This document shows, one piece after another, positions 1 through 64,000 of a DNA stretch of 64,000 nucleotides (positions within the stretch are counted from its first letter, which is position 1; every line of letters starts with the position of its first letter). Source of the DNA: Thermoanaerobaculales bacterium (lineage in GTDB: Bacteria > Acidobacteriota > Thermoanaerobaculia > Thermoanaerobaculales > Sulfomarinibacteraceae). The stretch spans positions 1 through 64,000 of the forward strand of contig JALOLD010000005.1 of NCBI GenBank assembly GCA_025456145.1, in the 5' to 3' direction. Below the pieces are notes generated by a model, which did not search any database, had not been told where the DNA came from, and saw only the letters and a program-made list of their open reading frames with translations. The translations under genes were made by a program, and so were the position numbers.

Positions 1-1080
1 GCCCTGGTCGGCGAGCGGACCTCGATGATCTACCTCGGGTGCTTCGTCATGACCGCCACGCTGACCCTGGTGATGGCCCATACCGCGGTCGCCGCGACGG
101 TCTTCCCGCTGCTCGTCGCGATCTACCGGCTGTACGATGACGGCGACCAGCCGACCAGGTTCGGCAAGGGGCTGTTCATCGGCATGGCCTACGTCGCCGG
201 AGCCGGCAGTATCGTCACACTGCTGGGAGCGGCGCGGGGCGCGGTCGCGCTCGGCTTCTTCAAGGAGATCTCCGGCCAGGAGATCACGTTCTTCGAGCTC
301 AGCTGGTATATGGCGCCGCTCGGCTGGACGATGGTCTTCGGGCTGTGGGCGTTGGTCATGCTCTACTACCGGCCCGAGCGGGCGACGATCCCCGGGCTGC
401 GCGAGCGCGCCCGCGATCTCTACGCCCAGCTCGGACCGATCAGCGGCCGGGAGATCGCATCGGCGGTCATCGTCGTGACGGCGGTCGCGACGATGAGCCT
501 GCGCTCGTTCATCCCGGCCCTCAAGGCGGTCGACAAGTCGGGCATCATGCTCCTCGCGACGGTCCTCTTCTTCGTCCTCAAGATCCTCGATATCAGGGAC
601 CTCGAGGACATCCCGTGGAACATCATCCTGCTCTTCGGCGGCGCGATGAGCCTCGGCTACTGTCTCGTCCAGACCGGGGCCGCCGACTGGATGGCGATCA
701 ACGCCGTGACCCTGCTCAAGACCGCCCCCGCGACCGTCTTCATCCTCGGCGTGGCGTTCTTCGTGCTGATGATGACCAACCTCATCATGAACGTCGCGGC
801 GATCGCCATCTGCCTGCCGGTGGCGCTCAAGATCGCCCCCTATCTCGGGGTCGGCGGCGAGGTCATCCTGTTCGGCGCCCTGGCCGCCGCCGGGATGCCC
901 TTCCTGCTCCTGGTGGGCGCCGCGCCCAACGCCATCGCGTACGAGAGCAAGCAGTTCTCCTCGGGCGAGTTCTTCAAGGCCGGGATCCCGGCGAGCCTGC
1001 TGCTGATGGTCGTGATGGCGGTCTTCGTCATGTTCATCTGGCCGATGATGGGAATGGAGGTCGCGGTCCCGACGCCGTGA
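1..1080 (+). CDS. SLC13/DASS-family anion transporter, C-terminal part (5' end outside window)
   Basis: The reading frame is open from base 1, so the first in-frame ATG at 25 is probably internal; about 359 residues are visible. The protein is almost entirely hydrophobic helices, as in sodium- or proton-coupled SLC13 (DASS, CitT-like) carriers of sulfate, dicarboxylates or other anions across the inner membrane. The second substrate loop of the family is recognisable near the C-terminus as GAAPNAIAY. The equivalent first loop, usually of the type TLIGTxPN, reads TLLGAARGA here, with an Arg where Asn is expected. It is followed after 43 bases by a carbonic anhydrase and later by a second SLC13 protein (8104-9699) with a similar change. 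The substrate cannot be told from sequence. Family call secure, substrate unknown. Confidence 0.85.
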   Translation, partial: ALVGERTSMIYLGCFVMTATLTLVMAHTAVAATVFPLLVAIYRLYDDGDQPTRFGKGLFIGMAYVAGAGSIVTLLGAARGAVALGFFKEISGQEITFFELSWYMAPLGWTMVFGLWALVMLYYRPERATIPGLRERARDLYAQLGPISGREIASAVIVVTAVATMSLRSFIPALKAVDKSGIMLLATVLFFVLKILDIRDLEDIPWNIILLFGGAMSLGYCLVQTGAADWMAINAVTLLKTAPATVFILGVAFFVLMMTNLIMNVAAIAICLPVALKIAPYLGVGGEVILFGALAAAGMPFLLLVGAAPNAIAYESKQFSSGEFFKAGIPASLLLMVVMAVFVMFIWPMMGMEVAVPTP

Positions 1081-1123
1081 CCGCGCCCGCCGGCGCCGAT
1101 CGCCCTCGAGGGAGGACTTCGAC

Positions 1124-1759
1124 ATGCCGACGAGCAAGCTGATCAGCGGATACCGACGGTTCAGGAAGCGCTACAAGGAGGACCAGCAGCTCTTCGAGCG
1201 GCTGGCGGAGGAGGGGCAGAACCCCAAGGTGATGTGGATCGGCTGCTCGGACTCCCGGGTCGTCCCCGAGCTGATCACCGGCGCCGATCCGGGCGAGATC
1301 TTCATCGTCCGAAACATCGCAAACCTCGTGCCTCCCGCGACCTCGCCCGCCTGCGCGACCGGCGCCGGCGTCGAGTACGCGGTCCTCCATCTCGGGGTCT
1401 CCCACATCGTGATCTGCGGCCACACCGGCTGCGGCGGCATCGCGGCGCTCGACGCCGACCTCGACGCAACGGCACAGCCGAGCATCGTCGCGTGGCTCGA
1501 CCTCGCGAGACCGGCCAAGGCGTCGGTCCTCGCCGCCGGCGTCCCCGAAGCCGATCGCGCCCTCGAGACGATCAAGACCAACGTCCTGCTTCAGCTCGAG
1601 AACCTCAGATCCTACCCGTGCGTGGTGGAAGGCGAGCGCCGCGGCACGCTCACGCTCCACGCCTGGCTGTACGACCTGAAGGCCGGGTGGATCTTCAGCT
1701 ACCACTTCGAGTCCAGACGCTGGAAGCCCGCCTCGCATTACACGCCGCTCGCCGAGTAG
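1124..1759 (+). CDS. Beta-class carbonic anhydrase
   Basis: Zinc enzyme interconverting CO2 and bicarbonate in the cytoplasm; 211 residues, the usual length. The zinc ligands and catalytic dyad are visible: C41 and D43-R45 in GCSDSR, and H100 and C103 in CGHTGCGG. The start is the ATG at 1124, preceded by GAGGGAGGA about ten bases upstream. It sits between an SLC13-type transporter and a sigma-54 activator on the same strand, so it may supply or consume bicarbonate, or set local pH, for the anion-transport island. A role in transport is inference from position only. The family assignment is strong. Confidence 0.93.
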   Translation: MPTSKLISGYRRFRKRYKEDQQLFERLAEEGQNPKVMWIGCSDSRVVPELITGADPGEIFIVRNIANLVPPATSPACATGAGVEYAVLHLGVSHIVICGHTGCGGIAALDADLDATAQPSIVAWLDLARPAKASVLAAGVPEADRALETIKTNVLLQLENLRSYPCVVEGERRGTLTLHAWLYDLKAGWIFSYHFESRRWKPASHYTPLAE

Positions 1760-1786
1760 GCGCGTGGCCCGTCGGAGGATCCGGGG

Positions 1787-1792
1787 TATGCT
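1787..1792 (+). promoter_or_regulatory. -10 element for a leaderless GTG start
   Basis: TATGCT lies six bases before the GTG at 1799, which places the expected transcription start exactly on the start codon. No Shine-Dalgarno is within range (the nearest GGAGG is about 20 bases away) and no clear -35 is seen. The same layout recurs at 47424, 47503, 53372 and 63434. Confidence 0.5.
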
Positions 1793-1798
1793 CGACCG

Positions 1799-3217
1799 GT
1801 GAACCGGGTGCTCGTGGTCCACCGGGACCCCGTCGGGGTCGAGCGGCTCGAGAGGCTGCTCCTCGACCACGCCGACCTCCAGGTCACCTTGACCGGGTCG
1901 ATGGACCGGGCCCTCGAGGAGCTCGGCCGGAGCCAGCCCGACCTGATCCTGCTGTGCCTCCCGCTCGCCCGGACCGCAGGTTGCGACGCGGTGGCGGTGC
2001 TGCGTTCGGTCGATGCGAAGCTCCCGGTGGTCGTCCTCTCGTCGACCGGCGGCGCCGACGAGACGATCCAGGTGATCAAGGCCGGCGCCTTCGACTGCCT
2101 GCTCGAGCCGGTCGGCGACGACGACCTGCTCGAGGTGATCGCCCAGGGCCTCGAGGCCGGTCGTCTCATGCGCTCCCCGGTGGCGATCAGCCAGCCGGCG
2201 ACGCCGACCTCGGGCGAGGCGATCATCGGCCGCTCGAAGCCGATCCAGGAGGTCTCGAAGGCGATCGGGCGGGTCGCGCCGACCGACGCCACGGTGCTCA
2301 TCCGCGGCGCCTCCGGGACCGGTAAGGAGCTGGTGGCGCGGGCCATCTACCAGCACTCGGCCCGGGTCGACGGGCCGTTCGTGGTCGTCAACTGCGTCGC
2401 CATCCCGGAGACCCTGCTCGAGAGCGAGCTCTTCGGCTTCGAGCGCGGCGCCTTCACCGGGGCCGTCCAGCGGCGGATCGGCAAGGTGGAGCAGGCCGAC
2501 GGCGGGACCCTGTTCCTCGACGAGATCGGCGACGTGCCGCTGCCGATCCAGGCCAAGCTGCTGCGGCTGCTCGAGGATCGCAAGATCGAGCGGATCGGCG
2601 GGCGCGAGCCGATCCCGGTCGACGTGCGGATCCTCGCCGCGACCAACCGCGACCTCGAGGCGGCGATCGAGAGCCAGCGCTTCCGAAACGACCTCTTCTA
2701 CCGGTTGAGCGTCGTCCCGATCCACCTGCCGCCGCTCGCCGAGCGGACCGATGACGTCCCCTGCCTGTGCGACTACTTTCTCGAGCGCTTCGCCCTCTCC
2801 CTCGGCGTGCACAACCCCGGGCTTGCCGACGACGCCTACGCGGCGCTCAAGGCCCACGACTGGCCGGGCAACGTCCGCGAGCTCGCCAACCTGATGGAGC
2901 AGTGCCTGATCTTCAGCCGCGGCCAGCGGGTCGACGCGGCGACCGTCCAGCGGCTCCTCCAGCGCACCGACGAGCCGCCGAGCGACCCCTTCGAGGCGAT
3001 GGACGGGGAGCTCGCGCGGGGGCTCCGGCAGGCCTTCGCCGAGGGCCGGACCGACCTCCTCGACAGCGTGACCAGCCGGGTCGTCCGTCTGACCGTCGCC
3101 GAGGCCCTGCGCTCCACCGGGGGCAACCAGAGCCGGGCCGCCCGGTTGCTCGGGGTGTCACGGCCGACCCTCATCGCGAAGATCAGGAAGCACGGCCTCG
3201 GCGATCCTGGCCCGTAA
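1799..3217 (+). CDS. Sigma-54-dependent NtrC-type activator with a degenerate receiver
   Basis: 472 residues in three parts: receiver-like domain (1-120), AAA+ sigma-54 interaction domain (about 140-375) and Fis-type helix-turn-helix (about 425-470). The AAA+ part has Walker A GASGTGKE, the sigma-54 contact loop GAFTGA and Walker B LFLDEIGD, so it should activate RpoN holoenzyme. The receiver has lost its phosphorylation chemistry: the acidic pair is H8-R9, the phospho-acceptor Asp is C53 (in LILLCLPL) and the conserved Lys is E103. It is therefore unlikely to be switched by aspartyl phosphorylation. The GTG start appears leaderless. A consensus sigma-54 promoter lies 119 bases past its stop, before the kinase at 3389, and is the obvious target. 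What it senses is unknown. Confidence 0.9.
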   Translation: MNRVLVVHRDPVGVERLERLLLDHADLQVTLTGSMDRALEELGRSQPDLILLCLPLARTAGCDAVAVLRSVDAKLPVVVLSSTGGADETIQVIKAGAFDCLLEPVGDDDLLEVIAQGLEAGRLMRSPVAISQPATPTSGEAIIGRSKPIQEVSKAIGRVAPTDATVLIRGASGTGKELVARAIYQHSARVDGPFVVVNCVAIPETLLESELFGFERGAFTGAVQRRIGKVEQADGGTLFLDEIGDVPLPIQAKLLRLLEDRKIERIGGREPIPVDVRILAATNRDLEAAIESQRFRNDLFYRLSVVPIHLPPLAERTDDVPCLCDYFLERFALSLGVHNPGLADDAYAALKAHDWPGNVRELANLMEQCLIFSRGQRVDAATVQRLLQRTDEPPSDPFEAMDGELARGLRQAFAEGRTDLLDSVTSRVVRLTVAEALRSTGGNQSRAARLLGVSRPTLIAKIRKHGLGDPGP

Positions 3218-3262
3218 GCATATCTGACACCGCTGTAAAGAAACCGGACACCAAAATGGTCT

Positions 3263-3299
3263 CCCCGGCCGGCCGACGGCGCCCCTGACGCCGCCGGGG
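3263..3299. terminator. GC-rich hairpin after the sigma-54 activator, no T-run
   Basis: CCCCGGC at 3263-3269 pairs with GCCGGGG at 3293-3299, with extra pairing inside. No T-run follows, so this may be a weak or factor-assisted terminator, or a structured spacer separating the activator gene from the sigma-54 promoter just downstream. Confidence 0.3.
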
Positions 3300-3335
3300 C
3301 CGGCATCCGAGCGGCCCGGACCGGAGTGGAGGACC

Positions 3336-3350
3336 TGGCACGAGGCTTGC
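3336..3350 (+). promoter_or_regulatory. Sigma-54 (RpoN) -24/-12 promoter
   Basis: The sequence is TGGCAC, five bases, TTGC: a full match to the RpoN core consensus with correct spacing. Transcription should begin near 3361, giving a leader of about 28 bases before the ATG at 3389. The gene just upstream encodes a sigma-54 activator, so the promoter and its likely activator are adjacent. An upstream activator-binding site was not identified with confidence. Confidence 0.8.
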
Positions 3351-3388
3351 GGGAGGGCCCGGCGACCCGAGGAAGGGGCCGAACCGCG

Positions 3389-5122
3389 ATGACGTCCTCC
3401 GACAGCAGCAGCCGCCCCGGCAACCCGACGATGGCGATCCGGTCGGTGGTCATCGGCCTCGCGCTCATCGTCCTCGTCCCCCTCGTCATCGCCGGCGCGA
3501 TCAACCTCGCCCACTTCCAGGCGGTGTACCGCAGCAAGGTCGAGAACGAGCTCTCGGTGATGATCGAACGCCACAGCCTGATCGTCGACTCGTTCATCGA
3601 GGATCGGCTCAGCGATATCCGGGTGATCGCCCGCGAGCATCCGATCGAGCGCCTCGGCGACCCCGACTTCCTCAGACGCATCCTCAACGTCATGCGCGAG
3701 GAGTACCACGGCGCCTTTGTCGATCTCGGTCTCGTCAACTCCGCCGGGGTGCAGATCGCCTATGCCGGGCCGTTCAACCTCGAATCGGCCGACTACTCCT
3801 CGGCGGCCTGGTACCAGCAGGCGGTCGCCCAGGAGAGCTACATCAGCGATGTCTTCGCCGGGCTGCGCGGCTCGCCCCACTTCATCGTCGCGACGACGCG
3901 GGTGGTCGACGGCGAGCCCTACGTCATCCGCTCCACCATCGACTTCGAGGCCTTCAACGCCCTCGTCGAGAACATCCGGATCGGCCACACCGGCTTCGCC
4001 TTCATCATCAACCGGAAGGGCGAGTTCCAGACCAGCCCCCGCTTCGAGGTGGCGCTCAACCGGCCGCCGTACGCCGACATCCTCGCCGGGCAAAGCCGGG
4101 CCGACCGGATCTCGGTGATCAACGGCGAGGACCTGCTCGGCCGGCCGTCGATCTTCACCATCGCGCCGCTCAAGCAGGGTCGGTGGCTGCTCTGCTACCA
4201 GCAGGAGACCGCCGACGCATTCGAGGAGGTGCGGTCGATGAGCCGGCTCGCGATCGCCACCCTCGTCGTGGTGTCGCTCGCCGCGCTGGCCATCAGCTAC
4301 CTCGTCTCGGTCCGGCTCGCCCGCCAGCTCGCCGCGGCCGAGAGCGAGCGGGCGGTGATGACCCACCAGGTGATCGAGACCGGCCGGCTCGCCTCGATCG
4401 GCGAGCTCGCGGCGGGGATCGCCCACGAAATCAACAACCCGGTCGCGATCATGGTCCAGGAAGCGGGCTGGATCGACGACCTGCTCCAGGACCCCGACCC
4501 GACCTCGGCCGAGAACCTCTCCGAGATCACCCGCGCCGTCAACCAGATCAGGACCCAGGGCGATCGCTGCAAGGAGATCACCTACAAGCTCCTCAGCTTC
4601 GCCCGCAAAACCGACCCGACGGCGCGTCCGATCGTTCTCAACGACCTGGTCGACGAGGTGATCGGCCTGACGTCGCAGAAGACCCGCTACGCCAACGTCA
4701 GCATCGTCACCGACCTCGAGCCGGACCTGCCGGCGATCTCGGCCTCGCCGACCGAGATCCAGCAGGTGCTGCTCAACCTGGTCAACAACGCGATCGACGC
4801 CATCGAGCAACCCGGAGGCACGGTGACGGTGACCACGCGGACCCACGGGGCCGATGTCGTGCTCGCGGTCCGAGACACCGGCAAGGGAATCCCGGAGGCC
4901 AACCTCGGCCGGATCTTCGACCCGTTCTTCACCACCAAGCCGGTCGGCCAGGGCACCGGGCTCGGGCTGTCGATCTGCTACGGCATCGTCGACAAGGCCG
5001 GCGGCACGATCTCGGTCGAGAGCGAGATCGAGCAGGGCACCACCTTCACCGTCGCCTTTCCGCGCCACTTCGGGGGTGCGGAGGTTCATACCGACTCGGA
5101 CAAGGAAAGAGAAGGAACATGA
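3389..5122 (+). CDS. Membrane sensor histidine kinase with extracytoplasmic Cache domain
   Basis: The start is the ATG at 3389, behind GAGGAAGG; an in-frame start 21 codons upstream would fall before the sigma-54 promoter core and is less likely. About 577 residues: membrane helix 1 (about 15-37), a large extracytoplasmic double-Cache-like sensor (about 40-280), membrane helix 2 (about 284-306), DHp with H346 in GIAHEINNP, and a HATPase domain with N box [16 protein letters not shown] and GTGLGLS. It is of the NtrB/ZraS-like kinase class that commonly works with sigma-54 regulators. The stop overlaps the next ATG in ATGA, so it is co-translated with the receiver at 5119. Its Cache domain resembles that of the second kinase at 10167. 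Ligand unknown, possibly the anion carried by the adjacent transporters. Confidence 0.9.
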
Positions 5123-5559
5123 TCGAAGCATCAGTCCTGGTCGTGGACGACGAGGGCCAGTTCGTCGAGACCCTCGTCAAACGCCTCGACAAGCGCGGGG
5201 TCAGGGCGAAGGGTGTGACGAGCGGCGCTCAGGCCCTCGCCGCCCTCGAGGGCGGCGGGGCGACGAGGACCGACGTGGTCGTCCTCGACGTCAAGATGCC
5301 CGGCATGGACGGGCTCGAGACCCTCGCCGCGCTCAAGGAGCAGCACCCGCTCGTCGAGGTCATCATGCTCACCGGGCACGCGACCGTCGAGTCGGCGATC
5401 GAGGGCATGAAGCGCGGCGCCTACGACTACCTCATGAAGCCCTGCGACCTCGATGTGCTGATGGAGAAGGTCAACGCCGCGGCGCTCAAGAAGCGCGAGC
5501 ACGAGGCCAAGATCCTCGAGGCCCGGGCGACCCTGATCTCGCTGCGCCGGGGCGACTGA
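5119..5559 (+). CDS. Stand-alone response-regulator receiver
   Basis: 146 residues consisting of one CheY-like receiver plus a charged helical tail of about 25 residues, without an output domain. The acidic pair D10-D11, phospho-acceptor D57 (VVLDVKMPG), Thr in MLTGHA and Lys in MKPCD are all present. The ATG overlaps the stop of the upstream kinase in ATGA and has a good GAGAAGGA site, so it is the likely first phosphate acceptor of that kinase. With no DNA-binding domain it probably passes phosphate on or acts by protein contact. Confidence 0.9.
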   Translation: MIEASVLVVDDEGQFVETLVKRLDKRGVRAKGVTSGAQALAALEGGGATRTDVVVLDVKMPGMDGLETLAALKEQHPLVEVIMLTGHATVESAIEGMKRGAYDYLMKPCDLDVLMEKVNAAALKKREHEAKILEARATLISLRRGD

Positions 5560-5568
5560 GGTCCGGTC

Positions 5569-5955
5569 ATGAGCGAGCCGACATCCGCCCCGCGGCTGCT
5601 CCTCGTCGACGACGAGATCGGCTATCTCGAGGTGCTCTCCAAGCGCCTGACCCGACGCGGCTTCCGGGTCACCACGGCGTCGAGCGGGGCGGAGGCGATC
5701 CGCGCCCTGAGGCAGTGGGAGTTCGACATCGCCGTGGTCGATCTCAAGATGGAAGACATGGACGGCATCGAGGTCCTCAAGGTCTTCAAGCGGATGGACC
5801 CGTCGCTCCAGGTCATCATGCTCACCGGGCACGGCTCGGAGCGCGCCGCCCGCGAGGGCCTGAGCCACGGCGCCTTCGACTACCTGATCAAACCGGTCGG
5901 CCTCGATGGGCTGCTCGCCACGATCGCGGCGGCCCTCGGCTCGGAGCCGCGATGA
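5569..5955 (+). CDS. Stand-alone response-regulator receiver
   Basis: 128 residues, a single receiver domain. Acidic pair D14-D15, phospho-acceptor D58 (AVVDLKMED), Thr in MLTGHG and Lys in LIKPVG are intact. It begins nine bases after the previous receiver gene, and the two are recognisably similar, so local duplication followed by divergence is likely. No output domain. It probably belongs to the sigma-54-driven operon starting at 3389. Confidence 0.9.
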   Translation: MSEPTSAPRLLLVDDEIGYLEVLSKRLTRRGFRVTTASSGAEAIRALRQWEFDIAVVDLKMEDMDGIEVLKVFKRMDPSLQVIMLTGHGSERAAREGLSHGAFDYLIKPVGLDGLLATIAAALGSEPR

Positions 5956-6049
5956 CCCGGCTCGCCCTCGAATCTCGCAGCTCAACCCTCGGTCGATCGG
6001 AGCAACGCGGCGGCTCGCCGCCGATTTCATCTCAAGGAGGAGTCATACC

Positions 6050-7357
6050 GTGAACCTGTTCAAGTCGTGGGGGAAGTTCATGACGGCCGCGGCCTGCGCG
6101 CACGCGGAGTGGGAGCTCGACACCTCGAGGAGGATCCTCGGCGATCCTCGGCGGCTCGCCGTGCTGGCGCTGCTCCTGCTGCCGATCTTCATCTTCGGCC
6201 CGGCGGCGGCGGCCCAGCTCTCCGAGCAGGCGGCCGCGGCCGGCGACACGCTGCCCGACATCCTCGGCGGCAAGAAGGCCTACAGCCCGGCCTTCTACTC
6301 GACGACCATCTTCATCGCCTCGATCCTGATCGGGCTGTGCGCCGGGCTGATCACCGGCTGCATCGGCGCCGGCGGCGGCTTCATCATCGCCCCGGCCCTG
6401 ATGTCGGCGGGGATCAAGGGGATCCTCGCGGTCGGCACCGACCTGTTCCACATCTTCGCCAAGGCGATCATGGGCTCGGTCATCCACCGCAAGCTCGGCA
6501 ACGTCTCGGTACCCCTGGCCGTCACCTTCCTGGTCGGCGCGATCGGTGGCGCCCTGGTCGGCGGCTTGGTGAACCGGACCCTGTACGAGATCAACCCGGT
6601 GCTCTCCGACGCCTTCATCACCACCATCTACTCACTGATGCTGGGCGGTCTCGGCTCCTACGCCCTGATCGACTTCCTCAAGGCGCGCAAGACCGCCGGC
6701 GGCGGCGGCGCCCACGGCGGCAAGTCGGAGGGCGCCGAGCTCGGCAACCTGCCGAAGAGGCTGCAGGCGGTCAACGCGCCGCCGATGATCACCTTCGACG
6801 AGAGCCTGGTTCCCGGCGGCCGCCGGATCTCGGCGTGGTTCCTCATCGCGAGCGGCTTCCTGGTCGGTCTCGCCGCGGCGATCATGGGCGTCGGCGGCGG
6901 CTTCCTGACCTTCCCGATCTTCGTCTACACCCTCGGCGTGTCGTCGATGACCACGGTCGGCACCGACATCTTCCAGATCGTCTTCACCGCCGGTTTCGCG
7001 GCGATCACCCAGTACGCGATCTATGGCTTCATCTTCTACACCCTGGCGATGGGCATGCTGCTCGGCTCGCTGTTCGGCGTCCAGGTCGGCGCGATGGTGA
7101 CCAAGGTCGTCAAGGGCATCACGATCCGCGGGTTTTACGCGATGGCGGTGCTCGCGGGCTTCGTCAACCGGATCTTCGCCCTGCCCGGTAAGCTCGCCGA
7201 TCTCGAGGTCATCTCGCTCAGCCCGGCGACGATCAAGGTGCTCGATGGGATCGGCATCTGGGCCTTCTTCTTCGTCATCGGCGGCTTCGCGGTGTGGGTG
7301 CTCTACACCTTCTTCTCGAACCTCAGCGTGCTCAGGGGGGCGGAGGTGACGTCATGA
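6050..7357 (+). CDS. TauE/SafE-family membrane permease
   Basis: The start is the GTG at 6050 behind a perfect AAGGAGG nine bases upstream; an ATG at 6080 is a weaker alternative. About 435 residues. A roughly 40-residue N-terminal cytoplasmic stretch precedes two homologous membrane halves, each with the glycine-rich family signature: TGCIGAGGGFI and MGVGGGFLTFP, each followed by VGTDxF. TauE/SafE proteins export or import sulfite, sulfoacetate and other organic or inorganic anions. A cytoplasmic loop of about 60 residues separates the halves. It overlaps the next gene by four bases. In an island with two SLC13 carriers, a role in sulfur oxyanion or organic anion flux is plausible, but the substrate is unknown. 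Confidence 0.85.
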   Translation: MNLFKSWGKFMTAAACAHAEWELDTSRRILGDPRRLAVLALLLLPIFIFGPAAAAQLSEQAAAAGDTLPDILGGKKAYSPAFYSTTIFIASILIGLCAGLITGCIGAGGGFIIAPALMSAGIKGILAVGTDLFHIFAKAIMGSVIHRKLGNVSVPLAVTFLVGAIGGALVGGLVNRTLYEINPVLSDAFITTIYSLMLGGLGSYALIDFLKARKTAGGGGAHGGKSEGAELGNLPKRLQAVNAPPMITFDESLVPGGRRISAWFLIASGFLVGLAAAIMGVGGGFLTFPIFVYTLGVSSMTTVGTDIFQIVFTAGFAAITQYAIYGFIFYTLAMGMLLGSLFGVQVGAMVTKVVKGITIRGFYAMAVLAGFVNRIFALPGKLADLEVISLSPATIKVLDGIGIWAFFFVIGGFAVWVLYTFFSNLSVLRGAEVTS

Positions 7358-8037
7358 GCAGGGTCAAGTCGACCAAGCTCGCAATCGGCATCGCGCTGAT
7401 GGCCAGCTTCATCGCGGTGCTCGTCGTCTTCTTCATGCCGGTCTTCGCCGGACAGAACGGGCTCGACGCCCTCGACAGCCTCTACAACTCGATCTCCAAG
7501 GGCTCGGCCTACTACGTGCCCAAGGTCCAGCACCTGGTCGACGAGCACGGCAGCGAGGTGGTGACGCTCGACCTCAAGCTCGCCGACCCCGGGTCGGTGG
7601 AGCAGCTGCTCGCCGCGGCCGGAGCGACCACCGCGGTCGAGGGCGACTCCCTGACGGTCAGCGGCGATCTCAAAGCGATCTTCAGCGCCTGTCTCGCCGA
7701 CGCCGACGCGGCCTACCACAACCGCGACGAGGAGCTGCGCGCCCGCTACGGCGTCAGCCCTCGAGCAGCGTTGTACGGATGGTGGCAGGCGCTCAAGGAG
7801 ATGGAACGCAACCTCAAGCGGCAGAAGCTCTTCGCCGCCGCCGATCTGACTCACACCGTCCAGGCCAAGACCGTCGAGTGCGCCTACAACTACCACGGCA
7901 TCGTGCCGCAGAGCATCAAGGACCGCTGGGGCATCGTGCTGTTCTCGCTCATCTTCTACGTCGTCTACACGGTCTGGTACGGCTACGCGATCATGTACAT
8001 CTTCGAAGGCCTCGGCTTCGAGCTGGCGGCCCACTAG
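7354..8037 (+). CDS. Small two-helix membrane protein with extracytoplasmic domain, unknown function
   Basis: 227 residues, not recognised as a named family. One membrane helix near the N-terminus (about 8-32), an extracytoplasmic portion of about 155 residues, and a second helix near the C-terminus (about 190-218). The ATG overlaps the TauE/SafE stop in ATGA, arguing for a partner or accessory subunit of that permease. The middle contains a stretch, VEQLLAAAG followed by a short beta-like segment and DLKAIF, that resembles GEQLVAAAG...LSPKAF in the N-terminal extracytoplasmic part of the SLC13 protein at 8104. That similarity is by eye and needs a profile comparison. Confidence 0.75.
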   Translation: MSRVKSTKLAIGIALMASFIAVLVVFFMPVFAGQNGLDALDSLYNSISKGSAYYVPKVQHLVDEHGSEVVTLDLKLADPGSVEQLLAAAGATTAVEGDSLTVSGDLKAIFSACLADADAAYHNRDEELRARYGVSPRAALYGWWQALKEMERNLKRQKLFAAADLTHTVQAKTVECAYNYHGIVPQSIKDRWGIVLFSLIFYVVYTVWYGYAIMYIFEGLGFELAAH

Positions 8038-8103
8038 ACCAATCAGGCTCTTCTCGGCCACGGCCGCCGACCCGACCTGCGGGGAACGAAGGAGGCCCCG
8101 ATC

Positions 8104-9699
8104 ATGGTCTTCCGGAACAAGTACTTCCAGATCGCTCTCGCAATCGTGCTCGGGCTGATCATCAACCTCCTCCCCCGCCCGGAGGGCACCCTGTTCGACA
8201 TCGTCGGCGATCCCGACCAGCGTCTGATCGAGGTGGTCGCCGCCGCCGGCTTCACTCCCGCATCAGGGGCGACGGATCAGACGACCACGGTCGGCGAGGA
8301 CAGCTCCGTCTACCGTCTGGTGGCCGAGCCCGGGGTCGAGACGCCGGGCGAGCAGCTGGTCGCCGCCGCCGGCGAGCTCGACTCGGGTATCGAGGTCCGC
8401 TATGTCAACGGCCTGTCCCCCAAGGCCTTCCGCTTCCTCGCCCTGCTCGCGGCCCTGCTCTTCCTGTTCGTCTTCGAGCCGATCCCGCTCGAGATCACCG
8501 CAATCTTGATCGGGGTCACGCTGGTCGGTTTCAAAGTCGTCGACCTGACCTCGGCCTGGGCGACCTACATGCACCCGGTCGTGGTGTTCATCATGTGCTG
8601 CCTGATCTTCGCCATCGCGCTCGAAAAGGCCGAGCTCACCGAGCGGCTGAGCAACGCCGTCGCCCGGCGGGCCGGTACCAGCGTCACCCGCTTCACCTTC
8701 CTGCTCGCGATCAGCCTCGGCATGGCCTCGACGGTCATGCACGACGCCGCCGCGACCGCCATCGGGATCGCCACGATGATTCCCTTGATGCGCGCCGCCG
8801 GGATCCAACCCAACACCAACACCGCCCGCTTCGTCCTGCTCTCGATCGCCTTCGCCTGCTCGTGCGGCGGCATGGGCACTCTGGTCGGCGGCGGTCGCTG
8901 CATGGTCGCCGCCGCCTTCCTCAAGGAGCTCACCGGGATCGAGATCAGCTTCCTCGACTGGATCAAGTTCGCCTTCCCGCTCGCCATGGTGACGGTGCCG
9001 GCCGCGGTGACCGTGGTCTGGCTCGTCTACCGCCCCGACCCCTCGATCAAGCTCCCGCGGTACGACGGCGAGGCCGGCCCCTGGAGCCCGCTCCAGAAGC
9101 AGACGGCGGTGGTACTCGGCGTCGCGTTCCTCTTCTGGCTGACCAAGGGGCTGCACGGCATCGACTACTCGGTCACCGGCATGGTCGCGGTCGCCGTTCT
9201 GGTCGCGATCGGGGTGCTCAAGTGGCGCGACATCCACGAGAACCTCGAGTGGGGCACCGCGGTCTTCATCTTCGGCGGCGGGCTCTGCCTGGGTCTCGCC
9301 ATGGCCTCCTCGGGCGCCGCCTCCTACTTCGCCTACCTGTTCTTCCCGCTGGTCGAGGGCAAGGGGTGGCTGGTCCTGCTCGCCGGGGTCTGCGTCTTCG
9401 GCTCGCTGGTCACCAACGCCATGGCCAACGTCGCCGCGGCGGCGCTGATCCTGCCGATCGTCATCCCCCTCGCCCAGCTCGAGGGCGTCGATCCCCGGGT
9501 GCTCGCCCTCGGCCTCGCCTGCGCCACCTCCTTCGCCATGATCCTGGTCATCGGCTGCCCGCCCAACGCCATCGCCTACTCGTATCGACAGTTCCGCGCC
9601 GTCGACCTGACCAAGGTCGGGCTGGTGGCGACCCCGGTGCTGCTCATCCTGCTGCTGGTTTCGGCCGGCATCTGGTGGAGCGTGCTCGGGCTGTTGTAG
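8104..9699 (+). CDS. SLC13/DASS-family anion transporter with extra N-terminal extracytoplasmic segment
   Basis: 531 residues; ATG at 8104 with GGAGG upstream. After a first helix (about 6-25) comes an unusual hydrophilic extracytoplasmic segment (about 28-110), then the normal SLC13 membrane core. The C-terminal substrate loop is recognisable as CPPNAIAY. The pseudo-symmetric first loop, typically of the type GTxxGTPPN, reads GTLVGGGRCMV, introducing Arg and losing the Asn, much as in the partial carrier at 1-1080. The hydrophilic segment appears related to the partner protein at 7354. The likely role is coupled uptake or exchange of an anion across the inner membrane; identity unknown. Confidence 0.85.
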   Translation: MVFRNKYFQIALAIVLGLIINLLPRPEGTLFDIVGDPDQRLIEVVAAAGFTPASGATDQTTTVGEDSSVYRLVAEPGVETPGEQLVAAAGELDSGIEVRYVNGLSPKAFRFLALLAALLFLFVFEPIPLEITAILIGVTLVGFKVVDLTSAWATYMHPVVVFIMCCLIFAIALEKAELTERLSNAVARRAGTSVTRFTFLLAISLGMASTVMHDAAATAIGIATMIPLMRAAGIQPNTNTARFVLLSIAFACSCGGMGTLVGGGRCMVAAAFLKELTGIEISFLDWIKFAFPLAMVTVPAAVTVVWLVYRPDPSIKLPRYDGEAGPWSPLQKQTAVVLGVAFLFWLTKGLHGIDYSVTGMVAVAVLVAIGVLKWRDIHENLEWGTAVFIFGGGLCLGLAMASSGAASYFAYLFFPLVEGKGWLVLLAGVCVFGSLVTNAMANVAAAALILPIVIPLAQLEGVDPRVLALGLACATSFAMILVIGCPPNAIAYSYRQFRAVDLTKVGLVATPVLLILLLVSAGIWWSVLGLL

Positions 9700-9717
9700 G
9701 CTGGAAGGAGACGTCCC

Positions 9718-10158
9718 ATGCTCAAGATCCCGATCGACCTCCTCATCGTCGACGACGAGCGTGACTTCGTCGAGATGCTGTCCCTCCGTCTGACCGATGC
9801 AGGACACCGGGTCCGCGCGGCGTTCGACGGCGACGCCGGGCTCGCCGCCATCGCCGAGGCCGAGCCCGACGTGGTGATTCTCGACATCCGGATGCCGGGC
9901 AAGGACGGCATCACCGTCCTCAAGCTCCTCAAGGCGAGCCACCCCATCGTCGAGGTCATCCTGCTCACCGGTCATGGAACCATCGGCACCGCCGTCGAGG
10001 GCCTCAAGGTCGGCGCCTTCGACTATGTCCAGAAGCCGGCCGACTTCGACGAGCTCCTCGGCAAGCTCGAGGGCGCCCGACTCCGCAAGGCCGAGCACGA
10101 GGAGCGGATCCGCCGCGCCGAAGCCCGAGCCCTCGTCCGCTCGAGCGGCGACGTCTGA
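9718..10158 (+). CDS. Stand-alone response-regulator receiver
   Basis: 146 residues, one receiver domain with a charged C-terminal helix. Acidic pair D12-D13, phospho-acceptor D56 (VILDIRMPG), Thr in LLTGHG and Lys in VQKPAD are intact. It opens the second signalling block, directly after the SLC13 carrier (18 bases) and directly before the kinase at 10167 (8 bases). Similar in size and tail to the receiver at 5119, suggesting that the kinase-receiver unit was duplicated within the island. Confidence 0.9.
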   Translation: MLKIPIDLLIVDDERDFVEMLSLRLTDAGHRVRAAFDGDAGLAAIAEAEPDVVILDIRMPGKDGITVLKLLKASHPIVEVILLTGHGTIGTAVEGLKVGAFDYVQKPADFDELLGKLEGARLRKAEHEERIRRAEARALVRSSGDV

Positions 10159-10166
10159 GGGGGAAC

Positions 10167-11816
10167 GTGGACGGTCGCTACCAGCAGCTGGCGTGGCGGA
10201 TGACCCTGACCGGTCTCGCCGTGACCTTGATTCCCCTCTGGGTCACCGGCGCCGCGATCTATCTCTACTTCGCCTCGACCCAGGAGGAGAGCCAGCGCGC
10301 CCAGCTCCACAACCTGGCCCTCAACCGGTCGAACGCGGTGCAGCTCTTCCTGGCCGAGCGGACGTCGATGCTCGAGGCCCTCGGGCACGTCGCCACGCTT
10401 GACGCTCTGACCTCTCCCGGCGAGCTCGAGAACGTCCTCGGGATCCTCAACAAACGCCAGCAGAGCTTCGTCGACATCGGCATCATCGACGCGAATGGCG
10501 AGCACCTCGCGTACGAGGGTCCCTACCACCTGGAGGACCGCAACTACGGCGGCGAGGACTGGTTCGAGGAGACGATGCTCCGCGGGGTTCACATCAGCGA
10601 CGTCTTCCTCGGCTTCAGAGGGGTCCCCCACTTCGTCATCGCGGTCCGGCGCGACGACCGGACCGCCCCGTGGATCCTCCGGGCGACGATCGACTCCGAC
10701 GTCTTCACCCGCCTCGTCCAGAGCGGCCAGGTCGGGCTCACCGGGAACGCCTACATCGTCAACCGGGCGGGCCGGTTCCAGACCGCTCCGAGGTTCGGCG
10801 GCGAGATTCTCGCCACCGCGCCCTTCGACCCGAGCATCGCCCCGCCCGGAGTCAACGTCGTGTTCCGGGAGGACGAGCACGGACGCCGCCTGATGACCGC
10901 ATTCGCCTGGATCGCCTCGAAGGACTGGCTGCTGGTGATCGACCGCGACTCGAGCGAGCCCGCCGCGCCGCTGCGCCAGGCCCTCCGGCTCGAGCTGATC
11001 GCGCTGGTCATCGCCTCGCTGCTGGTCGGCGGCGCCGTCGTCTACCACATCCGCCAGCTGGTGACCCGCCTCGCGGAGGAGGACCGGAGCCGGGTCGCCA
11101 CGGAGGCCCAGCTCGCCCACTCGGCGCGTCTGGTTTCGCTCGGCCGGATGGCGGCGGGGGTCGCCCACGAGATCAACAACCCGCTCGCCGCGATCGGCGA
11201 GCTCGCCGGTCTGATGGAGGATCTCATCGACCCCGCGTTCCTGGCCAGCACGCCGCACGCCGGTCTTTTTCAGGACAACGTCCGCAAGATCCAGCTCCAC
11301 GTCGACCGGACCCGCGACATCACCCACCGGATGCTCGGCTTCGCGCGCCGGATGGAGCCGCGCCACGACACCGTCAACGTCAACGACGTCGCCCGTGAGG
11401 CGCTGACCTTCGTCGAGCGCGAGGCGGCCTACCGACAGGTCGAGCTCGTCCGCAACCTCGACCCCAATCTGCCGATCATCACCAGCGACCGGGCGCAGAT
11501 GCAGCAGGTCTTTCTCAACCTGCTCAACAATGCCCTCGACGCCGTTCCCGAGGCCGGCCGAATCGTGGTCACCAGCCGCTCCGACGAGGACGGGGTTGTC
11601 GTGACCGTCGAGGACAACGGGTGCGGCATCCCGGAGGAGCTCCACGACCGGATCTTCGACCCGTTCTTCACCACCAAGGGACCGGGCGAGGGCAGCGGTC
11701 TCGGGCTGTCGATCTGTCATACCATCATGAAGGGGCTCGGCGGATCGCTGACCTTCACGAGCTCGCCGGGCGAGGGTACGGTCTTCCAGGTCCGCCTGCC
11801 GAGGCACCAGGCATGA
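10167..11816 (+). CDS. Membrane sensor histidine kinase with extracytoplasmic Cache domain
   Basis: 549 residues, GTG start eight bases after the preceding receiver gene. Membrane helix 1 (about 12-36), extracytoplasmic Cache-type sensor (about 40-270), membrane helix 2 (about 273-295), DHp with H334 in GVAHEINNP, and HATPase with [16 protein letters not shown] and GSGLGLS. It is a paralogue of the kinase at 3389: the sensor region shares the order of motifs, including a ...YEGPYHLE-type segment and a VFLGFRG-type segment. Two paralogous sensors in one island could read two ligands or two concentration ranges. The stop overlaps the next gene's ATGs. Confidence 0.9.
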
Positions 11817-11848
11817 TGGCCGCCGACGGTGGGGGGGAGGCTCGGTCG

Positions 11849-12238
11849 ATGGCGACACGGCTGCTGGTGGTCGACGACGAGGAGGACTTCCTGCGCTCGA
11901 TCGTCATGCGGATCGAGCTCCGTGGTCTCGCCGTCCACGGCGTGGCCAGCGGCTCGGCCGCGCTCGACTACCTCCGCGGCAACCCGGACACGGTGGACGT
12001 GGTCCTGCTCGACATCAGGATGCCGGGAATGGACGGGCTCGAGACCCTGCGCCAGATCAAGGCCTGCTGCCCGTCGGTGGAGGTCATCGTGGTCACCGGT
12101 CACGGCTCGCAGGAGTTCAGCCGGATCGGCCGCGAGCTCGGCGCCTTCGACTACCTCATCAAGCCGATCCGCCTCGACGTCATCCTCGAGAGGATCGAGG
12201 CGGCGACCCGCGCCGGCCGGAAGCGGCGCGCCGACTGA
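11849..12238 (+). CDS. Stand-alone response-regulator receiver
   Basis: 129 residues from the ATG at 11849, chosen because GGGGGGAGG lies eight bases upstream. In-frame ATGs at 11813 and 11816 would overlap the previous stop and add 12 residues that do not look like receiver sequence. Acidic pair D9-D10, phospho-acceptor D55 (VLLDIRMPG), Thr in VVTGHG and Lys in LIKPIR are present. No output domain. It probably accepts phosphate from the kinase at 10167. Confidence 0.87.
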   Translation: MATRLLVVDDEEDFLRSIVMRIELRGLAVHGVASGSAALDYLRGNPDTVDVVLLDIRMPGMDGLETLRQIKACCPSVEVIVVTGHGSQEFSRIGRELGAFDYLIKPIRLDVILERIEAATRAGRKRRAD

Positions 12239-12269
12239 CGAGGTTCGATCGAGGAGGAGGAGGAGGAGC

Positions 12270-13406
12270 GTGAGCGATCCCACTCATCCGCGGGTCCTCC
12301 TCGTCGACGACGAGGTCGACTTCCTGACCAGCCTGTCGCAGCGCCTCGAGCTGCGCGGCGTGCCGACGCTGAGCGCCACCAACGGCCCCGACGCCTTGGA
12401 GATTCTCGACCAAAAGCCGGTGGACGTGGTGGTCCTCGACGTGAGGATGCCGGGGATGGACGGGATCGAGGCGCTGCGCCACATCAAGGAGCGCCACCCC
12501 AGGGTCGAGGTCGTCATGCTCACCGGCCACGCCGACCTCGACACCGCCTTCGAGGGCATGCGCTTCGGCTTTTTCGACTATCTCACCAAACCGGTGCAGC
12601 TGGGCCAGCTCATCGCCAAGATCGAGGAGGCTTTTCGGCGCCGGCAGGGTGAGGCGGTGGCGGGAGGGGAGACCTTCACCGGCAAGCTCCAGCAGCACAT
12701 GATCGTCGCCGACCGCCTGGCCTCGCTGGGCGAGCTCGCGGCGAGCATCGCCCACGAGATCAACAACCCCCTGGCGGTGATCGCCGAGTCGGCGGGCTGG
12801 TTGCGGACCCGGGCTTCCCGCGCCGATGTCGGACCCGACGAGCTGCGCGGCTCGGTCGCCCTCGCCCTCTCCAAGATCGAGTCGGCGGTCGACCGCGCCG
12901 CCAGGATCAGCCAGAACTTCCTCCGCTTCGCCCGCGCGCCGGACGCTCGGGTGCGCGAGATCGACCTCGGCGAGCTCGCCTCGGAGGTCCGCGACCTCAC
13001 GGTCCGCACCGCCGCCCACGCGGATGTCGAGATCGCGGTGACCAGGGCCGACGACGCCGACCTGTCCCTGACCTCGGACCCCTACCAGCTGCGCCAGGTT
13101 CTGCTCAACCTGGTGACCAACGCCATCCAGGCAATCGGCGCGGGAGGACGGGTCGAGCTGGCGGTGGCCGGCGACCCCGAGGAGGTCCGGGTGGCCGTGA
13201 TCGACAACGGACCGGGGATCCCGCCCGAGCTCCTGGAGCGGATCTTCGAGCCCTTCTTCACCACCAAGCCAGAGGGCTCCGGGACCGGACTCGGCCTCGC
13301 GGTGTCGCGCGGCATCGTCGAGAAGCTCGGCGGCCGGATCGAGGTTGACAACCGCCCCGGGGCGGGTTGTACCTTTCGGCTGGTCCTGCCCCGCGCCCGA
13401 CCGTGA
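12270..13406 (+). CDS. Soluble hybrid: N-terminal receiver fused to histidine kinase
   Basis: 378 residues, GTG start behind a run of GGA triplets that offers several overlapping ribosome-binding registers. An N-terminal receiver (about 5-122; D13-D14, D57, Lys in LTKPVQ) is followed by a DHp helix pair with H162 in SIAHEINNP and a HATPase domain (NLVTNAIQAI, DNGPGI, GTGLGLA). There is no membrane helix. The receiver-before-kinase order is the reverse of classical hybrid kinases and is typical of kinases controlled by phosphorylation of their own receiver. It could relay between the membrane kinases and the final receiver at 13416. Confidence 0.9.
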   Translation: MSDPTHPRVLLVDDEVDFLTSLSQRLELRGVPTLSATNGPDALEILDQKPVDVVVLDVRMPGMDGIEALRHIKERHPRVEVVMLTGHADLDTAFEGMRFGFFDYLTKPVQLGQLIAKIEEAFRRRQGEAVAGGETFTGKLQQHMIVADRLASLGELAASIAHEINNPLAVIAESAGWLRTRASRADVGPDELRGSVALALSKIESAVDRAARISQNFLRFARAPDARVREIDLGELASEVRDLTVRTAAHADVEIAVTRADDADLSLTSDPYQLRQVLLNLVTNAIQAIGAGGRVELAVAGDPEEVRVAVIDNGPGIPPELLERIFEPFFTTKPEGSGTGLGLAVSRGIVEKLGGRIEVDNRPGAGCTFRLVLPRARP

Positions 13407-13415
13407 GGAGAGACG

Positions 13416-13844
13416 ATGGCCATCAAGGTGCTCCTGGTTGACGACGAGCCGAGCTTCGTGGACACCCTCAAGCGACGCCTGACCCTGCGCAAGCTCGAGG
13501 TCGTCACCGCCGCCAGCGCCGACGAGGCCTTCGCCGTCCTCGACCGCGAGACCCTCGACGTGGTGGTGCTCGACGTCAAGATGCCCGGGACCGACGGTCT
13601 CACGGCGATCAAGACGATCAAGCGCCACCACCCGCTGGTCGAGGTCATCCTGCTGTCCGGGCACGCCAACCTCGAGGCGTCGGTGGGCGGGATGGCCCTG
13701 GGCGCCTTCGACTACCTCCTCAAGCCGGTGCGAATCGACGAGCTGGTCTACAAGATCGAGGACGCGCACCGCAGGAAGGTGCTCCAGGAGGAGAAGATCC
13801 GAGCCCTCCGCGCGGCCGCCCAGACCCACGCCGGCGAGGGGTGA
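13416..13844 (+). CDS. Stand-alone response-regulator receiver
   Basis: 142 residues, one receiver with a basic C-terminal helix. Acidic pair D9-D10, phospho-acceptor D53 (VVLDVKMPG), Ser in LLSGHA and Lys in LLKPVR are intact. It lies nine bases after the hybrid kinase and shortly before the PEP-synthase-like gene, so it may link the phosphorelay to that enzyme. The link is positional inference only. Confidence 0.9.
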   Translation: MAIKVLLVDDEPSFVDTLKRRLTLRKLEVVTAASADEAFAVLDRETLDVVVLDVKMPGTDGLTAIKTIKRHHPLVEVILLSGHANLEASVGGMALGAFDYLLKPVRIDELVYKIEDAHRRKVLQEEKIRALRAAAQTHAGEG

Positions 13845-13881
13845 GGGTCGTGGTCACGGGCCCTGACGACGCCCGTCGCCG

Positions 13882-16494
13882 GTGACGGTGGCGGTCATCG
13901 GCCGGCTTCGCCGCCTGCTCGGCCGGCTCACGGGCCGACCCGAGCCCGAGCTGTCGCCGGCCGAGAGCGAGCGCCTGACGAACCTGTTCCGCGAGCGGTA
14001 CCACAGCTTCCGGCAGCTGCTCGCCGCCAACGGCAAGGCCCTCGAGTCGATGGCGACCCTCGAGCACGCCGCGATCACGGGGCGGGCCTACGGGATCGAC
14101 CTGGTCGTCGGCAACGCCACCGCGGTGGCGGTCCAGGTCGTCCAGATGATCCGCCATCTCGAGGTCCTCGCGCCTGGTCGGTACGGCGAGCTCGCGGCTC
14201 GCTTCGACGAACTCCGCCAGCAGCTCGACCGGGTCCTCAGCCCACCGCCTCGGACGATCGACGGCCGGCTTGTCGAGCGGCTCGCCGAGATCGCCCGCGA
14301 GGACGCGGTCCGGGTCGGCGCGAAGATGGCCAACCTCGGCGAGGTCCGCAACCGGCTCGGGCTGCGGGTCCCCCCGGGCTTCGTGATCAGCGCCGCGGCC
14401 TTCATCCGAACCCTCGAGCACAACGATCTCGTCACCGAGATCGACCGCCTCGTCCAGGCCACCGAGATCGACCGCTCGGACGCCCTTTTCGCACTGAGCT
14501 CGACCATCCAGCAGCTGATCGCCCGGGCGGAGGTGCCCGCCGACCTCCGATCGGCGGTCGACGCGGCCCGCCGGGACGTCCTCGGCGAGATCGGGGACGG
14601 CGTCGGCTTCGCCGTCCGGTCGAGCGCCCTCGGCGAGGACACCGCGGAGACCTCGTTCGCCGGTCTCTACCGCTCGCAGCTCAACGTCCACCCCGACAAC
14701 CTGCTCGACTCCTTTCTCGAGGTCGCCGCCAGTACCTACTCCCCCCAGGCCATGGTCTACCGACGCCTCCACGGGCTGCGCGACCGGGACACCGAGATGG
14801 CGGTCGGCTGCATGGCCATGGTCGACGCCGCGGTGGGCGGCGTCGCCTACACCATCGACCCTCAGGACGAGTCCGACCGCCGGGTCAGGGTCAGCGCCGC
14901 GGTCGGCCTGCCCAAGACCGTGGTCGACGGGCGCTTCGACACCGACCTCTATCTCGTCGAGCGCCGGCCGCTGTCGGTCGTCGAGCGGCGGATCGCCGAC
15001 CAGGGCACCGCCTTCGTCCTTCGCCCGGGCGAGGGGGTCGACCGCCGCGCGCTGACCCCGGAGCAGGCCCGCCGCCCGGCGCTGACCGATGACCAGACGA
15101 TCGCCGTGGCCCGCACCGCCCTCGAGCTCGAGGCCCACTTCGGCGGGCCCCAGGACGTCGAGTGGGCGATCGACCACGAAGGCGAGCTCGTCGTGCTCCA
15201 GTGCCGGCCGCTCCGCACGGCGCGGGTCGCCGGCCGAGGACCGGCGATCGCCGGCGAGCCGCTGGTCGCCGGCGGGGTCTGCGTCAGCCCGGGGATCGCC
15301 AGCGGCCCGGTCGCCCGGGTCCGGTCGGATCGCGAGGCGCTCAAGATGCCGGACGGCGCGGTGCTCGCGGTCGACCACCCCGATCCTCGCTGGGCCGCGC
15401 TGCTCGACCGCGCCGCCGCGGTCCTCGCCGAGCATGGCGGGATCGCCGGCCATCTCGCGACGGTGGCCCGCGAGCTCGGCGTGCCCGCGGTCTTCGGCCT
15501 CGGCTCCCTCGATGCGCTCGGCCGCGGCGAGATGGTCACGGTCGACGCCGACGGCTGTGCGGTCCACCCCGGCGTCCACCCCGAGATCGAGGCCGCCCGG
15601 CGAGCCGGCCGTCGCGACCTGATGACCGGCAGCCCGATCGGTCGGACCCTCCGTGAGACGCTCGCGCTGATTTCCCCGCTCAACCTCACCGACCCCGACG
15701 CCCCGGAGTTCCGCCCGGCGAACGTCCGCACCCTCCACGACATCACCCGCTTCTGCCACGAGCAGGCGGTGCGCGAGATGTTCGCCTTCGGTCGCGAGAA
15801 CTCGTTCCCCCGGTATGCCGCCAAGCAGCTCCACCACAACGTACCCATGCAGTGGTGGGTGCTCGACCTCGAGGACGGCTTCGCCGGCGAGGTGACCGGG
15901 AGGTACGTCAGGCTCTCCGAGCTCGCCTGCGAGCCGATGCTCGCGCTCTGGGACGGCATGGTCGCGGTGCCGTGGGACGGGCCGCCGGCCCTCAGCGGCG
16001 CCGGGCTCGCCTCGGTGCTCTTCGAGGCGACCCGCAACCCGGCCCTCGCGACGCCGTTCCGCAAGCCCTACGCCCAGCGCAACTACTTCATGGTGTCGCG
16101 GCACTTCATGAACCTGCAGTCGCGCTTCGGCTTCCACTTCTCGACCGTCGAGACCCTGGCCGGCGAGCGCGACAGCGAGAACTATCTGAGCTTCTCGCTC
16201 AAGGGTGGCGCCGCCGACCTCGACCGCCGTGCCGCCCGCGCCCGGCTGATCGCCGAGATCCTCGGCAACCTGGGCTTCTCGGTCCGGGTGATCGAGGACA
16301 CCATGACCGCCCGGGTCTCGGCATCGCCCCAGGAGGTCGTGCTCGACCACCTGCGGACCGTCGGCTACCTGCTCATGCACACCCGGCAGCTCGACATGGT
16401 GATGGCCGACCCGCGGGCGGTGGAGCACTATCGGAGCAAGCTCGAGACCGACATCGGCTCGCTCGCCGCCCGTCGTCCCGCCGACGAGCCCTGA
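13882..16494 (+). CDS. PEP-synthase/PPDK-like phosphotransferase with non-canonical C-terminus
   Basis: 870 residues; GTG at 13882, weak ribosome site. Order: helical N-terminal domain (about 30-130), PPDK_N-type ATP-grasp domain (about 150-445; VRSSALGED and VEWAI...LQCRPL visible), mobile phosphohistidine domain (about 465-560; His in GGIAGHLATVARELGVP) and a C-terminal domain of about 300 residues. PEP synthases and pyruvate phosphate dikinases end in a TIM-barrel that binds PEP/pyruvate; here the C-terminus instead carries segments such as RNYFMVSRHFMN and does not look like that barrel. The enzyme may therefore form a phosphohistidine and pass phosphate to another acceptor. It ends the signalling island. 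Family by the two conserved domains is firm; the reaction is not. Confidence 0.8.
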   Translation: MTVAVIGRLRRLLGRLTGRPEPELSPAESERLTNLFRERYHSFRQLLAANGKALESMATLEHAAITGRAYGIDLVVGNATAVAVQVVQMIRHLEVLAPGRYGELAARFDELRQQLDRVLSPPPRTIDGRLVERLAEIAREDAVRVGAKMANLGEVRNRLGLRVPPGFVISAAAFIRTLEHNDLVTEIDRLVQATEIDRSDALFALSSTIQQLIARAEVPADLRSAVDAARRDVLGEIGDGVGFAVRSSALGEDTAETSFAGLYRSQLNVHPDNLLDSFLEVAASTYSPQAMVYRRLHGLRDRDTEMAVGCMAMVDAAVGGVAYTIDPQDESDRRVRVSAAVGLPKTVVDGRFDTDLYLVERRPLSVVERRIADQGTAFVLRPGEGVDRRALTPEQARRPALTDDQTIAVARTALELEAHFGGPQDVEWAIDHEGELVVLQCRPLRTARVAGRGPAIAGEPLVAGGVCVSPGIASGPVARVRSDREALKMPDGAVLAVDHPDPRWAALLDRAAAVLAEHGGIAGHLATVARELGVPAVFGLGSLDALGRGEMVTVDADGCAVHPGVHPEIEAARRAGRRDLMTGSPIGRTLRETLALISPLNLTDPDAPEFRPANVRTLHDITRFCHEQAVREMFAFGRENSFPRYAAKQLHHNVPMQWWVLDLEDGFAGEVTGRYVRLSELACEPMLALWDGMVAVPWDGPPALSGAGLASVLFEATRNPALATPFRKPYAQRNYFMVSRHFMNLQSRFGFHFSTVETLAGERDSENYLSFSLKGGAADLDRRAARARLIAEILGNLGFSVRVIEDTMTARVSASPQEVVLDHLRTVGYLLMHTRQLDMVMADPRAVEHYRSKLETDIGSLAARRPADEP

Positions 16495-16558
16495 GCGGAC
16501 CCCCGCGATCCTGCCTGCCCGGAAGGTAGAGTAGGCTTCCCCGGGTTGAAGCGAGCGG

Positions 16559-17641
16559 ATGGAACGACGAGAGCCCCCGACCGAGCCGCGACGACGACCG
16601 CCCAACGGCGCCCTCGCCGAGGCATTGTTCGCGCTCGCCGAGCACGAGCCGCCGGGCGACCGGCGGGTCGCCCTGCTCAAGGCGGGCTATGCCGCCTTCG
16701 ACACCCCCGACGGCGGCCGGCGCGCCGCGCTCGCCGCCGCGGCGCCCTGGCTCCGGCCGATGGTCGAGCAGCTCGCGGCGTGCCCGAGCGAGGACTCGCT
16801 GGCGGCCGCGGTCCAGCGGCTCGCCGCCGGCGAGCCGGCCCGCCGGCGGGCCACCCGGGAGCGCTACCTGTCCCGGGCCGAGGTCGCCGGGGTCCTCGCC
16901 GCGGGCCCGCCCGAGCTCCACCCCGACCGGATGCGCGGCGCCGCCCACTGGCACACCACCGACTCCGACGGCAAGGCGGCCCTCGAGACCATGGCCCGCG
17001 CCTGCCTTCGGCGCGGCTTCGCCTGGTCGCTGGTGACCGACCACTCGCGCGGGCTCGAGGTCGCCTCCGGTCTCGACGCCGAGGGTCTGCGCCTGCAGCG
17101 CGGCCGGATCGACCGCTGGAACCACGCCCACGGCGACGAGCACGCCGTCGTCCAGGGCCTCGAGGTCGAGATCCTCGAGGACGGGACCCTCGACGTGCCG
17201 CGCGGCGAGCGTCTCGAGGTGGCCTGCGTGGCGGCGGCGGTCCACCGGCTCTTCGACCCCGACCGCGACCAGACCGACCGGCTGCTCCGCGCCGTCTCGA
17301 CGCCCCAGGTCCACGTCCTCGCCCACCCCCGTGGCCGGCACTTCCACTACCGGTCGGGGCTGCGCGCCCGCTGGGAGCGGGTCTTCGCGGCCTGCGCCGA
17401 GCGCGGCGTCGCGGTCGAGATCAACGGCTTCCCGCGCCGCCAGGATCTCGACTGGGAGCTCGCCCGGCTCGCCGTCGACGCGGGGTGCGACATCCTCCTC
17501 GCCTCCGACGCCCACGCGCCCCGCCACCTCGAGTTCGACCACTACGCCGCCGCGATCGCGATCAAGGCCGAGGTTCCCCGCGACCGGATCCTCAACGTCA
17601 TGCACGCCGACGAGCTCGAGGTGTGGCTCGGCGATCGCTGA
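16559..17641 (+). CDS. PHP-domain metal-dependent phosphoesterase
   Basis: 360 residues from the ATG at 16559. The N-terminal 130 residues are helical and of unknown role, followed by a PHP domain (about 125-355) with metal-binding motifs HWHTTDSDG, TDHSRG, GLEVEIL, AHPRG and SDAHAP. PHP proteins include histidinol phosphatase, PolX C-terminal nucleases and cyclic-phosphate hydrolases. The N-terminal helical region resembles the fingerprint-like helical part seen before PHP domains in PolX-type proteins, but no polymerase domain is present. Substrate unresolved. -10-like TAGAGT/TAGGCT sequences occur at 16527-16537. Confidence 0.8.
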   Translation: MERREPPTEPRRRPPNGALAEALFALAEHEPPGDRRVALLKAGYAAFDTPDGGRRAALAAAAPWLRPMVEQLAACPSEDSLAAAVQRLAAGEPARRRATRERYLSRAEVAGVLAAGPPELHPDRMRGAAHWHTTDSDGKAALETMARACLRRGFAWSLVTDHSRGLEVASGLDAEGLRLQRGRIDRWNHAHGDEHAVVQGLEVEILEDGTLDVPRGERLEVACVAAAVHRLFDPDRDQTDRLLRAVSTPQVHVLAHPRGRHFHYRSGLRARWERVFAACAERGVAVEINGFPRRQDLDWELARLAVDAGCDILLASDAHAPRHLEFDHYAAAIAIKAEVPRDRILNVMHADELEVWLGDR

Positions 17642-17704
17642 CAGCTCGTCGGACGAATCGAGGTGGGCCATCGCTCCGCTCCGTCCCAGCCATCGCATTC
17701 CATC

Positions 17705-17835
17705 GCACGTCGCAACCACGAAGACACCAAGACACGAAGGAAAACGCCAAGACGTCGCAGGCCACTCGGACTTCACCGCACCATCGCACCCGGCCCCGGA
17801 TCACACAGATTGAAGAACACGGATCACACTCACGC
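17705..17835. repeat. CACGAAGAC-type dispersed intergenic repeat
   Basis: An A- and C-rich stretch of clearly lower GC than the surroundings, containing GCAACCACGAAGACACC and then GGATCACACAGATT and ACACGGATCAC. The first motif recurs at 35196, between pgeF and rlmN. Sequences of this kind are widespread in intergenic DNA of several GC-rich phyla. No coding potential is evident. It is one of several repeats in the gap between the PHP gene and glyA. Confidence 0.6.
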
Positions 17836-18014
17836 CATGGACCTCCCCACGGTGTCGACGACGAGAGGGCTCCCCTCCTGGGAACCTCTGGCCCCCCGAC
17901 ACGGGATCGCGAGGGGAGCGAGCGGTCCTCCGGGTGCGCAGCGTCCATCGCGTGATGAACCAACCGGTTGCCGACACCTCCTCGGACCAACGTGCGATGG
18001 ACTTCTTCCTCACC

Positions 18015-18068
18015 CCTCGGAAACTCGCAGGGAGGAGGCGAAGCCTCCCTCCATGTGAGTTTCCGAGG
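18015..18068. other. Long hairpin between the PHP gene and glyA
   Basis: CCTCGGAAACTC at 18015-18026 pairs with GAGTTTCCGAGG at 18057-18068, and inside it GGAGGC (18034-18039) pairs with GCCTCC (18043-18048) around a GAA loop. The stem is long and nearly perfect. It may terminate one or both convergent genes, but no T-run follows on either side. It abuts the G-run tract at 18067. Confidence 0.6.
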
Positions 18069-18095
18069 GCGGGCGGGTGGGGGGTGGGGGGTGGG
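18067..18095 (+). repeat. G-run tract with G-quadruplex potential
   Basis: Six runs of three to six G separated by single C or T bases on the plus strand, which satisfies the usual intramolecular quadruplex pattern. On the minus strand, the direction of glyA transcription, it is a C-rich, G-free tract such as Rho favours. A near-twin lies at 63672-63702, at the same distance (37-38 bases) from the same repeat element. Confidence 0.65.
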
Positions 18096-18133
18096 AGTTT
18101 GAGTGAGCTCGACTGGGCGTTTCCGGTGACGGA

Positions 18134-18256
18134 GACCCACCGCCGCGCCGTAGGCGCGGGACGGCTTCGGCCACTCGGCGGCGGCGAGCGCCGCGCTCGA
18201 CGGCGATGACGGTCGAAGACGTGAGCGGCCGGCAGAGCCGGCCGCGGAGGTGGGTC
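18134..18256. repeat. Dispersed repeat element, copy 1, bounded by GACCCACC/GGTGGGTC
   Basis: Inverted ends GACCCACC (18134-18141) and GGTGGGTC (18249-18256) bound a 123-base GC-rich element. Its left part aligns by eye with 63740-63780, about 80 percent over 40 bases, including CGGCTTCGGC. Copy 2 is 127 bases long and has the same neighbours in the same order. No open reading frame with protein-like content is seen. Confidence 0.65.
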
Positions 18257-18274
18257 GGGAGGCATTCCGGGCAC

Positions 18275-18312
18275 GGACGCGGACTCGGACGCGGACTCGG
18301 ACGCGGGCGCGG
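18275..18312. repeat. Hexamer tandem repeat ending at the glyA stop
   Basis: Six contiguous hexamers, alternating GGACGC and GGACTC with one GGGCGC, plus two further bases. The array ends exactly where the glyA stop codon begins at 18313. A matching (GGACGC)6 array at 63914-63949 also ends just before a minus-strand stop codon. The hexamer period keeps frame, so these could be decayed tail codons or replication-slippage products. Confidence 0.75.
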
Positions 18313-19614
18313 TCAGTACAGAGGGAAGCGGGCGGTCAGGGCGTGGACCTCGGCGGCGACGGCCTCCATCTCGGCGGTAAAGGCAGCCATCTTCGTCCGG
18401 TCCTCGGTGTCCTCCTCGGAGCGCAGCACGCGGTCGATGAGCCCGGCGATGGTCTTCATCTCGGCCACCCCCAGGCCGCGGGTGGTCACCGCCGGGGTAC
18501 CGATCCGCAGCCCCGAGGCGATGTAGGGCTTGCGGGTGTCGAAGGGCACGGTGTTCTTGTTGACCGTGATGTCGGCGAGCCCGAGCCAGCGCTCGGCCTT
18601 CTTGCCCGAGATGAAGTCGGCGCCGAGGTCGATCAGGAAGAGGTGGTTGTCGGTGCCGCCGGAGACGATCCGCCAACCCCGCTCGGCGACCGCGGCGCAG
18701 AGCGCGGCGGCGTTGTCGACCACCCTCTTCTGATAGGTCTTCCACTCGGGCCTCAGGGCCTCGGCGAAGGCCACCGCCTTGGCCGCGATGACGTGCATCA
18801 GCGGTCCCCCCTGGACACCCGGGAAGACCGCCTTGTCGATCTCCTCGGCCCACTCGGCGCCGCACAGGATCAGGCCCCCGCGCGGTCCGCGCAGGGTCTT
18901 GTGGGTCGTGCTGGTCACGAAGTGGCAGTGCGGGACCGGAGACGGGTGGAGCCCCGCGGCGACCAGCCCGGCGATGTGGGCGATGTCGGCCATCAGCAGC
19001 GCGCCGGCCGAGTCCGCGATCGCCCGCAACCGGGCGAAGTCGATGATCCGCGGGTAGGCCGAGGCGCCACAGACGATGAGCTTCGGCCGGTGCTCGTCGG
19101 CGAGCTCGCCGAGCCGGTCGTAGTCGATGGTCTCGGTCTCGCGGTGGACCCCGTAGGGGATCACGTTGAACTGCTTGCCCGACTGGTTGAGGGGGTGGCC
19201 ATGGGTGAGGTGGCCGCCGTGGGTGAGGTCCATCCCGAGCATGGTGTCGCCCGGGGAGAGCACCGCCAGGTAGACCGCCATGTTGGCCTGGGCCCCCGAG
19301 TGCGGCTGGACGTTGGCGTGGGCGGCGCCAAAGAGCTGCTTGGCGCGCTCCCGGGCGAGGTCCTCGCCGACGTCGACGAACTGGCAGCCGCCGTAGTAGC
19401 GCTTGCCCGGGTACCCTTCGGCATACTTGTTGGTCATCACCGAGCCCATCGCCGCCATGACCGCCGGCGAGACGAAGTTCTCCGACGCGATGAGCTCGAG
19501 GCCCTCGTTCTGGCGGCGGCGCTCGGCCTCGACGGCGGCGGCGACCGCCGGGTCGGCGGCCTCGAGAAGCTGCTTGTGGACATCGAAGAACTGCTGCCGC
19601 AGCGAGTCGCTCAT
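18313..19614 (-). CDS. glyA: Serine hydroxymethyltransferase
   Basis: 433 residues. A PLP enzyme converting serine and tetrahydrofolate to glycine and methylene-tetrahydrofolate, the main one-carbon source. The family signatures are clear: LIASENFVS near the N-terminus, HSGAQAN, and the PLP lysine in [14 protein letters not shown]. The start is the ATG at 19614, in ATGA overlap with rpiB; a longer in-frame extension upstream is not SHMT-like. It is the last gene of accD-folC-dgt-rpiB-glyA and sits sensibly beside folC, which makes its folate cofactor. Its stop is followed directly by the hexamer repeat array. Confidence 0.97.
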
Positions 19615-20045
19615 GACACCTCCCACTCGATCTTGGCCACTCGACGGGCGTGCCGGTCGCCGTCGAACGGGGTCGAGACGAAGACCCTGGCGATCTGCTC
19701 GGCGACCCCCGACCCGACGACCCTGGCCCCCAGGCAGAGGACGTTCGCGTCGTTGTGACGACGCGCCATCTCGGCGGTGAAGGCGTCGTGGCACACCGCC
19801 GCCCTCACCCCGGGGTGGCGGTTCGCCGCCATCGACATGCCGATCCCGGTGCCGCAGATCAGGATCCCGCGCTCGATCCGGCCATCCGACACGGCTCGCG
19901 CAAGCAGGTGGGCATAGTCGGGGTAGTCGACCGACGTCGCGTCGGTCGGGCCGAGGTCCTCGACCTCGTGGCCGAGCCCGGCCAGGGTCCGCACGATCTG
20001 GGCCTTCAGCCCGATACCCGCATGGTCCGACGCGATCGCGATCAT
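19611..20045 (-). CDS. rpiB: Ribose-5-phosphate isomerase B
   Basis: 144 residues, typical RpiB/LacAB length. Interconverts ribose-5-phosphate and ribulose-5-phosphate. Motifs: ASDHAG at the N-terminus, YPDYA, the CGTGIG anion-hole loop with its catalytic Cys, and [12 protein letters not shown]. Four-base overlaps with dgt upstream and glyA downstream show tight translational coupling. The rpiB-glyA pairing is common in bacteria and links pentose phosphate and one-carbon metabolism for nucleotide synthesis. Confidence 0.95.
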
Positions 20046-21391
20046 CGCTGCCTGCCTCCGAACGTCTGGTCGAGCGACGGCGACTCCAACGAGTTGAACT
20101 CCTCGAGGGCGAACCGGTCGCTCATGCCGGCGATGTGGTCGGCGATCAGCCGCGCGAACCCGGCGGAAGCATGGTACCGGCCGGCCACCTCCTCCGCAAC
20201 CGAGGCCAGCGGGACGTCGCGCAGGAAGGGCAGACCGAGCTCGGTCCGTGCCCGCAGCAGCACGTACGTCGGCAGAGTCAGCGGGTTGGTCCAGAAGGCG
20301 CGGTAGAGCGCACTGATGACCTTACGCGCCCGCCAGTCCTGACGGTTGACGTCGATGTGGTTGATGATGAACTGGTAGATGAACGCCTTGAGCTCGTCGA
20401 ACATCCTTTGGGTGTCGGGCGAGAACCAGATCGTGGTCTGCGACACCTCGCGCGCCCGGCCGACGAAGGCCGCGTGGTCGGTGACCGAGTGGCGGTCGAG
20501 AAAGGCGTCGATCCGGCGTGCCGAGGCCGCGACGACATCGTCGACGAAAAGCCCGACGAGCTCGCGGATCAGCGTGCTCTGGCGTAGCCAACGGCGGCCC
20601 TCGTCGCGGAAGCCGTCGCCGAGCCCGGCGATGATACGGCGGCAGACCTCGAGCCGCTCGACCGCCTCGAGCGACACCGAGCCGGCCCGCAGCCCGTCCT
20701 CGAGGTCGTGGGTCTGCTGCGCGATCTCGTCGGCCACCGCCACCGCCTGACCCTCGAGGTGGCACGGAGCCTCGAGGGCGAGGCCCGAGGCGTCGGGCAG
20801 CGGGAAGTCGTAGCCGACCCGCCACCGGGTGTGCTTGAGGATGCCCTCGCGAACCTGGTCGGTGAGGTCGAGACCGGCGTGGTCGTAGCGCCACTCGAGC
20901 AGGTCGACGACCCGCAGCGACTGGTAGTTGTGCTTGAACGAGCCGGCCTCGGCGGCGACCGCGGCCGGCAGCAAGGCCTCCGGGTTGGCGCCGTGCAGGA
21001 TCTCGTCGAGCACCGTCTCGCCGGTGTGGCCGAAGGCGGTGTGGCCGAGGTCGTGGCCGAGGGCGACGGCCTCGACGAGGTCCTCGTTGAGACCGAGCGA
21101 GCGCGCGACGGTCCGGCCGAGCTGCGAAACCTCGAGAGTGTGGGTGAGGCGGGTCCGCGGGTGGTCGGCGACGTGCGGGACGAACACCTGGGTCTTGTGC
21201 TTGAGGCGGCGGAAGGCCCGCGAGTGGAGGATCCGGTCGCGGTCGCGCTGGAAGGCGAGCCTGGAGCTGGTGTCCGGCTCAGCCGCGGCCCCTCGGCGGA
21301 CCGCTTCGCTCGACCGGAGGGCGAACACCGCCAGGCGGCGGTCCTCGTCGAGCTCGAGCTCGCGTCGGCTGCGGATCGTCGGCCGGCTCAT
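20042..21391 (-). CDS. dgt: Deoxyguanosinetriphosphate triphosphohydrolase (HD-domain dNTPase)
   Basis: 449 residues from the ATG at 21391; a longer open frame exists but the family starts here. dNTPases cut dNTP to deoxynucleoside and triphosphate to balance nucleotide pools. The N-terminus has the family pattern [19 protein letters not shown], followed by the HD metal site: H in [12 protein letters not shown] in [11 protein letters not shown], and a later D in [12 protein letters not shown]. The length is closer to the Dgt type-2 subfamily (about 350-450) than to E. coli Dgt (505). It lies inside the folC-rpiB-glyA operon with four-base overlaps, consistent with nucleotide metabolism. Confidence 0.93.
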
Positions 21392-22602
21392 CGGTCCCCG
21401 CCCATCCCGGCGAGCTCGACCAGTCGGCCGACCAGCCGCAAGCTCCCGGTCGCCAGCACCGGGTCGGGTAGCAGGCCGAGCGCCGACTCGAGATCGGGCG
21501 CGCGGCGGGCGCCGGGAAAGGCGCTCACCAGCCGGTCGATCGCCATCGCCCGCTCGTCGTCGAGCTCGACGACGACGATCTCGCCGACCACCGGGATCAG
21601 CCGGCCGGCCATCTCGCGCACCGCCTTGTCGGCGAGGCAGGAGAACAGCAGGTTCGGGCGCTCGCCCCGCCGCTCGAGGTGGGCGGCGAGGGCCGCCGCT
21701 CCCTCCGGGTTGTGGGCGCCGTCGACCAGGATCGTCCGACCCGCGATCCGGCACTCGCCGAGCCGGCCCGGCCAGCGGACCTCGGCGAGCCCACCGACGA
21801 CCGCGCCGGCCTCGAGCGCCGGCGCGATGCCGGCCAGCTCGGCCGCCCGGGCCAGGGCGAGGGCGAGCTCGAGGTTGGCGAGCTGGTGGCGACCAGGCAG
21901 CGGCAGGGCCGCCTCGATCTCGTTCCCCGGCCAGGAGACCCTGACCCGGTCGCCGTCGAGCTCGTCGACCCTGACCAGCGTGCTCGCCGCGACCGCGTGG
22001 GGCGCGCCGAGGGCCGGCACGAGCCCGGCATCGACCCCCGGACCGAGAACCGCCCAGCGCGCCGCGCGCAGCGCCCCGCCCTTGTCACGGGCCCGCTCGA
22101 TCGCCGAGGCGCCGAGCCACGACGGATGGTCGCTGCCGACGTTGGTCAGGCCGGCGACCACGCTGTCGGCGACCCGGGTCGCATCCCAGCTGCCGCCCAT
22201 GCCGGCCTCGAGCACGGCGAGCTCGACGCCCGCCTCGGCGAAGGCGAGAAAGGCCGCGCAGGTGATGGCCTCGAAGAAGGTGAGATCGGGAAAGGCGGTC
22301 AGCCTCCCGATCAATCGCTCGAGGTTGGCGCTTTCGATGTCCTGGCCCGCGATGCGGATCCGCTCCTCCACCGAGACCAGATGGGGCGAGGTCGTCAGAC
22401 CCGTCCTGACCCGGTGCGCGCCGAGCACCGCGTCGAGCACCGCCGAGGTCGATCCCTTGCCGTTGGTCCCCACGACGAGGATCGAGGGGTAGGCGAGATG
22501 AGGGTTGCCGAGCTCCGAGAGGGCGGCGTTTAGCGGGCCGAGCTCGGGGCGGATCCGGCCCGGACGGCGCGCGCCGAGGCTCAGTGGAAGTACCTGAGGC
22601 AT
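21388..22602 (-). CDS. folC: Dihydrofolate synthase / folylpolyglutamate synthase
   Basis: 404 residues. A Mur-ligase-type ATP-dependent enzyme that adds glutamate to dihydropteroate and folates. Motifs: P-loop VGTNGKGST, TSPHL, the metal-site region FFEAITCAAF, VLEAGMGGSWDATR and the C-terminal VDGAHNP. The start is the ATG at 22602, giving a 22-base overlap with the end of accD; the accD-folC order is common in bacteria. It shares its operon with glyA, whose substrate is the product pool. Confidence 0.93.
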   Translation of the reverse strand: MPQVLPLSLGARRPGRIRPELGPLNAALSELGNPHLAYPSILVVGTNGKGSTSAVLDAVLGAHRVRTGLTTSPHLVSVEERIRIAGQDIESANLERLIGRLTAFPDLTFFEAITCAAFLAFAEAGVELAVLEAGMGGSWDATRVADSVVAGLTNVGSDHPSWLGASAIERARDKGGALRAARWAVLGPGVDAGLVPALGAPHAVAASTLVRVDELDGDRVRVSWPGNEIEAALPLPGRHQLANLELALALARAAELAGIAPALEAGAVVGGLAEVRWPGRLGECRIAGRTILVDGAHNPEGAAALAAHLERRGERPNLLFSCLADKAVREMAGRLIPVVGEIVVVELDDERAMAIDRLVSAFPGARRAPDLESALGLLPDPVLATGSLRLVGRLVELAGMGGDR

Positions 22603-23393
22603 CGGGCGACGGCGGCCTTGAGCTCGCGGCGCTCGACGACCAGGTCGAGCATGCCGTGCTCGAGCAGGAACTCCGAGCGCTGGAAGCCGTCGGGGAGCTT
22701 CTGCCGGATCGTCTGCTCGATGACCCGCGGTCCGGCAAAGCCGATGAGCGCCCCCGGCTCGGCGATGTTGACGTCGCCGAGCATGGCGTAGCTCGCGGTG
22801 ACGCCGCCGGTGGTGGGGTCGGTGAGAACCGAGATGTAGGCGAGCCGCCGGTCGCGCATCCTGGCCAGACCGGCGGAGATCTTCGCCATCTGCATCAGCG
22901 ACAGGATCCCCTCCTGCATCCGGGCGCCGCCCGAGGCGGAGACGACGACCAGGGGCAGCTTCTTGTCGACACAGCGCTCGATGGCGAGGGTGATCTTCTC
23001 GCCGACCGCGGATCCCATCGACCCGCCCATGAAGCCGTACTCCATCGCGGCGACCATCGCCGGCTGCTTCTCGATCTCGCCCTGGGCCACGACCACCCCG
23101 TCGGAGGCCGGGAAGCTGCGGTTGTAGACCTTGAGCCGGTCGCGGTAGGGCTTCGAGTCGACGAAGTCGAGCGGATCGGTCGAGCGGATTCGACCGAAGA
23201 ACTTCTTGTACCGCTTGCCGTCGAACAGCAGGTCGAGCCTCCGGCCGGCCGAGATCCGGAAGTGATAGCCGCAGCGCGGGCAGACGTCGAGGTTGCTCGC
23301 GACCTCCCGGTGGTAGAGGATCTCGCGGCACGCGTCGCACTTGATCCACAACCCCTTGGGGACGCCCTCGGTCTGGTTCATCGACACCGCCAT
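22581..23393 (-). CDS. accD: Acetyl-CoA carboxylase carboxyltransferase beta subunit
   Basis: 270 residues. Works with AccA to transfer carboxyl from biotin to acetyl-CoA, giving malonyl-CoA for fatty acid synthesis. The N-terminal four-cysteine zinc ribbon (CDAC about residue 19, CPRC about 38) is intact, followed by the crotonase-like carboxyltransferase fold with GGSMGSAVGEK and SASGGARMQEG. It is the first gene of the five-gene operon ending in glyA. No accA is in the window. Confidence 0.95.
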   Translation of the reverse strand: MAVSMNQTEGVPKGLWIKCDACREILYHREVASNLDVCPRCGYHFRISAGRRLDLLFDGKRYKKFFGRIRSTDPLDFVDSKPYRDRLKVYNRSFPASDGVVVAQGEIEKQPAMVAAMEYGFMGGSMGSAVGEKITLAIERCVDKKLPLVVVSASGGARMQEGILSLMQMAKISAGLARMRDRRLAYISVLTDPTTGGVTASYAMLGDVNIAEPGALIGFAGPRVIEQTIRQKLPDGFQRSEFLLEHGMLDLVVERRELKAAVARCLRYFH

Positions 23394-23527
23394 CCTTCAC
23401 CCCGGGTCAACCCCGACGACGACCGTTACGTGCCCGGCGCACCGCCACCCCCGTGGCTCGGCGCCGATACCAGGCGCTGGCGGGACCCCCGGCCGGCCGG
23501 GATCGCGCCGCCCGCCGCCGAGGCGGG

Positions 23528-23758
23528 TCAGTCCTCGCCCTCTGCTTCCTCGAACTCGTTCGGCTCTCCGAGCATCAGACAGGCCGCATCGTACATCTGG
23601 CGTGCCGCCTTGGCCCCGTCCTGGAGCCCCTGAATCCGCTCCTTCACCTTGTCGAGCTCGACCTGGATCTGGCCTTCGAACTCCTCGAACTGGCTCTTGG
23701 TGCGCGAGCGCGCCTCCTGGTAGAAGCGGCGCTGTTCATCGGTCAGGGTAGATGGCAT
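23528..23758 (-). CDS. Small coiled-coil hypothetical protein
   Basis: 76 residues from the ATG at 23758, preceded by GGAGG with five bases spacing; an upstream TTG in the same frame would destroy that spacing. The composition is strongly helical and charged (Q, E, K, R), with no membrane helix or cysteine pair apart from one Cys, and it ends in an acidic tail. It starts 14 bases beyond the kinase stop at 23772, so it is probably co-transcribed with the kinase-TonB fusion. Not recognised; it may be a small partner or adaptor. Confidence 0.65.
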   Translation of the reverse strand: MPSTLTDEQRRFYQEARSRTKSQFEEFEGQIQVELDKVKERIQGLQDGAKAARQMYDAACLMLGEPNEFEEAEGED

Positions 23759-23771
23759 CTCATCCTCCAAG

Positions 23772-26543
23772 TCAGTTCAACGCGAGCCTGACGGTAATCC
23801 TCACCCACGCCCGGACCTTGACGCCGTTCTTGGTCGGCGGCCGGTAGCGCCACTGACGAACCGCGTCCTCGGTCGCCTTCTCGAAGCCGACCCCCTGGTG
23901 CGACACCTCGAGGATCCGGACATCCTCGACGCGACCGTCGATGCCGACCAGGAGCTGCGCCACCACCTCGCCGCTGATGCCGGCCCGCTGGGCGATCGGC
24001 GGGTAGACCGGGTCAACCCGGTGGAGCAACACCGGCGCCACGACGCCGGGTCCGGGTTCCACGATGTCTCCTTCGCGCACCGAGGGCGTCGGCGTCGCCG
24101 GAATCGGCGTCGCGGTCGGCGGCACCCGGGTGGGGGTCGGCGGCCGCGGCGTCGGGGTCGGCGGCGGAGTCGGCGTCTCGGTCGGTGTGGCGGTCGGCGT
24201 CGCGGTCGGCGGGAGGGGCGTCGGGGTCGGGAACTCCTTTTCGAGCCGGTCCCGGATCTCCTGCTCCTGCTTGGCCATCTCCGCCGCCGCAACCTCGCGC
24301 GCCCGCTCGAGCAGCTCCGCCTCGTCCATCAGCCCACCCTCGGCGCCCGGCTCGGGCGTCGGGGTCTGGTCGACCACCGCCGGCATGACCGGCGGCGTGG
24401 CCGCGTCGTCGCCGGCCGCGCCGGGTCCCAGGAAGAACCACCAGCCGCCGACTCCAGCCAGTACGACCGCGGCGGCGGCGACCCACACCCAGACCGGTAC
24501 CCCTCCTCGACGCGGGCTCCCGGCCTCGGCGAGGATCGGCGTAGCATCGACCGCGAGCTTGGCCGGCGCCGTGGGGGCGCCCACGGCCGGGGCTTTCGCC
24601 GGGGGCTCGACCGGTGGCCCGGCGGGCGGCCCGGCGGGCGGCCCGGCGGGTGGCGGGGTCGCGACGGTCGCCGCAGGGTAGTCGGTGATCTCGGCCCCCG
24701 ACTCGAGCTCGGCGATGAACCGCACCAGGGCGGCGGTGTCGGGCGCCCAGCCGTGGCGCTTGAGAACCGCCTCGGCGTCGCGCTGCAGGTCGAGCGCCGA
24801 CTGGTAACGCTCGGCCCGGTCCGGGCTCAGCGCCTTGAGGACGATCCGGTCGATCTCGGCGATCAGGCCCGGCACGACCGTCGACGGCGGATCGACCTTC
24901 GGGCTGCGCACCTGCTCGAGGATCGACAGCTCGGAGTCGCCGGTGAAGACCTTGTGCGCGGTCAGCATCTCGTAGAGCACGAGCCCCAGGGAGAAGACGT
25001 CCGACCGGTGGTCGATGTCCTTGCCCCACGCCTGCTCCGGCGACATGTACTGGAGCTTGCCCTTGAGCGCCCCGACCCGGGTGTGGGAGGCCTTCGATGC
25101 GGCCTTGGCAATGCCGAAGTCGCACAGCTTGATCTCGCCATCGGTCGAGATGAGCACGTTCTGGGGCGACACGTCCCGGTGGACCAGCCCGAGGTCGCGG
25201 TTGTCGAAGTCGCGTTTCTTGTGCGCGTAGTCGAGCGCCCCGGCGAGGAGGTTCGCGACGAAGAGCGCGAGCGGAACCGGGAACCGCTCGCCGCGCTCGC
25301 GGCACGCGTCGAGGATCGACCTCAGATCGCGGCCGCCGATGTACTCCATCGCGATGTAGTGCGACTTGTCGATCCGGCCGAGGTCGTAGATGTGGATGAT
25401 GTTGGGGTGATTGAGCTGGGCGGCGAGCTTGGCCTCGTCGACGAACATCTTGACGAACTCGTCGTTGCTCGTCAGGTGGGGCAGGATCCGCTTGATGGCG
25501 ACGGTCTTTTGGAAGCCCTCGAGACCGAGCATCCGTGCCTTGTAGACCTGGGCCATCCCGCCGGTCGCGATGTGCTCCTCGAGGACGTACTGGCCGAAGG
25601 TCGTGCCGGCCGGGACGGGCGTGGCGGTCGCCGAGGGTCGCGGCCCGCCAGCGCCGGTCGACGGCGACGGCGGCGGTGCGGCCTCGGCCGCCGGCGAGGG
25701 GGGCGGGCTCGGCGGCGTGGCAGCCGGGGCCGGCGGCGGCGGCGGTGCGGCCTCGACTCCCGGGGGCTTCGGCGGGCGTTTCCTGGCCGTCGTCGACGGC
25801 GAGATCTCGAGCCCGGCCAGGGTCTCCGAGAGCAGCGCGTCGACCTCGGTGCCGGACGACGATGGCCTGGTCGGCTTCGGCTTGCCGGCATCCTGCCGGG
25901 AGGTTCCCGCGAGGACGTCGGCCAGCGCCTCGTCGACGTTGGCGCCGCGGGTCGAGATGGGACGCGACGACCGGGCGGGCGGCGTCGAGTCGCCATCCCC
26001 GCGCTCGACGTCGGACAGGATCTCGGCGAACAGGTCCTTGGAGCTGAAGGAAGCTCCCCCGGCGCTGCCCTTGCGCAGCGCATCGAGGGTCTCCTGGGGC
26101 ACCGCCTGGGTGGTCAGGATCGCGGCCGCCCGGGAGAGCACATTCTCGACCGCGTCGCCGACCTCGACGGCGGTGAACGGCCGTCGCAGGAGGGCCTGGG
26201 CGCCGAGCTCCTCGGCGGCCTCTCTGCCGTCGCCGGCGACCGCCTCCGGGGTCAGGACGAGGATCGGCGTCGACCTGAGACCGGCCCGGGCGCGGAGCTG
26301 GGTGATCGCGTCGCCGACGCTGACCTGGGGAAGCTGCGAGGTGATGACGACCGCCTTGGGCTCGAAATGAGCGCAGATCTCGACGGCGCTGTTCAGATCA
26401 CCGGCAACCTCGAGCCGATGGCCGCGGCCCGCGAGAGCGGTCCGGACCGTCTCGACAGTCCTCGGTTCGTACTCGATGAGCAGGATGTTGGCGCTCAATG
26501 ACTCGTCCCTGATGGCTCCCCGGGTCGAAAGGCCCGCTCTCAT
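23772..26543 (-). CDS. Pseudo-receiver / Ser-Thr kinase / TonB C-terminal domain fusion
   Basis: 923 residues. Order: receiver-like domain (about 18-135) with the phospho-acceptor Asp replaced by T68, the acidic pair reduced to E24-Y25 and the Lys by Arg; a disordered Pro/Ala/Ser linker (about 140-310); a complete Hanks-type kinase (about 315-595) with glycine loop, VAIKR, VHRDVSPQN, CDFGIAK and YMSPEQAWG; another Pro-rich linker with repeated GPPA units; one membrane helix (about 683-705); a short coiled coil; a Pro/Thr-rich segment built of PTPT/PTAT units; and a TonB_C-like domain (about 836-923; VDPVYPP, GRVEDVRIL, AVRQWRYRP). The topology puts the kinase inside and the TonB-like domain in the periplasm. 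A kinase with its own energy-transducer domain is unusual. The start is the ATG at 26543; a TTG near the receiver is possible. Confidence 0.9.
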   Translation of the reverse strand: MRAGLSTRGAIRDESLSANILLIEYEPRTVETVRTALAGRGHRLEVAGDLNSAVEICAHFEPKAVVITSQLPQVSVGDAITQLRARAGLRSTPILVLTPEAVAGDGREAAEELGAQALLRRPFTAVEVGDAVENVLSRAAAILTTQAVPQETLDALRKGSAGGASFSSKDLFAEILSDVERGDGDSTPPARSSRPISTRGANVDEALADVLAGTSRQDAGKPKPTRPSSSGTEVDALLSETLAGLEISPSTTARKRPPKPPGVEAAPPPPPAPAATPPSPPPSPAAEAAPPPSPSTGAGGPRPSATATPVPAGTTFGQYVLEEHIATGGMAQVYKARMLGLEGFQKTVAIKRILPHLTSNDEFVKMFVDEAKLAAQLNHPNIIHIYDLGRIDKSHYIAMEYIGGRDLRSILDACRERGERFPVPLALFVANLLAGALDYAHKKRDFDNRDLGLVHRDVSPQNVLISTDGEIKLCDFGIAKAASKASHTRVGALKGKLQYMSPEQAWGKDIDHRSDVFSLGLVLYEMLTAHKVFTGDSELSILEQVRSPKVDPPSTVVPGLIAEIDRIVLKALSPDRAERYQSALDLQRDAEAVLKRHGWAPDTAALVRFIAELESGAEITDYPAATVATPPPAGPPAGPPAGPPVEPPAKAPAVGAPTAPAKLAVDATPILAEAGSPRRGGVPVWVWVAAAAVVLAGVGGWWFFLGPGAAGDDAATPPVMPAVVDQTPTPEPGAEGGLMDEAELLERAREVAAAEMAKQEQEIRDRLEKEFPTPTPLPPTATPTATPTETPTPPPTPTPRPPTPTRVPPTATPIPATPTPSVREGDIVEPGPGVVAPVLLHRVDPVYPPIAQRAGISGEVVAQLLVGIDGRVEDVRILEVSHQGVGFEKATEDAVRQWRYRPPTKNGVKVRAWVRITVRLALN

Positions 26544-26604
26544 TATGTGCGACCGGTTCCCAAAGTCAACCGCGGCCGCGCTCCTCGGCAGGACGCAAGA
26601 CAGT

Positions 26605-26610
26605 TATAAT
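26605..26610 (+). promoter_or_regulatory. Perfect -10 element before yebC
   Basis: TATAAT, a full match, lies 46 bases before the yebC ATG and should start transcription near 26617. No good -35 is seen at the normal distance. It is in the 113-base gap shared with the divergent kinase-TonB gene. Confidence 0.55.
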
Positions 26611-26656
26611 ACATGGGCTTGACGCCCCGGAGCCAGGGGCTCGAGCGGGAGGCACA

Positions 26657-27406
26657 ATGTCCGGCCACAACAAGTGGAGCACCATCAAGCACAAGAAGGG
26701 AAGGGCCGACGCCAAACGTGGGAAGATCTTCACCAAGCTGATCCGAGAGATCACCGTCTCAGCGCGCGAATCCGGCGGAGACGCCGACTCGAACCCGAGG
26801 CTGCGGGCCGCCGTCGCCGCCGCCAAGATCGCCAACATGCCAGCCGACAACATCAAACGGGCGATCCAGCGAGGGACCGGCGAGCTCCCCGGTGTGACCT
26901 ACGAGGAGGTCCACTACGAGGGCTATGGTCCGGGCGGCGTCGCCGTCCTGCTCCAGACCCTGACCGACAACCGCAACCGGACGACCCCCGAGGTCCGGCA
27001 CCTGTTCACCAAGCACGGCGGCAACCTCGGTGAGAACGGCTGCGTCTCGTGGCTGTTCAGCCGCCGGGGGCTGCTCCTGATCGAGCGGGCCGACGGTCTC
27101 AACGAGGACGCGCTCATGGAACGGGCCCTCGACGCCGGCGCCGAGGACCTCGACACCGACGACGAGGACTACTTCCGGGTCTACACCGCGGCCGAGGAGC
27201 TGCACGTCGTCAAGGAGCGGCTCGAGGAGTCCGGCGTCGAGGTGGCGAACGCGGAGATCGACATGGAGCCGTCGACGACCCAGAAGCTCGAGGGCAAGCA
27301 GGCGTCTCAGATGATCCGGCTCATGGAGGCCTTCGAGGACCACGACGACGTTCAGAACGTCTGGGCCAACTTCGACGTCGACGACGCCGACCTCGACGAC
27401 GCCTGA
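26657..27406 (+). CDS. yebC: YebC/PmpR-family protein
   Basis: 249 residues, normal family length. The N-terminus MSGHNKWSTIKHKKG is the family hallmark, with NMPADNIKRAI and YEGYGPGG further on. YebC proteins were first described as transcription regulators (PmpR), and YebC-type proteins are now also linked to translation through difficult proline stretches. That would suit a genome whose kinase and TonB proteins carry long Pro-rich linkers, though the link is speculative. Good Shine-Dalgarno GGGAGG. Followed by ruvC, a frequent bacterial pairing. Confidence 0.96.
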   Translation: MSGHNKWSTIKHKKGRADAKRGKIFTKLIREITVSARESGGDADSNPRLRAAVAAAKIANMPADNIKRAIQRGTGELPGVTYEEVHYEGYGPGGVAVLLQTLTDNRNRTTPEVRHLFTKHGGNLGENGCVSWLFSRRGLLLIERADGLNEDALMERALDAGAEDLDTDDEDYFRVYTAAEELHVVKERLEESGVEVANAEIDMEPSTTQKLEGKQASQMIRLMEAFEDHDDVQNVWANFDVDDADLDDA

Positions 27407-27456
27407 TCGTCGGCGCACCCGCCGGGCCCCGGTCCGGAGGGAACGAAGGGAGGCTG

Positions 27457-27948
27457 ATGCGCGTCCTCGGGGTAGACCCCGGCAGCCGGGTCACGGGCTG
27501 GGCCCTGGTGGTCAACCGGGGCAACCGGTCGCAGCTCGAACGCCTCGGCGTCGTGCGGCCGCGCGGCGCCGATCACCCCCTCCGACTCGCCGATTTGGAC
27601 CGGCACTTCACGGCCCTCGTTGCCGAGCTCGCGCCCGACTGTGCGGCCGTCGAGTCGGGCTTTACCGGGCGCAACCCGAGATCGGGCCTGATCCTGGCCG
27701 AAAGCCGGGGCGTCCTGCTCGCCGCGCTCGGCCGGGCAGGGGTTCCGGTCCACGCCTACACCCCGGCCCAGGTGAAGTCGGCGATGGTCGGTCACGGGAC
27801 CGCCGAGAAGCAGCAGGTCGCCTTCATGGTGGTGCGGCTCCTCGGGCTTGCCGCGCCGCCGTCGAGCGACGCGGCGGACGCCGTCGGCGTCGCCCTCACC
27901 CACCTCCACAGCACGCGGTTGACGGGGTCGCGCGGGTGCCGCCCCTGA
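27457..27948 (+). CDS. ruvC: Holliday junction resolvase RuvC
   Basis: 163 residues from the ATG at 27457, behind GGGAGG. A homodimeric nuclease that resolves Holliday junctions moved by RuvAB. The acidic catalytic residues are visible: D7 in GVDPGS, the Glu in AVESGF, and the Asp pair in SSDAADAVG near the C-terminus. Its partners ruvB and the end of a probable ruvA are 35 kb away at the end of this window, so the usual ruvCAB cluster is split. Confidence 0.95.
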   Translation: MRVLGVDPGSRVTGWALVVNRGNRSQLERLGVVRPRGADHPLRLADLDRHFTALVAELAPDCAAVESGFTGRNPRSGLILAESRGVLLAALGRAGVPVHAYTPAQVKSAMVGHGTAEKQQVAFMVVRLLGLAAPPSSDAADAVGVALTHLHSTRLTGSRGCRP

Positions 27949-27996
27949 CCCTCCTCCGGCCCGGATGCAACCGCTGTAAAACCGGCGGGACGTTCG

Positions 27997-28026
27997 TTGA
28001 CGGTCCTAAAACCCTCGTGCTAGGAT
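27997..28026 (+). promoter_or_regulatory. Housekeeping promoter of the exbB-tonB operon
   Basis: TTGACG (27997-28002), 18-base spacer, TAGGAT (28021-28026). Transcription should start near 28033, leaving an untranslated leader of about 148 bases before the exbB GTG. No Fur-type operator was recognised, so iron control of this operon is not supported by what I can see. A small open frame across this gap (27936-28193) does not look coding. Confidence 0.65.
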
Positions 28027-28180
28027 GCACTGCCTTCATCATTTGGCTCGGGTTCGAAATGATGGACGGTCGCAGGTGGCGCCGCCACTTGTGTCGGTGG
28101 AAGCGCTCGTTCACAATGGATCGGCGGCCGGCCGGGAACTCCTGCCGGTCCTCGAACTCTAACCATGAGGAGGCAAGATC

Positions 28181-28819
28181 GTGGGACAGGTAACAGATCT
28201 ATTCCGCCAGGGTGGAATCTTCATGTGGCCGTTGCTCTTCTTCTCGCTGCTCGCGCTGACGGTCATCGTCGAGCGCTTTATCGTGCTGAGCAAGGCGAAG
28301 ATCAACGTCAACGAGTTCCTGACCAAGATCCGCAAGGCGCTGCTCGTCAACCGCAACGTCAAGGAAGCCATCAAGGTCTGCGAGGACTACCGCGGGCCCG
28401 TGGCCTCGGTCATCAAGGCCGGTCTCCTGCGCTACGGCCACAGCCGTGACGACATCGAGAAGACGATCGAGAACGCCGCTCTGTACGAGCTCGATCGCCT
28501 CGAAAAGCGGTTGGGCGTGCTCGCCACGACCGCCAACGTCGCCCCGATGATCGGTTTTCTCGGGACCGTCAGCGGCATGATCAAGTCGTTCTCCACCCTC
28601 GCCGAGCAGGGTCTGACCAACCCGGCCGCGGTCGCCATCGGCATCTCCGAGGCGCTCATCACGACCGCCGCCGGCCTGATCATCGCGATCCCGGCCCAGC
28701 TCGGATACAACTGGTTCACGACGAAGATCACTCGCTTCGTTCGCGACATCGAGACCGCGTCCAACATGCTCTTGGAGACCTTCGCCGAGATGGACGGGAG
28801 CACCGAGAGCAAGGGCTGA
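28181..28819 (+). CDS. exbB: ExbB/TolQ-type proton channel subunit
   Basis: 212 residues, MotA/TolQ/ExbB family; GTG start with GAGGAGG upstream. Three membrane helices: about 12-32, and the long hairpin pair in the second half (MIGFLGTVSGMIKSF and ALITTAAGLIIAIPAQL). With ExbD it forms the inner-membrane pore whose proton flux energises TonB. First gene of exbB-exbD-exbD-tonB-DUF4388-TPR; the whole set probably powers an outer-membrane transporter or a gliding or envelope function. Confidence 0.93.
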   Translation: MGQVTDLFRQGGIFMWPLLFFSLLALTVIVERFIVLSKAKINVNEFLTKIRKALLVNRNVKEAIKVCEDYRGPVASVIKAGLLRYGHSRDDIEKTIENAALYELDRLEKRLGVLATTANVAPMIGFLGTVSGMIKSFSTLAEQGLTNPAAVAIGISEALITTAAGLIIAIPAQLGYNWFTTKITRFVRDIETASNMLLETFAEMDGSTESKG

Positions 28820-28834
28820 GGAAGGGAGTCCGCG

Positions 28835-29278
28835 ATGGCACTCATCCGCGGCAGAGACCGAGGAACCGGGGCGCAGATCTTCACCGCCTCGATGGCGGAC
28901 ATCGTCTTCCTCCTCATCGTGTTCTTCGTCCTGACCTACAAGGTCGAGGTCGACAAGACCCAGATGAACCTCCCCGAGACCTGGATCCGCAAGAAGGTCC
29001 CCGAGAAGGCTGCGGTGATCTCGATCGCGCCCCCCGACAAGGGATCGACGATCCGGGTCTCGACCGGTGAGGAGATGGCGCTGCCGGTGAGCACCATCGA
29101 GGAGGTCATCACCTTCGCCTCGACCGAGGTCGCCAAGAACCCCGATCGCGAGTTCATCCTCAAGGCCGACGAGAACTCGCCCTACGCCCGCGTCGACGAG
29201 GTCTTGGACGCGCTCAAGCAGTCGAAGGTGAAGTACATCTTCCTGCTGTCCGAGCAGCTGACGGCGAGCGAGAAGTAG
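28835..29278 (+). CDS. exbD: ExbD/TolR-type subunit 1
   Basis: 147 residues: short cytoplasmic N-terminus, one membrane helix (about 21-36) carrying the proton-relay Asp D22 in SMADIVFLLIVFF, then a periplasmic domain. It starts 15 bases after exbB. A second, diverged ExbD follows immediately, so the two may form heterodimers or serve different pore assemblies. Confidence 0.92.
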   Translation: MALIRGRDRGTGAQIFTASMADIVFLLIVFFVLTYKVEVDKTQMNLPETWIRKKVPEKAAVISIAPPDKGSTIRVSTGEEMALPVSTIEEVITFASTEVAKNPDREFILKADENSPYARVDEVLDALKQSKVKYIFLLSEQLTASEK

Positions 29279-29292
29279 CCCGGAGGACGACG

Positions 29293-29790
29293 ATGAAGAT
29301 CAAGAAGAAGGAAATCGCCTCCGAGATCTTTACCGGCTCGATGGCCGACATCTCGTTCCTGCTGATCATCTACTTCATGATCACCTCGGCGTTCTCGGCG
29401 ACCCGCGGGCTCGACTTCGCACTGCCCGAGGAGACCGACACGCCGGAGATCAAGCAGGAGGACTCGATCGAGGTCCACGTCATGCCCGGCGGGGCGATCG
29501 AGGTCGACAAGAAGGGCCTGCCGCTCGACGGGCTGCTGCCGTACGTGCTCGAGAGGCTGCAGCAGAACCCCGAAAAACCGGTCATCCTGCGCACCGACCC
29601 GGAGGCCACCTACGGCGACATGATCACGGTCTTCGACCGTCTCCGACGCGCCAACGAGGAGTGGGTCGACGCCGACGGGAACGCCAAGTACACGGACGTC
29701 AACGGCAACCCGTTGACCGAGATCAAGACCATCTCGATCCCGACCCAGCGGGAGATCGAGAACATCTGGAACCTTTTGGGCATGGGGTGA
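29293..29790 (+). CDS. exbD: ExbD/TolR-type subunit 2
   Basis: 165 residues with one membrane helix carrying the conserved Asp D19 in SMADISFLLIIYF and a periplasmic domain longer than that of the first copy; the insertion lies in its C-terminal half (EEWVDADGNAKYTDVNG). The helix and Asp are conserved, so it is likely functional. Fifteen bases separate it from the first exbD. Tandem diverged ExbD genes are frequent in Acidobacteriota and deltaproteobacteria-type TonB loci. Confidence 0.9.
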   Translation: MKIKKKEIASEIFTGSMADISFLLIIYFMITSAFSATRGLDFALPEETDTPEIKQEDSIEVHVMPGGAIEVDKKGLPLDGLLPYVLERLQQNPEKPVILRTDPEATYGDMITVFDRLRRANEEWVDADGNAKYTDVNGNPLTEIKTISIPTQREIENIWNLLGMG

Positions 29791-29800
29791 GGAGGACTGC

Positions 29801-30523
29801 ATGACCGAGACGCCGAAAACCGCCTCCAAGGCGCCCGAGCCCCAGCTCAAGCCGACGGTCATCGAGATCATCGCGGCCGAGGAGCGCCAGGACAAGAAGC
29901 TCACCCGCATCGCGATGGTCGTCGCGGTGGTCGTCCACGTCTTCATCTTCGCTTTCCACTGGCCGACCTTCGCCGGCGGGCTCAAGGACGCGACCGAGAA
30001 GAAGACCAAGATCTACGTGGTCAAGCAGGTCAAGTTCCAGCAGCCGCCCCAGCAGGAGCTCCAGCAGATCCCGAAGCCGAAGAGCAAGAAGGTGCCGATC
30101 CCAGACCCGACCCCCGACGAGCCGGAGCCGATCCGCGACGAGGAGCCAGACGAAGACATCGAGTTCATCCCGGACGACAACCTCGTCCTCGGGATCCCGG
30201 ACGCTCCACCCCCTCCCGAGCCGGAGGGCCCGGTCCGCTTCGTCGTCGGCGGCAACATCACCGAGCCAGTGAAGCTCAGCGGACCGAACCCGGTCTACCC
30301 GGAGGCCGCGCGGCGCGCGCGGATCCAGGGAGTGGTCGTCCTCGAGTGCACGATCGGCAAGGACGGCACCGTGCGCGAGGTCAAGGTCCTGCGACCGCTG
30401 CCGCTCGGCCTCACCGAGGCGGCGATCGACGCGGTAACCAAGTGGAAGTTCGAGCCATCGACGCTCAACGGCAAGCCGGTGGAGGTGCTCTACATCCTCA
30501 CTGTACGGTTCAACCTGCAGTAG
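29801..30523 (+). CDS. tonB: TonB-family energy transducer
   Basis: 240 residues: N-terminal cytoplasmic stretch of about 33, one membrane helix (about 35-54), a periplasmic linker rich in Pro, Lys and Glu (about 60-145), and a C-terminal TonB domain (about 150-240) with NPVYPEAARRARIQG and VTKWKFEPS. It transmits the ExbBD force to outer-membrane receptors. The C-terminal domain is clearly related to the one fused to the kinase at 23772-26543, so both may recognise similar partners. Confidence 0.93.
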   Translation: MTETPKTASKAPEPQLKPTVIEIIAAEERQDKKLTRIAMVVAVVVHVFIFAFHWPTFAGGLKDATEKKTKIYVVKQVKFQQPPQQELQQIPKPKSKKVPIPDPTPDEPEPIRDEEPDEDIEFIPDDNLVLGIPDAPPPPEPEGPVRFVVGGNITEPVKLSGPNPVYPEAARRARIQGVVVLECTIGKDGTVREVKVLRPLPLGLTEAAIDAVTKWKFEPSTLNGKPVEVLYILTVRFNLQ

Positions 30524-30542
30524 GATCGCGGACGGGCAGTCC

Positions 30543-31412
30543 ATGGCGTTGCAGGGGTCTCTCTCCGAGCTCTCGCTGGCTGACGTGATCCAGATGGTCA
30601 GCGTCTCCGGGAAGACCGGCGTATTCGAGGTCCGTCGCCATGGCGAGATCGGCAGGATCTTCCTGCGCGACGGTCAGATCGTCGACGCCGCGGTCGCCGC
30701 GCTGCGCGGCGACAACGCGGTCTACGAGATGGCGATCTGGTCGGAGGGCGAGTTCAGCTTCAAGCCCGGCGAGGAGACCGACACGGTCACCATCCACCTG
30801 TCGAACGCGAACCTGATGATGGAGGCGGCGCGCCGCCTCGACGAGTGGCGGGTGCTGTCGCGCAAGGTCCCGTCCCTCGACCTCGTGCCCTTCTTCACCT
30901 CGCGGGATCATCACGACCAGGTGACGCTGAGCCCGCACGAGTGGATCCTGGTGACCCGCATCGACAACGAGCACAGCATCGAGGCGATCGCCGAGCAGCT
31001 CCACTGGTCGGCCTTCGACGTGTCGAAGCTGCTGTTCGGGATGATCACCTCTGGCCTCGTCGCGCTGCGCTCGAAGGACGACGATCCGGTCTCCTCGGGC
31101 GGGCCGAAGGGACCGAGCACAGTGACGCTCATCGGTCTCGCCAGCCGGATCCGGACGGTGGCTCTCGGCGTGGTCGGGACGAGCGGCGAGCACACCATCG
31201 ACAAGCAGTTCGCGGCCGCCCGGACCCTCATCGAGCGAGGGGCCGGGTTCGACGCCATCCGAACCATGGTCGAGCAGCACAGCAAGGCGATCTCGCTGCT
31301 CAAGGGCGCCGACATCGCCGCCATGTTCGACGAGCAAGTCCGACCGCTGCTCGGGAGCGCCGAGCGCGCCCCCACGACGGCGGGTAACACCCAGGGAGGC
31401 AATGTCTCATGA
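30543..31412 (+). CDS. DUF4388 (PATAN-type) domain protein
   Basis: 289 residues. The N-terminal 100 residues match the DUF4388/PATAN pattern (MALQGSLSELSLADVIQM, SGKTGVFEV, GRIFLRDGQIVDA), a domain common in gliding and signalling proteins of myxobacteria and Acidobacteriota. The remainder is mostly helical without a recognised fold. It is 20 bases after tonB and overlaps the TPR gene by four bases, so it belongs to this operon and may tie the TonB motor to an intracellular signalling protein. Function unknown. Confidence 0.85.
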   Translation: MALQGSLSELSLADVIQMVSVSGKTGVFEVRRHGEIGRIFLRDGQIVDAAVAALRGDNAVYEMAIWSEGEFSFKPGEETDTVTIHLSNANLMMEAARRLDEWRVLSRKVPSLDLVPFFTSRDHHDQVTLSPHEWILVTRIDNEHSIEAIAEQLHWSAFDVSKLLFGMITSGLVALRSKDDDPVSSGGPKGPSTVTLIGLASRIRTVALGVVGTSGEHTIDKQFAAARTLIERGAGFDAIRTMVEQHSKAISLLKGADIAAMFDEQVRPLLGSAERAPTTAGNTQGGNVS

Positions 31413-32650
31413 AATCGAACCCGCGCCGGCTTCTCACCGTCATCGCGGTCGTCATCGCGATCGGCTGGCTCCAACCCGTCTTTGCGGAGTGGAACAAGGG
31501 CCTCGACGCTTACAAGGCGAACGACTTCGCGACCGCGGCGAGAGAGTTCGAGGAGGTCACCAAGACCAACCCGGGCTACGTCGGCGGTTACTACATGCTC
31601 GGTCTGAGCCAACGGGCGCAGAACAACCTGTCGGCGGCTCTCGGTAACCTGCGCAAGGCGGTCGAGCTCGATGCCGCCGGCGAAAAGCCCGACCCTCGCT
31701 ACAGCATCGCGCTGGCCCAGGCGCTCAACCAGGCCAAGCAGTACAACGAGGCCTACTCCTCGCTCAAGAAGTTCGACTTCGCGAGCCTCCCGGCGAGCTA
31801 TCGGACAAGCTACGCGCTGCTCTTCGCCAACGCCGCCAACGAGACCAACCGGTCGAACGAGGCGGTGAGCATGCTCAACGCCCAGATCCGGGTCGACTCG
31901 TCCAACGCCTCGCTCTACCAGGCCCTCGGCGTCGCCCAGGATGCGCTCGGCAGCGACCGGGAGGCCTTCGCGGCCTTCAAGCGAGCCTTCGAGCTCGACC
32001 CGAAGGACCAGGCGAGCGGCCGCTACGCCATCCGGTCCGCGATCGCCGCGGCGCGTCGCGCCTCGGCGGCCGCCGACAAGTCGCGCTACTACACCGAGGC
32101 CGCCCAGATCGCCGAGCGGCTCGCCGCAGCGAGCCCGAGCTTCGAGCACAACCTCTACGCCGGCGAGACATGGCTCGGCGCCAAGCAGTACTCGAAGGCG
32201 CTGAGCTGGTTCGAGAAGGCGCGGGCCCAGCAGAGCCGCAACGCTCTGGTCTACTACTACATCGGCCAGAGCTACACCTCGCTCGACCAGTACTCCGACG
32301 CGCTGTCGTCGCTCCAGCAGGCGCTGTCCCTCAACAGCGACGCCGATCTGCGCAAGAAGATCTACAACCAGATGGGCTACGTTCACGAGAAGAACAAGGA
32401 CTTCGCCAAGGCCAAGCAGGCCTATCTCGAGGCCGGGAACACCACCCAGGCGAACGCGATGGACAGCAAGGCCGAGGCGAGGGCCGGCAACCTCGAGCAC
32501 GAGAAGCAGTGCAAGGACTTCAAGCTCAAGATCGACGCCCTCGCCCTCCAGGCCGAGGAGTTCGAGAAGCTCGGCGACATGGAAAGCGCCAAGCAGCTGC
32601 GCGACCAGCTCGTCATGCTCCAGCGGCAGTACGCCGAGACCTGCGGCTGA
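31409..32650 (+). CDS. Secreted tetratricopeptide-repeat protein
   Basis: 413 residues. N-terminal signal peptide (hydrophobic stretch about 8-27, cleavage near VFAEW), then about eight TPR units spanning nearly the whole mature chain, ending in a charged helical tail with a Cys near the end. Likely a periplasmic scaffold. It is the last gene of the ExbBD-TonB operon, followed by a strong terminator, which suggests a structural or assembly role for whatever the TonB system drives. Confidence 0.88.
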   Translation: MKSNPRRLLTVIAVVIAIGWLQPVFAEWNKGLDAYKANDFATAAREFEEVTKTNPGYVGGYYMLGLSQRAQNNLSAALGNLRKAVELDAAGEKPDPRYSIALAQALNQAKQYNEAYSSLKKFDFASLPASYRTSYALLFANAANETNRSNEAVSMLNAQIRVDSSNASLYQALGVAQDALGSDREAFAAFKRAFELDPKDQASGRYAIRSAIAAARRASAAADKSRYYTEAAQIAERLAAASPSFEHNLYAGETWLGAKQYSKALSWFEKARAQQSRNALVYYYIGQSYTSLDQYSDALSSLQQALSLNSDADLRKKIYNQMGYVHEKNKDFAKAKQAYLEAGNTTQANAMDSKAEARAGNLEHEKQCKDFKLKIDALALQAEEFEKLGDMESAKQLRDQLVMLQRQYAETCG

Positions 32651-32677
32651 ACCGCCGCGAATTTTGATTCCGTGACC

Positions 32678-32706
32678 GGACGCGGCCCTCGGGCCGCGTC
32701 CTTTTT
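32678..32706 (+). terminator. Rho-independent terminator of the exbB-tonB-TPR operon
   Basis: GGACGCGGCCC (32678-32688), two-base loop, GGGCCGCGTCC (32691-32701), then five T. The stem is a perfect 11-pair match. It is the clearest intrinsic terminator in the window and separates the operon from the convergent ftsX end at 32729. Confidence 0.93.
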
Positions 32707-32728
32707 CGTGGCTTGGCGGGGCTTCGGG

Positions 32729-33583
32729 TCAACCCCCGGTCGTCGACGCGTGGCGCTCGAGGGTGACGTGAGCGGCCGCGACCGGCAGAACGACCGCCGT
32801 CACCGCCTCGGCGAGGAGCACCCACCAGGGAGGCCCCGCGGCGGTCAAACCGAGGGGCGCGGCCAGCCTGGCCATCCACCCCACCGTCACCACGGTGATC
32901 ACGACCGAGGTCGCCGCCGCGATCAGGGCCGGCGCCGTCACCGCGACCAGGAACGGCCCGCGTACCGTCGACTCGGTCGCGCCCATGAGGCGCATGATGG
33001 CGATCTCCTCGGCGTTGCGGTGGAGCTCGAGATGGACCCACACCCCGGCGAAGAGCAGCGCCCCCGCCATCAGGGCCGCGGCGACCACGAGGAGCACCAC
33101 CGCGAAACGCCCTGCGACCCGGCCGACCATGCGGTTCACCGAGGAGGTCGGTCCGACCGCGAGAACCGCGGCGTCGTCGCGCAGGACGGCCACGCCCGTC
33201 GGCTCCGCGGTCACGATCTCGACCATCGGCGGCAGCATCTCCGGGCCCTCCCGGGCGAGCAGCTCCTCGAGGTAGGGAAACCACCGCGACAACCTCTCGG
33301 CGAGCTCCTCCCGACCGACCTCGCGGAGCCGCCAGCCGGAGTGGTGGGCGGCCTGCCGGTCGATCCACGACCGGCGCTCGGCGGCGCCGAGACGCGGGTG
33401 GAGGAGCACCGTGACCACGCTCTCTCGCTCGCCGAGCTCGACGACCGGCGCGAGCCACTGGCGTACGCTGACGGTGACCCCGGCGAGGCTGATCGGGATC
33501 GCAAGGGCGACCGCCAGGATCGGGCTGACGAGCCCGCGGCTGCGCAGCAGCAGCCAGCCCTCGGCAAGGGAGTGACGGATCAC
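32729..33583 (-). CDS. ftsX: Cell division protein FtsX
   Basis: 284 residues, starting at a GTG whose GTGA overlaps the ftsE stop. Four membrane helices: one near the N-terminus, then three in the C-terminal half, with a large extracytoplasmic loop (about 45-165) between helix 1 and 2 as in FtsX. The sequence AEEIAIMRLMGATESTVRGPF is the FtsX/MacB-type segment before helix 3. With FtsE it gates peptidoglycan hydrolases at the septum. Partner gene adjacent. Confidence 0.9.
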   Translation of the reverse strand: MIRHSLAEGWLLLRSRGLVSPILAVALAIPISLAGVTVSVRQWLAPVVELGERESVVTVLLHPRLGAAERRSWIDRQAAHHSGWRLREVGREELAERLSRWFPYLEELLAREGPEMLPPMVEIVTAEPTGVAVLRDDAAVLAVGPTSSVNRMVGRVAGRFAVVLLVVAAALMAGALLFAGVWVHLELHRNAEEIAIMRLMGATESTVRGPFLVAVTAPALIAAATSVVITVVTVGWMARLAAPLGLTAAGPPWWVLLAEAVTAVVLPVAAAHVTLERHASTTGG

Positions 33584-34248
33584 GGCGGCCACCGCCCGTC
33601 GTAGTCGATGGTCCCGCGGTGGAGCACGAGGGTTCGCGCCGGCAGGCTCTCGAGCAGGGCGTGGTCGTGGGTCGCGACGACCACCGTCGCCCCCTGGTAG
33701 TTGATGTCGCAGAGCAGGCTCAGCAGCTCCGCGGCGAGGTCGGCGTCGAGGTTCCCGGTCGGCTCGTCGGCGAGAATGAGCCTCGGCTGGTAGACCAGCG
33801 CGCGGGCGATCGCGACCCGCTGCTGCTCGCCACCCGACAGCGCCTCGGGCATCGCCGACTGCCGGTGGTGCAGCCCGAGGCGCTTGAGCACCTGATAGGC
33901 CCGCCGGCCGGCCTCCTTCGGGGGTACGCCGTGGAAGCGCAGCACGAAGGTGACGTTCTCGAGCACCGTCTTGCGCCGCAGCAGCTTGAAGTCCTGGAAG
34001 ATGACGCCGATCTTCCGGCGCAGCCTCGGCAGCTCGGACCGGGTCATCGTGTCGACCCGGTCGCCGGCGATCCAGATCTCCCCGGCGGTCGGCCGCTCGG
34101 CGGCGTAGAGCAGACGCAGCAGGGTCGTCTTCCCGGCCCCGGAGGGCCCGGTCAGGAAGACCAGCTCGCCTGGATCGATGCTCAGGTCGACCCCGCGCAG
34201 GATCTGCCGCCGCTCGTAGTCCTTGGTGACCCCGCGGATCCGGATCAC
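33580..34248 (-). CDS. ftsE: Cell division ATP-binding protein FtsE
   Basis: 222 residues from the GTG at 34248, matching the usual FtsE length; longer in-frame starts add low-complexity residues. Walker A GPSGAGKTT, signature LSGGEQQR, Walker B LILADEPT and the H-loop THDHAL are present. ATPase partner of FtsX. A TACAAT -10 on the minus strand at 34407-34412 may serve it, with a leader of about 150 bases, overlapping the promoter region of divergent pgeF. Confidence 0.93.
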   Translation of the reverse strand: MIRIRGVTKDYERRQILRGVDLSIDPGELVFLTGPSGAGKTTLLRLLYAAERPTAGEIWIAGDRVDTMTRSELPRLRRKIGVIFQDFKLLRRKTVLENVTFVLRFHGVPPKEAGRRAYQVLKRLGLHHRQSAMPEALSGGEQQRVAIARALVYQPRLILADEPTGNLDADLAAELLSLLCDINYQGATVVVATHDHALLESLPARTLVLHRGTIDYDGRWPP

Positions 34249-34434
34249 GTGACCCCGCCGGCCGAGTCCCCCGAGACCGGACAGCGCCTCGGTCGACACG
34301 ACCGCGGCGCCACCGCCTCTCGGTGGGCGCGAGCTTGGTCGGCGACCATCGGGTGGGAGCGGGGGCGCCGTTCCCGAGGTTGGTGCACGCTGCCTCCGGG
34401 GCCCGCATTGTACCATCGGGCAGGAGCCCGGGAC

Positions 34435-35169
34435 GTGGCATCAACGACCTCAACGCGACCCTGGAGGAGGAAGATCGTCGGGGGCGAGCCTGCGCTCGTC
34501 AGGAAGGTCGGCGACGCGACCTTCGCCTTTGGCCTCGGCCCCCCGAGGGGCGGGACCGACCGGCTCGGAAGGCTCGGCGCGATCGTCTCCGATCCGAGCA
34601 TCGAGCTCGGCTCGGTGGCCTTCTGCCGCCAGGTCCACGGCGCGGTCGCCCACCTCGTCGGAGCGCTCGGCGCCGGGGTCGTCGAGATCGGCGACGGCGA
34701 TGCGATGGTGACCGCGAGCTCCGGGGTCGGGCTGGTCGTCTGGACCGCCGACTGTGTGCCGATCCTGCTCGCCGGCGACCGGGTCGTCGCGGCGGTCCAC
34801 GCGGGCTGGCGGGGCTGCGCCGCCGACGTGGTCGCCGCGGCGGTCGCGGAGGTCGGGCGCCTCTCGGGGCAGGGGCCGACGGGACTCGAGGCCGTGCTCG
34901 GTCCGGCGGTGTGCGGCGCCTGCTACGAGGTCGGCGCCGAGGTCCGGAGGGCGCTCGGAGCCTTTGGGCTTGCCGAGGCACGCTGGCGCCACGGCAACCG
35001 GGTCGATCTCCGAGGCTTCCTGGCCGCCCGCCTCGAGTCGCTCGGCCTTCCCGCGGGCGGCATCGAGACGGTCGGCGGTTGCACCGTCGAGTCCGCCGAG
35101 CTCGCCTCGTTCCGACGCGACGGCGCCGCCGCCGGCCGGCAGTGGTCCATGGTCGTCCTCGAAGGCTGA
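34435..35169 (+). CDS. pgeF: Peptidoglycan editing factor PgeF / YfiH (laccase-domain protein)
   Basis: 244 residues from the GTG at 34435, which has AGGAG eight bases upstream. DUF152 family with catalytic metal-site residues: H in CRQVHG, C in TADCVPILL, H in VHAGWRGC. The family has been assigned purine nucleoside phosphorylase/adenosine deaminase-type activity, polyphenol oxidase activity, and removal of wrongly incorporated L-Ser from peptidoglycan precursors. Divergent from ftsE, also an envelope gene. Confidence 0.9.
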   Translation: MASTTSTRPWRRKIVGGEPALVRKVGDATFAFGLGPPRGGTDRLGRLGAIVSDPSIELGSVAFCRQVHGAVAHLVGALGAGVVEIGDGDAMVTASSGVGLVVWTADCVPILLAGDRVVAAVHAGWRGCAADVVAAAVAEVGRLSGQGPTGLEAVLGPAVCGACYEVGAEVRRALGAFGLAEARWRHGNRVDLRGFLAARLESLGLPAGGIETVGGCTVESAELASFRRDGAAAGRQWSMVVLEG

Positions 35170-35195
35170 GAGAACAGACAACACCAACCATCGCC

Positions 35196-35320
35196 GCAAC
35201 CACGAAGACTCAACGACAGGAAGGACTCACGAAGACACGGCGGAGTGGCTCGGCCGACGGACGGCCGAGCCACTCGCCGCCTTTGTGACCTTCTCGGTGC
35301 TTTCGTGCCTTTGTGGTTGC
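35196..35320. repeat. Palindromic CACGAAGAC-type repeat between pgeF and rlmN
   Basis: Outer arms GCAACCACGAAG (35196-35207) and CTTTGTGGTTGC (35309-35320) pair with one mismatch. Inside is a long hairpin: 18 bases at 35239-35256 pair almost perfectly with 35262-35281 around a 5-base loop. The left arm matches the repeat at 17705. It could fold on either strand and may end both convergent transcripts. No transposase is present. Confidence 0.75.
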
Positions 35321-35356
35321 AACGTGGCGCGGGTTTTTCAAAGACGCCCTCGCCGT

Positions 35357-36421
35357 TCACGTCGATTGAGAACCTCGTCGCTGATGTCGGCCCTTGAGCT
35401 GGCCGCAGGCGGCGTCGACGTCGAGCCCCTTGGACCATCGCACCGTTACCGTCAGGCCGGCGTCGCGAAGGCTCACCGCGAAGCGGTTGACCGTCGAGTC
35501 GTCGGGTCGGCGGAGATCGGGAAAGTGGGTCGCGTCCTCGTTGAGGGGGATGACGTTGACCTTGGCGGGGATGCCGCGGATCAACCGGGCGACCGCTTCG
35601 GCATCCGCCACCGCATCGTTGACGCCGCGGATCAGGACATACTCGAAGGTGATCCGGCGGCCGCGCTCGAGGGGGAACCGACGCAGCTCGGTCATCAGCT
35701 CGTCGAGGGGGTATCGGCGGGCGATCGGCATGAGCCGCTCCCGCCGCTCCTGATCCGGAGCGTTGAGCGAGACCGCCAGCTTGGGTCGTCGCTCGACCCC
35801 GGCGAGCCAGCGGATCCCGGGCAGGATGCCCGAGGTCGAGACGGTGATCCGCTTCGGGCTGACCCGCTCGTACAGGGTCTCGAGCGCCTCTCCGAGGTGG
35901 TCGGTGTTGAGCAGGGGCTCGCCCATTCCCATGAAGACGATGTTGACCCGGTCGACCGGTGCGGCGAGCCGGCGCAGCATCACCCGGTACTGCCCGACGA
36001 TCTCGTCGGGGCGCAGGTTCCGTCCGCCGCCGAGGGCGCCGGTGACGCAAAAGACACAGCCGACGGCACAGCCCGCCTGCGACGAGAGGCACATCGTCAG
36101 CTTGCCGTCTTCGGGCATCGCGACGCCCTCGACGGTCACCCCGTCCTCGAGCCCGAAGAGCCACTTGACCGAGCCGTCGTCGCTCGAGCTGGTCTCGAGG
36201 ATCTCCGGGTCCGTGATGCGGAATCGGCGTTCGAGATCGCTTCGGAGCTCCTTGGACAGGTTGCTCATCTCGGCGAAGGAGGTGGCATCGCGGTCGATCA
36301 CCCACCGGCTGACCTGGGTCGCCCGGAACGGCCGGTCGACGTGGGGCGCGAGGAGCTCGGCGATCTCCAGGGGGCTTCGACCGACCAGGTTCGGACGCGG
36401 ATCCGGGGCCACCCAAGCCAC
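35357..36421 (-). CDS. rlmN: 23S rRNA (adenine2503-C2)-methyltransferase RlmN
   Basis: 354 residues from the GTG at 36421, the usual family length; an ATG at 36541 would add 40 Arg/Pro-rich residues. Radical SAM cluster motif CAVGCVFC, SAM-binding GMGEPLLN, and the second mechanistic Cys near the C-terminus in DAACGQL. It methylates A2503 of 23S rRNA and A37 of some tRNAs. The C-terminus ends 36 bases from the palindromic repeat. Confidence 0.93.
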   Translation of the reverse strand: MAWVAPDPRPNLVGRSPLEIAELLAPHVDRPFRATQVSRWVIDRDATSFAEMSNLSKELRSDLERRFRITDPEILETSSSDDGSVKWLFGLEDGVTVEGVAMPEDGKLTMCLSSQAGCAVGCVFCVTGALGGGRNLRPDEIVGQYRVMLRRLAAPVDRVNIVFMGMGEPLLNTDHLGEALETLYERVSPKRITVSTSGILPGIRWLAGVERRPKLAVSLNAPDQERRERLMPIARRYPLDELMTELRRFPLERGRRITFEYVLIRGVNDAVADAEAVARLIRGIPAKVNVIPLNEDATHFPDLRRPDDSTVNRFAVSLRDAGLTVTVRWSKGLDVDAACGQLKGRHQRRGSQST

Positions 36422-36562
36422 GCTCAGCCGGCCCCCCGACCGGGCGCCGGGATGACGGCGAGTGGAGCTCGGGGCCGACCCCGGGTTGCCGTTTCCTGGC
36501 TGACGTCGCTCGCTGGGCGCACCGTAACCTCCCGACACCACAGACTACACCAGCCCGCCGCG

Positions 36563-36591
36563 TTGCCGATCGGGGGGCCGTGGTGTAGCGT
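36563..36591 (+). promoter_or_regulatory. Promoter of the AmgK-like kinase gene
   Basis: TTGCCG (36563-36568), 17-base spacer, TAGCGT (36586-36591). The predicted transcription start near 36598 leaves a leader of only about six bases before the ATG at 36604. Confidence 0.55.
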
Positions 36592-36603
36592 CGGGCCGAC
36601 GAG

Positions 36604-37533
36604 ATGACGAGCATGCCGCCCCACCCCCTGCCGATCTGGCGCCGGATCGAGCCGCTGACCGGCGACGCCTCGGACCGGCGCTACAGCCGGCTCCGGTCGG
36701 CCGAGGGTCGCACGGCGATCCTGGTCGAGTACCCGCGAGCGGCCGGCGACCGGCTGGTCCGGGATCTCGAGGTCCTCGCCTGGTGCCGCGACCGGGGGCT
36801 CCGCGTTCCCGACGAGCTCGCCCGCGATCCGGCGGCGGGTCGTGCGGTGCTCGAGGACCTCGGTCCGGACGACGCCGAGCACGCGTTGGGATCGGCCTCG
36901 TCCGACCGGCGACCCGACCTGGTCGGTCGGCTGCTCGAGCCGCTCGCGATCCTCGCCCGCTGCGACCCCGCGGCGCTCCCGCCCTGGAACCCGCCCCTCG
37001 ACCGGGGGCGTCTGCGCTGGGAGCTCGCCGGCTTCGAGCTGTGGTTCGTCCGCCACCATCGCTCGCGCCCGCCCTCGTCGCGGCTCGGCGCCTGGCTCGA
37101 CGACCTCGCGGCGGCGATCGACGCCCACCCCCGACGGGTGTGCCACCGCGACTACCACCTCAACAACCTTCTCGTCGACACCGACGGGACGGTTGGCGTG
37201 ATCGACGTGCAGGACATCCTCGTCGGACCCGACACCTATGACATCGCCTCCCTCCTCGGCGAGCGCGCTGCGACCCGGCTCCTCACGACGGCCGACCGGC
37301 GGGAGGCCCTCGACCGCTGGGCCCGCCTCACCGGCGCCGACCCGGGATGGCGGGACCGCGCGGAGGCGACCGGGCTCCAGCGCGCCCTCAAGGTGCTCGG
37401 CACCTTCGCCCGGTTCACGGCCTCCGGCAGACCCGGCTACCGGAGCTGGCTCGACGAGCTCGCCGCGGAGGTCGTTCCCCGGCTCGCCGCGGCCGGCGCG
37501 CCCGGCGACGCGACGGCCCTTCTGCTAGACTGA
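36604..37533 (+). CDS. AmgK-like sugar kinase (aminoglycoside phosphotransferase fold)
   Basis: 309 residues of the APH/choline-kinase fold. Catalytic loop [11 protein letters not shown] with its Asp and Asn, metal Asp in VIDVQDIL, and an N-terminal lobe starting [12 protein letters not shown], which is typical of the N-acetylmuramate/N-acetylglucosamine kinase AmgK (COG3178) family involved in peptidoglycan recycling. MurU, the usual neighbour, is not here. A general phosphotransferase is the alternative. Followed by tatA. Confidence 0.8.
37526..37531 (+). promoter_or_regulatory. Likely -10 element for tatA
   Basis: TAGACT overlaps the end of the AmgK-like gene and would start transcription near 37538, 31 bases before the tatA ATG. 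No clear -35 was seen. Confidence 0.4.
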
Positions 37534-37568
37534 TCCGGTGGGTGCGCCGCGCCCAGACGGAGGTCGAC

Positions 37569-37769
37569 ATGTTCGGAACGCTCGGTATGCCCGAGTTGCT
37601 GATTATCCTCGCCATCGTGATCTTGATCTTCGGCGTCAACAAGCTCCCCAAGCTCGGCAAGGGTCTCGGCGAGGGCATCCGCAACTTCAAGGACTCGGTC
37701 AAGCAAGGACAGAACGAAGCGAAGGAGCCCGAGTCGCCCGCCCCGTCCGAAACGGTCGACCCGAAGTAG
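37569..37769 (+). CDS. tatA: Twin-arginine translocase subunit TatA
   Basis: 66 residues: single N-terminal membrane helix (about 8-22, [15 protein letters not shown]), the conserved hinge with [13 protein letters not shown], an amphipathic helix and a charged tail. It forms the pore ring of the Sec-independent Tat pathway for folded proteins. The ATG at 37569 has GGAGG five bases upstream. No tatB or tatC in the window. Confidence 0.92.
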
Positions 37770-37850
37770 CGCCGGGGCCGATCGTCGGGACGGGAACAGG
37801 GAGGCTCGAGCGTCGGTTGCTCCGGTGGGCGACGGCCCCCGGAGGGTGTC

Positions 37851-38144
37851 ATGGTTCGAGCCGAACAGCGAGCGGCAGTCATCCGAGACAGGCTCGAGAC
37901 CGAGCTCGAGGCCGAGCACGTCGAGGTCGTCGACGACAGCCGGCTTCATCTCGGCCACCCGGGCGCCGAGAGCGGCGCCGGTCACTTCCGGGTGCTCGTC
38001 GTGTCGAGGCGCTTCGAAGGCGTGAGCCGGCTCGCCGCCCAACGCCTGGTGTACGGCGCGCTCGGCGAGCTCATGGTCGACGACATCCACGCCCTCGAGA
38101 TGCGCACCCTCACCCCCGAGCAGTGGCGGAGTCTGAGCCCATAG
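37851..38144 (+). CDS. bolA: BolA-family protein
   Basis: 97 residues covering the whole BolA fold, with the family segment GAGHFRVLVVSRRFEGVSRLAAQRLVY around 42-69, quoted here in short as HFRVLVVS and RLAAQRLVY. BolA proteins partner with monothiol glutaredoxins in iron-sulfur trafficking and affect morphology. The conserved His in the helix-turn region is present (DIHALEM). GGAGGG precedes the ATG. Confidence 0.88.
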   Translation: MVRAEQRAAVIRDRLETELEAEHVEVVDDSRLHLGHPGAESGAGHFRVLVVSRRFEGVSRLAAQRLVYGALGELMVDDIHALEMRTLTPEQWRSLSP

Positions 38145-38167
38145 ACGCGGCCCGCCGCCATCGCAGA

Positions 38168-38249
38168 CGCCACGAGGACGCGATGACGCGAAGAATCCAG
38201 GAGATCGCGGCCGGGCCCGCTTCCGATCTTGAACGGCACCTTCGTGGCG
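38168..38249. repeat. Inverted repeat downstream of bolA
   Basis: CGCCACGA (38168-38175) pairs with TCGTGGCG (38242-38249) across about 66 bases. The interior contains GACGCGATGACGCGAAGAAT, which recalls the CACGAAGAC repeats at 17705 and 35196, so it may be a decayed member. It fills the gap between bolA and the convergent cytochrome gene. Confidence 0.4.
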
Positions 38250-38291
38250 TGGTGCATTGGTGGTGGTGACGGACGCGGGGCCGCCAGCCGC

Positions 38292-39386
38292 CTACGCCGC
38301 CTCATCGCCCTCGGCGGGGCTCGTCACGACCCGGCGCACCATCCAGAAGACAGTCGCCAGCCCGAGCGCGAGGAGCACCGCGAAGAGGGCGAAGTTCCCC
38401 CACTGGGGCACGACCGTCGGGTCGAAGAGCGAGGTCGCGGGCTCCAGGTAGAGCACCCGAACCTGGTGACGCGTCACCGACATCACCGCGACGGTCAGCG
38501 TGAGCGCCGCCAGGGTGCCCGAGACGAGCCCGGGGTGCTCGACCGGATCGGTAGCCCGCGCCAGCATCACGAGCAGGCCGATGGCGAGCAGGATCGACAG
38601 GGTCAGCGGCCCGAGGGTCGGCAGCCCGCCGCGCATGACGCCGAGCAGGACCTCCCTGGGGAGCACGCCGAGCAGGAGGAAGCCGTCGGCGACCTGGAGG
38701 ACCGTCGCCCAGAGCGCCCACCGCCAGCCGGTGCGGGCGATCGAGCGGTTGAGCTCGACCCGGTCGCCGGCCCGCGCCCGCCGGACCGCCCACCAGGCGG
38801 CGACGAGGGCCGCGAAGGTGATCGCGGCGAGGACGAAGTGGAGCAGCCTCGGCCAGTAGGTCGGGTCGCCGAGCACGCCGAGGGCGTTCGCGTCGAACGT
38901 CGCCCACCGCTCGGGCTGGACGTGGACGAGATGGACGGCGACGTGGATCATCGCGATCGCGAGGAAGGACAGGGCGGAGACGGCGAGCCACGGGCCGCGG
39001 TACGCCTTGTGGAGGTAGGCCGCGTAGTAACCCAGCATGAGCAGGACGAGCATCGCGAACCAGATCCAGCCGAGCAGAATCGTGCCCGAGTAGAAGAACT
39101 GCTGGAAGAGCACCTGGACGAAAAGCAGCGGCGCGACGCCGGTGGTGATCGCGAGCGAGATCGCGTAGGTGTTGACCGCCATCAGCCGCCCGGCGAGCAC
39201 CGAGTCGGGGTGGTCGGCCCGGCCACCTCCGCGCAGGTGGGCGACAAGAGCCATGAGGGTGCCGCCGAGGGTCAGGTTCATGAACAGCAGATGGAGGAAG
39301 AAGGTGAAGACCAGCAGGATGTGGAACAGCCACGGGGGGCCCGGCAGGCCAGCCGCATCGAGGGCGGGAATGAGGTCGGTGTTCAT
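38292..39386 (-). CDS. CydA-like polytopic membrane subunit of a bd-type oxidase-like complex
   Basis: 364 residues with about nine membrane helices and no soluble domain. The first helix, WLFHILLVFTFFLHLLFMN followed by LTLGG, resembles the first heme-binding helix of CydA-type subunits, and it looks related to the next gene's first helix. ATGA overlap with the upstream gene at 39383 indicates co-translation and a two-subunit complex. It is therefore more like a second, diverged CydA than a standard CydB. Role in electron transfer is inferred. Confidence 0.75.
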   Translation of the reverse strand: MNTDLIPALDAAGLPGPPWLFHILLVFTFFLHLLFMNLTLGGTLMALVAHLRGGGRADHPDSVLAGRLMAVNTYAISLAITTGVAPLLFVQVLFQQFFYSGTILLGWIWFAMLVLLMLGYYAAYLHKAYRGPWLAVSALSFLAIAMIHVAVHLVHVQPERWATFDANALGVLGDPTYWPRLLHFVLAAITFAALVAAWWAVRRARAGDRVELNRSIARTGWRWALWATVLQVADGFLLLGVLPREVLLGVMRGGLPTLGPLTLSILLAIGLLVMLARATDPVEHPGLVSGTLAALTLTVAVMSVTRHQVRVLYLEPATSLFDPTVVPQWGNFALFAVLLALGLATVFWMVRRVVTSPAEGDEAA

Positions 39387-40906
39387 CGGGCATCTCCGCT
39401 CGCTGCGTCCGGCGTTCGGTCGAGGGACGCGAGATAGACGGCCAGGGCCTCGGCCTCCTCGTCGCTGCCGACGAAGGGGGGCATGGTGCCCCGCTCGAGG
39501 GTCCGCATGTCGAACATCACGCTGCGGTCGAAGGCGGTGATCTCCTCACCCATCTCCTTGAGCTGCATCACGGTCGCGGTGATCATGCCGAGGTTGAGCT
39601 CGCGGATCGCATCGGGATCGGATCGGATCTCCTCGATCGACGGCAGCATCTCGACCATCTCGGCGTGAGCGACGTCGGCGTGGCAGGAGGCGCACTCCGC
39701 CTGGTAGGCGAGCCGGTCCATCCCGGTCGAGGACGGCGTCGCCACGAGCTCGAGATCGGCGACGGTGGGCAAGGCCTCGGTGATGCTCTGATAGCCGTCG
39801 AGGGTGTGGCAGGCGGCGCACTGCGCGGCGAAGATCCTCCGGCCGCGGGCCTCGGGCGCCGGGTCCCCGGCGGCGACCCAGCCCGAGTGGGCGGCGAGAC
39901 CGGTGGCGTTGATCTCGTCGATTTGATCGACCAGCAGCCCGTTGGAGAAGAGGTGGCTGTGGATCAGGAAAGGCTTGCGCACCCCCTCGCGCAACCGCTC
40001 GTAGCCGCCGAAGAAGGCGAAGATCGCCGCCATCAGCGCGACGGCGGTGACAGCCCGGGCGGCGCGCGGCGCGACGAGCAGGGCGAGGACCCCCAGAGCC
40101 AGCCCGAGCGCGAGCGACCACAAGGCGAAGGACCGGGTCGCGGCGAGCCCGACCAGGGTCGGCGCCTCGCCGAGGAAGAGGGCGGTCACGGTGTCCGGCA
40201 GGACCGCTTCCCACCAGCGGTAGCCGGCATAGGAGACCAGCGCCCCGCCGAGGAACCACCAGCCCAGGTACCGGACGAGATCGGTCCGTCGCCCGGGGCT
40301 CGCCGTGAAGGCCGGCCAGAGCATGAAGGCGACCGCCATGAGAACGCAGATCCCGGTGCGCAGGACCAGGGACGGCCAGTAGGTCGGGTTGAAGAAGCCG
40401 TCCCAGAAGGCGCGGGTCTCGAGCCACCTCCCCGGGGTGAGCATGAAGGTGACGATGCCGTTGATGATCACCATCGACAGGTAAGCGCCGATGAAGTAGA
40501 GCCAGCCGACGAGCACGTGGGCCTGCTTGGTGATCCGGTCCCATGTCGTGTAGTAGATCAGTGCGGCGACGATCTCGAGCACGAAGAACACCCACTCGAT
40601 CGCCCAGCCCCAGACATAGGCGTGGATGAGGGCCGAGATGGCACCCGGCGAGATGAGCCCGGCGACGACCCAGATGCCGACCCCGGAGATGGCGCCGAAG
40701 ACCGTCGATACGAGGATCAGCACCAGCGACGATCGCCTCGCGAGCTCGCGCATCTCCCGGTCGGCGCGGCGGATCGCCAGGGTCTCGGTCACGACGATGA
40801 GCAGCCCGCCGCCGATCGCGAAGTGCGACACGATCACGTGGGTGATCGCCACCCACGCCATGAGCACACCGCCGCTCAGTCCAGAGTCCCAGATCGGATA
40901 GTCCAT
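39383..40906 (-). CDS. Cytochrome bd-like subunit I fused to a di-heme cytochrome c domain
   Basis: 507 residues. N-terminal membrane part (about 1-320, eight or nine helices) resembles CydA, with His residues in THVIVSHFAIGGG and a later KxxxHVLVGWLY helix. A periplasmic C-terminal domain carries two c-type heme sites, CAACH (about 362) and CASCH (about 404), and a GTMPPF-type axial-ligand loop. The quinol-loop motif GRQPW of ordinary cytochrome bd was not found. The combination fits members of the bd superfamily described with C-terminal cytochrome c domains, which may take electrons from cytochrome c instead of quinol. It is divergent from the Fur-family gene. Confidence 0.78.
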   Translation of the reverse strand: MDYPIWDSGLSGGVLMAWVAITHVIVSHFAIGGGLLIVVTETLAIRRADREMRELARRSSLVLILVSTVFGAISGVGIWVVAGLISPGAISALIHAYVWGWAIEWVFFVLEIVAALIYYTTWDRITKQAHVLVGWLYFIGAYLSMVIINGIVTFMLTPGRWLETRAFWDGFFNPTYWPSLVLRTGICVLMAVAFMLWPAFTASPGRRTDLVRYLGWWFLGGALVSYAGYRWWEAVLPDTVTALFLGEAPTLVGLAATRSFALWSLALGLALGVLALLVAPRAARAVTAVALMAAIFAFFGGYERLREGVRKPFLIHSHLFSNGLLVDQIDEINATGLAAHSGWVAAGDPAPEARGRRIFAAQCAACHTLDGYQSITEALPTVADLELVATPSSTGMDRLAYQAECASCHADVAHAEMVEMLPSIEEIRSDPDAIRELNLGMITATVMQLKEMGEEITAFDRSVMFDMRTLERGTMPPFVGSDEEAEALAVYLASLDRTPDAASGDAR

Positions 40907-40987
40907 GCGTCCTCCACCGCGATCGCGAGCTCCGGTTCACCCTACCACCCGGCGGAAGCTCTCGCAATCCTCTGAATCTAAACGATG

Positions 40988-41002
40988 AATTGTTGAACAA
41001 CT
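40988..41002. promoter_or_regulatory. Short palindrome in the cytochrome/Fur-family intergenic region
   Basis: AATTGTT-G-AACAACT is a near-perfect 15-base palindrome in AT-richer DNA between divergent genes. It lies about 80 bases upstream of the cytochrome gene and about 130 bases upstream of the Fur-family start. A regulator-binding site is plausible; which regulator is not shown. Confidence 0.4.
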
Positions 41003-41065
41003 ATCGGGCGATCATGGTCCTGGCGAGATCTTTGTCGCGACTCGGAATCCGTCGCCTCTTGCCTC

Positions 41066-41094
41066 TTGACACGACGTCGCACCTCCACTAACGT
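41066..41094 (+). promoter_or_regulatory. Strong promoter of the Fur-family gene
   Basis: TTGACA (41066-41071), 17-base spacer, TAACGT (41089-41094); a perfect -35 with ideal spacing. Transcription should start near 41101, 30 bases before the ATG. The leader carries TGAAAATGA, matching one half of a Fur-type box, so autoregulation is possible. Confidence 0.75.
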
Positions 41095-41130
41095 AGGTTG
41101 AGACGATGAAAATGAGTCTGGATTAGATTT

Positions 41131-41598
41131 ATGACCTCAAAGCTCTCACAACGCGCCCAGAAGCTGTTCGTCCAGTACCTTCGGGAGAACAACCTCAAGG
41201 TCACCCAGGAGCGGCTCGCCTTGCTCGACGAGATCTTCGCGACCGACGAGCACCTCGACGCCGACGAGCTCCTCGCGAGGATGAAGGTCAAGCAGCGAAA
41301 GGTGTCGCGGGCGACGGTCTACCGGACCCTCGATCTGCTCGTGCAGTGCGGCCTGGTTCGCAAGAGCCGGCTGGGGCGCGAGCACTACTACTACGAGAAG
41401 ATGGAGCCGGGCGGCGGCCACCACCACATGGTCTGCACCGCGACCGGCCGGATCATCGAGTTCTGGGACGCCGAGCTCGACGAGCGGCTGCGCCGGATCT
41501 GCCAGGACCACCGGTTCCGACCGTCCTTCATCTCGATCCAGATCCAGGGTCTGAGCGACGAGGGCCAGAAGGTCGAGCAGGAGACGTCGTTCTTCTGA
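41131..41598 (+). CDS. fur: Fur-family metalloregulator
   Basis: 155 residues: N-terminal winged helix (about 8-85; LKVTQERLALLDEIF, SRATVYRTLDLLVQCGLV) and C-terminal dimerisation domain with the metal-binding GGGHHHMVC and IIEFWD. The structural-zinc CxxC is broken: the second Cys after HHHMVC is Thr, and no second CxxC follows. Ligands for the sensory metal are kept. It is divergent from the cytochrome bd-like pair and may control it. Fur, PerR or Zur cannot be told apart by sequence alone. Confidence 0.88.
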   Translation: MTSKLSQRAQKLFVQYLRENNLKVTQERLALLDEIFATDEHLDADELLARMKVKQRKVSRATVYRTLDLLVQCGLVRKSRLGREHYYYEKMEPGGGHHHMVCTATGRIIEFWDAELDERLRRICQDHRFRPSFISIQIQGLSDEGQKVEQETSFF

Positions 41599-41628
41599 TC
41601 CGCGCCGTCGGGCGGCGCCTCCCCCACC

Positions 41629-41652
41629 GGCCCCCGCCCCGGCGCGGGGGCC
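41629..41652. terminator. GC hairpin between the convergent Fur-family and tyrS genes
   Basis: GGCCCCCGC (41629-41637) pairs with GCGGGGGCC (41644-41652), a perfect nine-pair stem. There is no T-run, so it may act as a weak bidirectional terminator or with Rho. Confidence 0.5.
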
Positions 41653-41679
41653 TCGCCGTCGATGCCCCCGGGGTCCGGA

Positions 41680-42918
41680 TCAGGAGCGCCGGAGGCTCAG
41701 ACGGGCGATCCTCCGCTTGCCGACCTGGATCAGGGTCGAGCCCGGTCGTCCCGCGGCCAGGCTCGCGTTGACGTCGCGCACGACCTCCCCGTCGACCCGG
41801 ACGCCGCCCTGGGCGAGCAGCCGGCGGGCCTCGCTGTTGGACGGAGCGAGCCCGGCCTGGGCGAGGATCTTGGCGAGGAGGACCTCGTCGGCGTCGACCG
41901 CGAGCGCGATCTCGGCGATGTCCTCCGGGAGCTGACGCGCCGAGAACACCCGCTCGAACTCCTCCTGGGCCGCGGTCGCCTGGCCGGCCGAGTGGAAGTC
42001 GGCGACTACCGTGCGCGCGAGCTCCTTCTTGACCTCCATCGGGTGGAGCTCGCCCGAGCCGACCCGCGCGCGCCGGTCGTCGATCTCGGCGGCGGTGAGG
42101 TCGCTGAGCAGCAGCCAGTACTTCCACATCAGCTCGTCGGAGATCGACATGAGCTTGCCGAACATCTCGGTCGGCGGGTCCTCGACCGCGATGTAGTTGC
42201 CGAGCGACTTCGACATCTTCTCGATCCCGTCGAGCCCCTCGAGCAGGGGGAGGGTCATCACGACCTGCGGCTCGAGCCCGTGCTCCCGCATCAGGTGGCG
42301 GCCGACGAGCAGGTTGAAGAGCTGGTCGGTCCCGCCGAGCTCGACGTCGGCCTCGAGCGCGACCGAGTCGTAGGCCTGCGCGAGCGGGTAGAGGAACTCG
42401 TGCAACGAGATCGGCTGCTGGGCCTCGTAGCGCTTGCGGAAGTCCTCGCGCTCGAGCATCTGGGCGACCGTGACCTTGGCGGCGAGTCGGATCCAATCGG
42501 CCGACGACAGCGCCCCCAGCCAGCGCGAGTTGAAGTCGACGACCGTGGTGTCGGGATCGAGCAGCCGCTCGATCTGCCGCCGGTAGGTGGCGGCGTTGGC
42601 CTCGATCTCGTCCTCGGTCAGCTGGGGCCGGGTGCTCTTCTTGCCGGTCGGGTCGCCGATCAGCCCGGTGAAGTCACCGATCAGGAAGACCACCCGGTGA
42701 CCGAGCTGCTGGAAGTGGCGCATCTTGCGGATGACCACCGTGTGACCGAGGTGGAGATCCGGCGCCGACGGGTCGAAGCCGACCTTGACGACGAGCTGGC
42801 GGCCGGTCGTGGCAAACCGCTCGAGCTTGGCCCTGAGCTCGTCGGTGGGCACGACGTCGACGCACCCCTTGGTCAGATAGGCGAGCTGTTCGTCGAGGCT
42901 CGAGGTCGTCGGCTGCAT
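41680..42918 (-). CDS. tyrS: Tyrosyl-tRNA synthetase
   Basis: 412 residues: class I catalytic domain (HLGH signature at about 59-62, KMSKS loop near 235) and C-terminal S4 RNA-binding domain (about 345-412). The KMSKS-type loop and length place it in the TyrZ-like branch of bacterial TyrRS. A -10-like TAGTAT on the minus strand (42949-42954) and a GGGAGGG ribosome site precede the ATG. Confidence 0.96.
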   Translation of the reverse strand: MQPTTSSLDEQLAYLTKGCVDVVPTDELRAKLERFATTGRQLVVKVGFDPSAPDLHLGHTVVIRKMRHFQQLGHRVVFLIGDFTGLIGDPTGKKSTRPQLTEDEIEANAATYRRQIERLLDPDTTVVDFNSRWLGALSSADWIRLAAKVTVAQMLEREDFRKRYEAQQPISLHEFLYPLAQAYDSVALEADVELGGTDQLFNLLVGRHLMREHGLEPQVVMTLPLLEGLDGIEKMSKSLGNYIAVEDPPTEMFGKLMSISDELMWKYWLLLSDLTAAEIDDRRARVGSGELHPMEVKKELARTVVADFHSAGQATAAQEEFERVFSARQLPEDIAEIALAVDADEVLLAKILAQAGLAPSNSEARRLLAQGGVRVDGEVVRDVNASLAAGRPGSTLIQVGKRRIARLSLRRS

Positions 42919-42988
42919 GCGCCCTCCCGGCGGTCGCGCAGGCCAACAATACTACCCCACGGTCCGGGCGGCGCCACCGGGAGCGCGG

Positions 42989-44992
42989 TCACCGCCGAGA
43001 TCCCTCGACGATCGGCAGCGCTCCGGCGCCGGTCATCGGCAGCTCGTCGAGGGCCGGGATGCGGCCGAGCACCTCGCCGACCAGGGACCCCTCGACGGTC
43101 ATCACCTCGAGCTCGAGCTCGGCCGGCTGACGCCAGCCGGACGCGCCGGCCGCCACCGCGGCGCAGCGCCGAGCGTGACCGGTCACGCCGCTCAACTCGG
43201 CGCTGACGGCGGCCGCGACCCGACGCTTGACCGGGGCGAGCTCGTCGTCGTTCGCCGGAGCCTTCAGGCGCTTCCACTCCGCCGCGAGAGCGGCCTCGAT
43301 CTCGCCCACCGTCCCCTTCGTGGCGAGCACGAGCACCAGGATCGACCGCCCGGGGACGTAGGGCGCGAGGACCTCGACCCGCGCCTCGGGCCAGCGGGTA
43401 CGCGCTCGCGTCTCGAGCAGCTCCCGGGTGACGAGGATCGGCGCCTCGGAGCCGCCGAGCTCCATGTCGAGGGCGACCACGACCGCCGACTCGTCGCCGG
43501 GTGCGGCGACCCGGGTCCGCAGATCGGTCGGCACGGCCTGCACATCGGTCGTCGTCGGCGGCGCCGGTGCGGCCGACCAGAACTTCCCCAGGGTCTCGGC
43601 GGCGGTCTCGGCGTCGGCAGCCACCACCCCCAGAGCCAGGTTGCCCGATCGCAGGAGGGTCGCCGGCGACACCTCAGAGAAGTCGGTGAGACCGAGCAGC
43701 CCGGCCATCAGATCGAGCGCCCGACGGCGCGCGTCGTCACCGGCGGCGGTGAGGCTCGTGTCGTCGGCGAGCACCGCGGCGTAGGCGGTCGTCAGCTGCT
43801 CGACGAGCTCGCCGAAGCCGTCCGCCGGACCGGCGATCTCGATCAGCGAGGGCGCCGCCCGGACGCCGACGAACCCGGGTCGACGGGGCGCCGCCCGGAG
43901 CTCGCGGGCGAGCCGGGCGAGCACCGTCGCGGTCACCTCGCCGTCGAGGTCGGGCACCAGCACCGGTCTCAGGCAGACCACCGCCATCGGCGCGCCGCGT
44001 CGCTCGAGCACCGCCGCGGTGACGTCGTTGGCCAGCCGGTGGACCTGCGGGCCTGCGGCGAAGCGCGGGTTGAAGACCTGCGGCGGAAGAATGAGCTGGG
44101 CTCGACCGGGATGGAGCGGGAGCCACCGGGCGGCGGCGTCGCGGACGCTCGCCAGGGTCACTCCCCGGATCCCGAAGAGGACCTGGCGCACCGCCTCCTC
44201 GCCGCCGGAAAGCCAGGCGTCGAGCACCAGCTGTGCGGCTCCGGGATGGTCGTCGAGCAGCGCGAGCCGCCGGATCTCGAGCCGCCGTCGAGCCTCGAAG
44301 ACATCAGCCTCGGTGAGCGACGGGTCGGCGGCGAAGCGGGCGAGCGCGAGCCGCAGCTCGGTCACCATGAGCTCGGCGAGCTCGGGGTCGACCCGGCCGT
44401 CGACGATACCGAGGGGTCCCTCGACCCGGCTCTGCAGGAACGGCACCTTGTCGGCGACCAGCGACGGCACGAGCTCCCACAGCACCTCGATCGAGCTCCG
44501 CCGCCAGTCGGCGAGGGTGGGCAGCACCACCTCGAGACGGATCTGGGCGTCGCTGCCGGGCGCTCCGAGACGGCGGTCGAGCCCTCCCTCGGCGAGACCG
44601 GGCGCCGGCGCCTGATCGACCGACCGGGCGGCGCGATCGCCGATCGCGCGGGTGAGCAGCGGTCTGAGATCCTGGGCCGTGGCGCCGCCGACCGCGACGA
44701 TGACCGGCGGAGGGGCCTCCCAGGCGGCCGCGGTCAAGACGGCCTCGAGCTCGGCCGCCAGGGTCAGGCGACCGGCCGTGACCCGACCCGGACCGGGCTC
44801 GCCGGTCGCCGGCGGCCAGGCGACGGTGGTCGCGTCGGCCAGCGGCTGGCTGACGACGACGAGCTGGGTTCCCCCGGGGAGCGGTTCGACGAGCAGTGCC
44901 TGCGAGCCGGCCGCTCCGGCCCCGACGGCGACCGCGACCGCGACCGCCATCCCGCGGAGAACGTCTTTGAGAGCAGCGAGTTGGGTTCTCAT
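42989..44992 (-). CDS. Secreted M16-peptidase-like protein lacking the zinc motif
   Basis: 667 residues from the ATG at 44992; another in-frame ATG at 45004 is possible. N-terminal hydrophobic segment (about 12-35) that looks like a signal peptide or anchor, then two M16-like halves: the first begins PLPGGTQLVVVSQ and ends near LASVRDAAARWLP, the second begins VHRLANDVTAAVLERR. No HxxEH or inverted HxxEH motif is seen, so it is probably catalytically inactive, like the inactive subunit of heterodimeric M16 proteases. An active partner is not in the window. The gene is divergent from the membrane protein at 45011. Confidence 0.75.
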   Translation of the reverse strand: MRTQLAALKDVLRGMAVAVAVAVGAGAAGSQALLVEPLPGGTQLVVVSQPLADATTVAWPPATGEPGPGRVTAGRLTLAAELEAVLTAAAWEAPPPVIVAVGGATAQDLRPLLTRAIGDRAARSVDQAPAPGLAEGGLDRRLGAPGSDAQIRLEVVLPTLADWRRSSIEVLWELVPSLVADKVPFLQSRVEGPLGIVDGRVDPELAELMVTELRLALARFAADPSLTEADVFEARRRLEIRRLALLDDHPGAAQLVLDAWLSGGEEAVRQVLFGIRGVTLASVRDAAARWLPLHPGRAQLILPPQVFNPRFAAGPQVHRLANDVTAAVLERRGAPMAVVCLRPVLVPDLDGEVTATVLARLARELRAAPRRPGFVGVRAAPSLIEIAGPADGFGELVEQLTTAYAAVLADDTSLTAAGDDARRRALDLMAGLLGLTDFSEVSPATLLRSGNLALGVVAADAETAAETLGKFWSAAPAPPTTTDVQAVPTDLRTRVAAPGDESAVVVALDMELGGSEAPILVTRELLETRARTRWPEARVEVLAPYVPGRSILVLVLATKGTVGEIEAALAAEWKRLKAPANDDELAPVKRRVAAAVSAELSGVTGHARRCAAVAAGASGWRQPAELELEVMTVEGSLVGEVLGRIPALDELPMTGAGALPIVEGSRR

Positions 44993-45010
44993 GACCGGCC
45001 GCATGGTAGC

Positions 45011-45958
45011 ATGCCGGCGGTGGACCGACGGCCCGACCCGATGACGCCGAACGCGCTCCTGACGAGCTGGCTGGCGGCGCTGGCCGCGATCCCGGCCGGG
45101 TTGCTCGCGGCCGCCGCGGGGCAGGGGCTCGGCGGGCTGCTCGCCGGTGGAGCGTGGATCGGTGTCTGCCTTCCCTGGGACCGCCAGCCCTGGGCCCTGG
45201 TCAACCAACCGGCGCTCAACTTCGCCTCGCTGCCCTCGGCGGGTGGCTACTGGCTCGGCTCGACCGTCCTGCCCCTCGCCCTGGCGGCGGTCGTGCCGCC
45301 CTTGACGCTGCGCCTCCGCTCCCTTGCCGGCCACCTCGTCGTGCTCCAGACGGCGTGGGTTTCTCTCGTCGTCGCGGCCTCCTGGCAGCGGGTCCTCGAC
45401 CCAGAGCTCGCCCACCTCGCCCGCTGGCTGCACTTCCGCGGTCTGCCCGCCGAGCTCGGCTGGATCGCGGTCGCGGTCGCGACGGCGCTCGCCATCCCGA
45501 TCGCGCTCCGGCTCATCGCCCTCGCCCGGATCGTCCGTTTCAACCTCGGTCGCGCCCGCCGCACGATCCTGGTGCTCCTCCACCTCGTCCCGGCGCCCCT
45601 CGCCTGGGCGGCCTTCACGGTGTGGTTGCGCGGCGCCGTGCCGCTGGCGGCCTGCGTCGCCGCCGGGCTGCCCCTGATCGCCGGTCTCGTCGTCGCGTGG
45701 GTGGGCTACCCGGCGCCCCTGACCCACGCCGTGGCGAGGCTCAGACCGACCTCGGCGGTCGCCCTCGCGGCCGCGGCGGCGATCGGCTGGGCGGCGGGTG
45801 CGACGGCTGGCCGGCCGCTGCCCGACGGCCGCGTCGCGGCGCTGCAGTGGGGCCCCTCGACGAGCGTCAACAACATCCGAGACTGGATGGCGCCGCACCG
45901 GGCGCCGTGGATCGGCCCCTCCTCGAACGGCTCTCCCGACCGCCCCGGCCCGGGATGA
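45011..45958 (+). CDS. Polytopic membrane protein, unknown function
   Basis: Up to 315 residues with about seven hydrophobic helices and a short polar C-terminal tail; no family recognised. The start is uncertain: ATG at 45011, GTG at 45020 (preceded by TAGCAT, which would make it leaderless) or ATG at 45041. The first two lie within 30 bases of the divergent M16-like gene, so their promoters must overlap. High Ala, Leu and Val content throughout. Confidence 0.65.
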   Translation: MPAVDRRPDPMTPNALLTSWLAALAAIPAGLLAAAAGQGLGGLLAGGAWIGVCLPWDRQPWALVNQPALNFASLPSAGGYWLGSTVLPLALAAVVPPLTLRLRSLAGHLVVLQTAWVSLVVAASWQRVLDPELAHLARWLHFRGLPAELGWIAVAVATALAIPIALRLIALARIVRFNLGRARRTILVLLHLVPAPLAWAAFTVWLRGAVPLAACVAAGLPLIAGLVVAWVGYPAPLTHAVARLRPTSAVALAAAAAIGWAAGATAGRPLPDGRVAALQWGPSTSVNNIRDWMAPHRAPWIGPSSNGSPDRPGPG

Positions 45959-46039
45959 CAGACACCCGGGCCTCGGTTATCCTGTGAGAGCGCGTCGCCG
46001 CGCCACCCCCTTCGACACCGTTCGGATTGGAGAGCCACC

Positions 46040-46552
46040 ATGAATGTCAAGGTCGAGAAAGCCCTCAACCAGCAGGTCCACGCCGAGTTCTTCTCCTTCT
46101 ACCTGTACCTCTCGGTCGCGGCGTACTTCGCCGCGAACCATCTCGACGGCTTCGCCCACTGGATGCGGGTCCAGGCCCAGGAGGAGTTCAACCACGCGAT
46201 GAAGCTGTTCGACTTCCTCAACGAGCGGGGCGGAACCGTCGAGCTGCTGCCGATCGACGCCCCGGCGCGCGAGTGGCCGGGCCCCTCGGCGGCGGTCGAA
46301 GCGGTGCTCAACCACGAGCGCGCGATCTCGGGCCGGATCAACAGCCTCGTCGATCTCGCCACCGCCGAGAACGACCACGCGACGACCGTGATGCTCCACT
46401 GGTACGTCAACGAGCAGGTCGAGGAGGAGGCCACCGCCGACACCCTCTTCCACCAGGTCAAGATGGTCGAGTCGAGCCCCTACGGTCTGCTCATGATCGA
46501 CCGTGAGCTCGCCGGCCGGCCGGCCGCGGCGGCCCCGAGCCCGGCCGAGTAG
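46040..46552 (+). CDS. ftn: Ferritin
   Basis: 170 residues, normal for bacterial non-heme ferritin. Four-helix bundle with ferroxidase ligands visible: E16, the EExxH of AQEEFNHAM near residue 50, and a later Glu pair in NEQVEEEAT. Stores iron as a 24-mer. A TATCCT -10 is 55-60 bases upstream, and GGAGAG precedes the ATG. Its last 62 bases overlap the convergent ATP-grasp gene. Fits iron control by the Fur-family regulator 5 kb away, though no operator is clear. Confidence 0.95.
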   Translation: MNVKVEKALNQQVHAEFFSFYLYLSVAAYFAANHLDGFAHWMRVQAQEEFNHAMKLFDFLNERGGTVELLPIDAPAREWPGPSAAVEAVLNHERAISGRINSLVDLATAENDHATTVMLHWYVNEQVEEEATADTLFHQVKMVESSPYGLLMIDRELAGRPAAAAPSPAE

Positions 46553-47417
46553 GCCGCGCCCCGCCGAGCTCGACGAGGTGGTCGACGATCGCGGCCGCCA
46601 CGTCGATCCCGGTGGTCGCCTCGAGGAAGCTGAAGCCGGGGGTCGGGTTGACCTCGCCGACCAGGGTCCTCTCGTCGTCGCGGAGCAGGTCGACCCCGCA
46701 GACCCCGAGCCCGATGGTCCGGGTCGCCGCGACCGCGAGGGCGGCCGCGGCCCGGTCGGGCTCGATCGGCTCGCCGCGACCGCCGCGGGCGGCATTCGAG
46801 CGCCACTCGCCGCCGACCGCCGAGAAGCGCGCCGCCGCGACCACCCGGTCGCCGACGACGAGCAGCCGGTCGCTTCGGCCCGCGGTCTCGACGTGCTCCT
46901 GGACGATGATCTCGTCGCCGAGGCGCCACAGGCTGTCGAGCACCGCCTCGAGGTGATCGGCCGACCGGCAGAGGATCACCCCGACGCCCATTCGCGACCG
47001 ACGCTGCTTGACGACCACCGGGAAGCGCAGCCGGGTACGGACGGCGGCGGCAAGAGCCTCGGGATCGGCGCCGGCCAGGGTCGTCGGTACCGGCAGACCG
47101 GCGGCGGCGAGCGCCGCGACGGTGCGCCAATGGTCCCGGCCGACGCGGACCGCCGGCGCCGGGTTGGGCGTCGCGGCGCCGGCCCCGGTGAACGCTTCGA
47201 GAACCGCGAGCAGACTGTCCGGACGCCAGTTGCCGACCCTCGCGAGCACCGCGTCGGGTCCGGGGCCCGGTTCGAGCGGCCAGCGTCCGCCCTCGCTCGA
47301 CACGACGATCGTCGTCGCGTCGACGACGTCCAGCGCGACGCCGCGGGCGGCGGCGGCGGCGGCCAGGCGGCGGTTGCTCGCGGTCTCCGGTCGCGCGCTG
47401 AGCAGCAGGATCCGCAC
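46491..47417 (-). CDS. RimK-like ATP-grasp ligase
   Basis: 308 residues from the GTG at 47417. Family with LysX, RimK and CoaB-type peptide ligases: ATP-grasp core with FPVVVKQRRSRMGVGVI, EHVETAGRSDRLLVVGD and the metal-binding GEVNPTPGFSF. Such enzymes join amino acids to protein tails, LysW or cofactors. The gene tail overlaps ferritin on the other strand by 62 bases. A TACAAT sits six bases before the GTG, so its mRNA appears leaderless. Substrate unknown. Confidence 0.82.
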   Translation of the reverse strand: MRILLLSARPETASNRRLAAAAAARGVALDVVDATTIVVSSEGGRWPLEPGPGPDAVLARVGNWRPDSLLAVLEAFTGAGAATPNPAPAVRVGRDHWRTVAALAAAGLPVPTTLAGADPEALAAAVRTRLRFPVVVKQRRSRMGVGVILCRSADHLEAVLDSLWRLGDEIIVQEHVETAGRSDRLLVVGDRVVAAARFSAVGGEWRSNAARGGRGEPIEPDRAAAALAVAATRTIGLGVCGVDLLRDDERTLVGEVNPTPGFSFLEATTGIDVAAAIVDHLVELGGARPTRPGSGPPRPAGRRAHGRS

Positions 47418-47423
47418 CCCGGC

Positions 47424-47429
47424 ATTGTA
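47424..47429 (-). promoter_or_regulatory. -10 element for a leaderless GTG start
   Basis: TACAAT on the minus strand, six bases from the GTG at 47417, so transcription should begin on the start codon. No Shine-Dalgarno is present. It is less than 80 bases from the similar element of the divergent DUF4388 gene. Confidence 0.5.
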
Positions 47430-47502
47430 CGTCGCGACCGCCGTACCGGCCCCGTATGGCCATCCGGAGAGGGTCCGGGATGAACCTCGCCGGCGCTCCG
47501 GG

Positions 47503-47508
47503 TATACT
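47503..47508 (+). promoter_or_regulatory. -10 element for a leaderless ATG start
   Basis: TATACT followed by six bases and then the ATG at 47515, so position +1 coincides with the start codon. No Shine-Dalgarno precedes the gene. Confidence 0.6.
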
Positions 47509-47514
47509 CCCGGG

Positions 47515-48891
47515 ATGATCCGCGGGAACCTCGATCGCCTCCACCTCGGCGATCTCCTGCACTGGCTCGAGCTCGGTGGGCAGACCGGTCGGCTGACTCT
47601 CACCGACCGGGTCGGCGAGCGCCGTCTCGATCTCCTGCACGGCCGGATCGTCTATGTCTCCTCGACCGTGCCCGAGGAGCGGCTCGCCTCCTGGCTCGCC
47701 CGCGACGGGCTGCTTCCGGCGACCTCGGTCCGCCGCCTGCTCGCCGCATCGATGCTCCGCCACGAGCTCTTCACGGATGTCCTGCTCGCCGAGCGGGCGA
47801 TCAGCGAGACCGCCCTCGGGGCGTCATTGACGGTGCTCGCCGAGCTCATGATGAGCCGGATCCTCGACGCCGCCGAGCTTCGCTTCGAGCTCGACCCGAA
47901 CCACCCGATCCGCGATCCGTCCGGGCTCTACCTCAGCCTGACGCCGAGCCGTCTCCTGCTCGACTCGGCCCGCCGAGTCGACGAGTCGAAGTACCCGCGC
48001 TCGACCTCGCCGTCGCCGGTGCTGCCCCTCGACGAGGAGGCGGTGGAGGACTTCTTCTGGCAGCTCGTCCGCCAGGGCATCCCGGGCGACGACCCGGTCG
48101 ATGGCGACCAGCTCAGCGCGCTGCACGACATCGTCCGCAACGTCATGGCGAGCCTCGCCCAGTGGCTCGCCTCGAGCACCGGCCTGGTGCCCCAGCCGGC
48201 CGATCAGGGCGAGATCATGGCGGCCGCCCTGGACACCACCGGCCGCGTCCGGTTGTTCGGGCTGCCGCAGACCGCCTGGAATCTGATGGTCCTCGCCTGC
48301 TCGATCCGGGCCGATGAGCTGACCCCCCCGGGGGCGCTCGCCGAGATCGACGACTTCGCCGCCGCGCTCGATCTGTGGCCGGAGGTCACCGCCGGTCGGC
48401 GGTGGGAGCGGGGCCGGGCCGGCGCCCTCGACCGGCTGACCCGGCGTGCCGCGATCGTCTGGTCGCGAGGCGCCGCCGCCGCCGCCGCCGAGCTCGAGGC
48501 CGACCCCGGCGCCGCCGAGCTGGCCGCCCATCTCCTCACCGTGCCCACCGACCTCGTGCTCTGGGTGCTCGCCGCCCTCCCGGTACCCCACAACGGAATC
48601 CGCCGCGCGCTGCTCGCCGAGCTTCCCCGCCGGATCGGCGCCGGGCTGAGCCACCTCGCCGACTTCCCGCCCGAGATCCGGCAGGTGCTGCACGGCGCCC
48701 GACCGACGCTGCTCGGCGCCTGCCTGCACGTCAGCCGCGGCCTGGTCCCCTCGGCGGCGGTCTGGCCGATGACGATGCCCGACGACGAGGCGATGCTCTC
48801 GCTCGCCGCGCCCGATCGGCTCCAGCGGGCGGCGGCCGCCGCTCGTCAGGCGGTCGAGGGGCTCGGTCCGACGGCGCCTCCGGTCGGCTGA
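47515..48891 (+). CDS. DUF4388 (PATAN-type) domain protein
   Basis: 458 residues from the ATG at 47515. The N-terminal 100 residues show the DUF4388 pattern (MIRGNLDRLHLGDLLHW, GQTGRLTLTDR, LHGRIVYVSS). The rest is helical, rich in Ala and Leu, without a recognised fold. It is convergent with the MglA-GAF-kinase fusion, from which it is separated by six bases. DUF4388 proteins frequently accompany MglA-type GTPases in polarity and gliding systems, so the two may work together. A second DUF4388 protein is at 30543. Confidence 0.82.
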   Translation: MIRGNLDRLHLGDLLHWLELGGQTGRLTLTDRVGERRLDLLHGRIVYVSSTVPEERLASWLARDGLLPATSVRRLLAASMLRHELFTDVLLAERAISETALGASLTVLAELMMSRILDAAELRFELDPNHPIRDPSGLYLSLTPSRLLLDSARRVDESKYPRSTSPSPVLPLDEEAVEDFFWQLVRQGIPGDDPVDGDQLSALHDIVRNVMASLAQWLASSTGLVPQPADQGEIMAAALDTTGRVRLFGLPQTAWNLMVLACSIRADELTPPGALAEIDDFAAALDLWPEVTAGRRWERGRAGALDRLTRRAAIVWSRGAAAAAAELEADPGAAELAAHLLTVPTDLVLWVLAALPVPHNGIRRALLAELPRRIGAGLSHLADFPPEIRQVLHGARPTLLGACLHVSRGLVPSAAVWPMTMPDDEAMLSLAAPDRLQRAAAAARQAVEGLGPTAPPVG

Positions 48892-48897
48892 GACCGG

Positions 48898-51027
48898 TTA
48901 CTGGGGTAGGGCCAGTGACGCCTGGAGGCCGGCCGGCTCGCGTCGGGCGAGGGTCAGGCGGCCACCGTGACGCTCGACCGTCTGGCGGGCGATCGCGAGG
49001 CCGAGGCCGATCCCCCGGTGGCCCCCCCGCTTGCCCGCGGCGCCCTGCCAAAACGGCTCGGTGGCGCGCGACAGCTCGTCGGCGGCGAGGCCCGCACCGG
49101 TGTCCGAGACCTTGAGCTCGATCCAGGGCCGCCCGGCCCGCATCGCCCGCCGCACCTCGATCCGAACCTCGCCCCCGGCGGGGGTGTGCTCGATCGCGTT
49201 CTTGACCACCGCGCGCAGCGCCGTGGCCAGGGCCTCGGCATCGCACGAGATGGTCGTCAGATCGCTCGGGCTGAGGACCTTGATCTCGACCTCGAAGCGT
49301 CGGGCGAGATCGCGGAGCGGCGCCACCGTGGCGCGCAGCAGCTCGGCGAGCCCGGCCGGTCGCACCTCGGGCGCCCGGCCTTGGCCGACCACTGCCGCTG
49401 CCTGGGCGACGCTGTCGATGAGCTCGGCGAGGGTCGCGGCCTCGCCGCGGATGATGTCCAGGAAACGGGAGGTCGTGTCCGGCGGGGCGTCGCGGACCCG
49501 GTCGAGAGCGCCGACCGCCGTGACCAGCGAGGCGACCGGCGTCTTCAGCTGGCTCGCGATCCGCGAGATCAGCTCGCTCTTGACGCGGTCGAGGCCCTCG
49601 AGCTCGCGGTTGAGCCGCCGGACCTCGTCGAGGGTCGTCCTGAGCTCGTCGGTGCGCTGGACGACCGTGCTTTCGAGACCGGTCCGGCTCTCCTCGAGCT
49701 GGCGGAAGGCGAGGGCGTTGGCGTAGCCCATCGCGGCCGTCGCCGCGAGGATGACGGCGAGCTCGAGATCGTCGTCGTCGAGCGGCGATCGTCCCCGGAC
49801 TCGGTACACCGTGAGGAGCCCGAGCAACCGGTCGTTCGCCACCATCGGTGCGGCGACCGCGGACGAGAAGCCGCTGTCCTCGACCGCGAGCTGCGCCGCG
49901 CTCACGGTGGCGCCCTCGAGGTCGGCGGCGATCAGCACCGGCTCGCCGGCGGCGGCGATCTCTTGGGCGACCGCTCGTTCGCCGGCCCTGGTCGCGAGCA
50001 GCGGATCGCGCTCGACCCCGTGGACCACCGCCTCCCTGAGCTCGCCGGCGCCCGGAACGATCAGCACCGCGGTTCCCTGCACCCCGAGATGGGCGACCGC
50101 GGTCCTGACGAGCATCCGGAGGACGTCGGCCGGGTCGCGCTGGTGGGTGATGGCGCGCCCGAAGTCGGCGATCGCGCGGATGACCCGGACCTTGCGGTCG
50201 AGCTGCCTGCTGACCGTCTCGAGCCGCGCTCCGAGATCGGTCATGGCGAGGTTGGCTCGCACCGCCTCGCCGACCAGGACGTCGGCGGGCAACGGCCCGG
50301 TCTCGTCGGAAGGTCGGTCGGGGGTCGTGACCTCGATGTCGTCGATCGCGGCGCCGGGATCCGGCGCGCTCACGAACGGCTCGAGCGCCGCGCGGGTCTG
50401 CTGGCGCAACCGGTCGATCGCGTGCCCCGTGGTGTCGATGCCGAGCCGGTCGGCGAGCGACACGAGCGTGCTCTCGGTGATCGCGGCGAACGCGTCCATG
50501 ACCCCGTCGCCGGAGATCGCGATGGTCGGGAAGGCGGGCCGGGCCTCGGGGTTGAGCGCGGTCTCGAGGTCCGCGATGGAGAGCTGGTCGGCGAGGTCGC
50601 GCTTGTTGTACTGGAGGACCAGCGGCAGGGTCTGGGGGTCGATGCCGTTGGCCTCGAGGTTCTCCCTGAGGTTGGCCGCCGACTGGCGGTTCGCCTCGAG
50701 CTGGTCGGGCTGGCTATCGGCGACGAAGATCACGCCGTCGGCGCCGGCGAGGACCGCCCGGCGGGTGGCGTTGTACTGGACCTGTCCGGGGACGGTGTAG
50801 AGCTGGATGGTCAGCCGGTAGCCGCGGATTCGACCGAGGTTGAGCGACAGGAGGTCGAAGAAGAGGGTGCGGTCCGAGGCGGTGTTGAGCGAGTAGAGCC
50901 GGGTCCGACGCTGAGGGTCGGTGACCCGGTGGACGTGCTTGAGGCAGGTGGTCTTCCCCCCGAGGGCCGGGCCGTAGTAGACGATCTTGACCTTGATCTG
51001 CCGGTACTGGTTGTCGAACTGGACCAT
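48898..51027 (-). CDS. MglA-type GTPase fused to GAF and histidine-kinase domains
   Basis: 709 residues. A complete MglA-like small GTPase (1-195) with P-loop GPALGGKTT (19-27), the MglA-type switch TVPGQ and G4 motif NKRD; a linker; a GAF domain (about 290-440); a coiled coil; and a kinase core (about 475-709). The DHp segment reads IASQLKTPV where HisKA proteins have SHELRTPL, so the phospho-accepting His is Ser (S492). The HATPase part is intact (KNAIEH, DTGAGL, GIGLGLA). It may bind ATP and signal by shape or phosphorylate another protein. A GTPase-controlled sensor is unusual. Good GGAGG before the ATG. Confidence 0.9.
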   Translation of the reverse strand: MVQFDNQYRQIKVKIVYYGPALGGKTTCLKHVHRVTDPQRRTRLYSLNTASDRTLFFDLLSLNLGRIRGYRLTIQLYTVPGQVQYNATRRAVLAGADGVIFVADSQPDQLEANRQSAANLRENLEANGIDPQTLPLVLQYNKRDLADQLSIADLETALNPEARPAFPTIAISGDGVMDAFAAITESTLVSLADRLGIDTTGHAIDRLRQQTRAALEPFVSAPDPGAAIDDIEVTTPDRPSDETGPLPADVLVGEAVRANLAMTDLGARLETVSRQLDRKVRVIRAIADFGRAITHQRDPADVLRMLVRTAVAHLGVQGTAVLIVPGAGELREAVVHGVERDPLLATRAGERAVAQEIAAAGEPVLIAADLEGATVSAAQLAVEDSGFSSAVAAPMVANDRLLGLLTVYRVRGRSPLDDDDLELAVILAATAAMGYANALAFRQLEESRTGLESTVVQRTDELRTTLDEVRRLNRELEGLDRVKSELISRIASQLKTPVASLVTAVGALDRVRDAPPDTTSRFLDIIRGEAATLAELIDSVAQAAAVVGQGRAPEVRPAGLAELLRATVAPLRDLARRFEVEIKVLSPSDLTTISCDAEALATALRAVVKNAIEHTPAGGEVRIEVRRAMRAGRPWIELKVSDTGAGLAADELSRATEPFWQGAAGKRGGHRGIGLGLAIARQTVERHGGRLTLARREPAGLQASLALPQ

Positions 51028-51207
51028 GTGCCTCCCGGCCGGCCGTCGACGCTGATGCCACCCTCGCTCGAGATCGGGCGACCACCGCGCGCCGCTTGGT
51101 CCCGGCCCTCGGGCCGATGGACGGCAGCGACACGACGGGTATTGTAGCCTGCGCCGGGTACGGTTGACCCGGTCCGGGCCCGACCGGCGCTCCCGGTCCC
51201 GGGCGGC

Positions 51208-52128
51208 TCAACCGCGCGGCCGCGCGGTCGGCCGGTCCCCGAGGCCCGGGTCGGGGCGACGAGGTTCGGCGACCGGCACCGGTCGGCGGGCCGCCCGGCC
51301 CGCGCTCGTCTTGCCGGCGGCGAACCCGACGACCGACGGCTCGGCGAGCTGGAAGCTCGAGTCGCCGGTGATCTCGTCGACCACCGAGGCGTAGCCGAAG
51401 ACCAGAACGTCCGGCGGACCGTCCTCGATCCAGAAGACGAGGGCGCCGCCCTCGACCGGTGCCTCGAGCCGCCGTTGGATGTGTCCATAGGGTGGCAGCT
51501 GCAGCCTGACGCGGTCGACGATCTCTCCGTCGGCGTTCTGGACGTCGACCGCCACGGTGGTCGGCCCATCGGTCCACGAGGCGACGCCGATGTTGGTCCG
51601 GAACCGCTCGCCGTCGTTGAGGATCCCAGCGGCATACCCGAGGGTGCCCCAGTCGACCCCCTGCCAGGTGCCGGCGCCCGGTATGGTCTGGCCGAACTCG
51701 CCGGCGCCGCCCCGGGGGTCGAGGGTGTAGGTCCGCGAGGTCGCGAGAAAGTCGCACTCCTCGACCGGGTCGCAGGCCAGGCTCCAGTCGGCGAACACCA
51801 GGATCGCCCCGGTCCCCCCTCGCGCGAACCCGGATGGTCCGAGCACGTCCCACAGGTTGTAGGTCTCCCACGGGTAGAGGGTGAGGGAGAGGGTCTCGGC
51901 CTGGCGGTTGTCGGTGCCGCTCGGCAGGAACTGGATCACCACCGGCAGGTCGTGGGCCTGCGGGTTGTGGAGCGACAGATCGGTGTGCCAGACGGTGCCG
52001 TTGAGCCCGGCGACGTTGGCCGCCGCCGGCACCATCCACTGGAGCGACAGCTGGGCCTCGGCGGTGACGGCGCCAAAAAGGAGCGCTGCGGCGGCGGTGC
52101 TGAGAACGACCCGTCTCAAGCTCTTCAT
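51208..52128 (-). CDS. Secreted protein of unknown function
   Basis: 306 residues with a clear signal peptide (about 1-25, cleavage near AEAQLS) and a mature part rich in beta-strand-like segments, with repeated aromatic and Gly residues. It contains the pattern VPAAANVAGLNGTVWHTDLSLHNP-like (quoted in part: WMVPAAANVAGLNG, VWHTDLSLHNP), which I associate with exported proteins of Acidobacteriota. The C-terminal 35 residues are Pro/Arg-rich and may be disordered. Function unknown. Confidence 0.75.
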   Translation of the reverse strand: MKSLRRVVLSTAAAALLFGAVTAEAQLSLQWMVPAAANVAGLNGTVWHTDLSLHNPQAHDLPVVIQFLPSGTDNRQAETLSLTLYPWETYNLWDVLGPSGFARGGTGAILVFADWSLACDPVEECDFLATSRTYTLDPRGGAGEFGQTIPGAGTWQGVDWGTLGYAAGILNDGERFRTNIGVASWTDGPTTVAVDVQNADGEIVDRVRLQLPPYGHIQRRLEAPVEGGALVFWIEDGPPDVLVFGYASVVDEITGDSSFQLAEPSVVGFAAGKTSAGRAARRPVPVAEPRRPDPGLGDRPTARPRG

Positions 52129-52267
52129 CTCGACCTCCGGTTTCCCGATGGGGCAAGCTCCGTGCCAGGATCGGTCCTATCGGCGGGGGGGGAGGCCGCC
52201 GGGCGTCCGTCCCCGAAAGTGGACGCAGCGGCCGGGGCGCGGGTCCCCCGGCTATACTCGGGGGAGG

Positions 52268-52819
52268 ATGCGGGTCTCCGGGGCTCTCCTGCTGCTGCTG
52301 GTCATCGCGATGGCGGTGGTCGTGGTCCTGCAGAGCCGCGACCTCGGGGCGAAGCGGGAGGCAGTCGCGGTGATCGCCACCCAGCTCCGCGAGGAGGGGG
52401 TCGCCGGCACCCGGTTCGACCGCGACCGCGCGCTCGAGATCATCCTCGTGCTCGACGGTCTCGCCGCCGACCCCGAGGCGATTGGGAACCACACCGACGA
52501 CCTCGCGACGATCGCCGAGACCGCCGCCGGGTGGGCCGCGGGCGCTCCCTCGCCGAGCCCCGAGCTGCACGCCGCGGTGGCGATCCGCAAGGCCGCGGCC
52601 GAGCTGCGAAGCCACGCCGTTCAGCCGTCGCCGAGAACCCTCGACACGGCTCGCCGCGAGCTCGACCGGGCGCGCGACGCGTTGACCACCCAGGCGGCCG
52701 GCGACGGCACGCTCGCGCCGAGCGGCCTCGTCACCGAGGGCGTCCGCGATCGTCTCGGGAACCTCGAGGCGGCGCAGAAGGAGCGCGCCCTCGAGATCGA
52801 CGAGGATTCCGGACAGTAA
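52268..52819 (+). CDS. Small single-helix membrane protein with helical tail
   Basis: 183 residues. One N-terminal membrane helix (about 5-22) and a highly charged helical region of about 150 residues that may form a coiled coil. TATACT lies nine bases before the ATG, with GGGAGG directly adjacent, so the leader would be only about three bases. Not recognised. Convergent with the short gene at 52844. Confidence 0.65.
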   Translation: MRVSGALLLLLVIAMAVVVVLQSRDLGAKREAVAVIATQLREEGVAGTRFDRDRALEIILVLDGLAADPEAIGNHTDDLATIAETAAGWAAGAPSPSPELHAAVAIRKAAAELRSHAVQPSPRTLDTARRELDRARDALTTQAAGDGTLAPSGLVTEGVRDRLGNLEAAQKERALEIDEDSGQ

Positions 52820-52843
52820 TCGCGGCTCGGTGGGGCGGCGCGC

Positions 52844-53224
52844 TCAGTCGAGGTCGATCGCGAGAGCGAGCCCGTCGAGGATCTCCGGAGGAATGTTGGT
52901 GGTCCGGACCGCGCCAGCGCCGAGCCGCTGCAGGCCGAGGGCGACGATCGCCAGCCAGCGCTGGACCGCGGCGGTCCGCTCGATCTCGATCGCCGGCCAC
53001 AGCCGCACCACCGTGGCCCCGTCGCGGTCGGCGACCATGGCGACCGGGTGCAGCGGCCGCGCCAGCTCGACCACCACGCCCTCGACCAGCACCGCCCGGC
53101 CGTCGTCGCGGAGCCACCGGTCGCCGATCTTGAGCACCGCCCGTCCCCACCGCGAGACGCCGGGCTCGAGCTCGCGCGCGACGCGGCCGGCGTCGAAGGC
53201 GCCGCGGAGCACCAGGTGGGGCAT
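52844..53224 (-). CDS. Short hypothetical protein
   Basis: 126 residues with alternating hydrophobic and charged segments consistent with a small alpha/beta fold; no motif recognised and no Cys. Codon use resembles neighbouring genes. The start is the ATG at 53224. It lies between a convergent gene and comFC. Moderate confidence that it is real, none on function. Confidence 0.55.
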   Translation of the reverse strand: MPHLVLRGAFDAGRVARELEPGVSRWGRAVLKIGDRWLRDDGRAVLVEGVVVELARPLHPVAMVADRDGATVVRLWPAIEIERTAAVQRWLAIVALGLQRLGAGAVRTTNIPPEILDGLALAIDLD

Positions 53225-53348
53225 CAGCGACCCTCTCTCGGGCTCTCGCCGCGCAGGGCGGCGGGACGGTCGACGGCGAGGGCGGTGGGTCGAGCCGGCA
53301 TGGCCGGAGTATAGACCGTCGGGTTCGCCCGGCGGCGGTCCCCCGATC

Positions 53349-53377
53349 TTGTCCGCCGACCCGGACCGAGCTACGAT
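53349..53377 (+). promoter_or_regulatory. Promoter of comFC with near-leaderless start
   Basis: TTGTCC (53349-53354), 17-base spacer, TACGAT (53372-53377). Seven bases then separate it from the GTG at 53385, so transcription starts at or one base before the start codon. No Shine-Dalgarno. Confidence 0.6.
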
Positions 53378-53384
53378 GTGGACC

Positions 53385-54113
53385 GTGCGCGTCGGCGGTG
53401 TTCGAGCCCTGGCGAGCGCCCTGCAGCAGGCCATTCTGCCCGCCCTGTGCGTGTCATGCGACGCCGTTCTCGCCGGCGAGGACCGAGGCCTGTGCGGAGC
53501 GTGTCGCGGTCGCCTCCTCCCCCTGTCCGGGCCGTGTTGCCCGCGTTGCGGGCAACCGGGGGACAGCTCGGACGAGCCCTGTCTGGGCTGTGTCGGCACG
53601 GCGCCGCCGCAGCAGGCCACGGTGCTGTGGGGCGAGTACGACGGCGTCCTCAGGCGGGCGGTTCTGGCCCTCAAGCACCGGCGGCACGACGAGCTCGCGC
53701 GACCCCTCGGTCGGCGGCTCGCGGCGGCGATCGTGCTCGCACCCTGGGCGGTCGGCGTCACCTCGGTAGCCCCGGTGCCGTCGCACCGGATCCGCCGGCT
53801 GCGCCGTGGCGGATGTGCCGCCGCCCTGCTCGCGGCCGAGGTCGCCGCGGCCCTCGGGCGGCCCCGGATCGACGCCCTGCGCCGGCACGGTCTCGGCCGC
53901 CAGGCGGGACGGTCGAGGGCCAAGCGGCTCCGTCTTCCCCGGGGCAGCTTCTCGGCGCGTCGGCGGCTCGCCGGGCAGCGGGTGCTCCTCGTCGACGACG
54001 TGTCGACCACCGGCACGACCCTGCGGCGCGCCGCCGAGACCCTGCTCGCCGCCGGCGCCGACGCCGTCTACTGTGCCGCCCTCGCCCACGCGGCCGATCC
54101 CAGGAGGATCTGA
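53385..54113 (+). CDS. comFC: ComF-family phosphoribosyltransferase-like protein
   Basis: 242 residues from the GTG at 53385; an ATG at 53376 overlaps the -10. N-terminal zinc finger with paired CxxC motifs (CVSC, CGAC, CPRC, CLGC) and a phosphoribosyltransferase fold with PRPP loop VLLVDDVSTTGTT. In naturally competent bacteria ComFC handles incoming DNA; elsewhere its role is unclear. The last base overlaps the proline dehydrogenase start. Confidence 0.88.
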   Translation: MRVGGVRALASALQQAILPALCVSCDAVLAGEDRGLCGACRGRLLPLSGPCCPRCGQPGDSSDEPCLGCVGTAPPQQATVLWGEYDGVLRRAVLALKHRRHDELARPLGRRLAAAIVLAPWAVGVTSVAPVPSHRIRRLRRGGCAAALLAAEVAAALGRPRIDALRRHGLGRQAGRSRAKRLRLPRGSFSARRRLAGQRVLLVDDVSTTGTTLRRAAETLLAAGADAVYCAALAHAADPRRI

Positions 54114-55018
54114 TGACCCTGTTCGACTCGCTCGTCCGGCACGGCATGCCCTTCGTCCCCCGATCGATCGTCGGCAAGGTCGCCCGGCGCTATGTCGCCG
54201 GCGAGGAGGTCTCCGACGCGGTGCGGATCATCCGCGAGCTCAACTCGGAGGGCGCCATGGCGACGGTCGACGTGCTCGGCGAGGAGGTTCGCGACCCGGC
54301 GCGGGCGGCGGCGGCGGTCGACCAGTACCTGGCGCTGCTCGACACCATCGATCGCGAGGGCATCGACGCCAACGTGTCGGTCAAACCGACCATGCTCGGC
54401 CTCAAGATCGACGAGGCGATGTGCGAGCAACACATCGCGGCCATCGTCCACCGCGCCGCGGGGCTCGACAACTTCGTCCGCATCGACATGGAGGACCACA
54501 CCTGCACCGATGCGACCCTGCGGATCTACCGCGCGCTTCGGGCCGACTCGAGCAACGTCGGGGTCGTCCTCCAGTCCTACCTCCATCGCACCGTGGCCGA
54601 TGTCGGCGCCCTCCTGCCGTTGACCCCCAACATCAGGCTGTGCAAGGGGATCTACCGCGAGCCGCGGTCGCTCGCCTGGACCCAGTACGAGACGGTCCGC
54701 GCCAACTTCGTCTACCTCATGGAGAAGCTCCTCGAGGGCGGCGCCTATCTCGCGATCGCCACCCACGACCCCTACCTGGTCTGGGCCGGGATGACCGCGG
54801 TCGACCGGCTCGGGCTCGACCCGCAGGACTACGAGTTCCAGATGCTCCTCGGGGTCGACCCGGAGTTGCGGCGGGTCATCCTCGACCGCGGCCACCGGCT
54901 CCGGGTGTACGTTCCGTTCGGCCGCGACTGGTATCCCTACTCGATGCGTCGCCTGCGCGAGAACCCCACCGTCGCGCACCACGTCACCCGGGCGATGCTC
55001 GGGCTCGGTCCGCGTTGA
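54113..55018 (+). CDS. Proline dehydrogenase
   Basis: 301 residues, the usual length of the stand-alone enzyme. FAD-dependent oxidation of proline to pyrroline-5-carboxylate at the membrane. Barrel motifs include NVSVKPTMLG, IDMEDHTCTD, VVLQSYLHR, IRLCKGIYREP, and ATHDPYLV near the C-terminus. The start is the ATG at 54113 with CAGGAGG upstream, overlapping the comFC stop by one base. The partner P5C dehydrogenase is not in the window. Confidence 0.93.
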   Translation: MTLFDSLVRHGMPFVPRSIVGKVARRYVAGEEVSDAVRIIRELNSEGAMATVDVLGEEVRDPARAAAAVDQYLALLDTIDREGIDANVSVKPTMLGLKIDEAMCEQHIAAIVHRAAGLDNFVRIDMEDHTCTDATLRIYRALRADSSNVGVVLQSYLHRTVADVGALLPLTPNIRLCKGIYREPRSLAWTQYETVRANFVYLMEKLLEGGAYLAIATHDPYLVWAGMTAVDRLGLDPQDYEFQMLLGVDPELRRVILDRGHRLRVYVPFGRDWYPYSMRRLRENPTVAHHVTRAMLGLGPR

Positions 55019-55034
55019 CCGCCGACGACGGAGT

Positions 55035-55063
55035 TTGAGACGAGCCGGAATCCGGAGTATCCT
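55035..55063 (+). promoter_or_regulatory. Promoter of the secreted TPR gene
   Basis: TTGAGA (55035-55040), 17-base spacer, TATCCT (55058-55063). Start expected near 55070, 23 bases before the ATG at 55093, which has GGGGAGGGG. Confidence 0.65.
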
Positions 55064-55092
55064 GAGCCTGACCGACCGCCGGGGAGGGGATC

Positions 55093-56028
55093 ATGCGCCG
55101 ACAGCTCACCATCACCGCCGCCACAGCGATACTCGGGCTAGCCTCGGTCGTCTCGCTCGCCGGGCCCCAGGCCCGGGTCTCGGGGGTCGTGGTCGACTCG
55201 ACCGGCAACCCGATCGCCGGTGCGACGATCACGATCACCTCCGACGAGCTGCCGAGCTTCGTCAAGGAGCTCACGACCGGCGACGACGGCGGCTTCAAGG
55301 TGCTCCTCCTCGACGCCACTAAGGTGTATGTCTTCACCGTTCAGGCTAGCGGCTTCCTCGAGCACTCCAAGGAGATCAAGGTCGCCGTCGGCACCACCGA
55401 CAACCACTACACCTTCGAGCTCGAAACCCCCAAGGAGCGCGCCGCGACCAAGCAGCAGGAGCTCAAGGAGCAGCCCGGGTACAAGCAGCTCGACGAAGCG
55501 ACCGCGCTGCTCGCCGCCGGCCGCAGCGGGGAGGCGCGCGCCCGCCTCGAGGAGGCGGTGGCGGCACGACCCGACCTGGTCGAGGCCTACGAGCTCATGG
55601 CCGACATCGACTTCGACGGGGGCGACAACGCGCTCGCCCTCGCGACGGCGAGGCGGTGCCTCGCCCTCGACGCCGAGTCGTTGAAGTGCCTGGCGATCGC
55701 CTCCAACGCGGCCGGTCGGCTGGGCGATGCCGAAGCCCAAGCGGGCTATCTCGCGACCTACCAGGAGCTCAACCCGGACGATCCGGCGACCGCCTTCAAC
55801 AGCGCGGTCGTGTATCTCAACAAGATGGACGACGAGGGCGCGCGGCCGCTGCTCGAGCAGTGTCTCGTCATCGACCCGGCCTACGCCAAGTGTCTGTTCG
55901 AGTACGGCATGCTGCTGCTGCGCGCCGGCGATCTCGAGGGCGCCAAGGCCCAGCTCGAGCGCTACCTCGAGGTCGCGCCCACCGGCCCTGACGCGGCGAC
56001 CGCCGCCGAGACCATCAAGTACCTGTAG
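55093..56028 (+). CDS. Secreted protein with carboxypeptidase-regulatory-like domain and TPR repeats
   Basis: 311 residues. Signal peptide (about 1-24, near LAGPQA), then a carboxypeptidase-regulatory-like/beta-sandwich domain (about 28-110; VSGVVVDSTGNPIAGATITI, FTVQASGF), then about five TPR units (about 140-310). Likely a periplasmic or outer-membrane-associated scaffold. Convergent with hfq, 15 bases away. Confidence 0.83.
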   Translation: MRRQLTITAATAILGLASVVSLAGPQARVSGVVVDSTGNPIAGATITITSDELPSFVKELTTGDDGGFKVLLLDATKVYVFTVQASGFLEHSKEIKVAVGTTDNHYTFELETPKERAATKQQELKEQPGYKQLDEATALLAAGRSGEARARLEEAVAARPDLVEAYELMADIDFDGGDNALALATARRCLALDAESLKCLAIASNAAGRLGDAEAQAGYLATYQELNPDDPATAFNSAVVYLNKMDDEGARPLLEQCLVIDPAYAKCLFEYGMLLLRAGDLEGAKAQLERYLEVAPTGPDAATAAETIKYL

Positions 56029-56043
56029 GCTGGAACCGGTCGA

Positions 56044-56388
56044 TCAGGGCTGACGCTCCTGCGGCGGTCGGCGGCGCCGGCGCTGGTTGAGCTCCTCCTC
56101 CTTGAACATGAACTTCACCGAGTGCTTGAAGATGAGGAGGTTGGGCGCCCGGTCGCGGTTGAGCTTGATGCAGTTCTTGTCGTACCACTCGATCCAGCCG
56201 ATCAGCTCGGTGCCGTCGGACAGCACGACGACCATCGAGGTCCGGGTCTGCATCTGCTTGAGGTAGTAAAAGTTCTCGGCGTTGGTCTGCTCGGCGGGCG
56301 CCTGCTTGCGGCGGCCGGTCGTTCCTCGCGTCGGAAACCTCTCCATCATCTCGGTCATCGACGGGCGGATGAGCTTTCGGTCCGACAT
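56044..56388 (-). CDS. hfq: Hfq-like RNA chaperone
   Basis: 114 residues from the ATG at 56388. An N-terminal basic extension of about 40 residues precedes a compact Sm fold (about 45-105): YYLKQMQTRTSM, VVLSDGTELIGWIEWYD and the Sm2-type LLIFKHSVKFMF, which matches Hfq's YKHA region in position. The core is more divergent than typical Hfq and ends in a run of Arg. It may bind small RNAs, but the RNA-binding residues are not fully conserved. Confidence 0.78.
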   Translation of the reverse strand: MSDRKLIRPSMTEMMERFPTRGTTGRRKQAPAEQTNAENFYYLKQMQTRTSMVVVLSDGTELIGWIEWYDKNCIKLNRDRAPNLLIFKHSVKFMFKEEELNQRRRRRPPQERQP

Positions 56389-56506
56389 GGTCTCGCTCCT
56401 AACACCCCGTGCTGGGCGGTGGGATAGGCCCTGAGGCATCAAGCCGGGGGAACTGTGGGCCAAGGGTAGCAAACTCGCGGTCGGCTGTCTCGCTCTCGGT
56501 CGGTCT

Positions 56507-57214
56507 TCAGTCGCGGCGGCGGCCTTTCCTGCCGAGATCCGGATACTGGTCGACCTCATGGGCGAGACAGCACATCAGCCGGCCGCACATGCCCGAGATC
56601 TTGGTCGGGTTGAGGCTGAGGTTCTGCCGTTTCGCCATCCGGACCGTCACCGAGTGGAAGCGCTCCATAAAGGTCGCACAGCACAGGCAGCGGCCGCAGG
56701 GCCCCAGACCGCCGCAGATCCGGGCGCCGTCCCTGACGCCGAGCGGACGCATCTCGACCCGCCGGCGGTATCGCCGGCCGAGCTCGCGCAGCAGTACCCG
56801 GAAGTCGAGGCGCCGCTCGGCGGTGAAGAACACCACCGCCTTGCGCCCGGTCAGCGACAGCCGGGCCTTGATGGTGCGCATGTCGAGGCCGAGCTCGGCG
56901 GTCCGCTGGCGCAAAAAGGCCTCGACCTCGCGCTCGATGTGTTGGGTGTCCTCGCTCCGCTTCTCATCCTCGGCCGAGGCGAGGCGGAGGATCCGGCCGA
57001 CCGGCCCCGGCCGCGCACGGTAGATCGGGAGCGAGAACAGGCTTACCCGGCCGAGGAACTGACCGTCGGGGGTCTCGACGAGGTAACAGGTGTCGTGCCG
57101 CACCTCGAGGGCGCCGGCGCGGCACGGGAGCGCCGGCAGATCCGGGTCGACGACGACCGGGATCAGATCCTCGACCCGCGGCATGACCGGGATCGCTGCG
57201 GCGCCGGCGCTCAC
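56507..57214 (-). CDS. ricT: PSP1-domain protein RicT
   Basis: 235 residues from the GTG at 57214 in GTGA overlap with purE. The C-terminal PSP1 domain has GLGPCGRCLCC and SGMCGRLMCCL, the Cys-rich signature of RicT (YaaT), which with RicA and RicF forms an iron-sulfur complex affecting RNA processing. In Firmicutes it sits near DNA-polymerase clamp-loader genes; here it follows purD-purE. Confidence 0.9.
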   Translation of the reverse strand: MSAGAAAIPVMPRVEDLIPVVVDPDLPALPCRAGALEVRHDTCYLVETPDGQFLGRVSLFSLPIYRARPGPVGRILRLASAEDEKRSEDTQHIEREVEAFLRQRTAELGLDMRTIKARLSLTGRKAVVFFTAERRLDFRVLLRELGRRYRRRVEMRPLGVRDGARICGGLGPCGRCLCCATFMERFHSVTVRMAKRQNLSLNPTKISGMCGRLMCCLAHEVDQYPDLGRKGRRRD

Positions 57215-57729
57215 GAGCCGAGCCCCTTCCCGGCGAGACCACCCTGGATCTCGGCGTCGGCCGCGGCGACCGCCTCGCCGGCCCGCGTGCGGGCGGCGAC
57301 GACCGCCTCGGCGACGTCGGGTCGCTCGCCGGCCACCACCTGGGCTGCGAAGAAGGCGGCGTTCTTGGCGCCCGCCGACCCGACGGCGAAGGTCGCCACC
57401 GGGACGCCGCCCGGCATCTGGACGGTCGACAGCAGCGCGTCGACACCGTCGAGGACGCCCCCGGGAAGCGGGACGCCGAGCACCGGACGAGCGGTGTGTG
57501 CCGCCACCACGCCGGCGAGGTGGGCGGCCATCCCGGCGGCGCAGATGAAGACCCGGCAGCCGTCGGCCTCGGCACGGCGGACGAGCTCGACGGTCCGCTC
57601 CGGCGTCCGATGGGCCGACGAGACGTGGACCCGCCAGCGCAGACCGAGCTCGTCCATGAGCTTGACCGCACCCTCGAGGTGCTTCCAATCGCTCGCCGAA
57701 CCCATCAGGAGGACGACGTCGAGGCTCAT
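57211..57729 (-). CDS. purE: 5-(carboxyamino)imidazole ribonucleotide mutase PurE
   Basis: 172 residues, the usual PurE length. Converts N5-CAIR to CAIR in purine synthesis. Family motifs: LLMGSASDW, SAHRTPER, CAAGMAAHLAG, VLGVPLPGG and STVQMPGGVPVATFA. ATGA overlap with purD upstream and GTGA overlap with ricT. purK is not in the window. A longer in-frame extension upstream does not resemble PurE. Confidence 0.96.
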   Translation of the reverse strand: MSLDVVLLMGSASDWKHLEGAVKLMDELGLRWRVHVSSAHRTPERTVELVRRAEADGCRVFICAAGMAAHLAGVVAAHTARPVLGVPLPGGVLDGVDALLSTVQMPGGVPVATFAVGSAGAKNAAFFAAQVVAGERPDVAEAVVAARTRAGEAVAAADAEIQGGLAGKGLGS

Positions 57730-59009
57730 TGCCACCCCATCCCTTCGAGCGTGTCGACGCCGATGTCCAACCGCCGATGGGCGCCCGCGAAGTGGATCCG
57801 CCCGGCCGCCCGGTAGGCGAGCTCGACCGCGTCGGAGAGGCTCGCCGCGGCGGTGGTGACCGACAGCACGCGGCCGCCGGCGGAGACCAGCCGGTCGCCG
57901 TCGAGCCGGGTCCCGGCGTGGAAGACGACCACTCCGGGCAGGGCCTCGGCATCGGCGATGCCGGTGATCTCGTCGCCCAGCCGGGGGTCGCCCGGGTACC
58001 CTTCGGCGGCCATGACGACGCAGACCCCGACCCGCTCGTCCCAGCTGACCGATCCGGGCTCGAGCCGGCCGTCCGCCGCGGCGGCGAGCGCCGAGGCGAG
58101 ATCGCCGTCGAGCCGCCGGAGCACCGACTGGGTCTCCGGGTCGCCGAGGCGGCAGTTGAACTCGAGCAGCCTGGGCCCCGCGTCGGTGAGCATGAGCCCG
58201 GCGTAGAGAATGCCCCGGTAGGAGCGACCCTCGGCCGCCATCCCTTCGATGGTCGGCCGGATAACGTCGGCGAGGATCGACTCGCGCAGCTCGGGGGTCA
58301 GGGCGAAGGAGGGCGAATGGGAGCCCATGCCGCCGGTGTTCGGACCGGCGTCGCCGTCGCCGAGGCGCTTGTAGTCGTGCGACGTGGCGATCGGCTCGAC
58401 CGCGCGGCCGTCGCTGATCGCCATGAACGAGACCTCGGTCCCGATCAGACACTCCTCGACGAGCACCCGATCGGCGGCGGCGCCGAATCGTCGCGCCTCG
58501 AAGAGCTCGACGACCGCGGCCTCGAGCTCGGCCGGGGTGTGGACGATGAGCACGCCCTTGCCGGCGGCCAACCCGTCCGCCTTGAGCACGACGGGGAAGG
58601 AGAACCGGGCGGCGGCCCGGCGTACGGCGTCGGCGTCGCCGACCACCGCGGCGTCGGCGGTGGGGATGCCGTGGCGAAGGCAGAACTGCTTGGCGAAGAC
58701 CTTGCTCGCCTCGAGCTCGGCCGCCGCCGCGGTCGGACCGAAGAGCCGCAGCCCACGCGTTGCGAACAGGTCGGCGATGCCGGCGGCGAGCGGCGCCTCG
58801 GGTCCGACCACCGTGAGGTCGATCTCGAGCCTCGCCGCGGCGTCGGCGACCGCCTCGAGATCGCCAGCCGGGATCGGGAGGAGCTCGGCGTCCGCCGCCA
58901 TCCCCGGGTTGCCGGGAGCCGCCCAGACCCGGTCAACCGAGGGCGAGCGGGCGAGGGCCCAGACCAGGGCGTGCTCGCGGCCGCCGGCGCCGAGGACGAG
59001 CACCCGCAC
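57726..59009 (-). CDS. purD: Phosphoribosylamine-glycine ligase
   Basis: 427 residues, GTG start at 59009. ATP-grasp enzyme of the second purine step. N-terminal VLVLGAGGREHAL, central VLKADGLAAGKGV, DYKRLGDGDAGPNTGGMG and LEFNCRLGDPETQ are characteristic. Four bases follow pta; four overlap purE. Confidence 0.96.
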   Translation of the reverse strand: MRVLVLGAGGREHALVWALARSPSVDRVWAAPGNPGMAADAELLPIPAGDLEAVADAAARLEIDLTVVGPEAPLAAGIADLFATRGLRLFGPTAAAAELEASKVFAKQFCLRHGIPTADAAVVGDADAVRRAAARFSFPVVLKADGLAAGKGVLIVHTPAELEAAVVELFEARRFGAAADRVLVEECLIGTEVSFMAISDGRAVEPIATSHDYKRLGDGDAGPNTGGMGSHSPSFALTPELRESILADVIRPTIEGMAAEGRSYRGILYAGLMLTDAGPRLLEFNCRLGDPETQSVLRRLDGDLASALAAAADGRLEPGSVSWDERVGVCVVMAAEGYPGDPRLGDEITGIADAEALPGVVVFHAGTRLDGDRLVSAGGRVLSVTTAAASLSDAVELAYRAAGRIHFAGAHRRLDIGVDTLEGMGWQ

Positions 59010-59013
59010 CGGC

Positions 59014-60003
59014 TCAGCCCCGGGCCTGGAGGAGGGTCAGAAAAGCGGTCTGGACGATGTCGGCCGCGGAGCAGCCCCGGGACAGGTCGTTGGCCGGCTT
59101 GGCCAGCCCCTGCATGAGCGGTCCCAACGCGCGGGCGCCGCCGAGACGTTCGACCGCCTTGTAGACGATGTTGCCGGCGTTGAGATCGGGGAAGACCAGC
59201 GTGTTGGCGCGGCCCGCCACCGCCGACCCGGGCGCCTTCTTGTCGCCGATCCTCGGGATCAGCGCCGCGTCGAGCTGGAGCTCGCCGTCGTAGGCGAAGG
59301 GCACCGCGCGACGACCGAGCTCGGCGCACGCCGCCTGGACCTTGTCGACGAGGGGATGGGTGGCCGACCCCTTGGTCGAGAAGGAGAGCAGGGCGACGCG
59401 CGGCTCGCCGCCGACGATCGACCGGAAGGTGTCGGCGGCCGAGACCGCGATCTCGGCGAGCTGGACCGCGTCCGGATCGGGCATCACGGCGCAGTCGGCG
59501 AAGACCATCACGCCCTCCGATCCCCAGGCGGGATCGGGGTGGACCATGACGAAGGCCGAGGAAACGGTCTTGAGCCCGGGTGCGGCGCCGATACAGTGCA
59601 GCGCGGCCCGAACGGTGTCGGCGGTGGTCCTCACCGCGCCGCCGACCGAGCCGTCGGCCTCGCCCGAAGCTACGAGCAAGGACACGAAGTACAGGGGATC
59701 GGCGATCGTCTCGAGGGCCGTCTCGCGGCTCAGGCCCTTGTGCTTGCGGCGCTCGTAGAGCAGGCCGGCGAGGGCCTCGCGACGCGGGTCGGTCAGCGGG
59801 TCGATGACGACGACCCCGGCGGTCTCGAGCCGGTCGTGCTCGGGCCGGCGGCCGGCCGCCGGACAGACCATCATGACCCGGCAGAGACCCCGGGCGGCGA
59901 GATCGGCGGCCGCCTCGACGACCCGCGGGTCGTCTCCCTCGGCGAGGGCGATCGTCCCGCCGACCGCGGCGGCTCGTTGCTCAAGCGAGTGCAGATAGTC
60001 CAT
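59014..60003 (-). CDS. pta: Phosphate acetyltransferase
   Basis: 329 residues, short single-domain Pta type. Transfers acetyl between CoA and phosphate. Motifs: GEADGSVGG near the middle, [17 protein letters not shown], and the C-terminal [12 protein letters not shown]. It heads the purD-purE-ricT group, an uncommon arrangement. A TACAAT -10 on the minus strand at 60022-60027 would give a leader of about 12 bases. No ackA is in the window. Confidence 0.92.
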
Positions 60004-60021
60004 ACGCTCCTCCGGGCAGAC

Positions 60022-60027
60022 ATTGTA
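60022..60027 (-). promoter_or_regulatory. -10 element of pta
   Basis: TACAAT on the minus strand; the expected start near 60015 leaves about 12 bases before the ATG at 60003, including GGAGG. The 97-base gap to the Rrf2 gene also holds the direct repeat GGAATAGGAAT (60066-60076), a possible operator. Confidence 0.45.
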
Positions 60028-60100
60028 CCTCGAATCACGAGCCCCTCCGCGCGACGCCCGACCCCGGAATAGGAATCTGACTTCATGGATTTACTTTGTC

Positions 60101-60487
60101 ATGAATAGGACCGAGCGCTACCGCCTCGAGGCCCTCGTCGAGCTCGCCCACAGCTACCCCGCCGGGCGGTCGACCGCCGAGATCTCGAGGAGCCGGGAGA
60201 TCCCGCAGGCCTATCTGTCGCGGCTCCTCGCCGAGCTCGCCCGGGCCGGCTGGGTCGAGTCCCGGCGCGGGCCGTCGGGCGGCGTGGCGCTCGCCCGACC
60301 GCCCGCGGCGATTCCGTTGTCGTCGGTGATCCCGGCTCGTCGGGCGAACGGCGACCTGCCCCCCGCCCTCGACCGGCTCGCCGGCGCCATCGACCGGGCG
60401 ATCGACAGCGCGACCCGGCGCCTCAGCGTCGCCGACCTGGCGCGATGGGACCGGCAGACGACCCGCGAGCCCGACTACTCGATCTGA
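60101..60487 (+). CDS. Rrf2-family regulator without cysteines
   Basis: 128 residues from the ATG at 60101. Winged helix typical of Rrf2 ([29 protein letters not shown], quoted in parts). The family often binds an Fe-S cluster through three Cys, but this protein has no cysteine at all, so it cannot bind one that way. Its place before cysK resembles CymR, the cysteine-metabolism repressor. The ligand is unknown. Confidence 0.85.
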
Positions 60488-60521
60488 CCACACCACGACC
60501 GACGAAACCGAGGGAGACCTT

Positions 60522-61454
60522 ATGAACATCGCCAGCGACGTCACCGCCCTGATCGGCAACACCCCGCTCGTCGAGCTCGGCCGGATGGCGGCCGGGCTCC
60601 CCGCCCGGGTGGTCGCCAAGCTCGAGTTCTTCAACCCGGCGCACTCGGTCAAGGACCGGATCGGGGTCGCCATGGTCGATGCGCTCGAGCGCGACGGTCG
60701 GCTCGAGCGAGGTCGCTCGACGATCGTCGAACCGACCTCTGGCAACACCGGGATCGCGCTCGCCATGGTCGCGGCCGCCCGCGGCTACCGCTGTATCCTG
60801 ACCATGCCCGAGTCGATGTCGAGAGAGCGCCGCCGGGTGCTCGCGCTGCTCGGCGCCGAGCTGGTGCTGACCCCGGCGGCGGATGGGATGCGGGGGGCGA
60901 GCGAGCGCGCCGCCCAGCTCGTCGCCGAGATCGACGGCGCGGTCATCCCGGGCCAGTTCTCGAACCCCGCCAACCCCGAGATCCACGCCGCCACGACCGC
61001 CCAGGAGCTGTGGCGCGACACCGAGGGCGCGATGGACGTCTTCGTCGCCGGGGTCGGGACCGGCGGGACGCTGACCGGCGTCGGCCGGGTGTGGAAGCAC
61101 CGTCGTCCCTCGACGAGGATCGTCGCCGTCGAGCCGGAGGACTCGCCGGTGCTGTCCGGCGGCCAGCCCGGCGCCCACCGGATCCAGGGCATCGGCGCCG
61201 GCTTCGTCCCGGACAACGTCGACATGTCGCTGGTCGACGAGATCTTACGGGTGTCGAACGAGGAGGCCTTCGTCACCGCCCGCCGGCTCGCCCGCGAGGA
61301 GGGCATCCTCGCCGGCATCTCGTCCGGCGCCGCCTGCTCCGCCGCGCTCTCCCTCGCCGCCCGCGACGAGCTCGCCGGCCGGCTCATCGTCTTCATCGTC
61401 CCCTCGACCTCGGAGCGCTACATCTCCACCGATCTCTTCGAGGGCCTGGGGTAG
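60522..61454 (+). CDS. cysK: Cysteine synthase (O-acetylserine sulfhydrylase)
   Basis: 310 residues. PLP enzyme making cysteine from O-acetylserine and sulfide. PLP lysine in HSVKDRIG, substrate loop [11 protein letters not shown], and phosphate-binding [13 protein letters not shown]. 34 bases after the Rrf2 regulator with GAGGGAGA before the ATG, so likely one operon under its control. Ends 11 bases from the convergent lipid kinase. Confidence 0.96.
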
Positions 61455-61465
61455 GGGATGGGTAC

Positions 61466-62398
61466 TCAGCCCGCGGGGGCCGGCACGATGGTCCTCGCGA
61501 GCACCGGGTCGAGCACCGCCCCGGGCAGCCGGACGAGCAGCGCCTCCGGATCGATCGTGGCGCGGACCGGCAGGCTCCCGGCGAGGTCGCCGTCGAGCTG
61601 GTAACGGACCGGACCCTGTTCGCCGGGCAGCAGCTCGACCTCGTCGACGGTCGCCCGCCAGACGTCGCGCCTGAGGACGTGGCGGCCGAAGGGCACGGCG
61701 AGGGCGAAGCCGACCGCGGCGAGCCGCCCCACCGAGCGCTGGACCACGACCTCGAAGGAGGGTGCGAAGGGGTTGGCCCCGGGGGTCGCGTGGTACGGCC
61801 CGCCATAGCAGCGGGCGGTGCCGACGATCGCCCACCCGGCGTCCCGGGTCCTGCCTCCGGCCTTGACCCGAAACGACGGCAACCGCCGCCGTCCGACCAG
61901 CTCGCGCAGCGCCTGCAGCCCGACCCCCGACCGACCGATCCTCTTCAGGCCGGGCGCGAGGTTCTCGAGGACGAGGACGTCCGGGCCGGCCGACAGCATG
62001 AGCAGGAAGAGCTCGCCGTGCCCGGTCCGTCCGACCCTCATCGCCCGGTCGCGCCCGACGACTAGCGCCTCGAGGGCCCGCGCCGCCGGCCGGGGGATCC
62101 CGAGCTCGTAGGCGAGCACCGAGGTCGTCCCGCCGGGAAGGACCCCGAGCGCCGAGTCGGTCCCGAGCAGCCCGCGCGCGACCTCGTTGTAGGTGCCGTC
62201 GCCGCCATAGGCGAGGACCAGGGAGTGGCCCTCTCGGGCGGCCTCCCGCGCGAGCTCGGTCCCGTGCCCGCGGTGCTCGGTGTGGCGCCACAGCAGCTTG
62301 AGGCCGCAGTGGTGTGCCGCCGCGTCGAGGTCCATGTAGGTGCGCAGCAGCCGGCCTCCGCCGGCGGTCGGGTTGACGATGATCGGTACCGCCCTCAA
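61466..62398 (-). CDS. Diacylglycerol/lipid kinase-family protein
   Basis: 310 residues of the DAGK/YegS fold. Nucleotide-binding loop [15 protein letters not shown]-terminal IVNPTAGGG, and LPGGTTS. Phosphorylates diacylglycerol or sphingosine-like lipids. It overlaps the ruvB stop by four bases, so the two are co-translated although functionally unrelated. Confidence 0.9.
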
Positions 62399-63426
62399 TC
62401 ACCCTCCCCGAAGAGCGGGGCGGCGGCGGCGGCGGACGGGCCGAGGCCGAGGTGGCGGTAGGCAAGCGGGGTGGCGAGCCGGCCGCGCGGCGTCCGCTGG
62501 AGCAGACCGATCTGCAGCAGGTACGGCTCGTTGATGTCCTCGAGGGTGCCGCGGTCCTCGCCGAGCGAGGCGGCGAGGGCCTTGAGGCCGACCGGTCCGC
62601 CGTTGTAGACCTCGATGACGGTCGCCAGCAACCGGCGGTCGAGGTGGTCGAGACCGAAGGCGTCGACCTCCATCTGCTCGAGCCCGAACCGCGCCGACTC
62701 GAGATCGACGCCGTCGCTGCCGAGGTGGTGGGCGAAGTCGCGGACCCGCCGGAGCAGCCGGTTGGCGATCCGCGGGGTGCCGCGCGATCTCGTCGCCACC
62801 TCGTCGCGGGCCTCGCCGGTCAACCCAATCCCGAGGATCCGCGCCGACCGCTCGACGATCGCGGCGAGCTCGTCCGGCGGGTAGAACTCGAGCCGGTGGA
62901 CGATGCCGAAGCGGTCGCGCAGCGGCGCCGACAGCAGCCCGGTGCGGGTCGTCGCGCCGACCAGGGTGAACCGGGGAAGGGAGATCCGGACGCTGCGTGC
63001 CGCCGGGCCCTGGCCGATGATGATGTCGAGCTCGAAGTCCTCCATCGCCGGGTAGAGGATCTCTTCGACCGCCGCCGGCAGCCGGTGGATCTCGTCGACG
63101 AACAGCACGTCGCCCGCCTCGAGGTTGGTCAGCATCGCCGCCAGATCGCCGGGCCGCTCGAGCACCGGACCCGAGGTGACGTGGATGTCGGCGCCCATCT
63201 CGCCGGCGACTATGTGGGCGAGCGTGGTCTTGCCGAGCCCTGGAGGACCGAACAGCAGCACGTGGTCGAGGCTCTCGCCGCGGTGGCGGGCCGCCGAGAT
63301 GAAGACCCCGAGGTTGGTGACCAGCCGGCGCTGACCGACGAACTCGTCGAGCCGGCGCGGCCGCAGCGTCTCCTCGAAGCGCTTCTCGTCGGTGCCGGCG
63401 TCGGGGGAGAGGACCTCGGATGTCAC
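62395..63426 (-). CDS. ruvB: Holliday junction branch migration ATPase RuvB
   Basis: 343 residues from the GTG at 63426. AAA+ helicase driving branch migration with RuvA. Signatures: [11 protein letters not shown], Walker [10 protein letters not shown], Walker [10 protein letters not shown], sensor GATTRTGLL and the C-terminal winged helix with [24 protein letters not shown] lies seven bases before the GTG, with no Shine-Dalgarno. The probable ruvA end is 530 bases upstream, so the usual tight ruvAB junction has been opened by repeat DNA. Confidence 0.96.
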
Positions 63427-63433
63427 GGGTTGG

Positions 63434-63439
63434 AGTATA
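63434..63439 (-). promoter_or_regulatory. -10 element for near-leaderless ruvB
   Basis: TATACT on the minus strand, seven bases before the GTG at 63426, so transcription starts at or one base before the start codon. It shows that ruvB has its own promoter, separate from ruvA. Confidence 0.55.
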
Positions 63440-63671
63440 CGGGACGAGGGGCTTCGGGTGTCCAAGGGAGGCGAGCTCCAGCTCGTCGAAGTGCCGGACC
63501 CCCCTAACCCACGGCCCCCGCGGTCTCCTCGACGACCGAACCGACCCCGTGATGACCATAAGGGGGTGACGAACGCCCGCTGCGGACAAAACGCCGCACA
63601 CGACAGACACCCTGCGATGGCTCTCACCTGCGATGGCGATGGCCGAGCGCCGCGAGGCCGTTGTCCAGTGA

Positions 63672-63702
63672 GGGTGGGTGGGTGGTGGGGTGGGGGGTGG
63701 GG
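63672..63702 (+). repeat. G-run tract with G-quadruplex potential, copy 2
   Basis: Several runs of three or more G separated mostly by T on the plus strand. The counterpart of 18067-18095 and at the same distance (37 bases) from the same type of repeat element. In the direction of ruvA transcription it is a C-rich tract. Confidence 0.65.
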
Positions 63703-63739
63703 CCCGTCCACGACAACCGCGCCGGCCGGCAGGGCGTAA

Positions 63740-63866
63740 GACCCACAGGCGTGCCGAAGGCACGGCTCGGCTTCGGCGCGCAGAAAACGGCGAATGTCCG
63801 ACATTCGGCGTTTTCGAGCACCGAAGACGAACGCCGACGGATCGCGAGATCCGGCGGCGGTGGGTC
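63740..63866. repeat. Dispersed repeat element, copy 2, bounded by GACCCACA/GGTGGGTC
   Basis: 127 bases with ends GACCCACA (63740-63747) and GGTGGGTC (63859-63866). The left 40 bases align with 18134-18173. The interior has a 33-base hairpin at 63783-63815 in which GAAAACGGCGAATGT pairs with the ACATTCGGCGTTTTC side, apart from one mismatch. No protein-like open frame. Confidence 0.65.
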
Positions 63867-63881
63867 GGCCGGCACACCACC

Positions 63882-63950
<69 letters not shown>

Positions 63951-63955
63951 AGACG

Positions 63956-64000
63956 CTAGCGCGTCAGGCGCTGGAGGGCCAGCCGGAGGACCTCGCCGAC
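63956..64000 (-). CDS. ruvA: Probable C-terminal end of RuvA (partial, continues past the window)
   Basis: Fourteen codons and a TAG stop on the minus strand, reading [14 protein letters not shown]. This resembles the last helix of the RuvA domain that contacts RuvB (typical ends contain xALRLALxxL), and ruvB follows on the same strand as in most genomes. Too short for certainty. Confidence 0.5.

Follow-up and report, generated by a model that had tools for sequence, protein, structure and literature searches.

A kinase-TonB fusion protein of Acidobacteriota and its small partner gene

Most of what is known about receptor kinases in bacteria comes from Gram-positive and actinobacterial species, in which they sense the cell wall. 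The PknB-type PASTA receptor kinases, e.g., PknB of Mycobacterium tuberculosis and Stk1 of Staphylococcus aureus, are composed of a Hanks-type kinase, one membrane helix and an extracytoplasmic domain thereafter. TonB energy transducers such as those of Escherichia coli and Pseudomonas feature a single N-in helix, a Pro-rich periplasmic spacer and the TonB C-terminal domain (TonB_C), and the His in their membrane helix (SHLS motif), which touches ExbB, is indispensable for both Ton and Tol activity (PMC12215075). A related layout is that of GltG (PglI) of Myxococcus xanthus, which belongs to the gliding machine with AglRQS and carries a cytoplasmic signalling domain (FHA), a membrane helix and TonB_C (PMC3169522). 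Here, we describe a protein of Acidobacteriota which shares parts with each of these systems.

The kinase-TonB fusion gene (23772..26543, minus strand) lies in a window of 64,000 nucleotides from a Thermoanaerobaculales bacterium, and an open reading frame check of this window gave a frame of 923 codons without interruption over exactly this span. The encoded protein features, in this order, a pseudo-receiver, a PknB-like kinase, one membrane helix, a coiled coil, a Pro/Thr stalk and TonB_C. A sequence-only reading had proposed that three domains are joined in one protein, and Pfam matched all of them (Response_reg just under its cut-off, Pkinase and TonB_C); the T68 pseudo-receiver, the full kinase, the membrane helix and the long Pro/Thr spacer of that reading were likewise borne out. 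A frame error or two separate genes are ruled out by the single frame and by full-length homologues with the same tail, and since the same complete architecture is found in other members of the class, the fusion is not due to chance. Orthologues have a Met where the 923-aa protein has L16 (TTG codon), and translation consequently probably starts near 26498, which would give a product of about 908 aa. In an AlphaFold2 model based on 36 sequences, the receiver, most of the kinase and TonB_C were predicted with high confidence, while the linkers were disordered.

The pseudo-receiver (aa 20-132; 26148..26486, minus strand) scored 29.4 bits against a Response_reg cut-off of 30.2 (E 9.7e-7), and the receiver fold is supported by AlphaFold2, with a pLDDT mostly above 90 and alternating strands and helices. 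The earlier assignment of T68 to the phospho-Asp position stands and has to be amended by the loss of the acid pair, which is replaced by E24-Y25, so that both the phospho-acceptor Asp and the acid pair of a response regulator are missing. Among about 70 homologues, the Asp position is occupied by T, S, N or other residues and by Asp in only three, and a phospho-relay via the receiver is ruled out by this family-wide loss. The linker towards the kinase contains conserved linear motifs, namely motif A (SKDLFAEIL; 25998..26048, minus strand; homologue alignment), in which S168 and F172 are invariant in A2, and two copies of motif B, DEALADVLAGT (25902..25940, minus strand; homologue comparison) and DALLSETLAGL (25809..25853, minus strand; homologue alignment). 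Motifs of the form (S/T)xDLFGDxL and DxxLSxTLxGL are recurrent in the N-terminal linkers of kinase-bearing members.

The Hanks-type kinase domain (aa 319-579; 24807..25589, minus strand; Pfam Pkinase E 4.8e-39) contains all catalytic residues, including the VAIK Lys, the alpha-C Glu, HRD, Asn and DFG (K351, E370, D457, N462 and D475). These residues are invariant among about 80 homologues, a conservation somewhat favoured by selection, as two kinase peptides served as patterns of the homologue scan; the phylum survey via the small gene described below is without this bias. Judged by these residues, the fusion kinase looks like a working enzyme. A structure search with the full model found PknB nearest (Z 26, 38–40% identity) and its listing was filled by kinases; the identity of receiver and TonB_C rests on Pfam, NCBIfam, a PDB sequence search and AlphaFold2. 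PASTA repeats were not detected in the fusion by the Pfam scan, and the NCBIfam PASTA-kinase model reached 286.9 bits, below its 450-bit cut-off. In the genome of the window (4.55-Mb assembly), 43 Pkinase matches were counted, representing some 35 or more genes for Ser/Thr kinases.

Behind the kinase, sequence and AlphaFold2 place a single transmembrane helix without His (aa 685-704; 24432..24491, minus strand), and with an N-in topology about 680 residues would be cytoplasmic. A second helix in the AlphaFold2 model, a juxtamembrane periplasmic helix and probable coiled coil (aa 741-770; 24234..24323, minus strand), is followed by the Pro/Thr-rich stalk (aa 771-835; 24039..24233, minus strand) and TonB_C (aa 845-919; 23787..24011, minus strand). 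In line with its assignment from the letters alone, the tail matches Pfam TonB_C (PF03544) well over the cut-off (E 1.6e-17, 64 bits vs 24.6), as well as NCBIfam TIGR01352 (“TonB family protein”), and the domain is also supported by AlphaFold2; all significant tail matches in the PDB sequence search were TonB chains, 2gsk and 2grx among them. This tail keeps the YP motif of TonB_C, which is lost in several homologues (L039, L042, L046 and L051), and the median identity among homologues amounts to 35% for the tail vs 65% for the kinase.

Directly 3′ of the fusion, 13 nt downstream, we found a small gene which was absent from the sequence-only reading (23528..23758, minus strand). It has a GGAGG ribosome-binding site and encodes a 76-aa protein predicted as one long helix. 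This protein matches neither Pfam nor NCBIfam families above their cut-offs, and Foldseek gave no PDB fold match; a PDB profile search gave coiled-coil-level sequence matches only. A gene of this kind is found on the same strand in all 73 loci with downstream sequence, a count which is partly circular, as the profile had been seeded with part of these sequences. Of 297 Acidobacteriota genomes covered by a profile search, 109 encode it, spread over 60 of 167 genera and including assemblies of one or two contigs; within the class of the window, it occurs everywhere sampled bar one family (12 genomes). The small helical protein could represent a dedicated cytoplasmic partner of the fusion, which probably acts at the conserved linear motifs.

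The kinase-TonB fusion is an old, conserved protein of Acidobacteriota. Scanning contigs of bacterial genomes, we obtained 80 loci; all, or almost all, of them stem from Acidobacteriota metagenome assemblies, mostly of Thermoanaerobaculia and relatives. Full-length homologues of about 900–1300 aa are common, and a plasmid search gave matches to the kinase part only. The TonB_C tail is present in 68 of the 73 homologues uncut by a contig end and missing in five (L062, L072, L081, L082 and L084). In the phylum survey started from the small gene alone, 39 of 40 inspected loci have it behind a gene of the fusion's kind (exception: L162), and some of these genes are kinase-TonB fusions. Others encode no kinase and consist either of a receiver-like protein, a membrane helix and TonB_C (L161, L163, L169, L177 and L182), or of a short motif region, a helix and TonB_C (L164–L168 and L186); the kinase-less receivers have Glu at the Asp position. 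A tail-less type (L158, L159, L178, L179 and L187) features a tail-anchored kinase, whose sequence stops about four residues or fewer behind the membrane helix, with the small gene next to it, and L174 carries a kinase without evident helix, likewise next to the small gene. The tails of kinase-bearing and kinase-less members interleave in the tree. Across the phylum, kinase and TonB_C are each optional and not obligatorily coupled. In five genomes without the small gene, we found no TonB_C protein with a detectable kinase relative of the fusion, and one with a receiver-like region.

TonB_C tails and similar layouts also occur elsewhere in this genome. About 110 kb away on the same contig, a paralogue of similar layout with membrane helix, coiled coil and TonB_C is encoded (L124:6775-8793, minus strand), whose kinase-like part stays below the Pfam cut-off and has neither HRD nor DFG, i.e., represents a pseudokinase; another family has a similar protein in L212. 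A BlaR1/M56-like membrane protein that carries a TonB_C tail is encoded at the edge of a small contig (L002:1-1737, plus strand).

The neighbourhood of the fusion raises the question of a motor. As pointed out before, an exb-tonB operon is located on the other strand, with exbB (28181..28819, plus strand; Pfam MotA_ExbB) starting 1.6 kb from the 5′ end of the fusion, and homologues of yebC (26657..27406, plus strand; the divergent neighbour) and ruvC (27457..27948, plus strand), both named by reading, in between. The genes exbB, exbD and tonB were recognized correctly; the operon contains, however, two copies of exbD (28835..29278 and 29293..29790, plus strand; Pfam), followed by a conventional tonB with His in its membrane helix (29801..30523, plus strand; Pfam and helix inspection). 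Behind tonB, a DUF4388 (PATAN-type) protein (30543..31412, plus strand; Pfam) and a TPR protein (31409..32650, plus strand; Pfam) are encoded, and in many loci without exbBD, DUF4388 alone stays near yebC and the kinase. The arrangement exbB-exbD-exbD-tonB is found divergently upstream of the fusion in 19 of the 45 loci whose sequence extends far enough. Since yebC (29 of 45 loci) and the downstream accD (28 of 64) are kept too, this adjacency partly reflects a general conservation of gene order.

The fusion differs from an energy transducer in its membrane helix. All 22 conventional TonBs inspected (21 operon-type TonBs from the loci and a second TonB of the window's genome), including that of the neighbouring operon, have the His, compared with none of about 75 kinase-fusion helices examined. 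Among 28 helices of the wider phylum set, one was flagged (L166, N-K-H-K), and its His precedes the helix instead of lying inside. In the tail tree, the fused tails are placed apart from the operon TonB, whose group has a support of 100/99, while many other forks are unresolved due to the shortness of the domain; a recent capture of the tail of the adjacent tonB is ruled out by the position of the fused tails outside this clade. Since the membrane His is missing, the tail lineages are separate and the operon is adjacent in only 19 of 45 loci, ExbBD most likely does not drive the fusion tail, which would act as a passive probe. The idea of a TonB that is energised by the neighbouring ExbBD and regulated by a kinase of its own, as offered by the sequence-only reading, is consequently unsupported. 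It could refer to a true TonB C-terminal domain and to the retained operon close by, but this operon already has its own TonB, the synteny tracks general gene order and the His is missing throughout, and we regard it as very improbable.

The other option raised from the sequence, a cytoplasmic kinase coupled to outer-membrane contact, remains plausible. Tentatively, and at somewhat less than even confidence, we favour a Ser/Thr kinase which is anchored in the inner membrane by a single pass and monitors the state of the envelope, with TonB_C as a passive probe not driven by ExbBD. Pseudo-receiver and kinase would reside in the cytoplasm and one helix would span the membrane, with coiled coil and Pro/Thr stalk extending the TonB-type domain outwards. 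There, its binding partner could be periplasmic or belong to the outer membrane, the simplest case being a beta-strand, e.g., a TonB box. Binding or tension may alter the pairing of the coiled coil and thereby the activity of kinase pairs, and the small helical protein could assist the kinase response. Topology, ligand, signalling direction, dimer switch and the role of the partner are what we infer. Possible receptor contacts for the tail exist, since the genome of the window has 15 plug-domain matches of TonB-dependent receptors; it also encodes three ExbB homologues. The variable tail (in comparison to the kinase), the tail-less and kinase-less relatives and the loss of YP in several homologues speak against this envelope-sensor reading.

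The strongest rival draws on the fact that not all members across the phylum have a kinase: the protein may instead work like GltG, as a structural adaptor within an envelope-spanning machine. Its cytoplasmic modules would then serve as docking sites for partners, TonB_C would hook onto periplasmic or outer-membrane components, and the kinase would be accessory. Members without a kinase retain the membrane helix, TonB_C and the small partner along with the receiver-like or linker region, and their tails interleave with those of kinase-bearing members; GltG itself (FHA and TonB_C) was the candidate partner of AglR (PMC3169522), and the neighbouring operon offers one ExbB, two ExbDs, a DUF4388 protein and a TPR protein. 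However, a kinase with invariant catalytic residues is kept in the window's class, the motor operon is adjacent in fewer than half of the loci and no FHA domain was found in the fusion by the Pfam scan, so that we consider the adaptor rather unlikely. Still less probable appears a TonB_C which only dimerises or binds peptidoglycan, like the PASTA repeats of PknB, without any outer-membrane receptor. PknB as the nearest kinase and a TonB_C that is variable and in some lineages partly degenerate would fit such a role, whereas the YP motif of the window's tail and its overall closeness to receptor-bound TonB chains, as well as the lack of a peptidoglycan-binding domain in the Pfam scan of the protein, argue against it.

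Extended to the phylum, the envelope-sensor reading would describe a signalling module of Acidobacteriota composed of pseudo-receiver, docking motifs, an optional kinase, a helix, an optional stalked TonB and an obligatory small partner, whose motorless TonB domain is a sensor telling the kinase of outer-membrane receptor engagement; in this breadth, we regard it as doubtful. If true, cytoplasmic Ser/Thr phosphorylation would be linked to the diderm outer membrane, and TonB domains could serve as sensors instead of force transmitters. The small partner, moreover, offers an entry point for genetic work and pull-downs in a large phylum of environmental bacteria whose signalling has been little studied.

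Kinase domain, pseudo-receiver and TonB_C are each already known, as are TonB_C fusions to signalling proteins (BlaR1-type, GltG). In comparison to the PASTA receptor kinases, with which it shares the order of kinase, helix and outer domain, the fusion has a stalked TonB_C in place of PASTA, an N-terminal pseudo-receiver, a diderm host and a dedicated small partner gene. With the TonB energy transducer, including that of the neighbouring operon, it has the C-terminal domain, the Pro-rich spacer and, presumably, the N-in single helix in common, but it lacks the essential His, carries the kinase among its long cytoplasmic part and belongs to a separate tail lineage. Like GltG, it features a cytoplasmic signalling region and a helix followed by a periplasmic TonB_C, with pseudo-receiver and kinase instead of FHA. 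The BlaR1/M56-TonB_C fusion of the same genome also represents a membrane signalling protein to which TonB_C was added; in contrast, it is a polytopic metallopeptidase-type sensor (named by reading) without kinase, and its tail groups with conventional TonB. We found no description of a kinase-TonB_C fusion with an obligate small partner in the open-access literature, and one may exist elsewhere. New in relation to these systems is a conserved receptor kinase with TonB_C as its outer part, encoded next to an obligate small partner.

Follow-up and report, generated by a model that had tools for sequence, protein, structure and literature searches.

The window, the whole 64,000-nucleotide stretch of DNA that we analyzed, carries on its minus strand a gene that begins with an ATG at 51027, ends with a stop codon at 48900-48898, and encodes a protein of 709 amino acids. 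The open reading frame, its translation, its Pfam matches, and its presence across the order Thermoanaerobaculales (an orthologue was found in 33 of 37 genomes) bear out the first-pass annotation, which had described a 709-residue MglA-GAF-kinase-core protein here; the coding strand is the minus strand. A chance open reading frame or a wrong-strand annotation was rejected given the Pfam matches, the predicted fold, and the recurrence of the same gene in those 33 genomes. The AlphaFold2 model (mean pLDDT, 81.9; pTM, 0.48) is good for the domain folds and not for the domain arrangement. The features at the locus are:

48898..51027, minus strand: whole fusion gene, encoding a 709-amino-acid MglA-linker-GAF-coiled coil-DHp(-like)-HATPase protein
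50443..51027, minus strand: MglA-type GTPase domain, residues 1-195 (PDB 5ymx, E 1.5e-51; predicted fold TM 0.88-0.93 to MglA)
50947..50973, minus strand: P-loop GPALGGKTT, residues 19-27 (G19, P20, G24, K25, T26, and T27 invariant in 31/31 orthologues)
50869..50871, minus strand: R53, counterpart of the intrinsic arginine finger of MglA, invariant
50782..50784, minus strand: Q82 in switch 2 (TVPGQ), invariant; needed for GTP hydrolysis in MglA
50158..50442, minus strand: largely helical linker, residues 196-290 (AlphaFold2 helices 201-220 and 248-294)
49729..50136, minus strand: GAF domain, residues 298-433 (Pfam PF01590, E 6.3e-12)
49408..49581, minus strand: DHp (HisKA-like) hairpin without acceptor, residues 483-540 (Pfam PF00512, 24.4 bits; model helices 418-510 and 516-548)
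49552..49554, minus strand: codon of Ser492 at the phosphoacceptor column (His in 18/31 orthologues)
48904..49242, minus strand: HATPase_c domain, residues 596-708 (Pfam E 9.5e-21; N box N610, G1 box DTGAG 642-646, G2 box GIGLGL 672-677)
47515..48891, plus strand: DUF4388 (PATAN) gene, convergent to the fusion (Pfam E 3.3e-16)
51208..52128, minus strand: upstream co-directional gene for a predicted secreted protein; it adjoins the fusion across the order, and in another family a REC-kinase gene intervenes

MglA is a single-domain polarity GTPase coupled to MglB. By sequence and by predicted fold, the G domain of the fusion is an MglA: Pfam recognizes an Arf/Ras-type G domain at the N terminus, the best PDB matches by sequence are the MglA proteins of M. 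xanthus and T. thermophilus (E 1.5e-51 over residues 7-191), and the AlphaFold2 fold aligns to MglA structures with TM scores of 0.88-0.93 of the target. The hallmarks of the family are present, including the P-loop GxxxxGK[ST], the TVPGQ switch 2 in which Thr replaces Asp, and NKxD. Arg53, whose role is taken from work on MglA (PMC6876712), and Gln82, whose replacement in the Q82L variant leaves MglA unable to hydrolyze GTP (PMC6876712), are invariant across 58 aligned fusions from the phylum. Of the 36 columns that are invariant in this set, 33 fall in the GTPase and three in the HATPase (N610, D642, and G689), with none in the GAF domain or the DHp. At 709 amino acids, however, the protein departs from the single-domain form of about 200 amino acids that is a criterion of the MglA family. 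No mglB/roadblock gene was found beside the fusion at this locus; three roadblock genes lie elsewhere in the genome, and a canonical mglB-mglA pair is located at L002, away from the fusion. The earlier statement that MglA normally stands alone holds only in part, since the same genome encodes two further MglA proteins whose long, Pro-rich C-terminal tails appear disordered (L003:1498-2952, 484 amino acids; L004:1501-3519, 672 amino acids) and MglA-GAF(-kinase) fusions occur widely in the phylum. Family f21 of the same phylum also has MglA-GAF proteins that lack a kinase core (L136, L138, L140-L142, and L145).

The phosphoacceptor column was assigned from an alignment of 31 full-length orthologues from this one order, which is gap-free at the H box, and inside the order the assignment is certain. 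Eighteen of the 31 carry the H box [IV][AS]HE[LF][NKR]TP. The window protein reads IASQLKTP, with S492 replacing His and Q493 replacing the general-base Glu. The Ser that the first-pass annotation had placed at the phosphoacceptor position is thus confirmed across the DHp alignment, and an objection that it had raised against itself, an alternative acceptor His nearby, fails: none is conserved anywhere in the DHp, and a shifted acceptor was likewise rejected. In the AlphaFold2 model, S492 lies within the long first DHp helix (residues 418-510). The HisKA match over residues 483-540 falls slightly below threshold (24.4 bits versus the Pfam cutoff of 26.9), as expected from a damaged H box. Both congeneric species have Ala at column 492 and Gln at 493, so that Gln493 is found in all three species of the genus; in the remaining His-less orthologues of the order, the acceptor column holds S, L, A, N, or D. 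Because His is also absent from both congeneric genomes, a sequencing error at S492 was rejected. All 27 other histidine kinases readable in the same genome keep their His. The loss therefore belongs to the fusion protein, and a genome-wide tendency toward His-less kinases was rejected. With Ser492 for the acceptor His and Gln493 for the acidic general base, the fusion lacks two of the hallmarks of class-I histidine kinases.

Alanine in the congeners also bears on whether Ser492 could have taken over as phosphoacceptor, or whether the protein could be an RsbW-like Ser/Thr kinase with an outside substrate. Ser occupies the exact acceptor position in 5 of the 19 His-less rows of alignment A1, but both congeners carry Ala in this column and other members carry Leu, Asn, Asp, Gln, Thr, Glu, or Gly. 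We regard this explanation as very improbable, and Ser492 as a substitute acceptor was rejected on account of the congeneric Ala.

At the motif level, the HATPase domain is as intact as the first-pass annotation had suggested, with the N, G1, F, and G2 boxes all present. N610, D642, G644, G646, G672, G674, G676, H687, and G689 show no variation among the 13 His-less orthologues or among the 18 with His, and neither do K25, T26, R53, T78, Q82, N141, and D144 of the GTPase. In alignment A1, N610, D642, G644, G646, and G674 are kept in 19/19 His-less rows, with G672 and G676 varying in a few; the same rows show nine different residues at column 492 and a variable phosphatase-Thr column. Pairwise dN/dS for the HATPase ranged from 0.03 to 0.39 in His-less pairs, indicating that the domain is under purifying selection in the His-less members. 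The highest values (0.34-0.39) came from pairs involving the window protein, hinting at some relaxed constraint on its own branch. When per-domain rates were estimated on a fixed tree, the HATPase/GTPase distance ratio was 1.4-2.9 in His-less clades versus 1.5-2.2 in His-bearing clades, with no consistent HATPase excess; the DHp was faster evolving in some His-less clades. Intact motifs do not prove ATP binding, since DivL, with all its boxes kept, is a weak ATP binder and lacks autokinase activity (PMC4211667).

Beyond the order, none of the 112 remaining genomes of the class had the orthologue at the search threshold used, and within the order survey the fusion was not found in G001-G003. 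Other families of the phylum have more divergent full-length fusions (27-36% identity over residues 1-708). A survey of how many MglA-GAF-HATPase fusions keep the His, as the first-pass annotation had proposed, yielded 65 full-length MglA-GAF-kinase fusions in the sampled Acidobacteriota genomes: 43 with His and 22 without, the latter bearing S, A, L, N, D, Q, T, E, or G in its place and having open reading frames in all 22 cases. In Planctomycetota, the fusion was detected in 7 of 199 genomes (L171-L177); His is kept in all seven, and no receiver gene was found beside any of them. On a tree built without the H-box columns, a quick tree in which some deep joins are long-branch joins, parsimony gave at least six changes of His state, with the acceptor-column assignment less sure in two very degenerate f49 rows (L122 and L124). 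Parsimony itself gives no direction of change. A complete SHELKTP motif is unlikely to have been regained, however, and we read the changes as six or more losses of His.

The genes surrounding the fusion differ between families. In sister family f2, the genes run as follows: a secreted protein, a REC-histidine kinase with a classical His, the fusion, sometimes a GAF-SpoIIE phosphatase, a single-domain receiver, and an ATP-grasp protein. Examples of this operon (L048:5560-6726, L049:6343-7857, and L048:8893-9297) have two kinases side by side with one receiver. f1, the family of the window, lacks the REC-kinase and receiver; the exception is G011, where a receiver lies 11 bp downstream of the fusion and the His is kept. 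In G023, the sole His-less member of f2, the REC-kinase, the receiver, and the His are all gone. The product of the upstream gene at 51208..52128 had no Pfam match, and no cvnABCD-type four-gene conservon operon was found around the fusion. Across the 65 Acidobacteriota fusions, a response-regulator gene adjoins 36 of the 43 His-bearing members and 0 of the 22 His-less members. Only five or six independent contrasts bear on this link (two or three concordant, none discordant; p = 0.25-0.5), too few for significance, and the association is suggestive, not significant. Two close relatives, L014 and L022, keep the His without an adjoining receiver, a state that would be expected if receiver loss precedes His loss.

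The f2 gene order also suggests a way in which the HATPase could remain catalytic, by phosphorylating the His of a different kinase within a heterodimer: the REC-kinase beside the fusion, with its His intact, would be a natural partner. Retention of the N, G1, F, and G2 boxes and the approximately 27 His-bearing kinases of the genome are in keeping with such a role. However, the partner kinase gene is missing from every His-less locus and the general-base Glu has become Gln in the whole genus, and we consider phosphorylation in trans unlikely. The kinase acting on an outside target that the first-pass annotation had offered as one possibility gains no support in view of this genus-wide Gln, the lack of an adjoining receiver at His-less loci, and the Ala of the congeners at column 492.

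Reduced and lost forms of the gene provide a further line of evidence. In G004, of the same family, a 533-amino-acid protein (L067:2392-3993) consists of GTPase, linker, and HATPase; the GAF domain and the LxTP motif of the DHp are gone, and the N, G1, F, and G2 boxes are present. Survival of both nucleotide domains in this stripped form argues that GTPase plus ATPase may constitute the working core. In G005, the fusion gene is cleanly missing between otherwise syntenic neighbors (L107:7306-9542), so the fusion is not essential. These two cases would also fit a slow decay in which the kinase half is a relic heading to loss and only MglA, perhaps with GAF, matters, as would the kinase-less MglA-GAF proteins of the phylum and the peak in HATPase dN/dS on the window branch. 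Decay is difficult to reconcile, however, with several separate His-less lineages in which N610, D642, G644, and G646 are invariant, with frames that remain open in 22/22 His-less members, and with a G004 form that loses the GAF domain yet keeps the HATPase. We therefore judge it to be a minor possibility.

Six bases separate the stop codons of the fusion and the DUF4388 gene. The first-pass annotation had tied this neighbor to MglA systems; the domain at 47515-48891 is confirmed, but the MglA link is weak, given that the gene is convergent, contributes one of the genome's 14 DUF4388 domains, and stays in G005 although the fusion is lost. The gene lies beside the fusion in most f1 genomes and at another locus in g5, and f2 has only distant homologues, elsewhere in the genome. 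An obligate partnership was rejected in light of G005 and f2, and proximity here is weak: context, not evidence of shared function. A second, stronger DUF4388 domain was observed in the window at 30552-30851 on the plus strand. PATAN is an older name of the DUF4388 domain. Two Myxococcus PATAN proteins were among the candidates screened in a study of MglA and type IV pili and were not taken further there (PMC11580455).

Comparison of the loci shows in f2 what appears to be the surviving ancestral form, with the His present and accompanied by a REC-histidine kinase and a single-domain receiver, and in the window lineage a form from which receiver, partner kinase, and acceptor His are gone while the GTPase motifs and ATP-pocket residues persist. 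Loss of His several times, with no receiver gene beside the fusion, suggests that these proteins act as nucleotide-controlled switches, not kinases. On balance, and with some reserve, we favor the hypothesis that the fusion is a phosphotransfer-dead descendant of a cytoplasmic MglA-GAF-histidine kinase that now serves as a nucleotide-controlled switch whose output is an MglA contact. In such a switch, the DHp hairpin and coil would hold the dimer, the GAF domain would sense ligand, and the HATPase would bind ATP; the conformation of the pseudo-kinase core would set, or read, the nucleotide state (GTP or GDP) of the two MglA domains. The MglA domain, which is the best-conserved part, would deliver the output as a protein contact, with no phosphate transfer. 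Conservation fits this far with the GTPase-gated ATP-binding scaffold of the first-pass annotation, in that the pocket and G motifs are kept and the acceptor, general base, and phosphatase Thr drift. As to the direction of control, we lean toward the core gating GTP over GTP gating the core, given that conservation peaks in the G domain and that in conservons an MglA-like GTPase is the proposed recipient of signals from a GAF-controlled histidine kinase (PMC13343842). Against the switch hypothesis stand the dN/dS of 0.34-0.39 on the protein's own branch, the dispensability of the fusion, the retention of His without a receiver in L014 and L022, and the small number of contrasts. Extending it to the whole family is more tentative, and we put it at somewhat short of an even chance: the phosphotransfer half would have been switched off several times with both nucleotide sites under selection, yielding a class of bacterial dual-nucleotide (GTP/ATP) switches in which one part of the protein, either the pseudo-histidine kinase or the Ras-like GTPase, regulates the other from within.

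The reference survey of prokaryotic Ras-like GTPases left out sequences longer than 240 amino acids (PMC4316618), and such fusions lay outside it by design. In the open-access literature searched, we found no description of an MglA-kinase fusion or of its repeated loss of phosphotransfer. Both MglA and pseudo-histidine kinases are already known; what is new relative to that literature is their joining in one protein whose acceptor has been lost repeatedly. A single protein that links a Ras-like GTPase to a two-component kinase core would give a direct view of the wiring between bacterial polarity GTPases and sensory input. Repeated loss of His, never with an adjoining receiver, constitutes a natural experiment, with related genera supplying His-bearing and His-less homologues that can be paired to ask directly whether a GTPase can be regulated by a histidine-kinase core that transfers no phosphate.

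Among known systems, the MglA proteins of Myxococcus xanthus and Thermus share 40-46% identity with the fusion over the G domain in fold alignments, with the same P-loop, R53, Thr78 of the G3 motif, Q82, and NKxD. They are single-domain proteins coupled to MglB, whereas here the GTPase forms the N terminus of a 709-amino-acid protein, and mglB is paired with the canonical mglA at L002, away from the fusion. The conservons of Actinomycetota (CvnA kinase, CvnB roadblock, CvnC, CvnD GTPase, and CvnF GAF protein) likewise bring a histidine kinase-like protein, a GAF accessory, and an MglA-like GTPase into one pathway (PMC13343842), which makes control of a GTPase by a GAF-kinase plausible. In contrast to the single His-less polypeptide described here, their components are encoded by separate genes, and CvnA8 autophosphorylates on His183 and needs it (PMC13343842). 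The surveyed Acidobacteriota and Planctomycetota fusions have the same domain order as the window protein, at 27-36% full-length identity outside the order, but most keep the His (43/65 and 7/7, respectively), and most of the His-bearing Acidobacteriota ones adjoin a receiver gene. The closest solved kinase core by sequence is DivL (PDB 4q20; E 2.5e-16), which is also among the best matches by predicted fold. Caulobacter DivL similarly has a class-I core with all nucleotide boxes and no acceptor His, and its function is reported to proceed without kinase activity (PMC4211667). DivL has PAS domains and a conserved Tyr and reads phosphorylated DivK, whereas the fusion has MglA and GAF instead of PAS, no adjoining receiver gene, and no conserved substitute residue; in place of the Tyr/Ala of DivL-type acceptor sites, its family has Ser, Ala, Leu, Asn, Asp, and others, and what it shares with that type is the His-less kinase core. 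The best reading of these comparisons is that the fusion is a phosphotransfer-dead regulatory module, DivL-like in logic, that probably acts on or through its GTPase.
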